From assembly GCF_009827535.1 (NCBI RefSeq), contig NZ_WTYN01000001.1:868001-932000 (forward strand): a stretch of DNA of 64,000 nt, written 5' to 3'. Source of the DNA: Qipengyuania oceanensis (lineage in GTDB: Bacteria; Pseudomonadota; Alphaproteobacteria; Sphingomonadales; Sphingomonadaceae). Below, piece by piece: positions 1-64,000 of the stretch. The position numbers were made by a program, and so were the translations under genes. The first letter of the stretch is position 1; each line of letters begins with the position of its first letter. A model generated the notes under the pieces. That model searched no databases. It was not told the DNA's origin and saw nothing but the letters and a program-made list of their open reading frames with translations.

Positions 1-2
1 CC

Positions 3-251
3 AGCGGCGCTGAAGGAGACGATCTGACGCGGATCAAGGGGCTTGGCCCCAAGCTCGCAGCCATGCTGGGCACGCTCAACGTCACCCGTTTCGAGCAGAT
101 CGCCGCCTGGGACGATGCCGAAATCGACCGGATCGACAGCAAGCTCGGCAGGTTCCAAGGCCGCATCAGGCGCGACAACTGGACCGAGCAGGCGCGCCTC
201 CTGGCCGACGGCAAGGTCGACGAATTCGACAGCAAGTTCGGAAACAGCTGA
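3..251 (+). CDS. Helix-hairpin-helix protein, C-terminal part (5' end outside window)
   Basis: The reading frame is open from the first bases of the window, so this is the C-terminal 82 residues or so of a longer protein. The segment IKGLGPKLAAML is a classic helix-hairpin-helix motif as found in non-specific DNA-binding modules and in small proteins often annotated as flap-endonuclease-like. It is followed by FEQIAAW and a charged helical tail that ends in KFGNS. The upstream part and therefore the overall function cannot be seen. An internal ATG at 63 exists, but it would cut the motif, so it is not the start. Confidence 0.7.
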   Translation, partial: SGAEGDDLTRIKGLGPKLAAMLGTLNVTRFEQIAAWDDAEIDRIDSKLGRFQGRIRRDNWTEQARLLADGKVDEFDSKFGNS

Positions 252-321
252 CCCGCCGGAACCGATCGGCGTCCTCCGTGTTGAATTTTGCAGGGTCGTC
301 GCAGCTAGTGGAGGGTCGTTC

Positions 322-678
322 ATGACTCAGCCTACCGTCCTGGTCGCCGAAGACGACTTCATCATCGCCTGCGATCTGTGCGATACCGTCGAAGAAGCCG
401 GTTTCTGCGTCGAGGGTCCGCACAACGACGTCTCCTCGGCGATGCTGGCGTTCCAGAAGCACAAACCCGATCTCGCGATCCTCGACATCCACCTCGGTGA
501 CGATGTCGTCTATCCGCTTGCCGAGCGGCTGATGGCCGAGAACGTGCCGGTCATTTTCCATTCCGGGCTGGCCGATCCCAAGGACGTGCACGCGCGCTAT
601 CCGCAATCGAGCACCCTCTCCAAGCCCTGCCCGCCGAACGAGGTGATCGAGACCATGTCCCGCGCGCTCTGCGCCTGA
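322..678 (+). CDS. Single-domain response regulator
   Basis: A 118-residue CheY-like receiver domain with no output domain. The acidic pocket E10-D11-D12, the phosphoacceptor D55 (AILDIHLGDD) and the conserved lysine in LSKPCPP are all present. The switch residue lies in PVIFHSG, a Ser in place of the usual Thr. Stand-alone receivers of this type in alphaproteobacteria commonly relay signals from HWE/HisKA2 kinases, but no kinase is nearby, so the input is unknown. The start is the ATG at 322 after GGAGGGTCG; the frame is open further upstream, but that stretch overlaps the preceding gene and has no receiver homology. Confidence 0.85.
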   Translation: MTQPTVLVAEDDFIIACDLCDTVEEAGFCVEGPHNDVSSAMLAFQKHKPDLAILDIHLGDDVVYPLAERLMAENVPVIFHSGLADPKDVHARYPQSSTLSKPCPPNEVIETMSRALCA

Positions 679-762
679 TCGACCGGTCCCTCGTACTTCC
701 GCCACTGGCAAAACATCACCGGTTCACCTATCGCTGGCTTCTGAGAAACACAGGAGAGAGCG

Positions 763-2718
<1,956 letters not shown>

Positions 2719-2792
2719 ATTCGGCGCGAACCGGAACTTCGCCGGCAGCCTCCGGTTGGGAAGGTAACCCCTTTTCAATTCAGGAGAACAGC

Positions 2793-3191
2793 ATGTCGTT
2801 GCAGGAAATGGTTTCGCGCCACCCACAGGTCGAGAACGAGACCGAGGAACTCATCCTGGCCTCGCGCCACGCGATGCTGTGCTCGCTGTTCTGCACCTCG
2901 TGCGCCGATGCCTGTGTCGCCGAGATGACGGCCGATGGCATGGACATGAGCCAGTGCATCCGCAATTGCCTCGATTGCGCCGACATCTGCGCTGCGACCG
3001 CGCGGCTTGGCGTGCGGCGTACCGCGCAGAACATAGAGGTGCTGCGCGCACAGATCGAACTGTGCATCAAGGCTTGCGAGACCTGCGCAGCGGAATGCGA
3101 AGGTCACGACAACGAACATTGCGCCTGGTGCGCGAAGATGTGCCGCGAATGCGCGGACGATTGTCGCAAGGCGCTGCCGACGATTCACTGA
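2793..3191 (+). CDS. Four-helix-bundle copper-binding protein (Csp/DUF326 type)
   Basis: A 132-residue protein with 17 cysteines, many in CxxxC or CxxC spacing along predicted helices (for example LCSLFCTSCADAC, CIRNCLDCADIC, CIKACETCAAEC, CAWCAKMCRECADDC). This is the pattern of Csp-type copper-storage proteins, in which the Cys residues line the core of a four-helix bundle and bind many Cu(I) ions. No signal peptide is visible, so it resembles the cytosolic Csp3 class. CAGGAG lies 7 bp before the ATG. No copper pump or regulator is adjacent. The family assignment is firm; the amount of copper bound is inferred from the family. Confidence 0.88.
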   Translation: MSLQEMVSRHPQVENETEELILASRHAMLCSLFCTSCADACVAEMTADGMDMSQCIRNCLDCADICAATARLGVRRTAQNIEVLRAQIELCIKACETCAAECEGHDNEHCAWCAKMCRECADDCRKALPTIH

Positions 3192-3253
3192 TCGCAAACC
3201 GGTTTCATCCGGTACTGGACGCATGGCCCCGCCGGGACTAGCGTCCGGTCCCG

Positions 3254-3667
3254 ATGGGGAAACTGACGACGTTTCGCGAACTCACTCGCGAAGAGAAACT
3301 GGCCGCATTCGAGGCCGCATCCTTCCTGCTGCTTGCGCGGATTCTGGTGACGCTCGTTCCGTTGCGCTTCTGGCGGCGCAAATTCGGATCGGTCGACACC
3401 GAACAGGTCGGCGCGCGCTGTGCCAGTTCCGTCCGGCTCGTCCGTCAGGCGGTTCGCCGGGCAATGCGCAACGCACCGGTTGGCTTCATCTGTCTGCCAC
3501 AAGCTCTCGCAGCGCGCTGGATGCTCGCCCGGCGCGGCGTAGCCAGCAAGCTTTCGATCGGTGCCCGCCGCGAGGACGGCCGGATGGCTCTGCATGCCTG
3601 GCTCACCAGCGGCGAGGCCTGGGTGACCGGCGATTGCGACCCCCGGGAATACGCGCTCCTCGCCTGA
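3254..3667 (+). CDS. Orphan lasso-peptide B2-type cysteine protease (transglutaminase fold)
   Basis: A 137-residue protein of the lasso peptide B2 family (Transglut_core3). The likely catalytic Cys is in FICLPQALAARWMLARRG, the His is in ALHAWLTSGE, and the Asp follows in VTGDCD, which matches the family order Cys, HAW and GD. In lasso loci B2 removes the leader peptide before cyclisation. Here there is no precursor-like ORF, no B1 (RRE) and no asparagine-synthetase-like cyclase within reach, so it is an orphan. It lies 62 bp after the copper-binding gene and 86 bp before gcdH. It may process an unlinked RiPP or have another proteolytic role. Confidence 0.8.
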   Translation: MGKLTTFRELTREEKLAAFEAASFLLLARILVTLVPLRFWRRKFGSVDTEQVGARCASSVRLVRQAVRRAMRNAPVGFICLPQALAARWMLARRGVASKLSIGARREDGRMALHAWLTSGEAWVTGDCDPREYALLA

Positions 3668-3753
3668 CTTTCGCTGGCGAAGCGCTGCCCCCCTTGCCGC
3701 TGCCGCGCGCCTCTGCGAAAGGCTGTGTAGCAATCTGACACAGAGGATGACCG

Positions 3754-4938
3754 ATGGCCGGAATGGCGCCCTTCGCTTGGGACGATCCCTTCAATCTCGA
3801 CGACCAGCTGAGCGAGGAAGAGCGGATGATCCGCGATGCCGCTCATGGTTTCGCGCAGGACGAATTGCAGCCTCGCGTGATCGAGGCCTTCGCCAACGAG
3901 ACGGACGCCCCCGAACTCTTCCCGATGATGGGCCGCGCCGGATTGCTCGGCGCCACCATCCCCGAGGAGTACGGCGGCGCGGGCGCGAATTATGTGGCCT
4001 ACGGCCTGATCGCGCGCGAGATCGAGCGGGTCGACAGCGGCTATCGCTCGATGGCCTCGGTGCAGTCGAGCCTCGTGATGTTCCCGATCTACGAATACGG
4101 GAGCGAGGAGCAGCGCCGCAAGTACCTCCCCGGCCTTGCCTCGGGCGAGCTGATCGGCTGTTTCGGCCTGACCGAACCCGATGCCGGATCGGACCCGGGC
4201 GGAATGAAGACCTGGGCGAAGCAGGATGGCGACGGCTACAAGCTGTCCGGGTCCAAGACCTGGATTTCCAACGCACCCTTCGCCGACGTCTTCGTCGTCT
4301 GGGCCAAGAGCGAGGCGCATGGCGGCGCGATCCGCGGTTTCGTGCTGGAAAAGGGCATGGAGGGGCTGTCGGCCCCAAAGATCGAGGGCAAGATCTCGCT
4401 TCGTGCCAGCACCACCGGCATGATCGTGATGGACGAGGTGAAAGTCGGCGCAGACGCGCTGCTGCCCGAAGTCCAGGGCCTGAAGGGTCCGTTCGGCTGC
4501 CTCAACCGCGCGCGTTACGGCATCAGCTGGGGCGCGCTGGGCGCGGCCGAATTCTGCATGCATGCGGCGCGGCAGTACGGCCTCGACCGCGAGCAGTTCG
4601 GCGTGCCGCTTGCCAGCAAGCAGATCTACCAGCTCAAGCTCGCCGACATGATGACGGACATCGCCATGGGCCTGCAATCGAGCCTGCGCGTCGGACGCCT
4701 CATGGACGAAGGCAAGTTCGCACCGGAAATGATCTCGATCGTCAAGCGCAACAACGTGGGTAAGGCTCTCGATGTCGCCCGCAAGGCGCGCGACATGCAC
4801 GGCGGCAACGGAATCTCGGAAGAATACCAGGTCATCCGCCACATGGTGAACCTCGAAACAGTCAATACCTACGAAGGTACGCATGACGTCCATGCGCTGA
4901 TCCTGGGCCGCGCCATCACCGGTATTCCCGCGTTCTGA
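3754..4938 (+). CDS. gcdH: Glutaryl-CoA dehydrogenase
   Basis: A 394-residue FAD-dependent acyl-CoA dehydrogenase that oxidatively decarboxylates glutaryl-CoA to crotonyl-CoA in lysine and tryptophan breakdown. The diagnostic C-terminus [20 protein letters not shown] is almost the eukaryotic GCDH sequence and contains the catalytic base E374. The substrate and FAD motifs [15 protein letters not shown] (near residues 130-150) and GSKTWISNA are intact. It ends in TGATG, so its stop overlaps the start of maiA by one base. It therefore heads a tight operon with maiA and an FAH-family hydrolase, linking lysine/tryptophan and tyrosine-type ring-cleavage catabolism. Confidence 0.95.
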
Positions 4939-5588
4939 TGCGGCTCCACGCCTATTACCGCAGTTCGACCAGCTACCGCCTGCGCTGCGCGCTGAACCTG
5001 AAGGGCCTCGACTACGAGGTCGTGCCGGTGAACCTGCTCAAGTCGGAGCAACGGGGCGAGGCTTTCCGCTCGCGCAATCCCTTTGCCGGGGTTCCCATGC
5101 TGGAAGCCGACGGGCACGACCGCGCGCAGTCAATGGCGATCATCGAGTGGCTCGACGAAGCCTACCCGGCGCGACCGTTGTTGCCGGCAGATATCGAACA
5201 GCGCTTCATCGCCCGCGAGCTCGGCTACGCGATCGCGACCGAGCTGCATGCGCCGCTCAACCTGCCGATCCTGCAATATCTCAAGAACGAGCTCGAACAG
5301 TCGCAGGAAGACATCGGCATCTGGTATCGCCACTGGCTCGCCAAGACACTCGAGCCGCTCGAACAGCGCCTCGAACAGCTCGGCACCGGCGATTTCCTGT
5401 GCGAAGCGCCCGGCTTCTTCGAAGCCGTGCTGATCCCGCAGATGTACAACGCGCGGCGCTTCGATTTCGACTTTTCCGCCATGCCGCACATGGAGCGGAT
5501 CGAGGCGGCCTGTCTCGCCCTGCCCGCTTTCCTGCGCGCCCATCCCGACAACCAGCCAGACACTCCCGAAGGAGAAAAGGTCTTATGA
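4938..5588 (+). CDS. maiA: Maleylacetoacetate isomerase (zeta-class GST)
   Basis: A 216-residue zeta-class glutathione transferase that isomerises maleylacetoacetate (or maleylpyruvate-type products) to the fumaryl form with glutathione as cofactor. The active-site motif SSTSYRLR at residues 9-16 corresponds to SSCSxRVR of the family, and NPFAGVPMLE plus QSMAIIEWLDE form the glutathione-binding thioredoxin domain. It starts within the stop codon of gcdH and overlaps the next gene by 4 bp (ATGA), so translational coupling is likely. With the FAH-family hydrolase downstream it gives the last two steps of the homogentisate pathway; homogentisate dioxygenase is not in the window. Confidence 0.93.
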   Translation: MRLHAYYRSSTSYRLRCALNLKGLDYEVVPVNLLKSEQRGEAFRSRNPFAGVPMLEADGHDRAQSMAIIEWLDEAYPARPLLPADIEQRFIARELGYAIATELHAPLNLPILQYLKNELEQSQEDIGIWYRHWLAKTLEPLEQRLEQLGTGDFLCEAPGFFEAVLIPQMYNARRFDFDFSAMPHMERIEAACLALPAFLRAHPDNQPDTPEGEKVL

Positions 5589-6595
5589 AACTCGCCTCGA
5601 TCAAGGACGGAACCCGCGACGGGAAACTGGTCGTCGTCTCGAAGGACCTGACGCGCTACTGCGCGGCCGATAATATCGCGCCCACCCTGCAGGCCGCGCT
5701 CGACGACTGGGACACCATCGCTCCGAAACTCGAACTGCTCGCCACCGACGTCGAGCACCAGGCCGTTCCGTGCGAGCGGTTCCACGAGCACGACGCGCTT
5801 TCGCCCTTGCCGCGCGCCTACCAGTGGGCCGACGGTTCGGCCTACATCAACCACGTCGAACTCGTTCGCAAGGCACGTGACGCCGAGGTGCCGGAGAGCT
5901 TCTATCACGACCCGCTGATGTATCAGGGTGGCAGCGACCGGTTCCTCGCCCCGCGCGATCCGATCCCGCTCGGCGACACCGCCTGGGGCTGCGACATGGA
6001 AGGCGAAGTCGCCGTCATCACCGACGACGTGCCGCAGGGCGTCTCGAAGGAACGGGCCGCCGATCACATCAAGCTGGTGATGCTGGTCAACGATGTGTCC
6101 CTGCGCGGATTGATCCCGGGCGAACTCGGCAAGGGCTTCGGTTTCTTCCAGTCCAAGCCCGCCAGCGCCTTTTCTCCCGTCGCGGTCACTCCCGACGAAC
6201 TCGGCGATGCGTGGAAAGACAGCGTCATCCATCTGCCCCTGATCGTAGACTACAATGGCGAGCCGTTCGGCCGTGCCGAAGCGGGCGAGGATGCAACGTT
6301 CAGCCTGGCGGAACTGGTCGCCCACGCCGCGAAAACCCGCGAGCTCGGGGCCGGCACGATCATCGGCTCGGGCACGGTCAGCAACAAGGGCGCGGACGGC
6401 GGCCCGGGCAAGCCGGTGAGCGAAGGCGGGCGCGGTTACAGCTGCATCGCCGAAATCCGCATGATCGAGACCATCTATGACGGCGAGGCCAGGACCCGCT
6501 TCATGGCGCCAGGCGACAAGGTTCGCATCGAGATGAAGGACAAGACAGGCCATTCGATCTTCGGCGCGATCGAGCAGGACGTGGTCGCCGCCTGA
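5585..6595 (+). CDS. Fumarylacetoacetate hydrolase family protein
   Basis: A 336-residue FAH-fold hydrolase, probably fumarylacetoacetase given its partner maiA; it would cleave fumarylacetoacetate to fumarate and acetoacetate. The metal-site region GCDMEGEVAVI lies near residues 136-146, and the downstream TIIGSGTVSNKG and GDKVRIEMKD segments are typical of the fold. It is shorter than the ~420-residue eukaryotic enzyme and matches the bacterial short form. The start is the ATG overlapping the maiA stop by 4 bp; longer upstream reading frame is just the alternative frame of maiA. Acylpyruvase activity is an alternative. Its stop is only 2 bp before a glycosyltransferase gene. Confidence 0.9.
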   Translation: MKLASIKDGTRDGKLVVVSKDLTRYCAADNIAPTLQAALDDWDTIAPKLELLATDVEHQAVPCERFHEHDALSPLPRAYQWADGSAYINHVELVRKARDAEVPESFYHDPLMYQGGSDRFLAPRDPIPLGDTAWGCDMEGEVAVITDDVPQGVSKERAADHIKLVMLVNDVSLRGLIPGELGKGFGFFQSKPASAFSPVAVTPDELGDAWKDSVIHLPLIVDYNGEPFGRAEAGEDATFSLAELVAHAAKTRELGAGTIIGSGTVSNKGADGGPGKPVSEGGRGYSCIAEIRMIETIYDGEARTRFMAPGDKVRIEMKDKTGHSIFGAIEQDVVAA

Positions 6596-6597
6596 CG

Positions 6598-7740
6598 ATG
6601 GGCCAGCCGCTCGCCGGCAAGCGGATCGGACTGGTTGCCGGCTGGGCGTCGCGCCGCAACGGGGGCGTGTTCGAAGCCATGGTCGGGCAGGCTGCCCTGA
6701 TCCGCGATCTCGGCGGCGAGCCCTCGATTTTCGCCGCGCGCGACGAGCATTCCGACGCGGACCGCGCACGGTTCGGTGAAGCGCAGGTCTTCTACGCCGA
6801 TCCCGTCGGGCCGGCCGCGCTCGCCTATGCTCCTGCCCTCTCCGATGCGATGGCCATGGCGAAACTCGACTGCCTGCACCTGCACGGCATCTGGCAGGGC
6901 AGCTCCCTGGTGGCGGCGCAATGGGCACGGGCCAACGAACGGCGGTACGTCATCAGTCCGCACGGCATGCTCGATCCCTGGATCACGGGCCGCAGCCGCA
7001 CCAGAAAAGCGCTGTTCCGCTGGACGGTCGAGCGCGCGAACTGGCGTTCTGCGCGCATCTTCCATGCGCTGACGCGGGACGAGGAAAATGACATACGGCG
7101 CTGGATCCCAGAGGCGCAGGTATCGGTCGTACCGAACCCTGCCCCCGCAACGTGTAAGTCGCGTACGTCCTTGCCACCGCCGCATGCCATCTATCTCGGC
7201 CGGATTCACGAGAAGAAGAACGTCGACGGCCTGCTGGATGCGTGGAACCTGCTGGCGGAGCGAGGCGAACTCGCCGCTGATGCACGCCTGACGATCGCCG
7301 GCTGGGGCGAGCCTGATGCCATCGATCGACTGGAGCGCAGGTTCGCATCGGGCGTACCGCAAGCGGACTTCGTCGGCCCGGTCCATGGCGAGGCGAAGAC
7401 ATCGCTGCTTCGCGATGCGCGCACACTCGTGTTGCCGTCCTTCAGCGAAGGACTGCCGATGGCTATCCTGGAAGCCTGGGCCGCGGGCACGCCCACCATC
7501 CAGAGCGAAGGCTGCCACCTGCCGGAGGGCATGGACGCTGGCGCGGCAATCGCAAGCTCGACGGAACCCGACAGCATCGCCTCGGCGTTGAGGCAGGTCT
7601 TGTCACTCGACGAGAGAGGCTGGCTGGCCATGTCACGCGCAGCGCAGGGCCTCGCTGCCGGAGCGTTCGGGCGCGAAACCATCGCCAGCCGCTGGGCGAA
7701 GGTCTACAGCGGCCTGATGGACGATCAGGCGCATGGCTGA
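6598..7740 (+). CDS. Glycosyltransferase family 4 protein
   Basis: A 380-residue GT-B fold glycosyltransferase. The C-terminal Glycos_transf_1 domain has AIYLGRIHEKKNVDGLLDAW at its start and the EX7E nucleotide-sugar motif E284/E292 in SEGLPMAILEAWAAGTPTI. The N-terminal acceptor domain contains LHLHGIWQGSS and ISPHGMLDPW, typical of enzymes in exopolysaccharide assembly. It starts 2 bp after the FAH-family gene and overlaps the acetyltransferase by 8 bp. With the acetyltransferase and the convergent Wza/Wzc-type operon it probably adds a sugar to an exported polysaccharide. The sugar specificity cannot be read from sequence. Confidence 0.9.
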   Translation: MGQPLAGKRIGLVAGWASRRNGGVFEAMVGQAALIRDLGGEPSIFAARDEHSDADRARFGEAQVFYADPVGPAALAYAPALSDAMAMAKLDCLHLHGIWQGSSLVAAQWARANERRYVISPHGMLDPWITGRSRTRKALFRWTVERANWRSARIFHALTRDEENDIRRWIPEAQVSVVPNPAPATCKSRTSLPPPHAIYLGRIHEKKNVDGLLDAWNLLAERGELAADARLTIAGWGEPDAIDRLERRFASGVPQADFVGPVHGEAKTSLLRDARTLVLPSFSEGLPMAILEAWAAGTPTIQSEGCHLPEGMDAGAAIASSTEPDSIASALRQVLSLDERGWLAMSRAAQGLAAGAFGRETIASRWAKVYSGLMDDQAHG

Positions 7741-8293
7741 CTGGGACAGATTCCGTCCCATGGGCGCAGGCGCCGCGTTCGGCTTAACGAACAAGATCGA
7801 GCGCACCTTCTGGCGCATCGCGTGGCTGTTGCTCGCCCGCTGGACGCCCGCGCCGCTGTTCTCCTGGCGCGCGCTGGTGCTGCGAGCCTTCGGCGCGAAG
7901 ATCGGCAAGGGGACCCGCATCTATCAGGATGTCCGCGTCTGGTTGCCGCGCCACCTTACGGTCGGTGACGAGACCATCGTCGGACCCGCCGTCGAGCTCT
8001 ACAACCAGGGCACGATCACTATCGGGCCGCGCTGCGTCGTCAGCCAGCGCGCGCATCTTTGCGCCAGCACCCATGATGCAAGCGATCCGGATTTTGCGCT
8101 GGTCGTGCGGCCCGTGGTCATTCGGCAGGCATGCTGGATCGCCGCCGAGGCTTTCGTCGGTCCCGGAGTGACGATGGGCGAAGGCGCGGTGCTGGCCGCG
8201 CGTGGAGCGTTGTTCGAGGATGCCGAGCCGATGACGATCTATCGCGGCAATCCCGCGACGGCCGTCAGGCAGCGGGTGTTGCGGACCGACTGA
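7733..8293 (+). CDS. WcaF-like hexapeptide-repeat acetyltransferase
   Basis: A 186-residue left-handed beta-helix acyltransferase. The imperfect hexapeptide repeats run from about residue 55 (KIGKGTRIYQDVRVWLP) to 165 (GVTMGEGAVLAARGAL) and end in YRGNPA, as in WcaF/maltose O-acetyltransferase relatives. The likely catalytic His is in CASTHDASDPDF. It would O-acetylate a sugar in the polysaccharide. It overlaps the upstream glycosyltransferase by 8 bp and converges with the minus-strand TPR gene with a 9-bp gap, across which a small hairpin (8290-8306) spans both stop codons. Confidence 0.88.
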   Translation: MADWDRFRPMGAGAAFGLTNKIERTFWRIAWLLLARWTPAPLFSWRALVLRAFGAKIGKGTRIYQDVRVWLPRHLTVGDETIVGPAVELYNQGTITIGPRCVVSQRAHLCASTHDASDPDFALVVRPVVIRQACWIAAEAFVGPGVTMGEGAVLAARGALFEDAEPMTIYRGNPATAVRQRVLRTD

Positions 8294-8302
8294 CCGGGAG
8301 TG

Positions 8303-9037
8303 TCAGACCGGACAATGTCGTTCCTGGACGGCGCGCGCGCGCCCGGTCATCTGCCGGCTTGCCAGGCCTTCGATCATCGGCTCCACGATTGTGCAACCCA
8401 GTGGTTGCTCTTCGAATCCGGGGTCGAGCAGCAAGTCTGCTCGTTGGGCGACCGCAGCGCTCAGGGCGAGAGCGTCCACTGCCAGAAGCTTTCTCGCGAA
8501 GTAAGGTCGGCGGCCCATTCGCTCGATGAGCAAACCGCGCGCTTCGCTGTCCGCCATCAATGCGCCGAGCAGTCGATCGGTCGCGGGGAAGGAAGGGTTA
8601 CCGCGCACGATCGCCTCGAACCGGTCTATCGCCGCGCGTGCTTCACCTTCCTGCAGCCTGGCATTGAGCCAGTAGGTCTGCACCACGGGATCGCGCCAGC
8701 CGAGCGTCCCGGCCAGGCCGAATGCCCGTTGCGTTCTCTCCGCATCACCGGACAGCAGCATGGCCGTGGCGAGAAGTCCGATCGCTTGCGCATCCGCGGG
8801 CGAAGCCGTCACCGCCCTTGCCGCCTCGGATCCGGCGCGACGCACATCGCCATCCGCGAATGCGAGGGTGGCGGAAATCTGTGCCGCCTCTGCCCGGAAA
8901 GGCGTGGGCACCAGCCGCGACCACGTCGGGTCCCTCTGCGTCATACGGTCGGCCGCGCTGGCGAATGCCACGAAGGCGAAACCCGATAGCACGACAGTCA
9001 GGACAGTGGGGCGAAGAAGGGACCGTGCCGTGCCCAT
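8303..9037 (-). CDS. TPR-like protein of the exopolysaccharide operon
   Basis: A 244-residue protein with an N-terminal membrane anchor or uncleaved signal (VLTVVLSGFAFVAFASAA) followed by alpha-helical, alanine-rich segments resembling degenerate tetratricopeptide repeats (AQAIGLLATAMLLSGDAERTQ, VVQTYWLNARLQEGEARAA). I recognise no enzyme motif. It is the last gene of the minus-strand operon, 2 bp after the tyrosine kinase gene, so it probably has a structural or assembly role in polysaccharide export from the periplasmic side. Similar unnamed proteins occur at the end of sphingomonad exopolysaccharide operons; the exact function is unknown. Confidence 0.7.
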   Translation of the reverse strand: MGTARSLLRPTVLTVVLSGFAFVAFASAADRMTQRDPTWSRLVPTPFRAEAAQISATLAFADGDVRRAGSEAARAVTASPADAQAIGLLATAMLLSGDAERTQRAFGLAGTLGWRDPVVQTYWLNARLQEGEARAAIDRFEAIVRGNPSFPATDRLLGALMADSEARGLLIERMGRRPYFARKLLAVDALALSAAVAQRADLLLDPGFEEQPLGCTIVEPMIEGLASRQMTGRARAVQERHCPV

Positions 9038-9039
9038 GG

Positions 9040-11268
9040 TCAGGCAGGCTGGCCTTCCTGGTCCTTCGCATAGCGGTAGTATTCATAGCCGTAGTAGGCC
9101 GAATAGCGGTTGCCACCCTTTTCCGGATCGAACTTGGCCAGCACTGCGCCGATCAGAACCGGGTCGACTGTCCGCAGCCGCCGCAGTGCCGCGCGCAATT
9201 GCCCGCTGCGCCCGCGTTCCGCCTCGACCACGAAGATCGTACCATCGGCCAGCGCCGCCAGCATCGGCGCATCCGCCAGCCCCAGCACCGGCGGGCAGTC
9301 GACGACGACCACGTCGTAAGCCTCGCTGGCCTGTTCGAGGATCTGCGCCATGCGCGGCGAGGTTATCAGTTCCGACGGGCTCGGCGGCGGTGGCCCCGAT
9401 GGCAGGACATCGAAGGCGCCGTCCTCAAACGAAGCGACGGCGCTCTCCAGCGGATCGGCAGAGGTGAGCAAATCGGTCAGGCCGCGGGTGTTGGGAATGC
9501 CGGTTGCGATATGCGCGGCCGGACGTCGCAAGTCTGCGTCGATCAACAGCACCTTCATGCCCATGCGGCCGAAACCGCTGGCAATCGCGTGGCTGGAGGT
9601 GGTCTTGCCCTCGCCGGCCTGGGCACTGGTCAGCGCGAGCACCCGCGGGAGACCCGAGCGGGTCGAATACAGGAGAGCGCCGCGCAGCGAATTGTATGCT
9701 TCGGCGACCGGCGACTTCGGGTTCGTCATGTCTTCGAAGGGCTTGCCTTCGGCCCGTGGCACGACGCCGAGCAGCGGCAACCCGAGCTTCTCCTCGACAT
9801 CCTCCGGCACGCGGATCGCATCATCGAGACGGTCACGCAGATACACCGCCGCGAGTGCTGCAACGAGCCCGGCAAGAAGGCCGATGGCCAGGTTTCGCGG
9901 CAGGCTGGGCGATGATGGCATCAAGGGCGGATCGGCCCGGTCGATGATCGCGATATTGCTTGCCGCGATGCCTGCCGAGGCATTGAGCTCGCGGTATCGT
10001 TGCAGCAGGCCATCGTAGATGGATCGCGCAGTGTCGGCCTCGCGCGCCAGCGTGTTGTAGCGCACCGCCCTGTCCTGTTCGCGCAGGGTGTCGCCCTGCA
10101 GACGGCTGACCTGGCCTTGCAGCGCGTCCTCCGCAGCCTGCGCCGCCCGGTACTCGGCGCGGATGGAATTGCGCACCTGCGCCGCGGTCGCAGTCAGCTC
10201 GGCATCGATCGCGGAGAGGTCGCCCTGCAGGTTCTGCACCGCCGGGTGATCCGGCAGATAGCGATCGCGCGCCGCTTCGAGGTCAGACCGCGCCTTGGCC
10301 CGGCGGGTCATCAGTTCCTGCACCGTCGGATTGGCGAGCACGGTGCGCGAGGACAGCAGCGGCGTGGCCGATTCCGCCTGCCAGCGGGTCTGCGCGGCGA
10401 TCCGGTCGGCCCGCGCGGCATTCGCCGCTTGGTTGAGCTGCAGCAGACTGGAAGCGGTCACGCTGCCGGCAACCGGGCGGCTGTCATCGACGGTGAAGGC
10501 ATCACGAGTACGGATCAGTCCGGCCTGCCGCGCGTAGGCGTTCAGTTCCTGCTCGCTCGTTTCGAGTTGCTTGCGGGCATCGTCGAGCTGCTCTTCGACA
10601 AAGGTGCGGGCGTAGGCCGAACTGTCGAACCGGCGCTGCAGGTTGGCCTGGATGAACTCGTCGGCGAAGGCATTCGCGATCCTGGCCGAAATCTCCGCAT
10701 CGGTGCTGGTGAAGCTTACCCGCGCGATGCGGGTGGACCGTGGCAGGTCGATCGACAGGCTGTCACGCAGCAGGGCGATCACCGTTTCGCGCCGCGCCGT
10801 AGCATCCGTGTCGGCTGCCGGCGGAGCCATCTCCATCGCCGCGAAAAAGCGTGGATCTTCATAGAGCTTCAGGGCGTTGGCGACCCGGATCGCCAGCGCC
10901 CGGCTGCGCAGGATATCGAGCTGGGTATTGAGAAAGCGATCGACGTCCCAGTCCGAGCTTTCGGGCGCACGCGCATCGAACTCCTCGCCCAGCACTTCGT
11001 CGCTCTGCTCGTTGATCTGGATGCTGGTCGCGGCGGTGTAGCGCGGGGTGACCAGCATGGTGGCGATCACCGCGACGGCAAGCGCCGCGCCGAGAATGGC
11101 CACGAACAGCCAGATGTTCCGCCGGAGCGCCGCGAGTGCATAGCGCAGGTTTGCGCTTACCGGATTGTCTCCGAATGCACCGGCGGGATAGCCATAGGAA
11201 CCGCCCCGGCCGTCGCCCCCGTCGCTGCCATTGCCGCGATAGCCCGGTGAATCGGCCGCCCTCAACAT
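9040..11268 (-). CDS. Polysaccharide co-polymerase/tyrosine autokinase (Wzc-like)
   Basis: A 742-residue inner-membrane protein with a Wzz chain-length domain between two membrane segments (near residues 45-65 and 455-475), a long periplasmic coiled coil, and a cytoplasmic BY-kinase domain. Kinase motifs are Walker A AGEGKTTSSHAIASGFG, Walker A' VLLIDADLRRP and Walker B YDVVVVDCPPVLG. The C-terminal tail YSAYYGYEYYRYAKDQ is the tyrosine cluster that is autophosphorylated in this family. With the export lipoprotein and the ligase/polymerase-like protein in the same operon it would control length and export of a surface polysaccharide. Confidence 0.93.
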   Translation of the reverse strand: MLRAADSPGYRGNGSDGGDGRGGSYGYPAGAFGDNPVSANLRYALAALRRNIWLFVAILGAALAVAVIATMLVTPRYTAATSIQINEQSDEVLGEEFDARAPESSDWDVDRFLNTQLDILRSRALAIRVANALKLYEDPRFFAAMEMAPPAADTDATARRETVIALLRDSLSIDLPRSTRIARVSFTSTDAEISARIANAFADEFIQANLQRRFDSSAYARTFVEEQLDDARKQLETSEQELNAYARQAGLIRTRDAFTVDDSRPVAGSVTASSLLQLNQAANAARADRIAAQTRWQAESATPLLSSRTVLANPTVQELMTRRAKARSDLEAARDRYLPDHPAVQNLQGDLSAIDAELTATAAQVRNSIRAEYRAAQAAEDALQGQVSRLQGDTLREQDRAVRYNTLAREADTARSIYDGLLQRYRELNASAGIAASNIAIIDRADPPLMPSSPSLPRNLAIGLLAGLVAALAAVYLRDRLDDAIRVPEDVEEKLGLPLLGVVPRAEGKPFEDMTNPKSPVAEAYNSLRGALLYSTRSGLPRVLALTSAQAGEGKTTSSHAIASGFGRMGMKVLLIDADLRRPAAHIATGIPNTRGLTDLLTSADPLESAVASFEDGAFDVLPSGPPPPSPSELITSPRMAQILEQASEAYDVVVVDCPPVLGLADAPMLAALADGTIFVVEAERGRSGQLRAALRRLRTVDPVLIGAVLAKFDPEKGGNRYSAYYGYEYYRYAKDQEGQPA

Positions 11269-11281
11269 GCGCTGTCCGTCC

Positions 11282-11980
11282 TCACAGCGGCCTCAGCACG
11301 CCGACGAGCGGTGCGGTCTGGAGGATATCCTTGTAGGTTCCCCGCAGCGAGGAATAGCCGACGACCACGATGTCGCCGGGAACCAGCGCCAGGTCTGGCA
11401 TCCGCCCGCCACGGATAGCCTGCAAATCGAACCGGCCGCCGTATCGCTGGCCATCGACCGTGCGGAAAACCAGCACCTGATCCAGCCGGGCGACATCCGT
11501 CGGGCTGCGCGCCTGCGCGAGCGCCGTCAGCAGCGTGTCGCCCTGCTTCCACGGATAGACTCCGGGAAGGTTGACTTGTCCTTCGACCGAGACGGTCATC
11601 TCGCGCGCCTTCTTGATCGCTACCGAGGCGCGCGGGTTGCGCAGGTAGCGCGCGCCGTAGGCACGCTCGATTGCGGCGGCGAGTTCGGTCGCGTTCGATC
11701 CGGCGGCACGAATGTCGCCGATAAGAGGCAGGCTGAGATTGCCCGCATTGTCGATCGCTACCTCGTCCTGCGAGAGTTCGGGCTCGTCGAAAATGCGGAT
11801 CGAAAGAATGTCGCCCGCCTGCAGACTGTAGGACGCCGGCGTTGCCTGCGCGGCGCCGTCGATTGCCGCGTAACCGGCCTCGCCGACCGGGACGACCGGA
11901 TCCATGGCCGGAATACAGCCGGACATCATGGTTGCGAGAATGCCCGCCAAAACCAGCTTCGAAAATGTCCGACCCGTCAT
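11282..11980 (-). CDS. Polysaccharide export lipoprotein (Wza-like, short)
   Basis: A 232-residue outer-membrane export protein. It begins with a lipoprotein signal ending at C22 (lipobox MSGC), then the Poly_export domain (YSLQAGDILSIRIFDEPELS) and one SLBB domain (VSVEGQVNLPGVYPW). It is clearly shorter than E. coli Wza (about 380 residues) and lacks the second SLBB/amphipathic C-terminal helix region, as is common in alphaproteobacterial homologues. It overlaps the upstream ligase gene by 4 bp and is followed after 13 bp by the autokinase gene, which is its expected partner in the trans-envelope export complex. Confidence 0.92.
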   Translation of the reverse strand: MTGRTFSKLVLAGILATMMSGCIPAMDPVVPVGEAGYAAIDGAAQATPASYSLQAGDILSIRIFDEPELSQDEVAIDNAGNLSLPLIGDIRAAGSNATELAAAIERAYGARYLRNPRASVAIKKAREMTVSVEGQVNLPGVYPWKQGDTLLTALAQARSPTDVARLDQVLVFRTVDGQRYGGRFDLQAIRGGRMPDLALVPGDIVVVGYSSLRGTYKDILQTAPLVGVLRPL

Positions 11981-13323
11981 GTCCCGTCCGTATCCGGCTC
12001 TTGCGGCCGCGCGAGCATCCCCAGCGCTATCGCGACCAGGCTTGCTCCTGCCATGTTTCGCAGCGGATAATCAATTAACGCATGCAATGCCACGAGGATA
12101 AAACAGGTCAGCGCGAAGATCGCCGCGGGCCGCGAGGCAGGATCGCCCAGGCTGCGGCGCGCGAGCGCTGCTCCGAGCACGATCGCCGTTGCGAGCAACA
12201 CATAGCCCGGCAGACCGGCCTCCATGGCAAACTCCAGCCATTCGCTGTGCGCGCGATTGGGCATGGACGCGTCGACATGCATCAATTGTTCGTGCGGAAG
12301 AAAGGCGTCGACGAAGGTCCCCATACCGGTTCCCCACGGCCAGCCGGCCGCCAGCGCACGGGCGCCATCCTGCCACAGGGCGATGCGGGTATCGTCGAAC
12401 ATGCCGAAGCGGGCAGCGGCATAGCCCAGTCGCTGGTCGAAGATCGCGAAGGCCGATAAGACGATGACGAGCGCTGCGACCAGCGCGAAACCCGCGCTCC
12501 ACCTGCTGCGCCGGCTCGTCTGGCGTGCCGTGACGAGTATCGCGATGCCGGCAGCGGCGACCGATACCAGCATGATTCCTGCCCGCGAGCCGGTCAGCAG
12601 CAGGGCGACGAGGAGAACGCCGAGTGCCGCCGTCAGCCCGATGGCCGACGTGACCCCGTCCTGTCGCTCGCGCATGGCAAAGCGCGCAGCAGCCGCCACT
12701 GCGCCGATCAGCAGCAGGTCCGCCGCCGCGTTGCGGTTGGCATGGAACCCGGTCAACCAGCCGGTATGCGACCCGTCGTAGAGACGGAAGGCATCGCCCG
12801 GTCCGGCTACCTGGAGCGTGCCGAGAACGGCACTGGCCAGCGCCATCAACGCAACGGTTGCAAGGATGCGGCGACGTCCGGCCGTGTTCTCGCCCGCGAC
12901 CAGCAGCGCCAGCGCCAGCGGGACGACCATCGCGAGAAGGCTCGCCAGCGTCTTGTGCGGCGCGATACTGAGCGGCCGCCAGTTGTCCGCGAGCCCGACC
13001 AGATCGAGAGCTGCGCGCTGGCCCTCGCGCCCCGGCAGTGCCTGCCACCCGGCGGGAGGCAGCGGGACGAGTTGCAGTACCGGGATTGCCAGCACGAATG
13101 CGCAGATCGCCCAGATCGTGCGCGAGGGACGAGCACGGGCATCGCCAGCACTCCAGGCAAATGCAGCCAGGATCGCGGCAGCAGACATCTGCAGCAGGAG
13201 CTCGGCGAGAGGATGCGGCGATCCTCCGCCGCCCAGCCCGATCGCCAGCACGACGAACAGGCAGATCAGCGCCGAGCGCTGCCCTACCCGATCATCCGGC
13301 CAAAATCGTTTCGTTAAGGACAT
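11977..13323 (-). CDS. O-antigen ligase/polymerase family protein
   Basis: A 448-residue integral membrane protein with roughly ten hydrophobic segments. The large periplasmic loop contains the hallmark MPNRAHSEWLEFAMEAG, which includes the conserved His of the Wzy_C/WaaL superfamily. In this operon (with Wza- and Wzc-like genes) the protein is more likely the repeat-unit polymerase of an exopolysaccharide than a lipopolysaccharide ligase; the two cannot be separated by sequence alone. It is the first gene of the minus-strand operon and overlaps the next gene by ATGA. Confidence 0.87.
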   Translation of the reverse strand: MSLTKRFWPDDRVGQRSALICLFVVLAIGLGGGGSPHPLAELLLQMSAAAILAAFAWSAGDARARPSRTIWAICAFVLAIPVLQLVPLPPAGWQALPGREGQRAALDLVGLADNWRPLSIAPHKTLASLLAMVVPLALALLVAGENTAGRRRILATVALMALASAVLGTLQVAGPGDAFRLYDGSHTGWLTGFHANRNAAADLLLIGAVAAAARFAMRERQDGVTSAIGLTAALGVLLVALLLTGSRAGIMLVSVAAAGIAILVTARQTSRRSRWSAGFALVAALVIVLSAFAIFDQRLGYAAARFGMFDDTRIALWQDGARALAAGWPWGTGMGTFVDAFLPHEQLMHVDASMPNRAHSEWLEFAMEAGLPGYVLLATAIVLGAALARRSLGDPASRPAAIFALTCFILVALHALIDYPLRNMAGASLVAIALGMLARPQEPDTDGT

Positions 13324-13398
13324 GCGCGAAACCCGATCTCCCTTGTCAGGAGACTAGGCCGCGCAGCCCTGCCGGCAAAGGCCAGGACGGATTGGCTC

Positions 13399-13423
13399 GG
13401 GGAAAAACCGCGCGGCTTTCCCC
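13399..13423 (-). terminator. Terminator-like hairpin after the acyl-CoA dehydrogenase
   Basis: A 25-nt inverted repeat with a seven-base perfect stem, GGGGAAA pairing with TTTCCCC, and further pairing inside the GC-rich loop. It lies 13 bp beyond the stop codon of the minus-strand acyl-CoA dehydrogenase gene and upstream of the exopolysaccharide operon that reads in the same direction. There is no long U-tract, so its strength is uncertain. The rest of the 13324-13435 gap shows no gene. Confidence 0.45.
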
Positions 13424-13435
13424 GTCGCATCACGA

Positions 13436-14599
13436 TCACATCGAGCGGGCGATCACCATCTTCATGACCTCGTTCGATCCTCCGAAAATCCGCGTGATCC
13501 GGCTGTCGCGGAACATGCGGGCGATCGGGTAATCGTTGATGAAGCCAGCGCCTCCGTGAAACTGAAGGCACTTGTCGACGACTTCACCCTGCAATTCGGT
13601 CACCCAGTACTTGGCCATGCAAGCGGTCGCCACATCGAGTTCGCCCTTGAGGTGGCGTGCGATACAATCGTTGACGAAGACCCGTGCCGCGGTGCCCCGC
13701 GCCTTGAGATCGGCGAGCACGAACTGCGTGTTCTGGAAATCCCAGATCGTCTGGTTGAACGCCTTGCGGTTTTTCACGAAGTCGAGCGTGACTTCGAGAG
13801 CCTTCTCGATACCCGTCATCGCGCCCATGGCGATGATCAGGCGTTCCTGCGGGAGTTCGCCCATCAGCTGGTAGAACCCCTTGCCCTCGACCCCGCCGAG
13901 GACGTTTTCGGCAGGCACGAAGACGTCGTCGAAGAACAGCTCCGACGTGTCCGCGGCATCGAGCCCGACCTTGTCGAGCTTCTTGCCGCGCTGGAACCCG
14001 TCCGCACCTTCCGTCTCGAGCAGCATGAGCGAGATGCCCTTCGCCCGTTCCTTGGGGTCGGTCTTGGCGACGACGATGATGAAGTCCGCGGTCTGACCGT
14101 TGGAGATATAGGTCTTGGCGCCGTTGATCCGGTAGCCGTTGCCATCCTTGAGCGCGGTCGTGGTAATCGACTGGAGGTCGGAACCCACGCCCGGCTCGGT
14201 CATCGCGATCGCGCTGACCAGTTCGCCCGTGACGAGCTTGGGCAGATACTTCTTCTTCTGCTCCTCGGTCCCGTGGCGCACGAGGTAGGGCAGGATCACG
14301 GTGTTGTGGAGCGAGGCGGCAAAGCCTTCCACGCCATGCTTCGCCTGCTGGTCGATGACCACCATGTCGTGGCGGAAGTCGCCGCCATGGCCGCCGTATT
14401 CTTCCGGCACCGACACGCCGAGCAGGCCGGCCTGGCCGGCCTCGCGCCAGAAATCGCGCTCCACCTGGCCGTTCTTGCGCCATTCGAGAACGCGCTTTTC
14501 CGGTGCATGCTGCTGATAGAACTTGCCGACGGCGTCGGCGAAGATGGCGATCTCCTCGTCTTCCATGAATTCGGGCTGGGGAACGTCGATTGCGGGCAT
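13436..14599 (-). CDS. Acyl-CoA dehydrogenase (long-chain/isovaleryl-type active site)
   Basis: A 387-residue FAD-dependent acyl-CoA dehydrogenase catalysing alpha,beta-desaturation of an acyl-CoA. Motifs AIAMTEPGVGSDLQSI and NGAKTYISNGQ bind FAD and substrate. The C-terminus reads RITRIFGGSNEVMKMVIARSM: the usual YEGT glutamate is replaced by GG, as in long-chain and isovaleryl-type dehydrogenases where the catalytic Glu sits in another helix. It lies 42 bp downstream of a crotonase gene on the same strand and divergent from a thiolase, so together they make a beta-oxidation-like set. Chain-length preference is not determinable here. Confidence 0.92.
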   Translation of the reverse strand: MPAIDVPQPEFMEDEEIAIFADAVGKFYQQHAPEKRVLEWRKNGQVERDFWREAGQAGLLGVSVPEEYGGHGGDFRHDMVVIDQQAKHGVEGFAASLHNTVILPYLVRHGTEEQKKKYLPKLVTGELVSAIAMTEPGVGSDLQSITTTALKDGNGYRINGAKTYISNGQTADFIIVVAKTDPKERAKGISLMLLETEGADGFQRGKKLDKVGLDAADTSELFFDDVFVPAENVLGGVEGKGFYQLMGELPQERLIIAMGAMTGIEKALEVTLDFVKNRKAFNQTIWDFQNTQFVLADLKARGTAARVFVNDCIARHLKGELDVATACMAKYWVTELQGEVVDKCLQFHGGAGFINDYPIARMFRDSRITRIFGGSNEVMKMVIARSM

Positions 14600-14641
14600 G
14601 ATTATGTTATCCTCTCTCAGAAATCGGTCGTGCGGCGGGCG

Positions 14642-15403
14642 TTACTTACCCTTCCAGTTGGGTGCGCGCTTTTCGGCAAACGCAAGCGAGCCTTCGCGGG
14701 CATCCTCGCTCATGAAGACCTGCGGCAGCAATTCGGCCTGCCTGTCCCAGCGCTCGTCGAGCGGCCAGCCGCGCGATTCGTTGACGATCTGCTTCGACAC
14801 GCGGACGGCGATCGGGCCGTTGGCGGTGATCGCATTGGCGAGCTCGATCGCGGCATCGAGCGCCGATCCGTCGACCACGCGATTGAGCAGGCCGAGATCG
14901 TAAGCCCGCTGTGCGTCGATGAAATCGCCGGTCAGCGCCAGCTCCATCGCGATCTTGGGCGGGATGAGGTCGGGCAGTTTCATCAGGCCGCCGGCCGCAG
15001 CCGCGAGGCCCCGCTTGGCTTCCGGGATGCCGAACTTGGCGTCCTTGTGCGCCACGATCATGTCGCAGGAGATCATCAGTTCCATGCCGCCGGCGAGCGC
15101 ATAGCCCTCCACCGCGGCGATCAGCGGCTTGACCGGGCTCTTCTCGGTGAGGCCGCCGAAACCGCGTCCTTCGACGCTCGGCCGCTCGCCGCGCAGGAAT
15201 CCCTTGAGATCCATGCCGGAGCAGAAAGTGCCGCCTGCGCCGGTCAGGATGCCGACCCTGAGGTCGTCGTCCGAATCGAGCCGGTCCAGCGCTGCTGCGA
15301 TTCCCTCGGCAGCGGCCTTGTTCATCGCATTCTTCGCTTCGGGCCGGTTGATCGTAATGATCAGGACCCCGTCGCGCACCTCGGTCAGCAGCTCTTCGCT
15401 CAT
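14642..15403 (-). CDS. Enoyl-CoA hydratase/isomerase (crotonase) family protein
   Basis: A 253-residue crotonase-fold protein. The oxyanion-hole segments GAGGTFCSGMDLKGF and AAVEGYALAGGMELMISCD are intact, and FGIPEAKRGLAAAAGGLMKL carries an acidic residue like that of CaiD-type hydratases. It most likely hydrates enoyl-CoA intermediates. GGGAG precedes the ATG. It heads a minus-strand pair with an acyl-CoA dehydrogenase and is divergent from the thiolase gene across a 102-bp promoter region with a 10-bp palindrome. The substrate is unknown; isomerase activity is an alternative. Confidence 0.9.
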   Translation of the reverse strand: MSEELLTEVRDGVLIITINRPEAKNAMNKAAAEGIAAALDRLDSDDDLRVGILTGAGGTFCSGMDLKGFLRGERPSVEGRGFGGLTEKSPVKPLIAAVEGYALAGGMELMISCDMIVAHKDAKFGIPEAKRGLAAAAGGLMKLPDLIPPKIAMELALTGDFIDAQRAYDLGLLNRVVDGSALDAAIELANAITANGPIAVRVSKQIVNESRGWPLDERWDRQAELLPQVFMSEDAREGSLAFAEKRAPNWKGK

Positions 15404-15505
15404 CCGGAAACTCCCATTTTATTTAGAAACTCTTTGTTGTGTCATTGCTGGCCACAGCTTACGCATGCGTCAACCGCAATTTCGATAAAACGAGAGGATC
15501 CGACC
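15404..15505. promoter_or_regulatory. Divergent promoter region with palindrome ACGCATGCGT
   Basis: The 102-bp region between divergently transcribed crotonase and thiolase genes must contain promoters for both. At 15461-15470 it has the perfect 10-bp palindrome ACGCATGCGT. An AT-rich stretch lies at 15417-15440. GAGAGGA serves the thiolase ATG and GGGAG the crotonase ATG. The palindrome could be an operator for a TetR- or GntR-type fatty-acid regulator, but no regulator gene is adjacent. Confidence 0.5.
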
Positions 15506-16774
15506 ATGGCAGAGGCCTATATCATCGATGCAGTTCGTACCCCGCGGGGGATTGGCAAACAGGGCAAGGGCTCGCTCGCCCACATGCATCCGCAGCATCT
15601 TGCCGCGACCTGTTTGAAAGCGATCAAGGATCGCAACAATCTCGACACCTCGACGGTCGACGACGTGATCTGGTCGGTCAGCTCGCAGGACGGCCTGCAG
15701 GCAGGCGACATGGGCCGCATGGCTTCGCTCGATGCCGGCTACGACATCACGAGTTCTGGCACGACGCTCGACCGCTTCTGTGGCGGCGGCATCACGTCGG
15801 TCGCGCTCGCCGCTGCTCAGATCATGAGCGGAATGGAAGACTGCGTCGTCGCCGGCGGTACTGAAATGATGAGCCTGACCGCTGCCCAGGCGCGCGAAAA
15901 GATGCAGGCCGGCCTCAACCCCGGCCGGATGGGCGCCGGCAACGAGCGCCTCGAGAAGGTGCACCCGCAGTCGCACCAGGGTATCTGCGGCGACGCGATC
16001 GCCAGCATGGACGGGTTCACCCGCGAGGAGCTGGACGAGGTCGGCTATCGCAGCCAGCAGCGCGCCGCCAAGGCGATCGAGGAAGGCCGCTTCGCAAAGT
16101 CGATCGTCCCGGTGACCGACGACGAAGGCAACGTAGTCCTCGACCACGACGAATATCCCCGTCCACAGACCACCCGCGAAGGGCTCGCCGAACTCGAGCC
16201 GGCCTTCACCAAGATCGCCGACATGCCGCTCAACGAAAGCGGCACGACCTTCCGCAAGCTGGTCAACCAGAAGTATCCCGACCTCGAGATCAAGAACTTC
16301 CACCATGCCGGCAACAGCTCGGGCGTCGTCGACGGGGCCGCAGCGGTCCTGCTGGCGAGCAAGGACTATGCGAAGAAGCACGGCCTCAAGCCGCGCGCCC
16401 GCATCGTCGCGACCGCCAACATGGGCGATGATCCCACGCTGATGCTGAACGCGCCAGTTCCGGCAGCGAAGAAGGTCCTCGAAAAAGCCGGAATGACCAA
16501 GGACGACATCGATCTCTACGAAATCAACGAGGCGTTCGCCGTCGTCGCCGCCAAATTCGTGAAGGATCTCGATCTCGACTGGGACAAGGTCAACGTGAAC
16601 GGGGGGTCGATCGCGCTCGGACACCCGATCGGAGCGACCGGTTCGATCCTGATCGGCACGATGGTCGACGAACTCGAACGCCAAGACAAGAAATATGGCC
16701 TGGTAACCATGTGCGCGGCCGGCGGCATGGCGCCGGCAATCATCATCGAGCGGGTCGAGGATTTCGTCGACTAA
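15506..16774 (+). CDS. Acetyl-CoA C-acyltransferase (thiolase)
   Basis: A 422-residue thiolase. The nucleophile is C92 in DRFCGGGITSVALAA, the general-base His is in NGGSIALGHPIGATGS and the second Cys is in VTMCAAGGMAPAIII. It would cleave 3-ketoacyl-CoA to acetyl-CoA and a shortened acyl-CoA, or condense two acetyl-CoA. The start is the ATG after CGAGAGGATC; the much longer open frame upstream is antisense to the two minus-strand genes and is not coding. It is divergent from the crotonase/acyl-CoA dehydrogenase pair, with which it probably forms a beta-oxidation module. Confidence 0.94.
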   Translation: MAEAYIIDAVRTPRGIGKQGKGSLAHMHPQHLAATCLKAIKDRNNLDTSTVDDVIWSVSSQDGLQAGDMGRMASLDAGYDITSSGTTLDRFCGGGITSVALAAAQIMSGMEDCVVAGGTEMMSLTAAQAREKMQAGLNPGRMGAGNERLEKVHPQSHQGICGDAIASMDGFTREELDEVGYRSQQRAAKAIEEGRFAKSIVPVTDDEGNVVLDHDEYPRPQTTREGLAELEPAFTKIADMPLNESGTTFRKLVNQKYPDLEIKNFHHAGNSSGVVDGAAAVLLASKDYAKKHGLKPRARIVATANMGDDPTLMLNAPVPAAKKVLEKAGMTKDDIDLYEINEAFAVVAAKFVKDLDLDWDKVNVNGGSIALGHPIGATGSILIGTMVDELERQDKKYGLVTMCAAGGMAPAIIIERVEDFVD

Positions 16775-16827
16775 GGGAAATTCCGGGAAGCGCGGTCGCC
16801 ATGGTTAGCGGCCGCGCAACCTTCATG

Positions 16828-16857
16828 AACCGATTTCCGGATTCGGTTTACCTTTTT
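16828..16857 (+). terminator. Candidate intrinsic terminator after thiolase
   Basis: AACCGA at 16828-16833 pairs with TCGGTT at 16843-16848 around a 9-nt loop containing TCCGGA, followed directly by a T-rich run (TTACCTTTTT). It lies 54 bp after the thiolase stop codon, in the orientation expected of a Rho-independent terminator, and upstream of the LapG-like gene. The stem is short. Confidence 0.45.
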
Positions 16858-16898
16858 CCGGAACCAGACCTTGAGAGCTCCCGTGAAAAACGGGTGGC

Positions 16899-17849
16899 AT
16901 GGAAAACCAGAACTCCATGCCCGCCCGTTTCGGGGCACTTGCCGGCTCCGCCGCCCTTGCCCTCGGCATTGCGGCACCCGCGCAAGCGCAGGGCACGTCG
17001 CCGAGCCTGCTTTTGCCGGCAGCGGCGGCCTTCGTCAGCCAGGCCGATTGCTTCCGTCCGGCCCCGGCCGTGCAGAGCATCGCCCAGCAGGTCGCGGCCC
17101 ATCCACAACTCAGCAAGAGCGCTGCAATCCTCGGCGGTGCCAGTGCGCTCGACCGGATGCGCCAGGCGCAGACGAGCGGCGGGGCCGCCACCAGCATCGA
17201 GCAATACGTCCCTGGGCGTGCGCTGACACCTGGCGCGCAGGGCTTTGGCTCGGCGACCAATTGCACCGCATTAACGAAGCTGGCGGCCACCAGCCGCCTG
17301 CCGCAGGTACGGATGCCAAAGCCGACCGGAGACATCCTCTCCAGCCGCCGTATCGCGATCAACCACACGATGTTCGACGCCGACTGGAAACGTGTGCGCG
17401 GCGCAGGGCTTTCCCGCTCACGGGCGAACGCCTTCATCGGCGGGCGCCCGGCCAGCGACCTTGAGTTGATCCGCAAGGTCAACCGGGTGACCAACCACCG
17501 GATCCGCTATGTCGAGGACCGTGTCCAGTTCGACCGCCCCGATTACTGGGCCGGTGCGCAGGCGACGATCGCAAGCGGCAAGGGCGATTGCGAAGACTAT
17601 GCGATCACCAAGATGCAGCTCCTGATCGCGCATGGCTTCCGGCCGGAGGACCTGACGCTCACGATCGCTAAGGACATGATCCACGGATCGGACCACGCCG
17701 TGCTGCTGGTTCGCCACGAGGGGCGCTATCTGATGCTCGACAATGTCACCGACCGCATTCTCGACGGGTCGCTGGCGAACGAATACAAGCCGATCTTCAG
17801 CTATTCGGACCGCAAGGCCTGGCTGCACGGATACGCGCTGAACAGCTGA
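16899..17849 (+). CDS. LapG-like periplasmic cysteine protease (BTLCP family)
   Basis: A 316-residue bacterial transglutaminase-like cysteine proteinase with an N-terminal signal peptide ending in AQAQ. The catalytic triad is visible: C231 in GKGDCEDYAITK, H266 in GSDHAVLLVRHEG and D281 in YLMLDNVTD. In Pseudomonas LapG, the family model, the enzyme clips the N-terminus of the giant adhesin LapA to release it from the cell surface. Here it is convergent with a type I secretion operon headed by a giant adhesin, which is the natural substrate candidate. No LapD-like c-di-GMP receptor is in the window. A later start (ATG 16917) would also leave a signal peptide. Confidence 0.88.
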   Translation: MENQNSMPARFGALAGSAALALGIAAPAQAQGTSPSLLLPAAAAFVSQADCFRPAPAVQSIAQQVAAHPQLSKSAAILGGASALDRMRQAQTSGGAATSIEQYVPGRALTPGAQGFGSATNCTALTKLAATSRLPQVRMPKPTGDILSSRRIAINHTMFDADWKRVRGAGLSRSRANAFIGGRPASDLELIRKVNRVTNHRIRYVEDRVQFDRPDYWAGAQATIASGKGDCEDYAITKMQLLIAHGFRPEDLTLTIAKDMIHGSDHAVLLVRHEGRYLMLDNVTDRILDGSLANEYKPIFSYSDRKAWLHGYALNS

Positions 17850-17886
17850 GCCAATCGGGCGGCACCGCGTGCCCTGCCCGGCTCAG
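17846..17886. terminator. Bidirectional hairpin spanning two convergent stop codons
   Basis: A nested inverted repeat: CTGAGC (17846-17851) with GCTCAG (17881-17886), CGGGC (17856-17860) with GCCCG (17876-17880), and GGCAC (17861-17865) with GTGCC (17869-17873) closing a 3-nt loop. That gives 16 pairs with small bulges. It covers the stop codons of both the LapG-like gene (plus) and the HlyD-like gene (minus). No U-tract follows on either side, so termination efficiency is uncertain. Confidence 0.6.
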
Positions 17887-19148
17887 CGTTCGGTCAGTGC
17901 CTCGTCGAATGCCTTGGCAACGGGCTTGAGGAGGTACGACAGCACCGACTTGCGGCCGGTGATGATCTCCACGTCGCACACCATTCCGGGCACGATCGGC
18001 AGACGCTTGCCATCACGCTCGATGTAGGCCTTGTCGGTCTCGACCAGCACCAGGTAGTACGCCTCGCGCTCCACCTCGTCGTAGATCGAATCCGCGCTCA
18101 CGTTCTGCACCCTGCCCTTCAGGCCACCGAATACCGAGAAGTCGTAGGCGGTCACCTTCACGTTCGCCGGATCGCCGACCTTGATGAAGGCGATGTCCGA
18201 GGGGCTGACGCGCGCTTCGACCAGCAGCTTGTCGCCAACCGGCACGATCTGCATGATCTTCTCGCCCGCGCCGACAAAGCCGCCCACCGTGGTGATCTGC
18301 ACGTCGTTGACGATACCGGCCGAAGGGGCGCGCAATTCCTGCCGCTGCTGGCGCGCCTCGGCACCGCGCAGGGTTTCCTGGTTCACGGCGATGCGGGTGT
18401 TGACCTCGCTGCGCTCGGAAAGCGCCGTTTCGCGGAATTCGAGCCGCGCCGACTGCAGATCCGACTGTGCCTGGCGAACGGCCGCTGCTGCACGGGCGAC
18501 ACCCTGGCGCGCGCCCGAAAGGCGCCCCTGGATATCTACCATCTCGCGCTGGGCGGTCAGCAATTCGGTCTGCGGGACGATGCCCTGCTGGGCGAGCGGA
18601 CGCAGCATGTCGACCTGTTCTCGCGACAGTCGCAGGCTGCTTTCGAGCGAGGAAACGGTGGCCTGGCCTTCGCTCAGGTCGCGGCGACGCTGCTCGACTG
18701 CCGAGGCAAGCGAGGCTTCGCGACTGCGCGCGGTGGCCTTGCGGACCTGGGCGAGGCGCTGTTCCTCGGCGCACAGGCTACCCTCGGCACAGCCAACGGG
18801 CCCGCCGCCCGCCTCGGTCGTGAGGCGCTGCGAGCGTGCCTGCAACCGCTCCGTCTCGGTCCGCAGCTGCCCCAGTTCGGACGACGACTGGGCATCGTCG
18901 AGGCGCACGAGCAACTGGCCCTTGCGGACCGATTGACCGGCGCGGACGAGGATCTCGCGAATAGTCGCAGGCTCTGCCGGCTGCACCAGCTGCGCCTTGC
19001 TCGACGGGATGACCTTGCCCATGCCGCGCGTGACCTCGTCGACCGGGGCGAGTGCCGCCCAAACGATGAGGACGAACAGTCCGAGCGCGCTGACCGCTAT
19101 GAGGCGCCGGCTGGCGTCCCACGAATCGAACCTTTCACGCCATGTCAT
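17883..19148 (-). CDS. Type I secretion periplasmic adaptor (HlyD/LapC-like)
   Basis: A 421-residue membrane-fusion protein. One membrane helix near residues 16-34 (LIAVSALGLFVLIVWAAL) is followed by the lipoyl half-motif, a long coiled-coil hairpin (roughly residues 90-270, Gln/Arg/Ala-rich) and the beta-barrel region with SAGIVNDVQITTVGGFVGAGE. The C-terminal DGKRLPIVPGMVCDVEIITGRKSVLSYLLKP is the HlyD-family signature. It bridges the ABC transporter and the TolC-like channel. It is the last gene of the adhesin secretion operon and overlaps the SleB-like gene by ATGA. Confidence 0.93.
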   Translation of the reverse strand: MTWRERFDSWDASRRLIAVSALGLFVLIVWAALAPVDEVTRGMGKVIPSSKAQLVQPAEPATIREILVRAGQSVRKGQLLVRLDDAQSSSELGQLRTETERLQARSQRLTTEAGGGPVGCAEGSLCAEEQRLAQVRKATARSREASLASAVEQRRRDLSEGQATVSSLESSLRLSREQVDMLRPLAQQGIVPQTELLTAQREMVDIQGRLSGARQGVARAAAAVRQAQSDLQSARLEFRETALSERSEVNTRIAVNQETLRGAEARQQRQELRAPSAGIVNDVQITTVGGFVGAGEKIMQIVPVGDKLLVEARVSPSDIAFIKVGDPANVKVTAYDFSVFGGLKGRVQNVSADSIYDEVEREAYYLVLVETDKAYIERDGKRLPIVPGMVCDVEIITGRKSVLSYLLKPVAKAFDEALTER

Positions 19149-20194
19149 GGCTGCTGCTCCGCAGAAGATGTGTCGCCGGCGGAAGAACCCGCGCCGTGCT
19201 CGCCAAGAGTGGCGCGATAGGTTGAACTTGCCGTTACCGGATCGGGGATCGTCAGGCGCCAGGTCTTGGTCGTGTCGATCCGCCCACCCACGTCATAGGA
19301 AGCGTGACGATCCTTCACGTCCGCGACCACGGTGGTACCGGGCACGAACTCCGGTTCCGGCGCGACGATCTCGACGTTGGCAGCGAGCCGTTCTCGCATC
19401 CGGCCGAAATCCAGCGAGGGAATGGCTTCATGGCCCGACCAGCGCCGGGTGAAGGCATTGCTGGAGCCCCACGACCCCTTGAACCGGTAGAAGATATGAA
19501 CGCCGATCTTCTCCAGCTTGCCGAGTTGGAAGGCCCAGCGCGGCAGGACGTAATCGGCGTGGTAATGGGTCGCCGTGCCGACGCTCGGCTCGGTCGATCC
19601 CGCGAGGGCGGCCTTCGCCACCTCGCGCGATTCGTTCCACTGGCGCGCCATAGGGCCGCGCAGGAGCGAGCCGTCGCAGGTGAAACTGAACTGGCAGACG
19701 CGCTGGTTCGATCCCTCGTAGACGACCCCGCAGACCGAGTTGGGATAGGCGCTGTGCCGCATCCGGTTGAGCACCACCTGCGCGACCGCGCGCTTGCCGC
19801 GCAGCGGCTCGTTCGCAGCCTCGTAATAAACGGCCTGAGTCATGCACTTGAGCGCGGTTTCGTATACCGGCCCGCTCAGGGGCAGGCCGCTGACGCCCGA
19901 CAGCCGCTCGAGGGTAGAGGACATGGGAATGCGCGAGTTGCGCGCCTGCGCGCTTTCGCCTTGTAGCACGAGCTCGGCGCCCTCGCCCTCGTTGATGGTA
20001 TTCAGTTCGTGGATCTTGCGCGCGACGGCCTGCTTCTTCGCCGTCGCGACTTCGGCAGCGGCTTCGGCACGGCTGTCCATCAGCCATACGCCGCCTGCCG
20101 TCCCGACCGCGACGAGGCTGACCAATGCGCTCAGCATTATCGGCCGCCTGGCGGCACCGGCGCTGTTGCGCGCGAGATCTGACAGCCAGCTCAC
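19145..20194 (-). CDS. SleB-type cell wall hydrolase within secretion operon
   Basis: A 349-residue protein with an N-terminal membrane segment (IMLSALVSLVAVGTAGGVWLM) and a Hydrolase_2/SleB domain (about residues 105-225): ALKCMTQAVYYEAANEPLRGKRAVAQVVLNRM, with VCGVVYEGS and CQFSFTCDG, and HYHADYVLPRW near its end. SleB-type enzymes cleave peptidoglycan glycan strands. The start is a GTG overlapping the ABC transporter stop by 4 bp (GTGA), and its own stop overlaps the HlyD-like ATG, so it is an integral cistron of the secretion operon. It may open the wall for assembly of the secretion complex or adhesin passage; this role is inferred from context only. Confidence 0.87.
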   Translation of the reverse strand: MSWLSDLARNSAGAARRPIMLSALVSLVAVGTAGGVWLMDSRAEAAAEVATAKKQAVARKIHELNTINEGEGAELVLQGESAQARNSRIPMSSTLERLSGVSGLPLSGPVYETALKCMTQAVYYEAANEPLRGKRAVAQVVLNRMRHSAYPNSVCGVVYEGSNQRVCQFSFTCDGSLLRGPMARQWNESREVAKAALAGSTEPSVGTATHYHADYVLPRWAFQLGKLEKIGVHIFYRFKGSWGSSNAFTRRWSGHEAIPSLDFGRMRERLAANVEIVAPEPEFVPGTTVVADVKDRHASYDVGGRIDTTKTWRLTIPDPVTASSTYRATLGEHGAGSSAGDTSSAEQQP

Positions 20195-22317
20195 GAGATT
20201 GCTCCCGCGGCGGCGGTGATCTTGTCCTTCGGGCCGTCGGCGACGATCCGGCCCTTGTCCAGTACGATGATCCGATTGCACAGCGAGAACAACGCCGGGC
20301 GGTGGGTCGAGATCAGCAGCGTCTGGCTGGGGCGCATCGCCCCGGTCAGCCGGTCGACGAACAGTTTTTCGGTCTGCGAATCCATCGCGCCGGTCGGCTC
20401 GTCGAGAAACAGCAATTCGCTCGGCGAAACGAAAGCCCGGGCGAGCGCAAGGAAGCTGCGCTGGCCGCCGGACAGCTTGTTGCCGTGTTCGCCGACCGCG
20501 CGGTCGAAACCGCCGGCATCGCGCGAGAGGAACTGGTCGGCACCGGTGATCCGCAGGGCCTCGACCATCGCCTCGTCGGTCGCTTCCGGGCGGCCGAGTG
20601 TCAAATTGTCCTTCACCGAACCGGTGAACACATTGGCATCCTGCCCGACGAACCGGAACGCCGTTCGCAGGTCCTGGGGTCGGAACTGGCGACTGTCGAT
20701 CCCGTCGACGGTCATCGAGCCTTCGGTCGGCTGGTAGAGGCCACACAGGACGCGGCCCAGGGTCGACTTGCCCGACGCGACCCGCCCGACCACCGCGATG
20801 CGCTCGCCCGGCTCGATCGTGAGATTGATGTCGGACAGGGCGGAAGATTCCACGCCGGGATACCGGAACCCGAGATTGTCCATCCGGATCGTCGCCGAGC
20901 GTACCCGTGCGGGGATCGACAGGCTGCCGTGCTTGCGCTCGTCCTCGCCATCGAACAGCTCGTCGATACTGGAAAGCGTCGTCTTCACCTGGCGTGCCCT
21001 GGTCAGCAGGTAAGCGATCTGGCCGGCCGGGGCGAGCGAGCGGGACGACAACATGACGATCGCGATGATCGCACCCATCGAGATGGCGCCGCTGGCGAAC
21101 AGGTAATAGCCGCCGATGATCAGCGAGATGTTGGACACCTGCTGGAACGTGGCGGCGAGGCCGACCGCGGTCGAATTGATCTTGCGCAGTCGCGCCTGCG
21201 AGAAAGCGCCCACTTCGGCGAGGCGATACCAGCGCCCGACCATGCCGCCTTCGCTGGTCATGCTCTTGAGCGTTTCCATGCTCGACAGCGATTCGACCAG
21301 GAGCGTCTGCTGGAGACCGTAATCGGTCTGCGCATCCTGCGCCGCCTCGGTCACCTTGTTCTGGAGACGCCAGCCCGCGATAGCCATGCCGGCCATGGCG
21401 GCGAGCGGGATGAGCGCCAGCCACCCGCCGATGTAGGCGATCGCGGCGACGAAGACGACGAGGAACACCAGGTCGACCATCAGCACGACGGTGGTCGATG
21501 CGAAGAAATCGCGCACTTGCGCATATTCGGAAACGCGCGCGGCAAGCGAGCCGGTGTGCCCCTTGCGCGAAGCGAGAGGAGTGGTCAGCAGCCGGCCGTA
21601 GATCTTCTGCGAGAGCTTGAGATCGAGACGCTTGCCGATCTGGTCGACGACATTGTTGCGCGCTGCCTTGAGCGCGAATTCAAGCGCGAAGGCCAGCGCG
21701 ACGCCGACTGCGAGAACCCACAGGGTCGATTCCGCGCGATTGGGGATGACCCGGTCGTAGACGTTCATCGTGAACAGCGGGAGCGACAGAGCCAGCAGGT
21801 TGATGATGACCGACGCGAGAATCACCGGGCGGAACGAATCCCGCTCTTTGTGGATCTCGCTCCAGAACCAGTGACGCCTGCCCTTGGCGTACCACGGGGC
21901 CTCGCTCTCGCGCAGGCTGTCGGGGTCGCCGAACACGCTCAGGAAGCCGCCGTTGAACTGGTCGGCGATCTGGCTCTGGGGCACCCAGACACCCTCGCCG
22001 CTGCCCGGCAGCCAGAGACGAATCTCGTCCTCGCGGACCTCGTGCAGGACGGCGATGCCGTCCCGCTCGAGATTCACGAGTGCAGGATAGAGATCCGGAT
22101 CGCGCGGTAGCCGTGCTCCGCGCCGCGGGATGAAGTTCAGCCCGGCCAGTTCGACCGCCGGACCCGCCTGGTGGAACGGCAGGCGTCCGTCCGGCCCACG
22201 TGCGAGCGTGGTAAATTGTGTCGAAGCAAAGCCGATGCCGAAACGCGCCGCCAGTTCGGCGACGGCTTCGGTCAAGGGGTCAGTTGCGGCACCCGCCTCG
22301 ACTTGCTCCTGCAACAC
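20191..22317 (-). CDS. Type I secretion ABC transporter (LapB-like, degenerate C39 domain)
   Basis: A 708-residue permease/ATPase. The N-terminal ~140 residues resemble a C39 peptidase domain but contain no cysteine, as in LapB/HlyB-type C39-like domains that bind rather than cut the substrate. Membrane segments follow (about residues 160-430), then the ATPase: Walker A GRVASGKST, signature LSGGQRSFLALARAF, Walker B ELLFLDEPTGAMD and H-loop STHRPALF. It would energise export of the adhesin encoded at the start of the operon. The stop overlaps the SleB-like GTG start by 4 bp. Confidence 0.94.
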   Translation of the reverse strand: MLQEQVEAGAATDPLTEAVAELAARFGIGFASTQFTTLARGPDGRLPFHQAGPAVELAGLNFIPRRGARLPRDPDLYPALVNLERDGIAVLHEVREDEIRLWLPGSGEGVWVPQSQIADQFNGGFLSVFGDPDSLRESEAPWYAKGRRHWFWSEIHKERDSFRPVILASVIINLLALSLPLFTMNVYDRVIPNRAESTLWVLAVGVALAFALEFALKAARNNVVDQIGKRLDLKLSQKIYGRLLTTPLASRKGHTGSLAARVSEYAQVRDFFASTTVVLMVDLVFLVVFVAAIAYIGGWLALIPLAAMAGMAIAGWRLQNKVTEAAQDAQTDYGLQQTLLVESLSSMETLKSMTSEGGMVGRWYRLAEVGAFSQARLRKINSTAVGLAATFQQVSNISLIIGGYYLFASGAISMGAIIAIVMLSSRSLAPAGQIAYLLTRARQVKTTLSSIDELFDGEDERKHGSLSIPARVRSATIRMDNLGFRYPGVESSALSDINLTIEPGERIAVVGRVASGKSTLGRVLCGLYQPTEGSMTVDGIDSRQFRPQDLRTAFRFVGQDANVFTGSVKDNLTLGRPEATDEAMVEALRITGADQFLSRDAGGFDRAVGEHGNKLSGGQRSFLALARAFVSPSELLFLDEPTGAMDSQTEKLFVDRLTGAMRPSQTLLISTHRPALFSLCNRIIVLDKGRIVADGPKDKITAAAGAIS

Positions 22318-22344
22318 AAATTACCTGCCTATTCCCCGCCATTT

Positions 22345-23748
22345 TCAGTCGGTCTTGTTCCGGTACTGAAGCTCTGCCGGAGGACGCGGGCCGTAGTTGT
22401 GTTCGTCCCGCTCGTTTTCGCCCGCACCTTCACCGGGTGCTACCGACAGCGCTTCAAGGAGGCGGTTGGTAGCAGCAAGCGCTTGGTATTCCGCGAACTG
22501 TTTGCTGAAACGTGCCGTTTCGAGACGCACCTGCGTGTTGTAGCGGGTGTTCTGCGCATCGAGCACGTCGAGCAGCGAGCGGCGGCCGACGTTGAACTGG
22601 CTGCGATAGGACAACAACAGGTCGTCGCTCACCTGGCTCTGGCGCTGCAGCTGCGAGGTGATGTTGGTCTGCGCGTCCATGGCGATGTAGGCATTGCGCA
22701 CATCTTCTTCGGCCTGCCGCTGCAGTTCGTGCAGGCGATAGCGGGCCTGGCTCGCGCGGCGCACCATTTCCTGGTGCTTGGCGCGATTGATGCCGCCGTC
22801 GAACACGTTCCAGCGGATGTAGCCGCGGGCCATGACGTCATTGGTGTCGCCATCGAAACCGTCGATGTCCTCGCCCACCCGGCCCACGACTTCGACGCCG
22901 ATGGTCGGGAAAAGGTCGCCCTTGGCCGACTTGACGAGGCCGTGGGCCGCATCGACGTCGGCTTGCGCTTCGTTGACCAGCGGGTTGTTGAGGCGTGCGA
23001 GACCGACTGCCGAATCGATGTTCGGCGGCAGCGCCGCGCTGAGATCCGGCGGAGCCACGACCTGCGAGATGTCGAGCCCGGTCAGGCGGCGCAAGGCCGT
23101 CTTCGCATTTTCAAGGTCCTCGACCGCTTCGGTCTGGCGAACGAGTGCCGACTGCAGGCGCTCTTCGGCCTGCTGCTGATCGGCAACCGAGATCGACTGC
23201 TGGCGCACGCCTTCGGCGAGATCGCCGGCGAGGCGTTCGTGGAACAGCACGTTGTCCTGCGAGGCGGCGACGACGCGCTGCTGCAGCAGGATGTCGAAAT
23301 ACTGGCGCGCAACCTGAAGCGCGATGAATTCCGAACGTTCCTCGACCCGCATCGACGCACCGTCGACCCGCGCCGCCTGACGCAGCACTTCACCGCGACG
23401 GCGACCGAAATCGACCAGCGCCCAGTCGCCGCGAATGTTCGCTTCGAGCGGATAGAGCTCGCGATCGGCGATCCCGAGCGTGCGGCGCGTGTTGTTCTCG
23501 AGGCGACGGATGCCGCCCGAGGCTTCCACGTCGACGCGCGGCGCATACAGGCCTTCGGCCTGCCGGCGCTCGAACTCGATCGCTTCCTTGTTGTACTGCG
23601 CCTGCAGGATTTCCGGGTTGGCAGCCATTGCGACTTCAACCGCTTCCTGCAGCGTGGTCGCCCCGTCCTGAGCCAGTGCCGTGCCCGCAGTTCCCGCGAG
23701 CAGGGCAGCCATTAGAGCCAGTTTACCCTTGTACATATTGACCCCCAT
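22345..23748 (-). CDS. TolC-family outer-membrane channel of the adhesin secretion system
   Basis: A 467-residue TolC-like protein. A signal peptide (ALMAALLAGTAGTALAQ) precedes two repeated OEP domains with long helices (ATTLQEAVEVAMAANPEILQAQYN; LGIADRELYPLEANIRGDW; LLSYRSQFNVGRRSLLDVLDAQN). It forms the outer-membrane exit duct for the type I system. The annotated ATG overlaps the OmpA-family stop codon (TAATG); a second ATG 12 bp downstream, at 23736, is preceded by GGGGG and may be the real start. It follows the OmpA-family gene and precedes the ABC transporter gene by 27 bp. Confidence 0.92.
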   Translation of the reverse strand: MGVNMYKGKLALMAALLAGTAGTALAQDGATTLQEAVEVAMAANPEILQAQYNKEAIEFERRQAEGLYAPRVDVEASGGIRRLENNTRRTLGIADRELYPLEANIRGDWALVDFGRRRGEVLRQAARVDGASMRVEERSEFIALQVARQYFDILLQQRVVAASQDNVLFHERLAGDLAEGVRQQSISVADQQQAEERLQSALVRQTEAVEDLENAKTALRRLTGLDISQVVAPPDLSAALPPNIDSAVGLARLNNPLVNEAQADVDAAHGLVKSAKGDLFPTIGVEVVGRVGEDIDGFDGDTNDVMARGYIRWNVFDGGINRAKHQEMVRRASQARYRLHELQRQAEEDVRNAYIAMDAQTNITSQLQRQSQVSDDLLLSYRSQFNVGRRSLLDVLDAQNTRYNTQVRLETARFSKQFAEYQALAATNRLLEALSVAPGEGAGENERDEHNYGPRPPAELQYRNKTD

Positions 23749-24461
23749 TACTTCGCGGTGATTTCGACGCGGCGATTTTGCGGATTGCGCTCGCCGTCGA
23801 CAGTCGGAACACGCGGTTCGCTCTCACCCTTCCAGGCGGTCGAGATGCTGGAGCGATCCACGCCCATCGACACCAGGAAATCGGCAACTGCCTGAGCGCG
23901 CGCACGCGACAGGCCCTCGTTGTAGGCATCGCTCCCGGCGCGGTCGGTGTGGCCGACGACCTGGAGCTGCGTCCAGTTGCAGGCTGCTGCCGTTTCGTTG
24001 ACGAAGCTCAGGGTCTGCGATGCGGACGCCGGCACTTCGGCCCGGTCGAAATCGAAGAACACCGTTCCTGCCTGTTCGCGATCGCACATAGCGGGCGGCG
24101 GCGGGGGCGGCGGTGCCGCAACCACCGGCGGCGGCGGCATGATCGACATGCGGTTCGAGGCGAGCACGCACTTGCGAATACTGACCTCGTCGACCGTCGA
24201 GGACTTCAGGAAGCCGAGCGCGATACCGCACTGCACCTTCGCCTCGCTCGCCCACATGTAGCGATTGTCGTCGGCGGAGATGACGGTGGGATCGGTGCTG
24301 ACCGCCAGAGCCGCATCGTAGCGCTGCTGAATTTCGGTCCGCAGGCTGTTCTTGTCGAGCGCCAGCAGGGCATCTGCATCGCCCTGCTGTGCCCAGGCTG
24401 CTGCCGGCATGGCTGCGACAAGCGCAACCAGGGCAACAACAGGCTTCCTCAAATCGCTCAT
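23748..24461 (-). CDS. OmpA-family protein of the adhesin operon
   Basis: A 237-residue periplasmic/outer-membrane protein with a signal peptide cleaved after AWA (about residue 25), a small N-terminal helical domain containing two cysteines (VQCGIALGF, IRKCVLASN), a proline-rich linker (residues ~108-124) and a C-terminal OmpA domain. The peptidoglycan-binding motif is present: VFFDFDRAEVPASASQTL and VVGHTDRAGSDAYNEGLSRARA, with the conserved Asp and Arg. No beta-barrel is encoded. It probably tethers the secretion system or adhesin to the wall. It lies 33 bp after the adhesin gene and its stop touches the TolC-like start. Confidence 0.88.
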   Translation of the reverse strand: MSDLRKPVVALVALVAAMPAAAWAQQGDADALLALDKNSLRTEIQQRYDAALAVSTDPTVISADDNRYMWASEAKVQCGIALGFLKSSTVDEVSIRKCVLASNRMSIMPPPPVVAAPPPPPPPAMCDREQAGTVFFDFDRAEVPASASQTLSFVNETAAACNWTQLQVVGHTDRAGSDAYNEGLSRARAQAVADFLVSMGVDRSSISTAWKGESEPRVPTVDGERNPQNRRVEITAK

Positions 24462-24494
24462 TCGGTATTCCCCCGTGCTATCTCGAAATTAACC

Positions 24495-27400
24495 TTAAGC
24501 AGCCGCAGCTGCCAATGCGCTGGCATCGTCCGCCATGTCTGCAATGAGCGCCCCGTGTACCATCGGTGCGGCGTTAACCAGCCCGATGTCGAGCATCTCA
24601 TGGCCCCCAAACGCGCCGTCTGCAACCTTGATCGCTACCTGGTTGGAGATGAGGTGCTCGCCGAACTGGCCGTCCGAGGCATCCGCGAAGTGGTTGACGA
24701 TCGTGTCGATCGCCGCCGCATCCGCGACATCGGCCAGGGCATCTTCGACCGTTGCGATGTCCACCTGCTTGGTGCTTTCCGCATCGACCGTCTTGGTCGC
24801 TTCGGCAGCCAGCGTAAGCAGGGCGTCCATCGTCGCATCGACATTGCCGCCGGTGACGAAGCCCGCATCGGCGACCGTGCCGACCGTGCCATCGGTCATC
24901 GTGTAGCTTGCCGAGCCGAAGACCGTCACGTCCCCGTCCGCGGCGCCGTAGACGATGCCGTCGGAAACCAGGTCGATCGACGAGATCCCGGCATCGGCCA
25001 GCGTGACGAACTCGCCCGCATCAGGGTTACCGTCCAGGTTACTGTCCAGCCAAACCCCAAATTTACCATAAGCCGCGTCGGAAGCATCGAGGACGCCATC
25101 GGCATTGTCGTCGAACATCGCCGCGACTGCCTGGAGGTCCGTGAGACCGTTGCCGCCGAAGACGAATTCCGAAGCGTCGGTGACGTAACCGTCGTTGTTG
25201 GCGTCGTAAGCCAGGATGGCAGCACCGGCCGCGATCCAGGCAGTCTTCGTCTTCACACCGTCGCCGTCGTAATCGTAGGCGACATTGGCTGCCAGGCTCG
25301 AGAACAGCGGATTGTCGTTCGCGACATCCATGTCGAGGACGATCGGTGCGGTCGGGTTGACGAACAGCGTCTGGTTGAAGCTGTCTCCGTCGCCGTCGGT
25401 CACCGTGACGTTCAGGTCGAGCGTCAGCGCCTCCGAGTTGGTCGTCGTCCGGACTACACCGATGTCGATGATCTTGGCGACATCCTGGTCGTTCGTTCCA
25501 TTGTTGCTCACGATCGAGTTCGACCCGGCAGCATTCAGCTGTCCATTGAAGTCCCACAGTGTCGGGATCGTCGGTCCGCTCGAGGACAGGAACTGGACAC
25601 CGACGATCTCGTAATTGTCCGGAACCGCCGGAAGGTCGAGATAATCGTTGGGCTCGATGATGATCAGGCCCTCGTTGGTGCCGACTGTCGGATAGCCATC
25701 CTGGTTCGTCGTCAGGACATCGTTCGAATCCACCCTCAGCGCCCGGGTGATATAATTGGCCGGGTCGTTCGGATCAGCAAGCTTCAGGACGATGATGAAG
25801 TCTTCCTTGCCGCTGTTGAACTGGGTGAGCTTGATATAGAACCCGGTCGCACTTGCCGTCGGAGCAAGGTTCGGATTGTTGCCGGGATTGGTTGCGTAGA
25901 AGTTGAAATCGAGCGCTTCGTCGTTCTGGATTGCGTTGCCGTTCACCCCAGTCGCGACCGACGAAAGCTGCACATAGCCTTCGCTGCCGATGTATTCGCC
26001 GTTTGTGGCGAGTCCGGATTTTTGCGCGATGCCGGTAAACTGCGCGTAGAAATCGCCCGACTGGAAATCGACCACCGCGACCTCGTCCTGGCCGTTACCC
26101 GTGTAGGGATTGGTCGGCGACTGGAGATAGTTGATCGTCGTATCACCGAACACCGAGCTGATTTCGTAGCTCTCGATCGGCTGATCGAGCGTGACGATGT
26201 AGTTGCCGGTATCCGTCTCGAACGTCACCGTGCCGGTTGCCGCGACCGTGATGCCCGGCTTGTCCGGATTGGGCGCGTAGTTGAAGCTGATATTGTAAGT
26301 GATATCGTCGCCCGAAACCGTGCCCGCACTCACTGTCGGATTGAGGATATTGGCCGAGCCCACCTTGCCCGAGAAGCTGTTCAGCAGCACCTCGTTCACC
26401 GTGGTCGAAGGGCCATCCGCACCGATCTTGTAGATGAACGTTCCGGTTCCGGTCGGCGTATCGCTGTCGTCGAGCAGAGCCGCAGTCTTTGACGTGAAGG
26501 TCGGGCCATCGTCGTCGAAGTTGATCTGCTCGGAGATATCCGCAGGCGAGGACACTCGCTTGTCGCCGTCGCCGTCCGTGATCGTTGCCACCACGCCCAG
26601 CGTATTTGCGTCGAGGTCCACGGTGTCATCCGGATTGTTCGGATTGTCGTGGAACAGCGAGAGATACTGCTCGACGGTCACGACGCCGGTCGTCGCGTTG
26701 ATCTGGATCGCGAAGGCGACCTGGCCGGCGTAGGTTCCGCCCTGCACCACGCCGACGACGTTCCCGTTGGCCAACTGCTGCAGGAAGATCGAGCTTCCGT
26801 CGGTCACATTGAGCCCGGAGTCCGGACCGCCTGCAAGGACCGTCAGTGCGAAGGTCACCGAAGCGGTACCATCGGCACCGCCATTGGCAGTGAAGCTCAC
26901 GACCGAGGAATTGCTGGTACCGCGGCTGATATAGCCGCTTCCCGGGACGTGCGGATCGTTGCCGATCGTCAGGCCGCCGACGTCGATCGTGGGTGCCACG
27001 CTCGCGGTGGCGGTCTCGTCCAGGTCTACCGTAGCAACAGGCGAGGCATTGACCGTCACGCTCGGACCGTCATCGTCGAAGTTGATGTTTGCCGAGATGT
27101 CGACCGCTGCGCTCGTCGCCTTGTCGAGATCGCCGTCGGTCACCGTCACCGTGACGCTCACCGAACCGTCGTCGAGGTCGATCGTCTCGTCGTAGTTGTT
27201 CGGGAAGATTGGGTGCTTGAGCGAGAGATACTGCTCGACCGAGACCACGCCCGTCGCGCTGTCGATCCCGATCGCGAACGCCGCCTGGCCCGCAAACGAA
27301 CCGTTGTTGACCACGCCCACGATCACGTCGCCCACCTTCTGCAGGGTGATCGTCGAACCGTCGGTCAGCGTCACATCGCTCAGCGCCGTCAGCTTGTTCA

Positions 27401-30400
27401 CCTGCAGCGCATAGACCGGAGCCGCGCCCTGGCCGTCCGCACCGTACAGCGGGTTGTTCGCCGCAAAGCTCACGATCGCCGATCCGCTCGAGGCCTTCGA
27501 GATCGCTCCCGAGCCCGCGACATGCGGATCATCGCCCTTCGCGATACCGCCCGTGTTGAGCGCTGCGGCACCTGCACCATCGCCGCTCTCGTCCAGGTTC
27601 ACCTGGGCCTGGGCATTCAGGACCACCGAGACAGACGGACCATCGTCGTCGAAGTTGATGTTTGCCGAGATGTCGACCGCTGCGCTCGTCGCCTTGTCGA
27701 GATCGCCGTCGGTCACCGTCACCGTGACGCTCACCGAACCGTCGTCGAGGTCGATCGTCTCGTCGTAGTTGTTCGGGAAGATTGGGTGCTTGAGCGAGAG
27801 ATACTGCTCGACCGAGACCACGCCCGTCGCGCTGTCGATCCCGATCGCGAACGCCGCCTGGCCCGCAAACGAACCGTTGTTGACCACGCCCACGATCACG
27901 TCGCCCACCTTCTGCAGGGTGATCGTCGAACCGTCGGTCAGCGTCACATCGCTCAGCGCCGTCAGCTTGTTCACCTGCAGCGCATAGACCGGAGCCGCGC
28001 CCTGGCCGTCCGCACCGTACAGCGGGTTGTTCGCCGCAAAGCTCACGATCGCCGATCCGCTCGAGGCCTTCGAGATCGCTCCCGAGCCCGCGACATGCGG
28101 ATCGTCGCCCTTCGCGATACCGCCCGTGTTGAGCGCTGCGGCACCTGCACCGTCGCCGCTCTCGTCCAGGTTCACCTGGGCCTGGGCATTCAGGACTACC
28201 GAGACAGACGGACCATCGTCCTCGAACGCGAACGCATCGGTGATGTCGAGCGTCGCGCTCGCCGTGTCGAGATCGCCGTCGGTCGCGGTCGCGGTCAGCT
28301 TGATGAGGTCGCCCACCATCTGCTCGGCACCGGCGCCGCTCTCGACCGGATCGGCCGGGTTGTCGTTGTAGATCGCACGTGCCTGCTCCAGGCTCACCGT
28401 GCCCGCGTTCGCATCGACCGTGATCGTGAACGCCACCACCGTCGGATCGCCCGACAGGTAGCCCTCGATCTCGCCGCTCGCATTGACCCGCAGCAGGATG
28501 TCGTCACCCGACAGCGTGTCGTTGAGGCCGCTGTCGGTCCCGTTGCCGCCCGTGATCGACAGCGCATAGGTCACCGCATCGGCATCGGCCACGTCGTTGT
28601 CGTCGGCATCCTTGAACCCGTCGGCACCGAAGGCAACGTCGAACAGGCCCGCAAAGCTCACCGGACCCGCCGTATCGGTGATGTCCGTGTCGTCGGTCAC
28701 CAGCTGCGGCAGGCCATTGCTATCGGCAAGGGTGACGACCGGGCTGTCATCGTCGATCACGACGGTGATCGAGCCATTGGCCGTTTCGCCTTCGGCATCG
28801 CTTACGACGACGCCGATCGACAGCGACTGTTCGTCCTCGGTGTTGGCGGTCGGGTGTGCGACCGGCTGCAGCAAGGTGAAAGTGTAGGCACCCGTCGCGA
28901 GATCGGTGATGACCAGAGTGAAGACGGCTTCGCCGGTCACGGAATCCTGGCCGGTAAGCGTACGCGTCGCACCGTCCCAGACCGTTTCGATCGGATTGCC
29001 GGCAAGCGACACGAGGCCCGTGTCGGCAACCGCGGTAAGGGTGATGCCCCCGGGACCGTCGACGCCGAAGGAAAGCCCGCCGAGCGTGCCGCTCTGGACC
29101 GTGGCTTCGCCGGCCAGATCGTCCGGTCCGCCGGGCAGGCCGCCGGGCAGACCGTCTTCGTCCACCGAGAAGGAGGCCGCTGCAGGGTCGATCGACGGGC
29201 CTTCGTCCGTCAGGCGGACCTGGAAGGTCGCCGTCGCGGTATCGTCGTCACCGTCCTGGATCTGATAGGTGAAGGTCTCGACCACATCCCCATAGGGAGC
29301 GGTGATGTTCGTCGCAGACGTGTAGACGAGATTCCCGCCCACGATCGTGACCGTGCCGCCCAGGCTGCCGGTGCCGACGATGGTGATCGCCGGCGTGCCC
29401 TGACCGTCCGCGCCATACAGGTCGTTGGCAAGCAGATCTGCGACGGTACCGATGACAACGGCGGTCGCATTGTCGTCGACGCTGGCAAGCTCGCCGTCAT
29501 TGGTGGCGAGCGGAACATCATCGACAATGTCGATCTGGATGCTGCCGGTGCCCAAAACGTTGCCGAGCGAATCCTCGACGCGGTAATTGAAGCTCTCGGC
29601 ATTGAGGACGGTATTGGTCGTATTCTCGACCGCGTCGGTATCGGTGAACGCCGTGTCGAGCGTGTAGGTATAGGACCCGTCGGCATTGAGCGTCAGCGTA
29701 CCGTAGGTGCCGTCCGCCGGGCTTTCCAGAATGTAGACGAACGGACCGGTGGCGCCGGTGACAGTGATCTGGCCGCCGGTGAAGATTTCGCTGGTGTCGC
29801 TCTGGTTGGCGGCATTGCCGTCGGCAAGCTCGCCCGTGCCGTCAGGCAGGCCGGCTTCATAGACGATCGCGCCATTGTCGGTCACTTCGGCGCCGACATT
29901 GTCGATGTTGATGGTCAGCGTCGTCGTCGAGAGGTCGCCGTCGCCATCGCGGATCGTGTAGACGAAGACGTCCTGCTGATCCGAATTGATCTGGTTGGGA
30001 TTGGCTGCGTAGGTGTAGGTCCCGTCCGGGTTAAGCGTGAGCGTGCCGTACAGGCCGACGATCGGCGTTCCGACCCCGCCAGAGACCTGGGTCGTGGTGT
30101 CGCCACCAGCGGCGCGAACGCCTTCGATCGCGGAAATGCCGTCTGCACCCGCAATATCGTTGTCGAGTACGCTGACAGGGCTGCTGACGAGCGTCGCGCC
30201 TTCGGTCACCGAGCCGGTATCGGCCTGCGCCTCGGGAGCGTCGTCGATGATGGTGATGACGAGATTATCCGGGCCGTTATCGGCCGTGGAATCGCCATCG
30301 AGATCGATGATCTCGATCGGGAAGGACACGGTGGTGTTGCCGCCGTTGACGTCGTTGTCGCCGAGCGTGTTGTCCTTGAGCGTGTAGGTGTAGTCGATCG

Positions 30401-32012
30401 TGCCCTCGCCGGTCACAGGATCGTAGGTGACCCCCGTGATGACGAGCGTGCCGGTCGCATCGTCGACGATCGTCTGGTCGTCGGCCGAGGAAGCGGGATC
30501 GTTGTCCAGATTGACCTGGACGCCGTTGATGATGATCGCCGCGAGACCGTCGGGCGAATTGAACGTGATGGTCGAGTTGCTGATCTCGCTGTCGACCAGC
30601 TCGCTGTCGTCCGAATTGTTGTTCGGATTGCCGTCGGCACCTTCACCCGTTCCGACGGGCTCGTCGCCACGCGGCGGAAGGCCGGCTTCGTTGACCGTCG
30701 TGCCTTCACCGATTTCGGGGGGACTCACGGTGTCGAGCGCATTCTCGATCGTGATGACGAGGTTGGCGTTCGAGGTGCTGCCGTCCTGGTCGACGATGGT
30801 GTAGTTGAACGTATCCGTCACGCCGCCGGGCGTGTTGTAGTCGCGCACGTAAGTGTAGGTGCCGTCCGCGTTGAGCGTGAGGACGCCGTAAACGCCCTGG
30901 AGGCTCGATCCGGGTGCTACCGTCGAGCCGAGGGTGCCGCCGTTGTTGACCACGCGGAAGCCGGTGACGGCATCGTCGAACGTGCTGCCGTCGTCGCGCG
31001 TGCCGACCGGATAGTCATCCGCGCCGGATTCGTCGTTGGCGAGAACCGTGCCTTCGATCGGGCCGAACGTGCCCGCCGGGATCGTGTTGGCATCGGCGCG
31101 CGCGATCGGCACGTCGTCGATGATGTCGACGGTGAGGGTGGCCGTGGCTTCGTCGCCATCGGTGTCGACCACGCGCACGTCGAACGTGTCGGTGGTATCG
31201 CCGCCGAGCGTATTGTCGGTCAGCGTGTAGCTGAACCCGACTTCGCCGGTCGCCAGGTTGACGCTGGTGATGGTGAGCGTGCCGTGATCACCCTGAAAGG
31301 TCGACCCGACGCTGCCTGCGGTGATCGATACACCGTCGAGGAACAGCGCCTGCAAGCCGTCGGGCGCAGCGAACACGATCGTGCCGGCAGTGGTTTCGGA
31401 ACTCGTCGGCTCCTGCGTACCCTGCGGCTCGACCGGCGTGTTGCGCACAGGAAGGCCGTTCTCGTTCACGGTCGCGATCGCATTGGTCGCACCGGCCGGA
31501 TTGTTCGGCGTCTGGATGACGACTTCCGGATCCTCGTCCGGAAGGTAAGGGATGATTTCTTCGTCCTGCTGCTCGGGGAAGGCGAGTTCGGTGTAGGGAA
31601 GAAGGTTGCCGAGGTCGAAGGCCGGCTGGATATCGCCCGGATCGACAGCAAAGTTGTTGCCCGAGCTCTGGACCGTGGCGCCAGGCTGCGGACCCGCGTC
31701 CGGCGTCGCGCCGACCAGCAGGGCCGCGAGGTTCATCGGGGGCACCGCGACACCGTCGACGATGATCAACGGAACGTCGATGGCGCCGCCGGGAATGACG
31801 TAGACGACCCCGTCGGCACCTTCGATCACCAGATCGCGGCCAACTGCACGAATGCTGTCGAGCGAAGCGTCGGCGGGCAGCACGACGACGTTGTCGGCTC
31901 CGGCCTGAAGCGTCACGACATTCGCGCCTTGCAAGGCTGCGCGTGCGCTGCCGGCGTTACCGGTGCTGTTCGCGTCCTGCTCGAAGTTCTCGTTCGTGCC
32001 TTCGTAGTCCAT
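24495..32012 (-). CDS. Giant type I-secreted adhesin (LapA-like, Ig/VCBS repeats)
   Basis: A 2,505-residue acidic surface protein. The N-terminal ~100 residues (VVVLPADASLDSIRAVGRDL ... VIPGGAIDVPLIIVDGVAVP) match the anchor region of large alphaproteobacterial adhesins. Then come VCBS/T1SS-143-type Ig-like repeats (to about residue 1060), each ending in IIDD- or DDDGP-like junctions, four DUF5801-like repeats (about 1060-1840), two of them near-identical, and a C-terminal region with four Ca-binding loops (DYDGDGV, DANNDGYVTD, DDNADGVLDASD, DSNLDGNPD; about 2230-2330) and the secretion signal. No RTX GGxGxD array. The start is the ATG with GGGAAGAG; a GTG at 32099 would add 29 residues. Confidence 0.92.
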   Translation of the reverse strand: MDYEGTNENFEQDANSTGNAGSARAALQGANVVTLQAGADNVVVLPADASLDSIRAVGRDLVIEGADGVVYVIPGGAIDVPLIIVDGVAVPPMNLAALLVGATPDAGPQPGATVQSSGNNFAVDPGDIQPAFDLGNLLPYTELAFPEQQDEEIIPYLPDEDPEVVIQTPNNPAGATNAIATVNENGLPVRNTPVEPQGTQEPTSSETTAGTIVFAAPDGLQALFLDGVSITAGSVGSTFQGDHGTLTITSVNLATGEVGFSYTLTDNTLGGDTTDTFDVRVVDTDGDEATATLTVDIIDDVPIARADANTIPAGTFGPIEGTVLANDESGADDYPVGTRDDGSTFDDAVTGFRVVNNGGTLGSTVAPGSSLQGVYGVLTLNADGTYTYVRDYNTPGGVTDTFNYTIVDQDGSTSNANLVITIENALDTVSPPEIGEGTTVNEAGLPPRGDEPVGTGEGADGNPNNNSDDSELVDSEISNSTITFNSPDGLAAIIINGVQVNLDNDPASSADDQTIVDDATGTLVITGVTYDPVTGEGTIDYTYTLKDNTLGDNDVNGGNTTVSFPIEIIDLDGDSTADNGPDNLVITIIDDAPEAQADTGSVTEGATLVSSPVSVLDNDIAGADGISAIEGVRAAGGDTTTQVSGGVGTPIVGLYGTLTLNPDGTYTYAANPNQINSDQQDVFVYTIRDGDGDLSTTTLTINIDNVGAEVTDNGAIVYEAGLPDGTGELADGNAANQSDTSEIFTGGQITVTGATGPFVYILESPADGTYGTLTLNADGSYTYTLDTAFTDTDAVENTTNTVLNAESFNYRVEDSLGNVLGTGSIQIDIVDDVPLATNDGELASVDDNATAVVIGTVADLLANDLYGADGQGTPAITIVGTGSLGGTVTIVGGNLVYTSATNITAPYGDVVETFTYQIQDGDDDTATATFQVRLTDEGPSIDPAAASFSVDEDGLPGGLPGGPDDLAGEATVQSGTLGGLSFGVDGPGGITLTAVADTGLVSLAGNPIETVWDGATRTLTGQDSVTGEAVFTLVITDLATGAYTFTLLQPVAHPTANTEDEQSLSIGVVVSDAEGETANGSITVVIDDDSPVVTLADSNGLPQLVTDDTDITDTAGPVSFAGLFDVAFGADGFKDADDNDVADADAVTYALSITGGNGTDSGLNDTLSGDDILLRVNASGEIEGYLSGDPTVVAFTITVDANAGTVSLEQARAIYNDNPADPVESGAGAEQMVGDLIKLTATATDGDLDTASATLDITDAFAFEDDGPSVSVVLNAQAQVNLDESGDGAGAAALNTGGIAKGDDPHVAGSGAISKASSGSAIVSFAANNPLYGADGQGAAPVYALQVNKLTALSDVTLTDGSTITLQKVGDVIVGVVNNGSFAGQAAFAIGIDSATGVVSVEQYLSLKHPIFPNNYDETIDLDDGSVSVTVTVTDGDLDKATSAAVDISANINFDDDGPSVSVVLNAQAQVNLDESGDGAGAAALNTGGIAKGDDPHVAGSGAISKASSGSAIVSFAANNPLYGADGQGAAPVYALQVNKLTALSDVTLTDGSTITLQKVGDVIVGVVNNGSFAGQAAFAIGIDSATGVVSVEQYLSLKHPIFPNNYDETIDLDDGSVSVTVTVTDGDLDKATSAAVDISANINFDDDGPSVTVNASPVATVDLDETATASVAPTIDVGGLTIGNDPHVPGSGYISRGTSNSSVVSFTANGGADGTASVTFALTVLAGGPDSGLNVTDGSSIFLQQLANGNVVGVVQGGTYAGQVAFAIQINATTGVVTVEQYLSLFHDNPNNPDDTVDLDANTLGVVATITDGDGDKRVSSPADISEQINFDDDGPTFTSKTAALLDDSDTPTGTGTFIYKIGADGPSTTVNEVLLNSFSGKVGSANILNPTVSAGTVSGDDITYNISFNYAPNPDKPGITVAATGTVTFETDTGNYIVTLDQPIESYEISSVFGDTTINYLQSPTNPYTGNGQDEVAVVDFQSGDFYAQFTGIAQKSGLATNGEYIGSEGYVQLSSVATGVNGNAIQNDEALDFNFYATNPGNNPNLAPTASATGFYIKLTQFNSGKEDFIIVLKLADPNDPANYITRALRVDSNDVLTTNQDGYPTVGTNEGLIIIEPNDYLDLPAVPDNYEIVGVQFLSSSGPTIPTLWDFNGQLNAAGSNSIVSNNGTNDQDVAKIIDIGVVRTTTNSEALTLDLNVTVTDGDGDSFNQTLFVNPTAPIVLDMDVANDNPLFSSLAANVAYDYDGDGVKTKTAWIAAGAAILAYDANNDGYVTDASEFVFGGNGLTDLQAVAAMFDDNADGVLDASDAAYGKFGVWLDSNLDGNPDAGEFVTLADAGISSIDLVSDGIVYGAADGDVTVFGSASYTMTDGTVGTVADAGFVTGGNVDATMDALLTLAAEATKTVDAESTKQVDIATVEDALADVADAAAIDTIVNHFADASDGQFGEHLISNQVAIKVADGAFGGHEMLDIGLVNAAPMVHGALIADMADDASALAAAAA
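27073..27645. repeat. 573-bp tandem repeat, copy 1 (within adhesin)
   Basis: First of two adjacent 573-bp units (191 codons) coding for one DUF5801-like domain of the adhesin. In the parts compared it differs from copy 2 only by three silent changes towards its right end (for example GGATCATC versus GGATCGTC near 27528/28101). The neighbouring DUF5801-like domains are much more diverged, so this pair is a recent duplication or is kept alike by gene conversion. Confidence 0.92.
27646..28218. repeat. 573-bp tandem repeat, copy 2 (within adhesin)
   Basis: Second unit of the tandem pair, in the same frame and encoding the same 191-residue domain as copy 1. Similarity stops at 28220, where the sequence passes into a different DUF5801-like domain. 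The repeat keeps the reading frame, so unequal crossing over would change adhesin length in 191-residue steps. Confidence 0.92.
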
Positions 32013-32359
32013 CTCGAACTCTTCCCATCGTTCGGCTGCGAAATCCGCAGCGGTCTGCGAGCGCCAGCTATCACGATCGGGCGAGGCACGATGCCACACC
32101 CTGAAGTGACCTTACTGATAGCGGCGACCGTTTTTCTGGAGCAGTTTTCGACTCTGTCGCGACTCGACAGGGTCCCGCCCCCATTGCTCACTTAGAAAAA
32201 CAGGGAATCCCTCTAGTTACAAGGTCGTTAACTATAAACGGTTACCTGAACGGCGGGGGCCGAGAGCGTAAAATCGCCGCAAAGGCCTTGTTTTCGTTGG
32301 ATAGTCGAAAATGGCAACGTTTCCAAGGAGTTCGGGAAGTGTCCCGATTCCGGACGGCG
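32013..32359. promoter_or_regulatory. Leader/promoter region of the adhesin operon with concentric inverted repeats
   Basis: A 347-bp region without a convincing gene between the prepilin peptidase stop and the adhesin start. It contains a hairpin, CTGTCG (32154-32159) with CGACAG (32165-32170), nested almost concentrically inside a wider inverted repeat, GTTTTTCT (32130-32137) with AGAAAAAC (32194-32201). An AT-rich core lies at 32210-32245 (around TTAACTATAAACGG). The adhesin ribosome-binding site GGGAAGAG lies at its end. I could not place a confident -35/-10 pair, and no clear terminator follows the pilus operon. Confidence 0.45.
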
Positions 32360-32818
32360 TTAATAGCCGATCAGCGTGATGGCGAGCCCGGCAGCGATCG
32401 CGACGCCATAGGGGAGTTGCATCTTGCGCAGCTCGGAAACGGAGAAATTGGCTCGGCTCACGAACCGCCGACCGATCACCATGACGATCATCAGGACGAA
32501 GCCAGATAGTGCCGTCGCGGCGAGCATCGGAAGCGCCTGCGACATCTGGAGCGAGAGCGCGCCCGCGGTGTAGAACTTGGCATCTCCGCCGCCGATCGCA
32601 CCCAGCGCGAAAAGCCCCATGCCCACCAGCAATGCCGCAAGGCCATGCAGGCCGGCCCAGGCGAGACCCTGGATGCCGAACATCGAAAAGGAATATGCGG
32701 CCGCCACGAGGGCAAGCACGAGGCACAGCCAGTTGGGAATTTGCCGCCTGGCAATGTCCCAGGCCGCGCCGCCGGCCGCGATCACGAGGATCGCGACCAG
32801 CAAGACTTGTTCGATCAT
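32360..32818 (-). CDS. cpaA: Prepilin peptidase (A24, CpaA/TadV type)
   Basis: A 152-residue polytopic aspartic peptidase that removes the leader of Flp-type prepilins and pseudopilins. The two catalytic aspartates are D21 (AWDIARRQIPN) and D79 (GAIGGGDAKFY). It lacks the N-methylation domain of the larger PilD enzymes, as is normal for the TadV/CpaA group. It is the last gene of the pilus operon and overlaps tadD by ATGA, whereas in many Tad loci the peptidase gene sits next to the pilin at the start. Confidence 0.92.
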   Translation of the reverse strand: MIEQVLLVAILVIAAGGAAWDIARRQIPNWLCLVLALVAAAYSFSMFGIQGLAWAGLHGLAALLVGMGLFALGAIGGGDAKFYTAGALSLQMSQALPMLAATALSGFVLMIVMVIGRRFVSRANFSVSELRKMQLPYGVAIAAGLAITLIGY

Positions 32819-33573
32819 GCGCCGATGCGGACCCTGACCGGGTACTGGCGCTGGGCCGGTGCCGCGGGCTGACCGCCCGGCTTGCGCGCGAAATCGATCG
32901 TCAGCGGATAGCTCTTGGCTTCGGCTGCCTCGGCGGCTTCATCGGGCGGCAGCGCCCCAGCTTCCTTCTCGGCTAACCTCGCCACCTCCGGCTTCTTGGC
33001 GGTGTGCATGGCCAGAACTTCCATCTTCGGCGCGACGCCCTGGGGCATGGCCTGCGTGTTGATCTGGACCTGGCCGCGCGAAACCCGCTCGATCCTGCCG
33101 GGCTCGACACGCCGGGCGAGAGCCGCCTGCCGGTCCGCCTCTGCGCGCTGGGCGAGCATCGCAGCTTCCTCGTTGCGCCGGAGCATCATGCTGTGGTCGC
33201 GTTGAAGGCGAACCATGTTCGCAGCGAACCTTGCTTCTTCCGGCCTGAGCGCGAGGGCCATCCGGAAATACCGGTCGGCGAGATCGTGCCGGCCGAGCTT
33301 GGCATAAGCGACCCCCAGCGCATTGCTGGCTTCGGCCATGCTCTCCGGATCGCGCTGCGCCACGCGCAAGAGCTCGACAGCCTGCGCGATGCGACCTGCC
33401 TGAAGCAGCTGCCGCCCCTGCTCGAGCGCCGGATTGACGGTAGCTTCTGCGCCGGCCACACGCGCTTCGCTGGCGCTGTCGACGTGAGCCGTTCGCGACC
33501 CGAACAATGCCTGGCAACCAGACAGCGAAACACCGACAGTTACGGCCAGCGCTATGGTGGATGTGGATTTCAT
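32815..33573 (-). CDS. tadD: Tad pilus TPR lipoprotein (TadD-like)
   Basis: A 252-residue lipoprotein (lipobox LSGC, C20) with two or three tetratricopeptide repeats between about residues 45 and 130 (EQGRQLLQAGRIAQAVELLR; EASNALGVAYAKLGRHDLAD; YFRMALALRPEEARFAANM) and a long disordered, charged C-terminal half. TadD-type proteins are pilotins or scaffold factors for Flp pilus assembly. It lies 13 bp after tadC and overlaps cpaA by 4 bp. The identification rests on the lipoprotein plus TPR pattern and position. Confidence 0.85.
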   Translation of the reverse strand: MKSTSTIALAVTVGVSLSGCQALFGSRTAHVDSASEARVAGAEATVNPALEQGRQLLQAGRIAQAVELLRVAQRDPESMAEASNALGVAYAKLGRHDLADRYFRMALALRPEEARFAANMVRLQRDHSMMLRRNEEAAMLAQRAEADRQAALARRVEPGRIERVSRGQVQINTQAMPQGVAPKMEVLAMHTAKKPEVARLAEKEAGALPPDEAAEAAEAKSYPLTIDFARKPGGQPAAPAQRQYPVRVRIGA

Positions 33574-33586
33574 TTTAGCCCCCTCC

Positions 33587-34546
33587 TCATAAAGCAGGTA
33601 TCAGAACGCGCACGGCCCTTACGACCGCAGGCAACATCAGTACGCCGATCATCGTCGGCAGCATGCAGACCACCAGCGGGATCGAGATGAGCACCGGCAG
33701 GCGATGCGCCTTTTCCTCGGCACGCATGCGACGCTTCTCGCGCATTTCGGCGGAATAGACCCGCAGGGTCTGGGCAACGCTCGTCCCCAGCCTGTCAGAC
33801 TGGATCAGCAGGGTCGCAAAGCTCTTGATCTCGTCCACGCCACTGTCCTGCCCCATCATGCGCAAGGCTTCCTCGCGTGGGACGCCGGCGCGCATTTGCA
33901 GCGTGGCCTGCGAGATGAGACCAGCAACCAGCGGGTGCGAATGGACCATTTCCCGGCCCACGCGATCCAACGCGGATTCGAGCCCGAGACCGGCTTCGAC
34001 GCAGACCAGTAGCAGGTCGAGGCAGTCCGGGAAGCCGTTGACGATCTCCTCGCGCCGGCGGTCTGCCCGTGCGGTGACCAGCAGCGCCGGCAGGAAATAG
34101 CCGGCGAGCGCCAGGACGGATCCGAGGAGGTAGATCTTGATGAATGTGAGCTCGGTGTTCGTCAGCCAGGCGAAAAGGAAGAAGATCGCCGGCAGGACGA
34201 TGACGCCGATCAGGCGAGAAAGCGTGTAGATGCGCGGCGCCGTCGGCGAGGTGAAGCCGGCCGCGACCAGCTTGTCGCGGACCTTGTCGCCCTTGGTATC
34301 GGTCAGGTTGAGGCCCGATTTCTCGATCTTATCGGCGAGGGCCGACCAGGCGGTTTCCTTCTTCTGCGTCAGCTGGTCGCGCTGGACCGCGGCGCCTGCG
34401 GAAGACAGGTCGCGCAGCTCGGAGCGGATGAGCATGCGGCTGTTGTAGCGCGTGATACCAAGCGCAGCGACACCCATGACCGTCGCGAACACCAGCGCCA
34501 GTAGCGCGAAGCGGGCAAGGTCGTTGTTGGCGAAGAAATCCAGCAT
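33587..34546 (-). CDS. tadC: Tad pilus inner-membrane platform protein TadC
   Basis: A 319-residue type II secretion F-domain protein: one N-terminal membrane helix (LARFALLALVFATVMGVAAL), two central helices and a final one (LISIPLVVCMLPTMIGVLMLP). The conserved FPDCLDLLLVCVEAGLGLESAL and EFL-type segment SFATLLIQSDRLGTSVAQTLRVYS are typical of TadC. Together with TadB it forms the membrane platform on which the CpaF ATPase acts. It starts one base after the tadB stop and is 13 bp upstream of tadD. Confidence 0.93.
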   Translation of the reverse strand: MLDFFANNDLARFALLALVFATVMGVAALGITRYNSRMLIRSELRDLSSAGAAVQRDQLTQKKETAWSALADKIEKSGLNLTDTKGDKVRDKLVAAGFTSPTAPRIYTLSRLIGVIVLPAIFFLFAWLTNTELTFIKIYLLGSVLALAGYFLPALLVTARADRRREEIVNGFPDCLDLLLVCVEAGLGLESALDRVGREMVHSHPLVAGLISQATLQMRAGVPREEALRMMGQDSGVDEIKSFATLLIQSDRLGTSVAQTLRVYSAEMREKRRMRAEEKAHRLPVLISIPLVVCMLPTMIGVLMLPAVVRAVRVLIPAL

Positions 34547-34547
34547 T

Positions 34548-35552
34548 TCAGACCTTCAGATCGATCAGTCGGCGGATCATGTAGATCCCGAACAGGTACC
34601 ACGCGATCAGGATCGGGAAACCGATGTAGAAGATCGGGTCGAGCGCGACCTCCAGGTAGAACTTGGCGTTCAGCAGGAAGAGCGCGACGAACAGCAGGAT
34701 CGGCAGCAGGCCGAGAACCCAGCCCGTCATCCTGCCTTCCGAACTGAGGGCCCGGACCTTCATGTAGAGGCTGGCGCGTTCGCGGATGACATCGGAAAGG
34801 TTCTCGAGAATTTCAGCGAGGTTGCCGCCGGTCTCGTTCTGGAGGGACAGGGAGACGACGAACATGCGGATGTCGTCCATGTCCCATCTTTCCGCCATCG
34901 AATCGAGTGCCGAGGTCAGGTCCGCGCCATACGAGACTTCGTCGGCCACCAGGCCGAACTGCGAGCCGATCGGGTCTTCCATTTCCTCGGTCAGCAATTC
35001 GATTGCCGAGGCGACCGGATGGCCCGACCGAAGCGCGCGCACGAAGATGTCGAGCGCCACCGGGAACTGTTCCTGCATACGCTTGCGGCGCCGTGTTCCG
35101 AGATAACTCAGCACGGCGAGCGGCAGGGCGATCGAGATGGCCGCGGCCACCGCGAGGATCAGCTGTATTACGCCGAAGGTCAGCGGGAAATTGGAAAGGC
35201 TGGCAAAGAAGGCGATCGCGATCGCGAGCACGAAGAAGATGCCCGCCATGGCTATCATGACCTGGCCCGGACCGAACGGCACGTCCGCCATCATCAGGTT
35301 GCGCCGGAACGACCGGTTCCAGTTGGCGATCATGCCGGAGCCCTGCACGTCGCGGACAGGATCGTTGCGGCGGAATTCGGCGATCACGTCCTCGCGCTGC
35401 GTACCCTGCCGGATCATGCGCAGGCGCTTGTTGATCGCGGTCAGATGCACCGTCTTGTCGGCCGTCACCCGCAGCAGAACCTGCAGCAGCAGGAACACCG
35501 CGAGGAACACGGCAATGAGCAGGAAGAACCGGACGAGATCGTTGTCGAGCAT
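34548..35552 (-). CDS. tadB: Tad pilus inner-membrane platform protein TadB
   Basis: A 334-residue T2SSF-domain membrane protein with an N-terminal helix (FFLLIAVFLAVFLLLQVLL), a central pair (about 95-145) and a C-terminal pair (WVLGLLPILLFVALFLLNAKF; GFPILIAWYLFGIYMI). The F domain contains FPVALDIFVRALRSGHPVAS and LSLQNETGGNLAEILENLS, the TadB signature. It pairs with TadC. It lies 3 bp after cpaF and one base before tadC, so the genes are translationally tight. Confidence 0.93.
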   Translation of the reverse strand: MLDNDLVRFFLLIAVFLAVFLLLQVLLRVTADKTVHLTAINKRLRMIRQGTQREDVIAEFRRNDPVRDVQGSGMIANWNRSFRRNLMMADVPFGPGQVMIAMAGIFFVLAIAIAFFASLSNFPLTFGVIQLILAVAAAISIALPLAVLSYLGTRRRKRMQEQFPVALDIFVRALRSGHPVASAIELLTEEMEDPIGSQFGLVADEVSYGADLTSALDSMAERWDMDDIRMFVVSLSLQNETGGNLAEILENLSDVIRERASLYMKVRALSSEGRMTGWVLGLLPILLFVALFLLNAKFYLEVALDPIFYIGFPILIAWYLFGIYMIRRLIDLKV

Positions 35553-35555
35553 CGG

Positions 35556-36947
35556 CTAGCCCAGGCTGATCTGCGGCCGGAAGATATCGCCGGGAAGCTC
35601 GATCCCGTGATCGGCAGCGGTCGTCAGGAACTTCGGCCTGATGCCGGTCGCCTCGTGCTGGCCGAGAACTTCCCCGTTTTCTCCCCTGCCCGTCATGCGG
35701 AAGCGGAAGATCTCCTGCATCGAGACCGTCCCGCCTTCCATGCCGGTGAGCTCGGACAGGCTGGTCATCTTGCGGCGACCGTCGGCAAGGCGCGACACCT
35801 GGATCACGACATTCACTGCCGAGGCGATCTGCGCGCGCGAGGATTCCGACGAGATGTCGATTCCGCTCATCCCGATCATCTGCTCGACGCGCGAAAGGGA
35901 GTCGCGCGGCGAGTTGGCGTGGACGGTCGTCATCGAACCATCGTGGCCGGTGTTCATCGCCTGCAGCATGTCGAATGCCTCCCCGGCGCGAACCTCGCCG
36001 ACGATGATCCGGTCGGGCCGCATGCGCAGCGCGTTCTTGACCAAGTCGCGCTGGGTGACTTCGCCCTTGCCCTCGATATTGGCGGGGCGGGTTTCGAGCC
36101 GCGCGACATGTTCCTGCTGGAGTTGAAGTTCCGCGGAATCCTCGATCGTGACGATGCGCTCGCGGTGATCGATGAAGGACGACAGCGCGTTGAGCATGGT
36201 CGTCTTGCCCGAGCCGGTGCCTCCGGAAATCAGCACATTGCGGCGCGACTGGACGACTGCGCCCAGTACATCGGCGACGATCGACGGCATGCTGCCGAGC
36301 TCGACGAGCTTGGCCATGCTGATCGGCTTCTTGGAGAACTTGCGGATCGAGAGCAGCGATCCGTCGATGGCCAGCGGCGCGACAATCGCGTTAACACGCG
36401 ACCCGTCGGCAAGACGCGCATCGACGAAAGGCGAGGACTCGTCGATCCGTCGGCCGACCGCGCTGACGATCTTCTGTATGATGCGGAGCAGATGCTTCTC
36501 GTTCTGGAACTGGGTTCCCACGCGCTCGAGAATGCCGTTGCGCTCGACGAACACCATCTGGTGCCCGTTGACGAGCACGTCGTTGATCGAATCGTCCTTG
36601 AGCAGCGGCTCGAGCGGACCGAGGCCGAGGAGCTCGTCGAGCACCTCGACGACGAGCTGTTCGCGCTCGCGTGCATTGAGGGCGGCGTCTTCCTCGACCA
36701 GGATCTCGGCGACCAGGTCGCCGACTTCGGCGCGGATCTGCTCGGGCGACAGCTTGTCGAGTACCGAGAGGTTGATGCGATCGATCAGCTTGCGATGGAC
36801 CGCGACCTTGAGATCGAGCAGGCGTCTCGCCTGGGTGCTCAGCTGCTCATGGGCGCTGATCGAAGGCTCGACTGCGGCAACCTCGGTGGAGGTGGCTTCG
36901 GGTTCTTCCGTATGCTCTTCGGCGCGTTTCTTGACTTGCCAGATCAT
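35556..36947 (-). CDS. cpaF: Tad pilus assembly ATPase CpaF/TadA
   Basis: A 463-residue type II/IV secretion ATPase that powers pilin extrusion (and in some systems retraction). The N-terminal helical domain precedes [19 protein letters not shown]; the Walker [15 protein letters not shown] is near residues 239-252, the Asp box [12 protein letters not shown], Walker B-like [19 protein letters not shown], and the His box [14 protein letters not shown] all follow. The start overlaps the cpaE stop by ATGA. It is the motor for the TadB/TadC platform. Confidence 0.96.
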
Positions 36948-38152
36948 GCGAGTTTCTCCTGCCTGCTGCGGTCGGCAACCAGGTTTGCCAGTTTCACGAT
37001 ATCGCTGGCAAAACGGCTCTTGCGCTGGATCTGCCGGACGAAGCTGCCCTGATCCTGCGCGGTTGCCAGCAAGTCGGAATCCTTGGTGATTCCGACGAGA
37101 ACATCCTGTTTCAGCGTCTTGGCGACATCATCGAGGCTGATGGCGCGGAATAGTTTCTTCTCGACCTGGTTCACGACGATCGAGATCCGCTTGGACTCGA
37201 CGCCGAACGAACGGAACAGCTCGATCCGGCGCTTCGCCTGTTTCAGGCTCGCAATATTGAGTTCGACGACCATCAGGATCTGGTCCGCGGCCAGCACCGT
37301 CGAGAGGTTCCAGCTGGTCCAGTTCGAGGGCATGTCGAGCACGACGTAGTCGTATTCCGACTTCGCGATGTCGATGACCTTGAGCAGGTAATCGGTCTCG
37401 ATGGTTTCCAGCGGCACGATCTCGTCGGGTGCTGCGATCACACTCAGGTGGCTGCTGTGCTCGACGGCTACCGCCCGCAGGAAGGAGCCGTCGGTCCGGT
37501 CGCCCGCGACGAGCAGATCGTGCAGATTGCGGCGCGGGGTGAGCCCGATTGCCGATGCCGCCGCGCCATACTGGACGTCTAGATCGATGAGGCAGGCGCC
37601 GCGTGTCGCACCCTCTTCGCGGCCCAGCTCGTCTGCCAGGTGGGTGGCGATCGTGGTTGCCCCGCTACCGCCGACAGCGCGCACGACCGCGATGACCGGG
37701 GCGATCTTGCCGGGAATGGTGACCGAGCGGGCCTCGTTCTCGGCCGCCGAGATCGATGCCTGGAGAATTTCGTCGGGATCGAAGGGCAGCGCGACGACGT
37801 CTGCGACGCCCTGCTTGATGAGCGTGCGCACCAGCGCGACGCTGGCATTCGGAAGCGCCGCGATGCGAGGCAGGCGCGGCGCTGCTGCGCGCACGGCATC
37901 GAGCCGGTCGAGCGATGCCGGGACCGACGGATCGACCTCGATGACGAGGCAGCTGGCGGTCTCGATAACCTGCGCTGGAATGCTCTCGTCGAGTTCGAGC
38001 GGCACGAGCGTGATCTCAGCGACTTCTTGCGAGCCGAGCGTTTCGCGCAGGTCCGCAATGTGCGCGGGCGTACCCGCGATCGTCAGGCGCGCAGGAAAAC
38101 GGGCGTTCGATCCGCGCTCTGTTTCGATTGGATACTGCTGATCGCCCATCAT
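36944..38152 (-). CDS. cpaE: Tad pilus localisation ATPase CpaE/TadZ
   Basis: A 402-residue protein with an N-terminal receiver-like domain (residues ~25-150, lacking the full acidic pocket) and a MinD/ParA-type ATPase domain. The P-loop is [18 protein letters not shown], in which the normal Walker A lysines are missing, as in many CpaE/TadZ proteins; [17 protein letters not shown] and [15 protein letters not shown] follow. CpaE directs pilus assembly to a cell site (the pole in Caulobacter). It overlaps cpaF by 4 bp and starts 4 bp after the TadE-like gene. Confidence 0.92.
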
Positions 38153-38156
38153 GTCC

Positions 38157-38801
38157 TCAGTTCGAATAATCCCCGTCGCCGTCTTCCAACGTCAACGAAT
38201 AGCTGCTTTCGGGAATGCCGATCGTGCCCCCGAACAGGTAGAAAGTCAGAGGCTGAAACTCCATGTCGCGCAAGCTTACAGTGGTAAGGGGTGCCACATC
38301 GGGACCGAATGGATCTCCGGAATAGCCGAGGCCCGACCACGCATATTCGACGACCACGTTGTCGGAATCGATGGCCGGATAGATGTTGCGCATCCGGGCG
38401 ATCAGCCGGTCCCAGGCATCCTGGGCGGTCGCATCTACGGCGACTTCGAAGTTGCAGGTACCTCCAGCTGCACATTCGCACTCCGCAATGCCGTCTTCCG
38501 ATGTGCAGATGACACCCGGGAACAGGGTGTCGTCGACCGGCTCGCCCTGCGTCACCTCTCCCGTCTCGGCAAAACTGTAATTCTTCAGACCGTCATCGGC
38601 ATCGCCGCCGGGAATGAGGTCCGTCACAACCGCCCAGCGGGCACCGGTTTGCGTCGCCTTGGCAGCGCGATTGAACTCCCAAGCGTATCGGCCGGCATCG
38701 ATCGTGCCGAGCAGGAAAATCAGGAAAACCGGCAGGATGAGCGCGAATTCCGCCGCACTGGCTGCGCGCCGGTCATCAAGGATGGAGCGGAGAAATCTCA
38801 T
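38157..38801 (-). CDS. TadE-like minor pseudopilin
   Basis: A 214-residue protein with the TadE/TadF pseudopilin N-terminus DRRAASAAEFALILPVFLIFLLGTIDAGR (shown in two pieces as RRAASAAEFALILP and VFLIFLLGTIDAGR), where a prepilin peptidase would cut just before the hydrophobic stretch containing the conserved Glu. The C-terminal part is extracellular or periplasmic, with a cysteine cluster (CECAAGGTCNF). TadE-type proteins are minor pilins needed for Flp pilus assembly. It overlaps the next TadE-like gene by ATGA and precedes cpaE by 4 bp. Confidence 0.88.
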   Translation of the reverse strand: MRFLRSILDDRRAASAAEFALILPVFLIFLLGTIDAGRYAWEFNRAAKATQTGARWAVVTDLIPGGDADDGLKNYSFAETGEVTQGEPVDDTLFPGVICTSEDGIAECECAAGGTCNFEVAVDATAQDAWDRLIARMRNIYPAIDSDNVVVEYAWSGLGYSGDPFGPDVAPLTTVSLRDMEFQPLTFYLFGGTIGIPESSYSLTLEDGDGDYSN

Positions 38802-39319
38802 ATCCCCATCACCGCTGCTTGCGCTTCGGCTCTGAGCCGGATGTTGGATGTGTCGAAGCCCAGCATTCCGAACAGCGGCACATAGGCGACGTTCGCCGTG
38901 ACCTGCACCCTAGGCGCACCGCCCGCCACGGACCTGTACATGCCCGTGCTGGTGGCAGAATCGCAGTTGTATTGAACGGTGACATCGCTCGCCGCCCAGC
39001 CGGGCAGATAGGGCTGCGCCGTCCCGTCGGGTCGTCCCGAACGGGTGATGTTCTGCACATCCGCGACCAGTGCGGTGTCGGAGACATCCGTTAGTGCAGG
39101 CGGCGTGGCAGCGGTCGCACAATTGTATTTGGTGAAACTCTGCCGGGCAGCAAAGCGCGCGCCGTCACGCACGCCCTTGGTGGCGAGGTGTTGGCTGTAC
39201 ATGTAGTAGCCGCCTTCGAACATGCCGAGCAGGATCAGGACCATCAAGGGCAGCAACAGCGCCATCTCGGCCGCCGCAGCGCCCTTTCGACAAGCGAGGA
39301 ATGCCTTTTCACCCAGCAT
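38798..39319 (-). CDS. Second TadE-like minor pseudopilin
   Basis: A 173-residue TadE-family protein: RKGAAAAEMALLLPLMVLILL is the cleavable pseudopilin segment, followed by FEGGYYMYSQHLATKGVRDGARFAARQ, which is the TadE domain. The ATG at 39319 overlaps the TadG-like stop codon by one base; the frame stays open further upstream, but that stretch is the antisense-free alternative frame of the TadG-like gene and carries no homology. Two TadE-like genes in tandem are usual in Tad loci (TadE and TadF). It overlaps the following TadE-like gene by 4 bp. Confidence 0.88.
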   Translation of the reverse strand: MLGEKAFLACRKGAAAAEMALLLPLMVLILLGMFEGGYYMYSQHLATKGVRDGARFAARQSFTKYNCATAATPPALTDVSDTALVADVQNITRSGRPDGTAQPYLPGWAASDVTVQYNCDSATSTGMYRSVAGGAPRVQVTANVAYVPLFGMLGFDTSNIRLRAEAQAAVMGI

Positions 39320-40983
39320 CACTGCACCAGGTAGGGTACGTCGCGCCGGATTTCCTGCGGGCCGCCGGCGCCGTTCTTCCCGCCAAGGCTCGCAGGCCCG
39401 ATCACCTCGACATAGATTACGTTGTTCTCGCGGCCGTTGTCGGATTCCGACTTGTCGCTGATGCCGATCGCAACCGGTTCCACCAGGAACACGTCGACCC
39501 ATTCGTCCACCTCGATTTCGGTCGATGGCGTCAATGAAGCACAGTTCTTGACGACAGCTACGGTCAGGACGCGGCGATCTATGCCGCCAACTGCTGCTGG
39601 CTGACAGACAGGCGTCGTGCGTTGCCCTGCCGCGAGATTTGCGGTGGGAACCGCACCGCCGGGTACCGTCGTGAAGCCGCCGGCTCCGTTCGGAACCTGC
39701 AATTTGCCCAACTCCCAGAGATACGTTTCGTAGCGTGTCCAGGTCGCAGGATTGGTCCCCGCACTTGCAACGGTCGTCGCAACCGATGCCAGGCTGGTGT
39801 GATATTTCTGGAAATAATCGCCGCGTGCCCAGTATCCGTTGCCATATCGCGAAGTAGGATCCTTCGCGCCGAGCCCGTTCAGTGACTTACAGGACGCGCC
39901 GTAGCTGGTGTAATGGCACAGGTCTCGGCCGAGCCCCATTGCACTCACGCCGTCGGCGTCGTGGATCGTGCCCGCAGTTTCCGTCGCGGTATTTCGCACC
40001 TTCGGGAAAAACCTGTTCGCGGGGAAGCCCCATCCGTTGTTGTTATACGTGATCTTGCAAGCATTCGCGCCGTTGAACGTGGTGTTGAAGTTGACCAGGT
40101 CCTTGGTCACGTTCGGCGCGGGCGGGCAGTCGCCGTCATAACACGGGCCAAGCGTCGTCCCGCTGCCCTTCGAAAAATCATAGATATCGAACCGCGTGTT
40201 GAGCGCGCGATAGAAGTTGGTGTCGTTTCCAGGTTCGGCCTGTGTCCCATCCAGAGGCGCGCAGTCCAGGTTGGCATCGCCGTAAGCCAGCGCGATGATC
40301 ACGTCTTCCTTCGTACCGTCGCCGACCTCGAGGAAGCCGAACGCACCGGGAGCCCAGGTGCCACCACCGGTAGCCTTGATCCCCCATCCCTTCTTTACCG
40401 AAGCGTTGAAGGGCGCCAAGGGATCGGGGCTGCAGATCATCAGCGGCGGGACCTTGCAGATCGCCGATCCGAGCCCGGCCATGGCTGCCGCATTGAGTTC
40501 ATCGTTCAGCGCGCCGACGATCGGAGTGAAGGCGTACCTGGCGACGCGATCGTCGACAATGACCTCGATGAAAGCGGCTTCCGCATCCGAATCGGCGAGC
40601 TCGCTCTTGTCCTTATCCGTCCAGAAGCGGACCCCGGGGGTTTCGTCGCTGCAGATGTCAGCTGCGACCGTAATGGTCGAACCGCCATTGATCTGGACTT
40701 CGCTCAACACCCCGTCATTGGCGAGCCGGCTCTGATTGTTCAGCAGCGCGATCGCCGCATTGGTGGCCCTGGCGCAGGCTCCGGTTTTCTGGTCGAGCTG
40801 CGTGACCCCGGCGAGCGCCGCCTGGTCCGCCGCATTCTGAAGTTCGCTATCCATCCCTGCGAGGCGGGCATAATCGAAGCCGATACCGGCAACCGCGATC
40901 AGCGCGAAAAGAGAAAGTGCATAGGTCGCTGCGACCGCCCCGCGGTCGTCCACCTTAAAGCAATCTGCAACTTTCCGTTTCAT
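39319..40983 (-). CDS. tadG: TadG-like pilus assembly protein
   Basis: A 554-residue protein with the Tad/TadE-like N-terminus (DRGAVAATYALSLFALIAVAGIGFDYARL) and the conserved LQNAADQAALAG, which define the Tad domain family found in TadG. The remaining ~450 residues are predicted extracytoplasmic and contain many cysteines (for example CSDE, CKVPPLMICSPD, CYDGDCPP, CHYTSYGASCKS), implying disulphides. I see no clear von Willebrand A domain, unlike canonical TadG. It follows the small lipoprotein gene by 42 bp and overlaps the next TadE-like gene by one base. Confidence 0.87.
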   Translation of the reverse strand: MKRKVADCFKVDDRGAVAATYALSLFALIAVAGIGFDYARLAGMDSELQNAADQAALAGVTQLDQKTGACARATNAAIALLNNQSRLANDGVLSEVQINGGSTITVAADICSDETPGVRFWTDKDKSELADSDAEAAFIEVIVDDRVARYAFTPIVGALNDELNAAAMAGLGSAICKVPPLMICSPDPLAPFNASVKKGWGIKATGGGTWAPGAFGFLEVGDGTKEDVIIALAYGDANLDCAPLDGTQAEPGNDTNFYRALNTRFDIYDFSKGSGTTLGPCYDGDCPPAPNVTKDLVNFNTTFNGANACKITYNNNGWGFPANRFFPKVRNTATETAGTIHDADGVSAMGLGRDLCHYTSYGASCKSLNGLGAKDPTSRYGNGYWARGDYFQKYHTSLASVATTVASAGTNPATWTRYETYLWELGKLQVPNGAGGFTTVPGGAVPTANLAAGQRTTPVCQPAAVGGIDRRVLTVAVVKNCASLTPSTEIEVDEWVDVFLVEPVAIGISDKSESDNGRENNVIYVEVIGPASLGGKNGAGGPQEIRRDVPYLVQ

Positions 40984-41025
40984 CGCCCTTGTCCATCTCG
41001 CTCGCTCGCAAACCCGATACCCGCG

Positions 41026-41313
41026 TTAACTTCCGCCTCCGCCGCTCCCGCTTGTGACCCCTTGCCTACGGGGTTCCTTCACGTTGCCCTCGCGGTAACG
41101 CTTGATAGCCGCCGAAGAGTGTTCGCCGCTGCTTTCCGGAACGAGAGTCTCATACTCGGGATCGGGATCGACCACCTGCGCCATCATCGTCTGTTTGACC
41201 GCATCGCCGAATTCGTATTGGACAAAATCGCCAGTCTTCGGATCGGTCGCGCAGGCACCTAGCATTGCGGAGGCGCCGAGAACGAAAGCAACCTTCTTCG
41301 GATCAATATTCAT
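41026..41313 (-). CDS. Small Tad-locus lipoprotein in the position usually held by CpaD
   Basis: A 95-residue lipoprotein with a signal peptide and lipobox LGAC (C21), followed by a short acidic mature part (DPKTGDFVQYEFGDAVKQTM, VDPDPEYETLVPESS) and a glycine/serine-rich tail. It overlaps the secretin gene by 11 bp and precedes tadG. In many Tad loci this place holds CpaD, a larger (~200-residue) outer-membrane lipoprotein; this protein has no detectable CpaD domain. A role as a pilotin or secretin accessory factor is inferred from location only. Confidence 0.82.
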   Translation of the reverse strand: MNIDPKKVAFVLGASAMLGACATDPKTGDFVQYEFGDAVKQTMMAQVVDPDPEYETLVPESSGEHSSAAIKRYREGNVKEPRRQGVTSGSGGGGS

Positions 41314-42697
41314 AATCGCCTCCAGTCGCCGGCTGTGCAGGTGCGGCCGCTGCCGATGCGCCGTCCTTCATCTCGTGGGTATTGCCCATCAGGAAGATAT
41401 CGAGCTCGTTGGCTTCCTTGACGCTGTCGGTCGGCAGCCTGACCTGTTGAGGTTTGAGCGGCGCGACGAGGCGCGGCGTCACCACGATGATCAGCTCGGT
41501 TTCGCCCTTCTGGAAGCTGGTCGAACGGAACAGCGCACCGATGATCGGGAGCGATCCCAGCAACGGGACCTGGCTGACCTGCGTCGTCATGTCCTGCTGG
41601 ATGAGCCCGGCGATCGCGAAACTTTCGCCATCGCGCAGTTCGATCGTCGTGCTCGCCCGACGCGTCTGCACTCCGGGAATGTTCAGGCCGCCGAGCGCGA
41701 TCGAGGCATTGCTGTCGATCGAGCTCACTTCCGGCTCGACCACCAGGTTGATGGTCTTGTCGCCGAGAACTGTCGGTGTGAAACCGAGGCTTACGCCGAA
41801 CGGCTTGAACTGGACCGAGATGGCATCGTTGTTGCCGTTCTGCGCCACGGGGATCGGGAACTCACCCCCGGCGAGGAACGATGCGGTTTCGCCCGACATC
41901 GCCACGAGCGTCGGATTGGCGAGCGTCTTGGCGAAGCCCTTGGCTTCGAGAGCCTCGACATATGCGTCGATGGTCAGGCCGAGCAGGCCGATGCCGGTCC
42001 GCGACGCGACGCCGAAACTGTTGCTGATCGCATCGGCATCGATAGCACCGCCGACGATTTCCGCTCCCTGGCCGCTTCCGAAACCGAAGTTGCGCCCGTT
42101 GTCTCCGAGCAGCCGGAAGCCAAGTTCCTTGCCCGCGCTCTTGTTGATCTCGGCGAACTTGACCTCGAGCATGACCTGCTGGCTGCTGCCGAGCGAGATG
42201 AGGTTGACGAGATTGTCGCCGGCGAATGTGCGCGCGAGTTGTACGGCACGATCAATCGCGCCGGCATCGGAAACGAGGCCGGTAAGGACCATCGATCCGC
42301 CGGAGATATGCGCATCGATCTGCTGGTCCGGAATGACGCGAGCCACCTGGTCCCGAAACCCGTCGGTATCCGGACCCACCGCGACGTCCATGATGGTCAG
42401 CACGCGGCCCGACGCATCGTAGAGCGTCAGGCTGGTCGTGCCGAAGGACTTGCCGAGCACGTAGATCGAACGATCGGTGACCGGCAGGATATCGGCGATA
42501 TCCGCATTGCCGATCATCGCCCGCGCGATCGGACGGTCGGTGCTGACGATCTGGCTCTTGTTGAGCGGAACCTCCAGCGTGCCTGCATGGAGCGAGCTGC
42601 CGTCGACATACTGGGCAGCCGCGGGCGCAGCCCACGCGACGGGAGCGATAGTGGCCAGCAGCAGGGCTGCTGCGCGCATGGATTTAGCGGCGACCAT
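41303..42697 (-). CDS. cpaC: Tad pilus outer-membrane secretin CpaC/RcpA
   Basis: A 464-residue secretin with a signal peptide ending AWAAPAAAQ, an N-terminal pilus-secretin domain (PIARAMIGNADIADILPVTD and GKSFGTTSLTLYD), a BON-like region, and the C-terminal secretin domain ending VPLLGSLPIIGALFRSTSFQ and TELIIVVTPRLVAPL. It forms the outer-membrane pore for the Flp pilus. It overlaps cpaB by 14 bp upstream and the small lipoprotein gene by 11 bp downstream, which indicates translational coupling through the locus. Confidence 0.95.
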   Translation of the reverse strand: MVAAKSMRAAALLLATIAPVAWAAPAAAQYVDGSSLHAGTLEVPLNKSQIVSTDRPIARAMIGNADIADILPVTDRSIYVLGKSFGTTSLTLYDASGRVLTIMDVAVGPDTDGFRDQVARVIPDQQIDAHISGGSMVLTGLVSDAGAIDRAVQLARTFAGDNLVNLISLGSSQQVMLEVKFAEINKSAGKELGFRLLGDNGRNFGFGSGQGAEIVGGAIDADAISNSFGVASRTGIGLLGLTIDAYVEALEAKGFAKTLANPTLVAMSGETASFLAGGEFPIPVAQNGNNDAISVQFKPFGVSLGFTPTVLGDKTINLVVEPEVSSIDSNASIALGGLNIPGVQTRRASTTIELRDGESFAIAGLIQQDMTTQVSQVPLLGSLPIIGALFRSTSFQKGETELIIVVTPRLVAPLKPQQVRLPTDSVKEANELDIFLMGNTHEMKDGASAAAAPAQPATGGDYEY

Positions 42698-43610
42698 TGC
42701 GATTCACCTCATATTGCGTGCCGGTTGTGCCCCGGAAGATTGTCATGGACGGTCCGCTGGGAACACGGACCGGATTGGCAGCGGCGGCCCCTTCACCCGA
42801 AGATGCGCGGACCGGCGCAGCGGCGACCGGCTGCGGATTGCTCGCCGGAGCAGGTCGCTCGCGCGAGGCGATGTAGAAGTTGGAACCCGGGATCTCGCGA
42901 CCGGTAACGACCGGCGTGCTGCCGAAGTTCTGGTCCTCGATGTTGCGCAGCGTCAAGCTGAGTGAACCGAGCCGCGATGCGAGCAGGAGTTTCTGCGCAT
43001 CGTAAGGGCTGAGAAGCACGGTTGCCGCGTTCACGACCTTGGGCTTGGTGTCCTTCTCGTTCGAACGCTGGTCGATCGCGAGGACCTGGACCGCTTCGAG
43101 AATGACCGTGTTGAACACGTCGTTTTCGCCCGAACCGGGTCCCGGCATCTGGCGGGTGAGGATGATGTCGACGACGTCACCGGGGACGACGAAGCCGCCC
43201 ACGCCGGAAATCTCGTTCACGCGGAAGGTGATCGCGCGCATGTCTTCGGGGATGTTCATCGAGATCGCCGCGCGGCCATCGGTGCCGGAAACGCGTTCCG
43301 CCAGGATCGGCTCGCCGACCAGGATCGGCCGCAGCGCGACGCGGGTGCCGTTGAGAACGGTCTCGGTATTGTTGAAGGCGCCGGGCGGGACCGAGCGCGA
43401 GGGCCAGTCGACCAGCCGGATGTTGTCCTGCGTCAGCGGTGCACCGAATTCGAGCGGCTGCGTCGCGACGACCACCTTGGCGAGCGGTGTTTCCGCTGCC
43501 AGCTGTTCCTGTTGCTGTTCGACGCCCGAAAACCAGGCGTTGACGATAATTACGGCGATCAGCCCGAAAAGAGCTGCAGCCGCCAGGATAATTATATTGC
43601 GTCTGTTCAC
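42684..43610 (-). CDS. cpaB: Tad pilus periplasmic protein CpaB/RcpC
   Basis: A 308-residue protein with an N-terminal membrane anchor (IIILAAAALFGLIAVIIV), a SAF-like domain (VVVATQPLEFGAPLTQDNIR, GTRVALRPILVGEPILAERV) and the RcpC domain (FVVPGDVVDIILTRQ; VQVLAIDQR; AQKLLLASRLGSLSLTLRN). CpaB works with the secretin and may bind peptidoglycan. The start is a GTG (GTGAACAGA) preceded by an eight-G run. It lies 81 bp after the pilin gene, from which it is separated by an intrinsic terminator. Confidence 0.93.
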   Translation of the reverse strand: MNRRNIIILAAAALFGLIAVIIVNAWFSGVEQQQEQLAAETPLAKVVVATQPLEFGAPLTQDNIRLVDWPSRSVPPGAFNNTETVLNGTRVALRPILVGEPILAERVSGTDGRAAISMNIPEDMRAITFRVNEISGVGGFVVPGDVVDIILTRQMPGPGSGENDVFNTVILEAVQVLAIDQRSNEKDTKPKVVNAATVLLSPYDAQKLLLASRLGSLSLTLRNIEDQNFGSTPVVTGREIPGSNFYIASRERPAPASNPQPVAAAPVRASSGEGAAAANPVRVPSGPSMTIFRGTTGTQYEVNRNGRR

Positions 43611-43642
43611 GAAACCCCCCCCGTGAATTACGCCCCAATGCT

Positions 43643-43676
43643 AAAAGGCCCGCCCTTCATATCGAAGGACGGGCCC
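43643..43676 (-). terminator. Intrinsic terminator between pilin and the rest of the pilus operon
   Basis: Read on the minus strand: GGGCCCG(T)CCTTC, loop GATAT, GAAGG(G)CGGGCC, then TTTT. This is a strong GC-rich stem followed by a U-tract, 16 bp after the flp stop codon and 32 bp before the cpaB start. It should end most transcripts after the pilin and let a fraction continue, giving much more pilin than assembly proteins. Confidence 0.85.
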
Positions 43677-43691
43677 ATTGTCAGCAGTTAC

Positions 43692-43898
43692 TTACTTGCA
43701 AGCGTCGCTGATGTTGGTTGCGCTGGTGCCGGGATCGGCGATGCACGAAGCGGCGTTCGACATCGCGCTGCCGATCGAGTCACCCAGCGCGAAAGCGCCG
43801 AGAACGATGGCGATGCCGATGATGACGAGGATCAGAGCGTATTCGGCAGCCGAAGCACCGGATTCGTCAGCGGCGAAGTTCTTGATGAAGTTTTTCAT
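43692..43898 (-). CDS. flp: Flp-family type IVb pilin
   Basis: A 68-residue prepilin. The leader MKNFIKNFAADESG is followed by cleavage at G14|A15 and the mature N-terminus ASAAEYALILVIIGIAIVLG, with the essential Glu at mature position 5 and the adjacent Tyr of the Flp motif. Two cysteines near the C-terminus (ASCIADPG, SDAC) could form a disulphide. AGGGA precedes the ATG. It is the first gene of the locus, with a hairpin palindrome upstream and a terminator downstream, so it is presumably the abundant major pilin. Confidence 0.95.
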   Translation of the reverse strand: MKNFIKNFAADESGASAAEYALILVIIGIAIVLGAFALGDSIGSAMSNAASCIADPGTSATNISDACK

Positions 43899-44232
43899 GG
43901 TACAAATCCCTGTAGTCTGGTGTCCCGCATGCGGGACGGATCGTTGTGTTTTTGCAAGACCGGCCCCGGCATCTATTTCCGGCTAGCCATTTCCGTGGAG
44001 CTTCTTAACGGGTTGCGTGCCTTGACCGGAACGCTGTTCCCTGTGCGACCCGCAACCGGTTAAGTTGCTGCTGCCCCTTCGGATGCATTGAATAATCCAC
44101 GTTAACCCCCGGTTGGTCAACGAGCTGTCAACCAATTGGCAGTTATCGCCGGATTTCAATACTTTGAACTGGTCGAAAAGGAAAAGAACATCGTTAACGC
44201 TGCGTCCGAAAAGCAACAGGAAAGCGCGTGGC
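43899..44232 (-). promoter_or_regulatory. Promoter and leader region of the Tad pilus locus
   Basis: A 334-bp gene-free stretch between the PAP2_3 gene and flp. A plausible minus-strand promoter is TTGACC (44115-44120) with ATTATT (44091-44096) at 18-bp spacing; another TTGACA lies at 44126-44131. Several TTAAC motifs occur (44007, 44101, 44193), which resemble half-sites of the cell-cycle regulator CtrA but are not correctly spaced pairs. The leader contains a 16-bp palindrome near the pilin start. No convincing terminator of the PAP2_3 gene was found. Confidence 0.4.
43922..43937. promoter_or_regulatory. 16-bp perfect palindrome upstream of the pilin gene
   Basis: GTCCCGCATGCGGGAC is a perfect palindrome whose near edge lies 23 bp before the flp ATG. 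In DNA it could be an operator; in the pilin mRNA leader it would form a strong stem just upstream of the ribosome-binding site, which could stabilise the transcript or affect translation. Confidence 0.6.
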
Positions 44233-45297
44233 TTACGTCGAATCCGGCCGCGATTCCCTGTCTTGGGCTGCCAGCACACGAGTGAGACAACCGCACGCCC
44301 ACCAGATCGCCAGCACCCCGGCTATCGAGGCAAGTCCGTCTGCCAGATAGTGCCACGCCAGATGGACGGACCCCACCAGGATCGCCGCGAAGTAGATGCA
44401 GGCCAGCGTCCTCAGCGCGACATGCGATCGTCGCTCGAAAGCAATCAGAACCACCAGGAATGCGATAGCGACATGGAGCGATGGCATAGCCGAAATGCCG
44501 CCAGCAAACGCATCGGTCCCGTAGGTCGAAAGCAGGTACTCCATCGAATTGAACGAGTTCACCGGGTATAGCTTATCGATCTCTTCCAGCCGCTCCATCA
44601 GCGGCGCGAACCGGTCGCTTGCGAAGAAATCATCCATGAAGCACGGGCCCACGGAGGCCAAAACTGTTGCCAAAAAGCCACCCAGTATTAACCATGTCAG
44701 CTGGAACGTCAGGACGGCCCTCACCTGAAACGCGCGATTGGCGCTCAGGACCAGCCAGACGATCAGTCCGATGTTCACCAGGTGCCAGACGCCGTAGAGC
44801 AGATCGATCGCATGGGTCCCCAGCGGTCCGATGATCGCGTGGGTGTATTCCCAGGCATCGGCACCGAGAAGCGCGTGGTCGAAAGCGATGAAATAGGGGT
44901 CCGCATAGAATGGCTGGACTTGCGCGATACTGCGCTTGGCCATGCCCGCAAAGCCCATCGCCTGGACGAGGCCGAAGAATGCTACCGCGCAGGTCGCCAG
45001 CCACCATCGCTTCTCGCGAACGTCGGCCGCCAGTTGCTTGAGCGGATGCGGATGTCTGCGAACGAGCAATACGATCGGGCGCAGCAGAGCGAGCAGGTAG
45101 GCGACGACGAGGGCAACCTTGGCCAGCCCATACCCGCCCATCGGCGTGTCGGGCAGATCGAACAGGCGCTCGTACAGCTCGATGCCGATCGTGGAGGCGA
45201 GCCCGATCAGCAGGATCAGCGCATAGCCCCACAGGAGTGACGGCCTCCTCAGCCGCTGGCGCAGGCCTGCATCGCCGGTTGTCCCGATTTCCCCCAT
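44233..45297 (-). CDS. PAP2_3 superfamily membrane protein
   Basis: A 354-residue polytopic membrane protein with about six helices. The phosphatase-superfamily motifs are C2 SAMPSLHVAIAF and C3 GSVHLAWHYLADG, spaced as in the PAP2_3 group, which includes eukaryotic inositol-phosphorylceramide synthase (Aur1) and bacterial relatives. It may transfer or hydrolyse a phospholipid head group; a role in sphingolipid or phosphatidylinositol-type chemistry is possible because sphingomonads make sphingolipids, but this is inference. It lies upstream of the pilus locus on the same strand with a 334-bp gap. Confidence 0.82.
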   Translation of the reverse strand: MGEIGTTGDAGLRQRLRRPSLLWGYALILLIGLASTIGIELYERLFDLPDTPMGGYGLAKVALVVAYLLALLRPIVLLVRRHPHPLKQLAADVREKRWWLATCAVAFFGLVQAMGFAGMAKRSIAQVQPFYADPYFIAFDHALLGADAWEYTHAIIGPLGTHAIDLLYGVWHLVNIGLIVWLVLSANRAFQVRAVLTFQLTWLILGGFLATVLASVGPCFMDDFFASDRFAPLMERLEEIDKLYPVNSFNSMEYLLSTYGTDAFAGGISAMPSLHVAIAFLVVLIAFERRSHVALRTLACIYFAAILVGSVHLAWHYLADGLASIAGVLAIWWACGCLTRVLAAQDRESRPDST

Positions 45298-45350
45298 TGC
45301 AGCGCCCCCTAGCTGCCGGCGGTTAATTCCCCGCTACCCGAACGCCAGCG

Positions 45351-46142
45351 TCATCCGCGCATGAACTTCTGCGCGCTCTGCCCGTCGTCGACCTTGATGA
45401 TCGCGCCGGTCACGCATTCGCTCGCGGGCGAGACCAGAAACAACAATGTGCTGTCGAGCTGCGCCGGGACCGGGATGCGCCCGCGCACCACGTTATCTTC
45501 CTGCGGGCCGATCCGTTCGAACATGCCGTCGGTCATCTCGGTCACGAACATGCCGGGCGCGATCGCGTTGACGTTGATCCCGGCATAGGCCCACTCGACC
45601 GCCAGCGTCTCGGTCATTCTCGCAGTGGCCGTCTTGGTCACCGCGTAGAGCGCCGCCCCGCCCCCTCGATAGCTGTAATGAGCGGTCGAGGAGATGTTGA
45701 CGATATTGCCGGGCTTCTTCGCCTCGATCAGCCGGCGGGCAATCTCGCAGGCGAGCAGCCACGGACCGCGCAGGTTCACGCCGAGAACCCGGTCGACCAG
45801 GTCGACCGACATCTTGTGAGCCCTCTGCGCATCGGGAATGCCAGCGTTGTTGACCAGTATGTCGATCGTGCCGAACGCCTTTTCCCCCGCGTCGATGGCG
45901 GCGAACAGCGCATCGGTATCGGTCGCATCCATCTCGACCGCGAGCGCGCGGCCGCCCTCGTCCTCGATCTCCTTGGCCAGCGCCTCCAGCCGGTCGATCC
46001 GGCGCGCTGCGAGCACCACTGCCGCGCCCTGCTTCGCCAGCACGCGGGCGAAACGCTCGCCGAAGCCGGAGGATGCGCCGGTCACCAGGGCCACCCGTCC
46101 GGTAAGGTCGGTCGAATTGTTCGGCATCGCAAAATCGGTCAT
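45351..46142 (-). CDS. SDR family oxidoreductase
   Basis: A 263-residue short-chain dehydrogenase. The NAD(P)-binding TGASSGFGERFARVLA lies near residues 21-36, with LVNNAG, the catalytic Ser in VNISSTAHYS, and the YAVTK active-site Tyr/Lys; VDDGQSAQKFMRG closes the fold. It probably oxidises or reduces a hydroxyacyl intermediate. It lies 15 bp downstream of a CitE-like lyase and a MaoC hydratase on the same strand, suggesting one acyl-CoA pathway. The substrate is unknown. A second in-frame ATG (residue 6) is possible, but GGGAGAG favours the first. Confidence 0.9.
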   Translation of the reverse strand: MTDFAMPNNSTDLTGRVALVTGASSGFGERFARVLAKQGAAVVLAARRIDRLEALAKEIEDEGGRALAVEMDATDTDALFAAIDAGEKAFGTIDILVNNAGIPDAQRAHKMSVDLVDRVLGVNLRGPWLLACEIARRLIEAKKPGNIVNISSTAHYSYRGGGAALYAVTKTATARMTETLAVEWAYAGINVNAIAPGMFVTEMTDGMFERIGPQEDNVVRGRIPVPAQLDSTLLFLVSPASECVTGAIIKVDDGQSAQKFMRG

Positions 46143-46157
46143 GTTCTGGTCTCTCCC

Positions 46158-47060
46158 TCAGACGCCATAGGCTTCGGCCAGCGCGATCAGCCGCTCGGCC
46201 TGCTTCTTGTGTGGTATATCGAGCATCTTGCCATCCATGCCGACGGTGCCAGCGCCCGGGTTGGTGGCGAAGGCCGCCATCACCTTGCGCGCATGGTCGA
46301 CCTCTTCGACGGACGGCGTGAAAGCCTCGTTGATCGGACCGACCTGCGCCGGATGAATCGCGAGTCGGCCGGTGAAGCCTTCCGCCCGCGCCTGGCGCGA
46401 GTGGGCGAGCAGGCCCTCGCTATCGCGAAAATCGGCATGGAGCGTTTCGATCGCCTGCACGCCGCTGGCGTGGGCGGCAAGCAGCGTGAGCGAGCGGGCG
46501 AGCCGGAAGGTTTCGTGCCATTCGCCATTGGGAAGGCGATTGCCCGTCGCTCCTAGTGCTGTCGCGAGGTCTTCCGCGCCCCACGTCAGGCCAACGAGGC
46601 GGGACAGGTCGGCATCGGCAAACTCGCCTAGGTGAAAGGGGGCCGTCGCGGTTTCGGTCGCGACCGGGACGATGGCGGTGCTGCCGCTTTCGAGACCGTG
46701 TGTTTGCTCCGCCTCGTCCAGCATGGCCGACAACTGGCGCACGCAGTCCGGCCCGTCGATCTTGGGTTGCACGATGCCGTCGGGAGCACAGGCCATTACC
46801 GCGTCGAGATCGTCCCGCGTCAGCCCGCTATCGAGTGGGTTGACCCGCACCCAGTATTGCATGGGCCGCTGCCCGCGCGGCGTGGCACGGAGCGTCTCCG
46901 CCACCAGCGCGCGCGCGGCAGGCTTGTTTGCGGGCGCGACCGCGTCCTCTAGATCGAAGATGACGGCATCGGCGCCGCATTCGGGTGCCTTGGCGATCTT
47001 CTTCTCACTGTCACCGGGGATGAACAGCATCGAGCGCAGCGGCAATCCGGCTCCGTTCAT
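46158..47060 (-). CDS. CitE/HpcH-family CoA ester lyase
   Basis: A 300-residue TIM-barrel lyase of the HpcH/HpaI-CitE family. It has LRSMLFIPGDSEKKIAKA, the metal-binding GADAVIFDLEDAVAP, VRVNPLDS, IVPVATETATA and LTWGAEDLATALGA, as in citramalyl-CoA/malyl-CoA lyases. The start is the ATG overlapping the MaoC stop (ATGA); the frame continues upstream but only as an alternative frame of the MaoC gene. With the MaoC hydratase it would hydrate and then cleave an unsaturated acyl-CoA, as in C4/C5 dicarboxylate or branched-chain degradation. The exact substrate is not known. Confidence 0.9.
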   Translation of the reverse strand: MNGAGLPLRSMLFIPGDSEKKIAKAPECGADAVIFDLEDAVAPANKPAARALVAETLRATPRGQRPMQYWVRVNPLDSGLTRDDLDAVMACAPDGIVQPKIDGPDCVRQLSAMLDEAEQTHGLESGSTAIVPVATETATAPFHLGEFADADLSRLVGLTWGAEDLATALGATGNRLPNGEWHETFRLARSLTLLAAHASGVQAIETLHADFRDSEGLLAHSRQARAEGFTGRLAIHPAQVGPINEAFTPSVEEVDHARKVMAAFATNPGAGTVGMDGKMLDIPHKKQAERLIALAEAYGV

Positions 47061-47512
47061 TCGGCGGGTCGCTTGTGCTGGAGGCCCGAGCGCTTGCAGC
47101 TCGCAACGAGTTCGTCGTGCTGGTTGTATGCGCGATGCTGGAAGGTGACGATGCCCGCCGTCGGGCGCGATTTCGATTCCCGCAGCTCGAGAACTTCGGT
47201 CTCGATCCGCACGGTGTCGCCGACAAACAGCGGCTTTGGAAAACGGACCTCGTCCCAGCCGAGATTGGCAACCGCGGTACCCAGCGTCGTGTCGCCGACC
47301 GAGATGCCGACCATCAGTCCCAGCGTGAAGCACGAATTGACGAGCACCTGCCCGTAATCGCTGTTCTTCATGTATTCCGCGTCGAGATGGAGTTGCGCGG
47401 GGTTGTGCGTCATGGTCGTGAAGAGCAGATTGTCTGTCTCGGTCACCGTTCGCCTGATCGCATGATCGAAGACCTGCCCTATTTCCAGATCGTCGAACCA
47501 GACGCCAGCCAT
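47057..47512 (-). CDS. MaoC-family dehydratase/hydratase
   Basis: A 151-residue hot-dog-fold (R)-specific enoyl-CoA hydratase. The hydratase motif is seen as TTMTHNPAQLHLDAEYMKNS, with the catalytic Asn/His positions, followed by QVLVNSCFTLGLMVGIS and LGWDEVRFPKPLFVGDTV. Short MaoC proteins paired with a CitE-like lyase occur in mesaconyl-CoA or methylmalyl-CoA-type pathways; the full-length ethylmalonyl-pathway hydratase is longer. A GGGGGGAAGC ribosome-binding site precedes the ATG. It is the first gene of the MaoC-CitE-SDR operon. Confidence 0.9.
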   Translation of the reverse strand: MAGVWFDDLEIGQVFDHAIRRTVTETDNLLFTTMTHNPAQLHLDAEYMKNSDYGQVLVNSCFTLGLMVGISVGDTTLGTAVANLGWDEVRFPKPLFVGDTVRIETEVLELRESKSRPTAGIVTFQHRAYNQHDELVASCKRSGLQHKRPAE

Positions 47513-47603
47513 GCTTCCCCCCGTAACTATCGCGTCGCGCAGCCTTTCCCTGCGCGGCCGCGCCAGTCAACAGGGGATGTCGCGGAAATCTCCCGCCTGA
47601 AGG

Positions 47604-48035
47604 TCAGCCCGGGCTGTCGGGTCCGGTGCTGCTGCCGCCGCCTCCGCCGCCCGCGGCGATCGCGGTGATCGCCAGCGCACCGACGATGCCGCCGATCAGG
47701 GCGGCATTGCCCGGTAGCTTGGCGTCGGCCGGTGCAGCCGCGGGGCATGCGCGTGCATGCCAATCCAACCAGTCGCCCCAGTCGTAGCGAGTACCGTCGG
47801 CGACGTCCTTGTATTCCTTGCCGACATAGCGCCAAGTTTCGGCGGTGTTGCCGGCATCGAGCCAGGCCTCGTATTCGGGGAATATCCGCTTGCAGTCCCA
47901 GGCACGCGGGGGTGGCATCGCCCCGCCGGTATCCGACGAAATCACGTTGTCCTGCGCTGCGACGAGCGAGGTCGTGGCGATCGCAGCAGCGGCCATGACC
48001 GTCGCTATCCGTCCTACCAGTGAAGTTGTCGCCAT
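47604..48035 (-). CDS. Secreted or membrane protein of unknown function
   Basis: A 143-residue protein I do not recognise. It has a signal peptide (ATVMAAAAIATTSLVAAQ), a conserved-looking central part rich in Trp/Tyr with two Cys (WDCKRIFPEYEAWLDAGNTA, TWRYVGKEYKDV, YDWGDWLDWHARAC), a hydrophobic C-terminal helix (AALIGGIVGALAITAIA) and a glycine/serine tail. AAGGG precedes the ATG. The pattern suggests an envelope protein with one disulphide anchored by its C-terminal helix. It stands alone between the MaoC operon (91-bp gap) and the ppx gene (87-bp gap). Confidence 0.6.
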   Translation of the reverse strand: MATTSLVGRIATVMAAAAIATTSLVAAQDNVISSDTGGAMPPPRAWDCKRIFPEYEAWLDAGNTAETWRYVGKEYKDVADGTRYDWGDWLDWHARACPAAAPADAKLPGNAALIGGIVGALAITAIAAGGGGGGSSTGPDSPG

Positions 48036-48122
48036 GTTCGACCCTTGTTGTGTTCGGCCCGACTTATAGCGTGCTCCAGCGCATTGCGAAAGACCGGCCG
48101 GCCCGGTCCCTTGCGCAAGGCA

Positions 48123-49619
48123 TCAGACCTCGCCAGTTTCGATGCGGCTGTCGAGACCCAGCCAGTCGGCCAGCACCTCCAGATCCTTCGTCAGCGGATA
48201 ATGCGCCAGCGCCGCGTGGCTTTCGGAAAGCCGCAGGACCAGCTCCTTGTTGGTGCGACGCAGGCTGCTGTTGCCGATCGATCCGCGCGACGATGCACCC
48301 AGCCGCCGGGCAAGTCGGATCGCCAGCCCCCAGCCTGTACCGGTTCGCAAGGCCGCGTCGCTGGCCAGCCGGCGCAGTTCCTTCGGCATCTCCGTCCGGC
48401 CGAGGCTGCCCAGCAGCGATGCGCACAACATCGCGCGGTCGGCTGCGTCGATGCCGATCCAGCGCTTGTCGAGCGACCATTCGGTAGCGTGATTGGCGCG
48501 CAGGTTCGGTTCGACCCTTTGCAGCGCCATGCACAAGAGCGCGGCGGCGAGCCGCAGGCGCTCGGTGCCGTTGCCCTCGCCTGTCGCCACATCGGCGGTC
48601 CACCCGGCGACAAGCGTGGCATCGGTGATCTGCGCTTCGTACATGCGCGCGAAATCGGCGATGCCGACTAGGAGCGGGTCCTTGGCGCGCTGCAAATCAT
48701 CGAGCCGGGCATAAAGCAGGCCTTCGCGGATACCCCAGGACGAGAACACTAGCCGGTCCGGCTCGAACTGTTCGATCATCACGCGCAGCAGCGCGGCCGC
48801 GTCGGAAAGGTATCCGGCGCGCATCGGGCTGATACCGGGAACCCGCATCAGCTTCTCGGGCTTCGATCGCGCCAGCCTGGCGCACAGGCGCAGCGCCTCG
48901 TCGGGGGCGAGTTCGAAGGCCTGGGGATCGGTCAGCGGATACTTGCACGAATGCATCGCGTATTGCGCGAGCGCCCGCCACGTCCCGCCGACCATGTACA
49001 GCGGGCCGGGATGCGCCTGTGCCCAGCCGACTTTCCCGAATGCCTTCTTCACGCGCCTGGCGAAGCCTTTATTCATCCTGAGCGAAGGCAGTCTGAGCGT
49101 ACCCAGCGGCAGGCTCTCGCCGTGATGCCATGTCCCCTGCGCGATCGAGACGAGCTCGAGGCTTCCTCCGCCGAGATCGGCGACCACGCCCTCGGCGCCC
49201 GGGAATGCGCCGATCGCGCCCCAGGCGGAAGTGACTGCCTCCTCCTCGCCCGAAAGCAGTCTCGGATCGAGCCCCAACGCGCGCACCTTGTCGAGGAACT
49301 CGCCGCCGTTGTCAGCTTCGCGGGCAGCGGCCGTTGCTACGGTCTGCACATCCGCGACTTCGAGCTCGTCGAGGATCACCCGGTAGCGGGCGAGCGCGCC
49401 GAGCGCATCGTCGCTCGCTTCCTTGGGAATGGATCCGGTCGTCGCCAGATCGCGGCCCAGCCGGGCGGCGACCTTCTCGTTCCAGACCGTCACCGGCGCC
49501 CGCGGCGGTCCGCCGTAGATCACCATTCTCACCGTGTTCGAACCGATGTCGACCACGCCGGACAAGCGTTCGCGGTCTAGCCGGCTGCGCTGCTTTGCCG
49601 GCGACCTCGTCGGCGTCAC
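48123..49619 (-). CDS. ppx: Exopolyphosphatase (Ppx/GppA family)
   Basis: A 498-residue ASKHA-fold phosphatase. The two phosphate-binding loops are VVDIGSNTVRMVIYGG (about residues 22-37) and VVADLGGGSLELVSI; the long C-terminal half has the helical HD-like domain of Ppx. It hydrolyses polyphosphate (or pppGpp). The start is a GTG overlapping the ppk1 stop codon (GTGA); the frame remains open upstream through the ppk1 region, but that is not homologous. It is encoded directly downstream of ppk1, giving the opposing enzymes of polyphosphate turnover in one operon. Confidence 0.92.
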   Translation of the reverse strand: MTPTRSPAKQRSRLDRERLSGVVDIGSNTVRMVIYGGPPRAPVTVWNEKVAARLGRDLATTGSIPKEASDDALGALARYRVILDELEVADVQTVATAAAREADNGGEFLDKVRALGLDPRLLSGEEEAVTSAWGAIGAFPGAEGVVADLGGGSLELVSIAQGTWHHGESLPLGTLRLPSLRMNKGFARRVKKAFGKVGWAQAHPGPLYMVGGTWRALAQYAMHSCKYPLTDPQAFELAPDEALRLCARLARSKPEKLMRVPGISPMRAGYLSDAAALLRVMIEQFEPDRLVFSSWGIREGLLYARLDDLQRAKDPLLVGIADFARMYEAQITDATLVAGWTADVATGEGNGTERLRLAAALLCMALQRVEPNLRANHATEWSLDKRWIGIDAADRAMLCASLLGSLGRTEMPKELRRLASDAALRTGTGWGLAIRLARRLGASSRGSIGNSSLRRTNKELVLRLSESHAALAHYPLTKDLEVLADWLGLDSRIETGEV

Positions 49620-51808
49620 GCGCGATTGCCCAGCGACAACCGCGGAACTTCCTGCGCCTTCAGTGCCGAGCCGCGCCCCGAGAGCGAAGGATTGGCCATG
49701 AAATAGTGGTGGCAGTTGAAGCCCGCATCGGGACCTTCCGAGCCGAGATGCATGCGATGATATTCTCCGTCGGCGCCAAGGCTCCAGCTCTGTTCCGTGT
49801 CGAGGATGTTCGCCAGCATGACCTGGCCCAAAACCTGGTCGTGCACCGTCTTGTTGGTGATCGGGACGAGAACCTCGACCCGTCGGTCGAGGTTGCGCGA
49901 CATGGCATCGGCGGAGGTGATGAAGAGATCCGCCTTCCGGCTCGGCAGTTCCTGCCCGTTGGCAAAGGCCCAGATGCGGCCATGCTCCAGGAACCGGCCG
50001 ATGATCGACTTGACCCGGATGTTCTCCGACAGGCCCGGCACCCCTGCCCGCAGGCTGCAGATGCCGCGCACGACCATGTGGATCTCTACGCCCGCCGCGC
50101 TCGCCTCGTAGAACTTGTCGATCATCTCGCGGTTGGTGACCGAGTTCATCTTGACCCAGATAGCCGCCGGCTTGCCCTCGCGAGCGTGGGCGATCTCGCG
50201 ATCGATCAGGTCGTAGAGTTTCTGGCGCAGCCCGAGCGGCGAGATCGCGAGCTGTTCGAGCGCGGTCGGTTCCACATAGCCGGTGACGAAGTTGAACAGC
50301 TTCGCCGCGTCGCGACCGAACGCCGGATCGGCGGTGAAGAAGCTGAGATCGGTATAGATGCGCGCGTTGACCGGATGGTAGTTGCCGGTGCCGAAATGGC
50401 AGTAGGTGCGATAGCCGTCGTCCTCGCGTCGCACCACGAGGCTGACCTTGGCGTGGGTCTTCCACTCGGTGAAACCGTAGATCACCTGCACCCCGGCGCG
50501 TTCCAGCTCGGTCGCCCAGTGGATGTTGCGTTCCTCGTCGAAGCGGGCCTTCAGCTCGACCACGGCCGTCACCGCCTTGCCTTCCAGCGCGGCCTCGATC
50601 AGTGCCGCGATCACCGGCGACTGGTCGCCCGCGCGGTAGAGCGTCTGCTTGATCGAAACGACCGCGGGATCGGCGGCCGCCTGGCGCAGGAAGTCGACGA
50701 CCACTTCGAAACTCTCGTACGGGTGATGGACGACCAGGTCCTTCTCGCGGATCGCGCCGAAACAGTCCCCGTCATGCGCCAGGATGCGTTCGGGATAGCG
50801 CGGATCGAAAGGCGCGAACTTGAGGTCGGGCCGGCTCTCGTTGCAGATCGCCGCGAGGTGGCGCATGCCGAGCATGCCCTTGGTCTTGACGATCATCGCG
50901 GCATCGACGTCGAACTGTTCGCGCAGCAGCGCTTCGGCGCCTTCGTCGCATTCGTCGTCGAGCTCGAGCAGGACGGCTCGTCCTCGCCGTCGCCGCTGGA
51001 TCGCGGTGCGGAAGAAGCGCACCAGGTCTTCCGCCTCTTCCTCCACCTCGATGTCGCTGTCGCGCAGGACGCGGAACAGGCCGTCACCCAGGATCTTGAA
51101 CCCGGGAAACATCAGCTCGGCGAAATGGGTGATGATGTGCTCGATCGCGACGTATGTCGCTGCATCGCCGGGAATGCGGACGAAGCGCGGAACGCCGGCG
51201 GGGATAAGCACCATCTCGATCAGGGGCGCTTTGCGCTTGCCGCGCTTCAGGCGGAAGATTGCGCCCATCCCCATGTTCGCAACGAAGGGGAACGGGTGCG
51301 AGGGATCGATCGCCTGTGGGGTGATAAGCGGCAGGATGTCGGTGCTGAAATAGTCTTCCAGCCACGCGATCTCGCCCTCGTCGAGCTGCGCGATCGACGC
51401 GATTTCGATGCCTTCCTGCGCGAGCAATCCGCACAAGGTGTCGAGCGCCGCCTGCTGGCGCTGTTCGAGCCCGACCATCTCGTGGCGAATGGCCTCGAGC
51501 TGCTGGGCGGGAGACTTTCCGTCGATGGCGGTCGATTCGATGCCGCGGCTGGCCTGGCCTTCCAGCCCGGCGATCCGGATCATCGTGAATTCGTCTAGAT
51601 TGCTGGCGGAAATGGATAGAAAGCGCAGGCGTTCGAGAAGCGGATAATTCTCGTTCTCGGCTTCGGCCAGCACGCGCCGATTGAATGCCAGCCACGACAG
51701 CTCGCGATTGACGTAGCGGTCCTCGGGCGCTTCGACAGCACCGGTGGTCGCGACGGGATCGGGCGCGTTCATTGCTCTTGGCAGTCTCCGGAGATCATCC
51801 ATCCGCAT
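49616..51808 (-). CDS. ppk1: Polyphosphate kinase 1
   Basis: A 730-residue polyphosphate kinase that makes polyphosphate from ATP. The N-terminal domain begins YVNRELSWLAFNRRVLAEA; the phospholipase-D-like catalytic domains carry the autophosphorylated H452 in TEWKTHAKVSLVVR and the second active-site His in GRFLEHGRIWAF. The annotated ATG gives 730 residues; a second ATG at 51772 (MNAPDPV) is a plausible alternative. The stop overlaps the ppx start by 4 bp. A GC-rich hairpin (51891-51915) separates it from the TonB receptor gene upstream. Confidence 0.96.
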   Translation of the reverse strand: MRMDDLRRLPRAMNAPDPVATTGAVEAPEDRYVNRELSWLAFNRRVLAEAENENYPLLERLRFLSISASNLDEFTMIRIAGLEGQASRGIESTAIDGKSPAQQLEAIRHEMVGLEQRQQAALDTLCGLLAQEGIEIASIAQLDEGEIAWLEDYFSTDILPLITPQAIDPSHPFPFVANMGMGAIFRLKRGKRKAPLIEMVLIPAGVPRFVRIPGDAATYVAIEHIITHFAELMFPGFKILGDGLFRVLRDSDIEVEEEAEDLVRFFRTAIQRRRRGRAVLLELDDECDEGAEALLREQFDVDAAMIVKTKGMLGMRHLAAICNESRPDLKFAPFDPRYPERILAHDGDCFGAIREKDLVVHHPYESFEVVVDFLRQAAADPAVVSIKQTLYRAGDQSPVIAALIEAALEGKAVTAVVELKARFDEERNIHWATELERAGVQVIYGFTEWKTHAKVSLVVRREDDGYRTYCHFGTGNYHPVNARIYTDLSFFTADPAFGRDAAKLFNFVTGYVEPTALEQLAISPLGLRQKLYDLIDREIAHAREGKPAAIWVKMNSVTNREMIDKFYEASAAGVEIHMVVRGICSLRAGVPGLSENIRVKSIIGRFLEHGRIWAFANGQELPSRKADLFITSADAMSRNLDRRVEVLVPITNKTVHDQVLGQVMLANILDTEQSWSLGADGEYHRMHLGSEGPDAGFNCHHYFMANPSLSGRGSALKAQEVPRLSLGNRA

Positions 51809-51890
51809 GGGCGGGTGATGTTACACTCCGGTGACAGCGAGCCAAGCCCGAACTGCGTTTGCCGGCAATGTGCCTGCTTTGGGGGCCGTG

Positions 51891-51915
51891 CGGGCGCCAG
51901 CGATGCCGGCGCCCG
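51891..51915 (-). terminator. Terminator-like hairpin after the TonB-dependent receptor
   Basis: CGGGCGCC at 51891-51898 pairs perfectly with GGCGCCCG at 51908-51915 around a 9-nt loop. It lies 9 bp downstream of the minus-strand receptor gene and upstream of ppk1. There is no U-tract, so it may act as an RNA end-stabiliser or a Rho-linked site. Confidence 0.45.
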
Positions 51916-51924
51916 TGGAGTTGC

Positions 51925-54477
51925 CTAGAACTTGACGCCCAGTTCCACGCCGTAGAGCTGGCGAGCACCCGGCGAAATGAACGACCCGCCGAATTCGATC
52001 GCGGGGATCGCTTCGGAGATATAGTCTTCCCCCAGGATGTTCTCGCCGAAAGCGAAGATGCTGAAATTGCCGAATTCCAAGCCGGCGCGCACGTTGAGTA
52101 TCCCGAAGGCGTCGCGCCGTGCGACATCGTAGCGGGCATTGCCGAAATCGGCCGGCAGGAAGTTGACCGCCGAAATGGGAATCAGGCCGGAAAAGATCGT
52201 CGGACGCTCCTGGTCCTGGACCGAGTGGAACCAGGTCGGGCCGGTTATACGGTAGTCGGCACGCACGATCAGGTCGGTGCTGTCGTTGACCGGCGTATCG
52301 ATCTCCGTCCCCAGGTTGATCGTGTAGTCGGCAGTGTAGGGCGACTTGTTGCCGACCGTGTAGGGCCGCGAAGAGTTCTCCTTGATCTCGCTGTCGGTGA
52401 CGTTGAACGCGCCGTAGAACTTCCAGCCCTCGACCACTTCGGCAGACAGGTTGAATTCTGCGCCCATCACCTCGACCTTGTCGATGTTCGAGACCACGCG
52501 CAGCAGGCCGTAGCTGCCGACGAAGAACTCGAAGAACTGCATGTCGTCGATCGTGGTGTAGTAGCCGGCCAGGTCGAAGGTGATCCTGCCATTGGCGAAC
52601 TGGCCCTTCACGCCCGCTTCGAAGGCGCTGGACACTTCCTTGTCGTACTGGTCCTCGACCGTGACGTTGGCGTTGATCGTGCCCGGGGTTACGCCGTCGT
52701 TGAAGTTCGCATCGATCAGCGCTTGCGAGCCTTGGTTGTTGAAGCCGCCCGATTTGAAGCCGATGCCCCAGTTGGCATAGACGTTGATATCGGGCGTCGG
52801 CTCCCAGCTGAGGCTTACCTTGGGCTGGAGCTGCTTGAACTTGGCCGATTGCGGGCTGAGCGCGCCGAAAGCCTGACCGGGATTGATCGGACCCCCAGTG
52901 AAGGGATCGGTCGCGGTCGGCACGAGCGAGCGCGATTTGCGATCCTCGATGTCGTAGCGCAGCGCCAGCCCCGCGGTGACCGTCCCGAAATCATATTCGA
53001 CATTGCCGAAGGCCGCATAAACGTCGGTCTTGAAAGCGTCCGCGAGAACGAGCGAAGACGGGTTGGCGGAATCGGGCGGGTTGTAGATCCCCTCGATCAC
53101 CCCGGCCCCGGTATCCGCGCCGAGCGTGACGGCCGTCTCGCGGTCGATGTTGAGATAATAGGCACCGACCTGCCAGCTGAGCGGACCGCCGTCGTTCGAC
53201 GCCAGCCGGACCTCGCCGCTGATATCGGTCTGGTTGCGCATCTGGTACTGCGTACCGTCGCAGGTCGTCGGGCTATAGGGCCCGAAGGTCGACCCCGTCG
53301 CCGGCGCGAACAGGAACGGCACCGGAATCTGGCCGATGAAGCCGGGCTGGTTGACCGGGAAGCCGGTGAGATCCGCAGTGGACGCGAAGCAGGCGTTGAC
53401 CGCTGCCAGGCCCGATGGATCGGCTGCGCCGATGTAGCGTGCGAAGTCCGCGGAAGTCCCGTCCGCAACCAGGCTCTGGTCCACGTCCGAATAGAGCGCC
53501 CACGCCGTCAGCATGGTGCTCCCGAAATCATGCTCGACCTTGGCCGAAACGTCGAAGCTGTCCTGGTCGTTCGACGGGTCGATGTTACCGTAATACCGGA
53601 ACTCGTGCTTGTTCACGTCTTCGTAGAAGGCGGGGTTGAAGGCCGCGAACTGGGGCAGGTGAAACGATGCGTTGAAGTTGATCGAGGAACCGCGCAACTG
53701 CGAATAGCGCGCCTTCACGTCCAGCTCGGTCGCAGGACCCAGATCGGCGACCACGCGGCCATCGACGGTCCAGATTTCCTGGTTGTCGACGTTGTTCTTG
53801 TCGAGGAAGATATTGCGGTAGAAACCGTCGGTCGTCCGGTAATAGCCGGACAGCACGAAGCCCAGGTTCTCCCCGATCGGCCCCGCGACATGGCCGGTCG
53901 CCTCGATCGTGTCGTGGTTGGCGTAGGACAGTTTCGCGCCGCCTTCGAAATAGTCGCCGGGCTTGAGCGTCGACAGCACGATAGCGCCGGCGGCCGCGTT
54001 GCGGCCGTAGAGCGCGCCTTGCGGCCCCTTCAGAATCTCGACCTGGCGCAGCGTGCCCTGCGTCTGGTTGAGCTGCGCGGTATTGGTCTTGAGAATGCCG
54101 TCGACCACGAGCGCGATCGAGCTCTCGGCATCGCGCGCGCCGTTGATGCCGCGAATGTTGACCTGCGTGTCGCCTGCTTCGGCCGTACCGGTAACGATCG
54201 TGACGCCGGGAGTCAGCTGGACGAAATCCTCCGCGTTGTCGGCACCGGTCTTCGCCAGCGCATCGGCAGTCAGGACCGAGACGGATGCCGGGACATCCTG
54301 CAAGCGCTCGTTCTGCCGGCGTGCGGTGACGATGATGACGTCGCCGTCCTGCTCGGCACTTGCCACCGCGACTTCCGCGTCCTGGGCGATTGCCGGAGAA
54401 GCGAAAGCCACCGCACTCGCGGCCACACCCAAACCAAGAGCCGTCTTGAGGCCGCGCCCCGTCATGAACCTATCCAT
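51925..54477 (-). CDS. TonB-dependent outer-membrane receptor
   Basis: An 850-residue TonB-dependent receptor with a signal peptide (residues 1-32, ending AIAQ), a TonB box (DVIIVTARRQ), a plug domain (VPASVSVLTADALAKTGADN; IRGINGARDAESSIALVVDG; QVEILKGPQGALYGRNAAAG) and a 22-strand barrel ending in LYGVELGVKF. These receptors import large or scarce substrates across the outer membrane with energy from TonB. It is divergent from a GntR-type regulator and the hydantoinase-type operon, with overlapping promoters and a shared operator, so it probably imports the operon's substrate. Confidence 0.94.
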   Translation of the reverse strand: MDRFMTGRGLKTALGLGVAASAVAFASPAIAQDAEVAVASAEQDGDVIIVTARRQNERLQDVPASVSVLTADALAKTGADNAEDFVQLTPGVTIVTGTAEAGDTQVNIRGINGARDAESSIALVVDGILKTNTAQLNQTQGTLRQVEILKGPQGALYGRNAAAGAIVLSTLKPGDYFEGGAKLSYANHDTIEATGHVAGPIGENLGFVLSGYYRTTDGFYRNIFLDKNNVDNQEIWTVDGRVVADLGPATELDVKARYSQLRGSSINFNASFHLPQFAAFNPAFYEDVNKHEFRYYGNIDPSNDQDSFDVSAKVEHDFGSTMLTAWALYSDVDQSLVADGTSADFARYIGAADPSGLAAVNACFASTADLTGFPVNQPGFIGQIPVPFLFAPATGSTFGPYSPTTCDGTQYQMRNQTDISGEVRLASNDGGPLSWQVGAYYLNIDRETAVTLGADTGAGVIEGIYNPPDSANPSSLVLADAFKTDVYAAFGNVEYDFGTVTAGLALRYDIEDRKSRSLVPTATDPFTGGPINPGQAFGALSPQSAKFKQLQPKVSLSWEPTPDINVYANWGIGFKSGGFNNQGSQALIDANFNDGVTPGTINANVTVEDQYDKEVSSAFEAGVKGQFANGRITFDLAGYYTTIDDMQFFEFFVGSYGLLRVVSNIDKVEVMGAEFNLSAEVVEGWKFYGAFNVTDSEIKENSSRPYTVGNKSPYTADYTINLGTEIDTPVNDSTDLIVRADYRITGPTWFHSVQDQERPTIFSGLIPISAVNFLPADFGNARYDVARRDAFGILNVRAGLEFGNFSIFAFGENILGEDYISEAIPAIEFGGSFISPGARQLYGVELGVKF

Positions 54478-54586
54478 CGTCAGTTCTCCCCGAACCGTGA
54501 GTTACCAGCGCCTTGCGGTGTCGGCCGAAGTACCGACCCCGAGAAACCACCTTCGGCGCCCTCCATCTCCAACCGCTTCCTGCGGC

Positions 54587-54624
54587 TTGACGAGCGTGTA
54601 TTGTATACAATATGACATCGTCAA
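54587..54624. promoter_or_regulatory. Symmetric operator/divergent promoter of the receptor and GntR operon
   Basis: A 38-bp interrupted inverted repeat: TTGACGA (54587-54593), central perfect palindrome ATTGTATACAAT (54600-54611), TCGTCAA (54618-54624), all symmetric about 54605.5. The outer arms read as -35 boxes (TTGACG) on each strand, and the central palindrome lies between each -35 and its likely -10 (TATGAC at 54611-54616 for the plus strand; TACACG at 54600-54595 for the minus strand). The core fits the TNGT...ACNA type of FCD-subfamily GntR operators. Confidence 0.75.
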
Positions 54625-54648
54625 GATTGTTATTGCGGGACGCATATC

Positions 54649-55326
54649 TTGGCCAAGGCTTCCGACAAGGCGTATTCGGCGATCAGGGCGATGATCCTGT
54701 CGGGCGAACTCGTGCCCGGTCAGCAATTGTCGGAAGAAGCGCTTGCCGAACAGTGCGACGTTTCGCGCACGCCGGTGCGCGACGCGCTGCGCCGGCTGGA
54801 GGCCGATCTGCTGATAAGGCGCAGCGAATCCCAGCGCAGCTTCGTGGCCGACTGGTCGATCGACGACGTCGAGGATTCCTTCGAATTGCGCGCCATGCTC
54901 GAAGGGCTCGCCGCCCGGCGTGCGGCAGACCGGATGACGCGGGAAATTCTCGATCGTTTACGGGCGTGCAACGCGCGAATCGGCGCAGCCGTACGCGGCA
55001 AGTCGCCCGACATTACCGCCTTCCTCGAAGCCAATCTGACGTTCCACGAGATCATTCTCGAAACCTCGGGATCGAGGCGGCTGACGAGCCTGCTCGGGGC
55101 GCTGATCGAACAGCCGGTTGTCTGGCGCACCGCGCAGCATTACGGCCCCGATGCCTTCCACAAATCCCACAGCGAGCACGAGGATTTGCTCGCCGCTTTC
55201 GCGCGACGCGACGGCGAATGGGCACAGGCGATCATGGCCGGCCATATCCGCCGCGCTTTCCACGCCTATGCCGATGCGCACAGCGGCCTGGCGTCAATCG
55301 ATCGCAAGACGGCTCGGCAGGCATAA
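54649..55326 (+). CDS. GntR-family transcriptional regulator (FCD subfamily)
   Basis: A 225-residue regulator: N-terminal winged helix-turn-helix (PGQQLSEEALAEQCDVSRTPVRDALRRLEADLLI, given here as SEEALAEQCDVSRTPVRDAL) and a C-terminal all-helical FCD ligand-binding domain with metal-binding histidines (LTFHEIILETSG, KSHSEHEDLL, MAGHIRRAF). The start is a TTG, nine bases after GGGA; no in-frame ATG is closer. It is the first gene of the catabolic operon and probably represses both itself and the divergent receptor through the palindrome at 54600-54611. The ligand is presumably the pathway's substrate or an intermediate. Confidence 0.9.
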   Translation: MAKASDKAYSAIRAMILSGELVPGQQLSEEALAEQCDVSRTPVRDALRRLEADLLIRRSESQRSFVADWSIDDVEDSFELRAMLEGLAARRAADRMTREILDRLRACNARIGAAVRGKSPDITAFLEANLTFHEIILETSGSRRLTSLLGALIEQPVVWRTAQHYGPDAFHKSHSEHEDLLAAFARRDGEWAQAIMAGHIRRAFHAYADAHSGLASIDRKTARQA

Positions 55327-56261
55327 TGTATACAGAACGCATCGAAATGGTCGAAGTCAGCCCGCGCGACGGGTTGCAGAACGAGAAGCGCGAGGTCGCA
55401 ACCGCCGACAAGGTTGCGCTGATCGAGCGCGCGATCGCTGCTGGCGCGCGCCGCATCGAGGTGACCAGCTTCGTCAACCCGCGCGCGGTCCCGCAAATGG
55501 CGGATGCCGACGCCGTGTGCGCAAGCCTGCCGGAGCGCGAAGACGTCACCTACATCGGCCTCGTCATGAACCGTCGCGGGGCCGACCGCGCCATCGCGAC
55601 GGGCCGGATAGACCAGCTGGGCGCGGTCTGCGTCGCGACCGACCGTTTCGCCATGGCTAACCAGGGTCAGACGAGCGACCAGTCGGTCGAGGTGGCGAGC
55701 GACATCATCGCCCTCGCCCGCGATAACGGCCTCACCGGCCAGGCGACCATCGCTGCCAGCTTCGGCTGCCCCTTCGAAGGCGAGGTCGCGGAAGACCGGG
55801 TCGTTGCCATGGCGCGCCGGCTTGCCGAGGCGGAGCCGGTCGAGATCGCGCTTGCCGATACCATCGGCGTCGGCAATCCGGCCCAGGTCGCCCGCCTCAT
55901 TGCGAAGGTGCGCGAAGCGATCGGCGCGATCCCGGTCCGGGTCCATTTCCACAACACCCGCGGAACCGGCCTCGCCAATGTCTGGGCCGCGATCGGCGCG
56001 GGCGCGCGGAGCGTCGATGCATCGATCGGCGGGCTCGGCGGGTGCCCCTTCGCCCCCGGAGCGGCCGGAAACGTCGCGACCGAGGACGTCGCCTACATGC
56101 TCGAGCGGGCCGGGATCGACACCGGCCTCGACCTCGCCGCGCTGATCGAGACGAACCGCTGGCTCGCCGGCGTGATGGACAAGGAGTTGCCGGCGATGGT
56201 CGGCAAGGCGGGCGGTTTTCCCGCCCCGAAAAAAGAGACACCGGAAAGGACTACCGCCTGA
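55326..56261 (+). CDS. HMG-CoA lyase-family enzyme
   Basis: A 311-residue TIM-barrel lyase of the hydroxymethylglutaryl-CoA lyase family. The active site SPRDGLQNE (residues 12-20, with R14 and D15), FGCPFEG, the metal histidines VHFHNTRGTGLAN and the signature loop GGLGGCPFAPGAAGN containing C240 are all present. It would cleave HMG-CoA or a related 3-hydroxyacyl-CoA to acetyl-CoA plus a keto acid. The ATG overlaps the GntR stop (TAATG), and the palindrome TGTATACA lies over the start codon. The operon context (hydantoinase and CoA transferase) suggests a substrate other than leucine-derived HMG-CoA. Confidence 0.9.
   Translation: MYTERIEMVEVSPRDGLQNEKREVATADKVALIERAIAAGARRIEVTSFVNPRAVPQMADADAVCASLPEREDVTYIGLVMNRRGADRAIATGRIDQLGAVCVATDRFAMANQGQTSDQSVEVASDIIALARDNGLTGQATIAASFGCPFEGEVAEDRVVAMARRLAEAEPVEIALADTIGVGNPAQVARLIAKVREAIGAIPVRVHFHNTRGTGLANVWAAIGAGARSVDASIGGLGGCPFAPGAAGNVATEDVAYMLERAGIDTGLDLAALIETNRWLAGVMDKELPAMVGKAGGFPAPKKETPERTTA
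55327..55334. promoter_or_regulatory. Second copy of the TGTATACA operator core
   Basis: The eight-base palindrome TGTATACA, identical to the centre of the main operator at 54602-54609, overlaps the start codon of the HMG-CoA-lyase gene (ATG at 55326). It could be an auxiliary or roadblock site for the GntR-type regulator, or a coincidence. Confidence 0.4.
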
Positions 56262-58309
56262 TGCGATACCGGCTTGGAGTGGACGTCGGAGGGACGTTCA
56301 CCGACCTCCTCCTGTTCGACAACGACAGCGGCCAGTTCTGGCGGCACAAGACACCTTCCACTCCCCATGACAGCTCGGAAGGCATTCTCAACGGGGTCCA
56401 GGCGATCACCGCGGACGCAGGCGTCGATCCGGCAGATATCGAGTTCTTCCTCCACGGCACGACCGTCGCCACCAATGCCGTGCTCGAGGGCAAGGGGGCG
56501 CGCGTCGGTCTGATCGTAACCGAAGGCTATCGCGACGTGATGCAGATCGCGCGCAGCTTCGTGCCCGGCGGGCTTGCCGCGTGGATCGTCTGGCCCAAGC
56601 CGCAACCGCTCGCCGCGCTGGAAGACACGATCGACGTGCCCGGCCGGATGGGCGCGGACGGAAAGGAAGTCCGCCCGCTCGACGAGGAAGCGGTGCGGAA
56701 GGCGATCCGCAAGCTCAAGGACCAGGGTATCGAAGCGCTGACGGTCAGCCTGATGAACGCCTACGTCAACGGCGCGCACGAGCAGCGGATCGGGGAAATC
56801 GCGGCAGAGGAACTGGGCGACCTGCCCGTGTCGCTCAGCCATGAAGTGCTGCCCGAAATGCAGGAATACGAACGCACGCTCTCGACCGTGGCCAATGCCG
56901 CGGTGCGGCCCGTAGTCGGCAAGTACATCTCCAACCTGCGCTCCAAGCTCGCCGATGCGGGCGTGACCGGCAAGCTCTCGCTGCTGCGTTCCGACGGTGG
57001 CCTGATGAGCAGCCAGAAGGCCGAGGAGCACCCGGTCAACATCCTCATGTCCGGGCCGGCCGGCGGGGTGACGGGCGCGCTGTGGGTCGCCAGGAACGCA
57101 GGCTTCAAGAATATCCTGACGCTCGACGTCGGCGGCACGTCGACCGACGTCGCCCTGATCGAGAACCTCGAACCGCGGCGCGTCCGCACGACCGATGTCG
57201 GCCACCTCTCGGTCCGTGCGTCCTCGCTCGACGTCAAGACGGTCGGCGCAGGTGGCGGCTCGATCGCCCACGTGCCCGAACTGACCAGGGCGCTGCGCGT
57301 CGGGCCGGAAAGCGCGGGCGCGGTCCCCGGGCCCGTCGCCTACGGCAAGGGCGGCGAGCAACCGACTGTGACCGACGCGAACGTCGTGCTCGGCTACCTG
57401 CCGGAAAACCTGCTCGGCGGATCCTTCAAGCTCGACCGCGAGGGCGCCAAGAAGTCCGTCCAGACCATCGCCGACGCGCTCGACATCGGGCTGATGGAGG
57501 CCGCACGCGGCATCATCGACATCGTCAACGAAAACATGTTCGGTGCCCTGCGGATGATCTCCGTCCAGCAGGGTTACGACCCGCGCGACTTCGCTCTGAT
57601 GGGCTTCGGGGGCGCAGGTCCGCTGCACGTGAACGCCGTGGCCCGCCTGATGGGCAGCTGGCCCGCGATCAGCCCCGTCTCGCCCGGCGTGCTGTGCGCG
57701 CTGGGCGATGCGACGACCCGGATGCGAACCGAGACCGCGCGCAGTTTCAGCCGCCTCGCCAGGGACACCGACGTTTCCGAGCTCGTCGAACTGCTGGACG
57801 AGATGGCCGCGCAGACCCGTGCCGAACTGGAGGCCGACGGCATTCCCGCCGATACCATCCGCAGCGAGTTCGAGGTCGACGTGCGCTATGCCGGGCAGGC
57901 TTTCGAAGTGCCGCTCACGATCGATCAGGCGACCCTGCGCGACAAGGGGATCGACGGCATTCTCGCCCGGTTCGACGAGGAGCATCGGCGCCTGTTCACC
58001 TTCAACATGGATACGCCACACGAGATCGTGAACCTGCGCGCCGTGGCGCTGGGCGAGGCGCTCGAAATCGATGCCGCCGAGCTGGACAAGGGCGACGGCA
58101 ATCCCGACGGCGCAAAGCTGCGCGACCACACGTTGTGGATGGGCGGGAAGCAGCGCGAAGCGGCGATCTACGACCGCTCCAGGCTGCGGCAGGGCGACAC
58201 GATCCCGGGCCCCGCCATCATTACCGAAATGGACTCGACCACGCTGGTCGAGACGGATTGCGTCGCGACCATCGACGCCGTCGGCAACATCCTGATCAAC
58301 CCGGCCTGA
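56261..58309 (+). CDS. Hydantoinase/oxoprolinase family subunit A
   Basis: A 682-residue HyuA-type subunit. The N-terminus has the ASKHA nucleotide-binding motif VDVGGTFTDLLLFD (residues 7-20), then the Hydant_A core with LLRSDGGLMSSQ, NILMSGPAGGVTGALW, LDVGGTSTDVALI and VGAGGGSIAHV, and ends in a conserved C-terminal domain. The family includes ATP-dependent N-methylhydantoinase, 5-oxoprolinase and acetone/acetophenone carboxylases. It needs the B subunit encoded 13 bp downstream. The ATG overlaps the previous stop by one base. Confidence 0.93.
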   Translation: MRYRLGVDVGGTFTDLLLFDNDSGQFWRHKTPSTPHDSSEGILNGVQAITADAGVDPADIEFFLHGTTVATNAVLEGKGARVGLIVTEGYRDVMQIARSFVPGGLAAWIVWPKPQPLAALEDTIDVPGRMGADGKEVRPLDEEAVRKAIRKLKDQGIEALTVSLMNAYVNGAHEQRIGEIAAEELGDLPVSLSHEVLPEMQEYERTLSTVANAAVRPVVGKYISNLRSKLADAGVTGKLSLLRSDGGLMSSQKAEEHPVNILMSGPAGGVTGALWVARNAGFKNILTLDVGGTSTDVALIENLEPRRVRTTDVGHLSVRASSLDVKTVGAGGGSIAHVPELTRALRVGPESAGAVPGPVAYGKGGEQPTVTDANVVLGYLPENLLGGSFKLDREGAKKSVQTIADALDIGLMEAARGIIDIVNENMFGALRMISVQQGYDPRDFALMGFGGAGPLHVNAVARLMGSWPAISPVSPGVLCALGDATTRMRTETARSFSRLARDTDVSELVELLDEMAAQTRAELEADGIPADTIRSEFEVDVRYAGQAFEVPLTIDQATLRDKGIDGILARFDEEHRRLFTFNMDTPHEIVNLRAVALGEALEIDAAELDKGDGNPDGAKLRDHTLWMGGKQREAAIYDRSRLRQGDTIPGPAIITEMDSTTLVETDCVATIDAVGNILINPA

Positions 58310-58322
58310 GGAGGCGCGAGAC

Positions 58323-60221
58323 ATGCCCGCTCAAATCGTCGAAACCAACGACACCCCCTTCCAGCGGCTCGATATCGATCCGGTCACGCTCGACATCATC
58401 GAGAATGCGCTGCGCAATGCACGCATCGAGATGGACGCGACGCTCGTACGCACCGCCATGTCGCCCGGCATCCGCGAACAGGGCGACAGCTTTCCGTTGA
58501 TCGCGGACCCGGCCGGCAAGATGATCGTCGGGCAATTCGGCAGCTTCATCGATGGCTTCCTCAGGGGCTTCGACGGCACGCTGGAAGACGGCGACATGAT
58601 CTTCCTGTCCGATCCCTATTCCTGCGAGGGCGCGATCAGCCATTCCAACGACTGGCTGGTGCTGCTGCCGGTATTCAAGGACGGGCGGCTGATCGCTTAC
58701 ACCGCGATGTTCGGCCACCAGTCCGATATCGGCGGCTCGGTCCCGGGATCGATGCCGATCCGCGCCAAGTCGATCTTCGAGGAAGGCGTGCGCATCCCGC
58801 CGGTGAAGATCTGGAAGAAGGGCGAGTACAACGAGGACCTGATGAAGCTCGTCATGCACCAGACGCGCAAGCCCGACTGGTGCCAAGCCGATCTCGACGC
58901 CCTGATCGCCAGCTGCCGGGTCGCCGCCAACCGGGTGGTCGAGATGGCCGAGCGATTCGGCGACGACGTCTACTATTCCGCGACGCAGGAGCTCCTGGCC
59001 CGCAATTACCGCGCCATGAAGGCACTGATCGGCCAGGCGGTTGCCGAGGAACCAGTCAGTTTCGAGGATTACATCTGCGACGACGGCATGGGCTACGGCC
59101 CGTACAAGATCAGGTGCACCATGCGGCGCGAAGGCGACAAGGTGGTGCTCGATTTCGAGGGCACCGATCCGCAAAGCGTCGCCTCGATCAATTTCTATCT
59201 CAATGAGAACATGTTCAAGATGTTCTTCGGCATCTACATGATCATGGTCTTCGACCCTCAGATCCTTTTCAACGACGGGTTCTACGACCTGATCGAGGTA
59301 CGCATCCCGGAAGGATCGCTCCTCAAGCCCAAGTTCCCGGCAGCCCTGTCGGGTCGCACCCACGCCCTCGGGCGTATCTTCGACATCCTCGGCGGATTGC
59401 TGGGCCAGAAGACGCCCGAATTCCTCAATGCCGCGGGTTTCAGCTCCTCGCCGCACCTGTTCTATTCCGGGTGGGACAACCGTCCGGGGCACGAGGGTAA
59501 CTGGTTCCAGCTGTTCCAGATCGGCTTCGGCGGGATACCCGGCAGGCCGCTGGGCGACGGACCGGACGGCCATTCGCTTTGGCCCGGCTTCACCAATGTC
59601 CCCAACGAGTTCCTTGAACGGTACTTCCCCTTGCGGATCGAGCGTTACGAGACCGAGCCGGACAGTGGCGGCGCGGGCCTGCATCGCGGCGGCAACGGCA
59701 TCCACATGACCTACCGGTTCCTCGCCGATGGCGCGATCGCCATCCATGACGACCGCTGGTTCGTGCCGCCCTGGGGCGTCAACGGCGGCCATCCTGGCGA
59801 GCGCGCGACCAAGATCCTCGAGCGCGTCGACGGCACGAAGGAGATCGTCGGCAACAAGGTCGAAGAGGTCGAGGTCAAGGCAGGCGAGCAGCTCCATTTC
59901 ATCACCTGGGGTGGCGGTGGCTGGGGCGACCCGCTCGACCGCGACCCCGAACTCGTCGCGCTGGAAGTGCGGCAGGGTCTGGTGACGGTCGACGGCGCGC
60001 GCGATTACGGCGTCGTCATCACCGATGAACACTCGGTCGACAGCGAGGCTACCGCCAAGCTGCGCGAGGAGATGAAGGCCGGTCGCGGCGAATTGCCCCT
60101 GTTCGATTACGGCCCGTCCATCGACGAGCTTCGCGCCGCCTGCGAGGCCGAGACCGGTCTGCCCGCGCCCGTACAGCCCGTCTGGCACGACCAGCCCGAT
60201 TACGCGGAGGCAGCAGAGTGA
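58323..60221 (+). CDS. Hydantoinase/oxoprolinase family subunit B
   Basis: A 632-residue HyuB-type subunit, the catalytic partner of HyuA-like proteins (LDIIENALRNARIEMDATLV; FVPPWGVNGGHPGER; ITWGGGGWGDPLDRDPELV). With HyuA it forms an ATP-dependent amidohydrolase or a ketone carboxylase. GAGGAGGCG lies before the ATG. The stop overlaps the CoA transferase GTG start by 4 bp (GTGA). The gamma subunit of acetone carboxylase is not seen, so an acetophenone-carboxylase-like or hydantoinase-like enzyme fits better than acetone carboxylase. Confidence 0.92.
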   Translation: MPAQIVETNDTPFQRLDIDPVTLDIIENALRNARIEMDATLVRTAMSPGIREQGDSFPLIADPAGKMIVGQFGSFIDGFLRGFDGTLEDGDMIFLSDPYSCEGAISHSNDWLVLLPVFKDGRLIAYTAMFGHQSDIGGSVPGSMPIRAKSIFEEGVRIPPVKIWKKGEYNEDLMKLVMHQTRKPDWCQADLDALIASCRVAANRVVEMAERFGDDVYYSATQELLARNYRAMKALIGQAVAEEPVSFEDYICDDGMGYGPYKIRCTMRREGDKVVLDFEGTDPQSVASINFYLNENMFKMFFGIYMIMVFDPQILFNDGFYDLIEVRIPEGSLLKPKFPAALSGRTHALGRIFDILGGLLGQKTPEFLNAAGFSSSPHLFYSGWDNRPGHEGNWFQLFQIGFGGIPGRPLGDGPDGHSLWPGFTNVPNEFLERYFPLRIERYETEPDSGGAGLHRGGNGIHMTYRFLADGAIAIHDDRWFVPPWGVNGGHPGERATKILERVDGTKEIVGNKVEEVEVKAGEQLHFITWGGGGWGDPLDRDPELVALEVRQGLVTVDGARDYGVVITDEHSVDSEATAKLREEMKAGRGELPLFDYGPSIDELRAACEAETGLPAPVQPVWHDQPDYAEAAE

Positions 60222-61414
60222 GCACTCCTGCGCCCGGAGCGCTCAGCGACATCCGAGTGATAGAAATGGGCCAGCTGCTCGCCGGCCCGTTCTGCGGGCA
60301 ATTGCTCGGCGACATGGGTGCCGACGTCATCAAGCTCGAGCCGCCCGGCGCCGGCGACCCCATGCGGCTATGGGGCCAGGGCGAGGAAAAGGTGCAATGG
60401 GAGGTGATCGCGCGCAACAAGCGCTCGGTGACCTGCAACCTGCGGATCCCGGAAGGCCAGCAATTGGCCCGCGAACTGATCGCCAAAGCCGATGTGCTGG
60501 TCGAGAACTTCAAACCCGGCACGCTCGAGAAATGGGGCCTCGGCCCCGACGTTCTGCTGGCCGACAACCCCGGCCTCATCATCGCGCGCATGTCCGGTTA
60601 CGGCCAGGACGGCCCCTACTCCGACCGGGCAGGCTTCGGCGGCATCGGCGAGGCGATGGGCGGCTGGCGCTACATCGTCGGCGACCCGGACCGGCCCCCT
60701 GCGCGCATGGGCATCTCGATCGGCGATACGCTGTGCGCGACCTACGGCACGATGGGCGTGCTGGCCGCGCTGCATCATCGGGAGAAGACCGGCGAAGGCC
60801 AGGTGATCGATACCGCGCTCTACGAGGCGGTGCTGCAAGTGATGGAGGGGCTGGTCCCCGAATACGATCACAACGGCTTCATCCGCGAACGATCGGGCTC
60901 GATCCTGCCGGGCATCGCCCCCTCCAACGTCTACACCTGCAAGGACGGCCCCTTCATGATCGGGGCCAACAAGGATGCGATCTTCGCCCGGCTCGCCCGA
61001 GCCATGGGGCGCCCGGAACTGGCCGAAGACCCGCGCTACGCGACGCACCTTGCCCGCGGGAGACACCAGACCGAGCTGGATGATCTCATCAACGCCTGGA
61101 CGTCGACGCTCACCATCGACGAGGTCGATGATTTGATGATCGAGTATTCGATTCCCGCCGGGCGCGTCTATACGGCGAAGGACATGCTCGCCGACCCGCA
61201 CTTCAAGGCGCGCGAGGCAATCATCGACGTCGAGACCGAAACGCACGGCACGTTAAAGATGCAGAACGCCTTCCCCAAGTTCTCGAAAAGCCCTTCCGGC
61301 GTTCGCCGCCCCGCCCCTTCGGAGCCCGGCCAGCACAATGCCGAGGTGCTTTCCGAACTGCTCGGCTACGACGAGGCGAGGCGCGAGGAACTCGCCGCCG
61401 CCGGCGCGCTGTGA
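60218..61414 (+). CDS. CaiB/BaiF-type family III CoA transferase
   Basis: A 398-residue family III CoA transferase. The N-terminus IRVIEMGQLLAGPFCGQLLGDMGADVIKLEPP and the catalytic Asp D198 in VIDTALYEAVLQVMEG (aspartyl-CoA intermediate) define the family; the paired GDMGADVIK and YGQDGPYSDRAGF motifs are intact. It moves CoA from an acyl-CoA to a carboxylate, activating a pathway acid. It starts at a GTG overlapping the HyuB-like stop codon and is followed after 9 bp by the isochorismatase-family gene. The acid it activates may be the product of the hydantoinase/carboxylase step. Confidence 0.92.
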   Translation: MSTPAPGALSDIRVIEMGQLLAGPFCGQLLGDMGADVIKLEPPGAGDPMRLWGQGEEKVQWEVIARNKRSVTCNLRIPEGQQLARELIAKADVLVENFKPGTLEKWGLGPDVLLADNPGLIIARMSGYGQDGPYSDRAGFGGIGEAMGGWRYIVGDPDRPPARMGISIGDTLCATYGTMGVLAALHHREKTGEGQVIDTALYEAVLQVMEGLVPEYDHNGFIRERSGSILPGIAPSNVYTCKDGPFMIGANKDAIFARLARAMGRPELAEDPRYATHLARGRHQTELDDLINAWTSTLTIDEVDDLMIEYSIPAGRVYTAKDMLADPHFKAREAIIDVETETHGTLKMQNAFPKFSKSPSGVRRPAPSEPGQHNAEVLSELLGYDEARREELAAAGAL

Positions 61415-61423
61415 AGGCCTGAC

Positions 61424-62053
61424 GTGGGTTCGGGCGGCCAGACCTTCGAGGAAAGCTACGCAGGCGTCTACGACGGCAGGCTGGAGCCTGGTGACAAGGC
61501 TGCATTGCTGGTCGTCGACCTGGTCGTTGCCTATTCGGACGAAAGCTCGCCCCTCTACTGCGAGACGGCAGGGGCCGCGATCGAGGTAAACCGCCGCCTG
61601 ATCGCCGCGGCGCGCAAGGCCGGTGTGCCTGTCGTCTTCACCAATGTCGCCTATGGTCCCGGCGACAAGGCGGGCAACGTCTTCTACCGCAAGGCCCCGG
61701 TGCTGCGGGTGTTCGACGACGGTTCGCCGCTCGGAGCATTTCCCGACGGCATCGATGCGCCTCCCGGCGATACGATCACCAAGCAATATCCGTCCGCCTT
61801 CTTCGGGACCGGACTTGCCGACCGGCTGCGCGCAAATGGCGTGGACACGCTGCTCATCACGGGCTTCTCGACCTCGGGCTGCGTGCGCGCCTCTGCCCTC
61901 GATGCGCTGCAGGAAGGCTTCATCCCCTTCGTTGTGCGCGACGCATGCGCCGATCGCCACCCCGAGCCGCACGAGGCGAACCTGCGCGACCTCCAGGCGA
62001 AATATGCCGAGGTGATCGACAGCGACGCTGCGCTCGCCATCCTCGCGCGGTAG
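61424..62053 (+). CDS. Isochorismatase-family amidase (N-carbamoylsarcosine amidohydrolase-like)
   Basis: A 209-residue cysteine hydrolase. The conserved Asp is in AALLVVDLVVAYSD, the nucleophile C153 is in GFSTSGCVRASALDALQEGF, and FFGTGLADRL precedes the LLITGFSTSGC strand; these match N-carbamoylsarcosine/N-carbamoyl amino-acid hydrolases rather than true isochorismatases. It starts at GTG, 9 bp after the CoA transferase. Pairing with HyuA/HyuB makes hydrolysis of an N-carbamoyl or other amide product plausible. It is the last plus-strand gene of the operon and converges with the monooxygenase gene. Confidence 0.88.
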   Translation: MGSGGQTFEESYAGVYDGRLEPGDKAALLVVDLVVAYSDESSPLYCETAGAAIEVNRRLIAAARKAGVPVVFTNVAYGPGDKAGNVFYRKAPVLRVFDDGSPLGAFPDGIDAPPGDTITKQYPSAFFGTGLADRLRANGVDTLLITGFSTSGCVRASALDALQEGFIPFVVRDACADRHPEPHEANLRDLQAKYAEVIDSDAALAILAR

Positions 62054-62075
62054 ATCAGACTACCCGGATCAGTCT

Positions 62076-62103
62076 CCCTCGCGAAACCGGTCGGCGCCGA
62101 GGG
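62076..62103. terminator. Hairpin between convergent amidase and monooxygenase genes
   Basis: CCCTCG (62076-62081) pairs with CGAGGG (62098-62103) around a 16-nt loop in the 51-bp space between convergent genes. A second short inverted repeat, AGACT with AGTCT, lies just before it at about 62057-62075. It could terminate either transcript, but the stem is short and lacks a U-tract. Confidence 0.35.
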
Positions 62104-62104
62104 G

Positions 62105-63907
62105 CTAGCTGAACTCCAGCCCCTCGAACGTGCCCGCTTTGCGCCACTGGTCGATGTGCGTGAAGAATCCCTGCGCGCCTGCCGGATGACCCATGGCGAA
62201 GCGTTCCTGCTCTCCGTATCCCTGGCCCTCGTTGTTGTAATAGCCGGGCGTACACTCGGTGCTGCCGAGCCGCGCTCCGGGGCCCGTCAGCAGGAAATCG
62301 ATCCAGGCCTGCTCCGCTTCGGCACTCGGCTCTACGCTCGCATGGCCCTCGCCTTCCGCATGCTTGACAATGCAGGCGACCGTGTCGGCATGGTCGACGA
62401 GGTTGTGCGGATAGTTGGCGATGAAGGCCGCCGCCTGGTTCTGCTGCACGACGAACATGTTCGGAAACCCGTGAACGTGCAGGCCGTGCAGGCTGCGCAT
62501 GCCCCCCGCCCAATAGTCCGACAGCTTCTGGCCGTCGCGACCCGTCACGTCGAAGCCGGCGCGATCGTGGAAGTCGGTCCCGACCTCGAAACCGGAAGCA
62601 TAGACGATGCAATCGACCTCGTACTCCTCGCCGTTTGCGATCACGCCTTTTTCGGTGATCCGTTCGACCCCCTTGCCGTCGGTATCGACGAGATGGGTGT
62701 TCGGGCGCGTGAAGGCCTGCAGATACTCGTCGTGGAAGCACGGGCGCTTGCACAGCTGGCGGTACCAGGCCTTGAGCTTCTCGCCCGCTTCGCCGCCGAC
62801 GATCGCCTCGGCACGGGCGCGGATTTCGCTCATCTTCTGGTTATCGGCGTCCTCGAACGCGGCCATGATCCCTTCGGGCGTGCGCTGCTCCGGCGGCATG
62901 TCGATGACCTGTGCCCGGATGCGCTTGCCCAGATCGGTCCAGCCGTCGTCGACCAGGTCTTCGGCCGGGAAGCCGACACCGAGATTGGCGACGAAATTCT
63001 CCTGCCATTTCTTCTGCCAGCCGGGTCCGGTCACCTCGTCGAACCAGTCGCGCTCGAGCGGCTTGTTGTTGCGCTCGTCGACACTCGAGGGCGTGCGCTG
63101 GAACACGTAGAGTTCCTTTGCATCGCGCGAGACGTTCGGCACGACCTGCACGGCCGTCGCACCCGTACCGATGATCGCCACGCGCTTGTCGGCAAGGCCG
63201 GTCATCGGATCGCCTTCGGGCGTACCGCCGGTATACTCGTAGTCCCAGCGGCTGGTGTGAAAGCTCTTGCCCCGGAACTCGTCGATACCGGGCAGGCCCG
63301 GCAGCTTGGCGACATGGAGAGGTCCGGTGCCCATGCCGACGTATTTGGCGGTGAATTCGTCGCCACGGTCGGTGCGAACGATCCAGACAGAGCGCCCTGC
63401 ATCCCATTCCAGATCGGTCACCTGCGTGTGGAACAGGGCGTTGTCATAAAGGTCGAAGGTCTCGCCGATCCGACTGCAATGGTCGCGGATTTCCGGGGCA
63501 TGAGCGTATTTCTCGCTCGGCATGTGCCCGGTTTCCTCGAGCAGCGGCATGTAGATCATGGATGCGGTATCGCATTGGGCGCCGGGATAGCGGTTCCAGT
63601 ACCAGGTGCCGCCGAAGTCGCCGCCCTTCTCGATGATGCGCACGTCGTTGATGCCCGCATCCTTTAGCCGCGCTCCGACGACCAGCCCGGCAAACCCGCC
63701 GCCGATGAAGGCGAAGGTGACATGATCGGTGCGCGGGGCACGCTCCTTGCGAGGCGTGTAGGGATCGACTGCGAGGTCGGAATACTCGCGCTCCAGGCGC
63801 ACATATTGCGCCGAGCCGTCTGTACGAAGGCGCTTGTCGCGCTCCTCGGCATACTTGCGGCGCAAGGCCTCCTTGTCGACGGGTGCTGCCAGCGCTTCGC
63901 TCGCCAT
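62105..63907 (-). CDS. Baeyer-Villiger-type flavin monooxygenase
   Basis: A 600-residue NAD(P)H- and FAD-dependent monooxygenase. FAD Rossmann motif FAFIGGGFAGLVVGARL (about residues 50-66), the type I Baeyer-Villiger fingerprint FRGKSFHTSRWDY (FxGxxxHxxxW type), and the NADPH Rossmann motif VAIIGTGATAVQVVP are present. Type I enzymes of about 600 residues (phenylacetone or steroid monooxygenase-like) insert oxygen next to a ketone. The start is the ATG at 63907, after AGGAGGAGAGG; the frame extends 25 residues further upstream. It converges with the hydantoinase-type operon and may act on the same substrate. Confidence 0.9.
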   Translation of the reverse strand: MASEALAAPVDKEALRRKYAEERDKRLRTDGSAQYVRLEREYSDLAVDPYTPRKERAPRTDHVTFAFIGGGFAGLVVGARLKDAGINDVRIIEKGGDFGGTWYWNRYPGAQCDTASMIYMPLLEETGHMPSEKYAHAPEIRDHCSRIGETFDLYDNALFHTQVTDLEWDAGRSVWIVRTDRGDEFTAKYVGMGTGPLHVAKLPGLPGIDEFRGKSFHTSRWDYEYTGGTPEGDPMTGLADKRVAIIGTGATAVQVVPNVSRDAKELYVFQRTPSSVDERNNKPLERDWFDEVTGPGWQKKWQENFVANLGVGFPAEDLVDDGWTDLGKRIRAQVIDMPPEQRTPEGIMAAFEDADNQKMSEIRARAEAIVGGEAGEKLKAWYRQLCKRPCFHDEYLQAFTRPNTHLVDTDGKGVERITEKGVIANGEEYEVDCIVYASGFEVGTDFHDRAGFDVTGRDGQKLSDYWAGGMRSLHGLHVHGFPNMFVVQQNQAAAFIANYPHNLVDHADTVACIVKHAEGEGHASVEPSAEAEQAWIDFLLTGPGARLGSTECTPGYYNNEGQGYGEQERFAMGHPAGAQGFFTHIDQWRKAGTFEGLEFS

Positions 63908-64000
63908 TGTCCTCTCCTCCTGTGGTCCCGGTCCGAACCCGATTCGAACTTCGGGTTCGGTTTCGCAAAGAGACTGACCCATCTCGTCAGGAGAGGCAAG
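63908..64000 (-). promoter_or_regulatory. Upstream region of the monooxygenase gene (partial)
   Basis: Only 93 bp of sequence precedes the monooxygenase start before the window ends. It contains the ribosome-binding site AGGAGGAGAGG. No TGTATACA-type palindrome is visible in it, so control by the GntR-type regulator cannot be supported from this window. Confidence 0.4.

Follow-up and report, generated by a model that had tools for sequence, protein, structure and literature searches.

A predicted operator shared by a TonB receptor gene and a GntR-headed catabolic operon in Qipengyuania oceanensis and other sphingomonads

What is the role of a mirror-symmetric element in the gap between a TonB-dependent receptor gene and a divergent catabolic operon headed by a GntR-type regulator? 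In the window, i.e. the whole 64,000-nucleotide stretch of the Qipengyuania oceanensis genome analysed here, TTGACGA (54587-54593), the palindrome ATTGTATACAAT (54600-54611) and TCGTCAA (54618-54624) share one common centre at 54605.5, as read from the window sequence and exactly as originally predicted. The original prediction saw in this arrangement an operator of the adjacent regulator between two face-to-face promoters, with the outer arms serving as -35 boxes and the palindrome lying between -35 and -10 in both directions. It took the symmetry for an economical design for the joint repression of uptake and catabolism.

Comparison with relatives leads us to a reading that we hold with a probability of roughly 0.82. 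The core palindrome, hereafter O1, would serve as operator for the FCD-type GntR regulator of the gene at 54649, which would repress both operons from it, the arms would be -35 boxes, and a weaker site, O2, would lie on the start of the gene for a hydroxymethylglutaryl-CoA-lyase-like enzyme (HMGL). This provides a precise predicted operator for a widespread sphingomonad uptake-and-catabolism cluster. It also offers a natural series of loci that differ in promoter layout and, along with it, in how many operators they have and where, with one site doubling as a start codon, so that roadblocking by a repressor becomes directly testable.

The receptor gene (51925-54477, minus strand; Pfam plug and barrel) has a divergent homologue in 107 of the 139 loci compared. 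On the plus strand, the regulator gene gntR (54649-55326), the predicted source of the O1 binder, begins with a TTG start whose position agrees with that in its homologues. It is followed by HMGL (55326-56261; NCBIfam PRK05692, 304 bits against a cut-off of 246, with a query started at 55299, 5' of the ATG) and by four genes assigned with Pfam: a hydantoinase A/oxoprolinase-like subunit (hydA, 56261-58309; start position checked, query started at 56303), a hydantoinase B-like subunit (hydB, 58323-60221), a class III (CaiB-type) CoA transferase (60218-61414) and an isochorismatase-type hydrolase (61424-62053). gntR and HMGL overlap via TAATG, HMGL and hydA via TGATG. The best NCBIfam match of the CoA transferase was succinate-glutarate CoA-transferase, with a score under the cut-off of that family. 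The enzyme set from 55326 to 62053, together with its own TonB receptor, is conserved in many sphingomonads. A monooxygenase-like gene further downstream (62105-63982) was ruled out as a cluster member, its homologue being found in one of 40 wide loci and with a weak score. A literature search on this combination of genes returned no description giving the substrate of the cluster.

Conservation and recurrence of the core palindrome

Palindromy by itself was dropped as evidence of function, because the window (64% GC) holds 20 perfect 12-bp palindromes against about 25 expected. O1 stands out by its surroundings and by its sequence. None of the other 19 is flanked by perfect 7-bp outer arms at a symmetric gap of 0-12; such arms are expected about 0.0014 times per palindrome. 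The arms are symmetric to 8 bp (54586-54593 and 54618-54625), and the 6-bp spacers between arms and core are without symmetry. With up to two mismatches, ATTGTATACAAT occurs once in the window (0.18 expected), and with up to one mismatch O1 is its single occurrence in the whole 2.87 Mb genome. Within the gap, O1 lies closer to the regulator gene than to the middle.

GntR homologues were collected with their surrounding DNA from 148 genomes, then from 397 (overlapping sets), and from a named collection, whose 17 loci are mostly from Novosphingobium and whose best match to the regulator was from Novosphingobium marinum (75% identity). This gave 139 loci after two exact duplicates were dropped, some of them still close kin; three places (G174, G157, G378) and 15 homologue places with E 6.3e-43 or weaker are outside this count. 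Of the 139 loci, 107 have the core with at most one mismatch in the 300 bp upstream of gntR, and 77 have it exactly, as ATTGTATACAAW. It was present in 102 of the 107 loci with a divergent TonB receptor versus five of the 32 without one (Fisher 7e-19, a value inflated by the relatedness of the loci by descent). Thus, one site between two divergent operons, the trait of a divergon, is kept in 102 of the 107 divergent loci. Among the 32 loci lacking the core within 300 bp, 27 also lack the divergent receptor.

The same association appears at the level of whole genomes, with the regulator called present at E of at most 1e-20. The exact ATTGTATACAAW, at any place in the genome, was found in 32 of the 49 genomes that have the regulator versus eight of the 99 in which none was detected (p 5e-13; 148 genomes, related by descent), and the reversed-pattern control in 15 of 49 versus 16 of 99 (p 0.05). 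The association is strong in the family of the window (13/23 versus 1/66) and weaker in other families (19/26 versus 7/33). One genome counted as positive (G030) carries its exact match away from the regulator locus.

How the motif recurs within the pathway was followed in 40 wide loci (L031-L070); hydA lies downstream of gntR and co-directional with it in 30, is missing from the stretch compared in eight and lies elsewhere in two. Where a CoA transferase or isochorismatase gene is divergent from HMGL/hydA, the motif (at most one mismatch) lies in or beside the gap in 21 of 21 loci, and in 15 of these it is doubled. It also lies in the co-directional gap between gntR and HMGL/hydA in three of three loci, so that enzyme genes with their own upstream gap carry it in 24 of 24. 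At the same threshold it was found in one of the six loci, among the 30, in which gntR and HMGL abut or overlap. The number of operators thus tracks the promoter layout, and of all findings this speaks most strongly for the motif as the operator of this regulon. Together with the linkage of the core to a divergent TonB receptor, this recurrence makes the local GntR protein the very likely binder of O1. The original prediction of an operator common to the receptor and the catabolic operon is thereby upheld, as far as sequence comparison can carry it. One-mismatch copies of the motif also exist at a few other places, some of them within coding sequence. The paired operators are spaced 23 bp start to start in 14 loci (L041, L050, L052, L055-L059, L061, L062, L064, L066, L067, L069) and 13 bp in L068; the 23-bp pairs before HMGL/hydA suggest side-by-side dimers or a tetramer.

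The regulator and its known relatives

The regulator combines the two domains of the FCD subfamily, an N-terminal GntR winged helix-turn-helix (PF00392, E 5.8e-18, residues 5-66) and a C-terminal FCD ligand domain (PF07729, E 7.5e-27, residues 76-201). In this FCD (FadR) subfamily, the metal site consists of an acidic residue and three histidines. His133, His177 and His199 are invariant here (107/107), and Asn129, likewise in 107 of 107, replaces the usual Asp of the putative metal site. In the turn of the helix-turn-helix, Asp37 of the Q. oceanensis regulator replaces a Gly found in 104 of 107 homologues, a difference that might affect how this protein binds DNA. Atu1419 of Agrobacterium fabrum (6z74) was the second-best PDB sequence match (phmmer E 2.9e-17). 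The residues aligned with its Glu34, Ser44, Arg45, Thr46 and Arg49 are invariant in all 107 operator-bearing homologues. Apart from the Glu, they are just as invariant in the 23 loci that lack the operator, and recognition-helix residues were therefore rejected as proof of specificity.

The site itself, ATTGTATACAAT, fits the FCD-type operator signature (N)yGT(N)xAC(N)y, published for GntR regulators (PMC4494728, PMC7797058). The half-site rule first proposed, TNGT-N-ACNA, has its spacing corrected here to TTGT-AT-ACAA, in line with that signature. The closest structural parallel is Atu1419, an FCD-type GntR crystallised with its operator ATGTATACAT (PDB 6ZA3/6ZAB), a copy of which is found in the promoter of its own gene, between -35 and -10 (PMC7797058). 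Both proteins belong to the same family, the five aligned DNA-contact residues are kept, and both sites have the GTATAC core (PMC7797058). They differ in that O1 is ATTGTATACAAT and not the 10-bp ATGTATACAT, and in that the DNA contact Arg31 aligns with Gln26 in the Q. oceanensis regulator. Atu1419 controls hydroxycinnamate degradation, and its tetramer and effector are established (PMC7797058).

Divergons of the FadR subfamily with a single shared site are well described (Suvorova et al. 2015, PMC4494728), and one intergenic palindrome for a regulator-headed and a divergent operon is what we find as well. Unlike in those cases, O1 is nearer to the regulator gene than to mid-gap, has predicted -35 boxes on both sides and is joined by another, candidate site at a start codon. 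AlkR of Pseudomonas aeruginosa (FCD/VanR group, ATTGTCAGACAAT) similarly places ATTGT...ACAAT half-sites over promoter elements, yet its site is 13 bp long with a 3-bp spacer, its target is an alkane monooxygenase and its effector a fatty acyl-CoA (PMC12042122). Literature searches found ATTGTATACAAT in no paper, nor TTGTATACAA in combination with GntR, and among the matches listed for TTGTATACAA alone none looked related. Among the matches listed for FCD, TonB and sphingomonad operators, face-to-face divergent promoters, start-codon or intragenic operators and the gene cluster, the regulon was undescribed. The regulon is apparently new to the literature; the divergon with a shared site is a type already known, and O2 is the unusual detail.

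Predicted promoters and the origin of the mirror symmetry

The right arm TCGTCAA (54618-54624; TTGACGA on the minus strand) is the predicted -35 box of the leftward receptor promoter. Its predicted -10, TACACG (54595-54600, minus strand), follows after an 18-bp spacer and is weak, only the leading TA being conserved. For the rightward promoter of the gntR operon, the promoter scan and the comparison of loci point to the left arm TTGACGA (54587-54593, plus strand) as -35 and to TATGAC (54611-54616, plus strand) as -10, again with an 18-bp spacer and a weak -10 element. In the 140 bp scanned (54541-54680), TTGACG-18-TATGAC was the top forward pair (9/12), and TTGACG-18-TACACG (8/12) was level with six other reverse-strand pairs. 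Because of this tie, the promoter claim rests on comparative evidence.

That evidence shows a -35 conserved on one side. GTCAA lies 6-10 bp to the right of the core in 87 of the 107 core-bearing loci, at exactly 8 bp in 77 of them, and at the other 22 of the 27 offsets scanned on this side it was found in none of the 107. Of the 107 loci, 103 have a T directly left of the core, at the place of the A in the leftward -10 TA. On the left, 38 of the 45 core-bearing loci with a GntR identity of at least 59% have a -35 (TTGA/TTGC) at 18 bp from the core, as does one of the 62 more distant ones. In the relatives with this spacing, the predicted rightward -10, TACAAA or TACAAT, falls within the palindrome.

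Alignment with seven relatives from the named collection indicates that about 5 bp are missing between the left -35 and the core in the Q. oceanensis genome. This loss would have shifted the left arm to the mirror position and the rightward -10 to TATGAC. TTGAC and GTCAA stand at equal distances from the core in one of the 107 core-bearing loci, namely the window itself. The best explanation of the exact mirror symmetry is therefore a lineage-specific deletion of roughly 5 bp, and the conserved feature, judged across the loci, is the core rather than the outer symmetry.

Several parts of the original prediction change with these results. The idea of a symmetric, economical design was rejected, as the symmetry is lost in the intergenic regions of relatives that keep the gene order. 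The arms do appear to be -35 boxes, the right one conserved and the left one displaced in close relatives, where it usually lies 18 bp from the core. A palindrome between -35 and -10 holds for the leftward promoter; for the rightward one it does not hold in close relatives, in most of which the -10 would be inside the palindrome. The face-to-face promoters survive in a weaker form, as two predicted promoters overlapping the same operator.

In the mechanism that we propose, a GntR dimer on O1 would cover elements of two promoters, that of the TonB receptor gene and that of the gntR-HMGL-hydA-hydB-CoA transferase-isochorismatase operon, with the outer arms acting as -35 boxes outside the operator. 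Uptake and catabolism would both stay repressed until the FCD domain binds a pathway metabolite and the repressor comes off the DNA. At O2, the same repressor would probably block polymerase leaving gntR or pair with O1, 726 bp away, and thus tighten the control of the enzyme genes.

The arms could also be read as extra half-sites of the repressor, for a second dimer or a tetramer, which would make the symmetry part of the operator. Weaker boxes do occur 7-12 nt from the site in some FadR-subfamily operators (PMC4494728), and for a single palindrome the 7-bp arm symmetry exceeds chance. We nevertheless disfavour this reading as improbable. TTGAC/GTCAA is unlike the TTGTA half-site, and since it flanks only three of the 40 secondary operators, the right arm does not seem to be part of the operator itself. 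Moreover, equal-distance arms are missing in 106 of 107 loci, and only one side of the core has a conserved adjacent T, the pattern that a -10 element would need.

Two further readings keep the operator and change its user or its effect. Activation from O1 in place of repression is hardly probable either: the sign of regulation is not readable from sequence, but with O1 between the predicted leftward -35 and -10 and overlapping the rightward promoter, occlusion of polymerase would be expected. The palindrome might also belong to another regulator, with the adjacent GntR a mere bystander; this we regard as improbable too. The pairing of GntR and palindrome is a sequence-based one, and both the 32 loci without the core and the eight genomes that have the exact motif and no detected homologue would suit such a regulator. 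Against it, the motif tracks the GntR-TonB-hydantoinase cluster and recurs chiefly in the intergenic gaps of that cluster, and the site agrees with the GntR signature and is similar to the operator of Atu1419 (PMC7797058). Repression of both operons by the neighbouring GntR remains our preferred account of O1.

A possible second site on the HMGL start codon

The second candidate site, O2 (ATGTATACAG, 55326-55335, no strand assigned), includes the start codon of HMGL and overlaps, in the TAATG junction, the stop codon of gntR. It differs from TTGTATACAA at two of ten positions in Q. oceanensis and matches the Atu1419 operator ATGTATACAT at nine of ten. In 60 loci, HMGL directly follows gntR, and 42 of these junctions have an operator-like 10-mer that opens with a start codon (ATGTATACAG in 18, ATGTATACAA in 17, others in seven). 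In 16 of the remaining 18, an operator with at most one mismatch lies 37-89 nt before the EVxPRD landmark of the enzyme; the last two, L083 and L084, lack one.

For a codon test, every in-frame start in the 60 junction loci was considered, chosen regardless of the motif. A start followed by Tyr was found in 42 of 60 loci, and the Tyr codon was TAT in all 42. The next residue was Thr in 40, always encoded by ACA (40/40), and Ser (TCA) in two. In the HMGL gene bodies, TAT makes up 17 of 37 Tyr codons and ACA 25 of 247 Thr codons (about 10%), and codons 4-6 vary freely. The true start is uncertain in 12 of the 42 start-codon sites, where a further in-frame ATG follows, four or more codons ahead of EVxPRD; the other 30, without a later ATG, gave TAT in 29 of 29 and ACA in 28 of 28. 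HMGL genes in other arrangements were available from 38 loci, nine more having been dropped as they lack the EVxPRD landmark. Here the motif (at most one mismatch) lies within 150 bp upstream of the landmark in 36 of 38, and ATG followed by Tyr was found in none of the 38, though in 17 an in-frame TTG lies inside the operator itself. With TAT and ACA fixed, codons 4-6 varying and ATG-Tyr absent elsewhere, the constraint is most simply one on the DNA.

We give even odds to the proposal that, in Novosphingobium-like genera, a second operator is held in the first three HMGL codons (ATG TAT ACA) by selection on synonymous sites, where, as a roadblock to elongation or an anchor for a loop, it would allow gntR to be transcribed with the enzyme genes shut. 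When bound, the lac repressor is able to halt elongation or to loop the DNA (PMC3711431, PMC5477534), and the lac system likewise has more than one operator; for Q. oceanensis, looping and roadblocking are what we infer from the layout. The parallel is a functional one. The lac repressor belongs to a protein family unrelated to the GntR regulators.

Conservation of ATGTATACA at the HMGL start could also serve translation initiation or a Met-Tyr-Thr N-terminus in place of an operator. In its favour, A/T-rich starts help translation initiation, no promoter element is conserved around the site, and the Q. oceanensis site has two mismatches in ten positions. We consider this explanation unlikely, although clearly less so than the rival readings of O1. 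Selection on translation or on the peptide would hardly account for invariant TAT and ACA next to freely varying codons, or for the operators just upstream in 16 of the other 18 junctions. The residues also appear dispensable, given that none of the 38 HMGL genes in other arrangements has the ATG-Tyr start, although 17 of them do have the in-frame TTG in the operator.

How a repressor at O2 would act can be narrowed down further. An internal promoter at this place was disfavoured, as no -35 is conserved around the 42 start-codon sites, TTGA/TTGC being found in at most four of 42 at any position. A roadblock, or a loop partner for O1, seems for this reason likelier there. In the 16 upstream-operator loci, TTGA/TTGC starts 5 bp before the 12-mer in ten, and these loci may have an internal promoter. 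At gntR-HMGL junctions, TTGATT stands directly 5' of the TTGTATACAA or TTGTATCCAA site in L080, L087, L088, L093, L094, L110, L113 and L114. Across the full set of 16 upstream-operator loci, conservation is also strong for a G at +14 and an A at +17. In L083 and L084, which are related to each other, O1 is kept with one mismatch and the junction is without an O2-like site, which provides a natural control for the role of O2.
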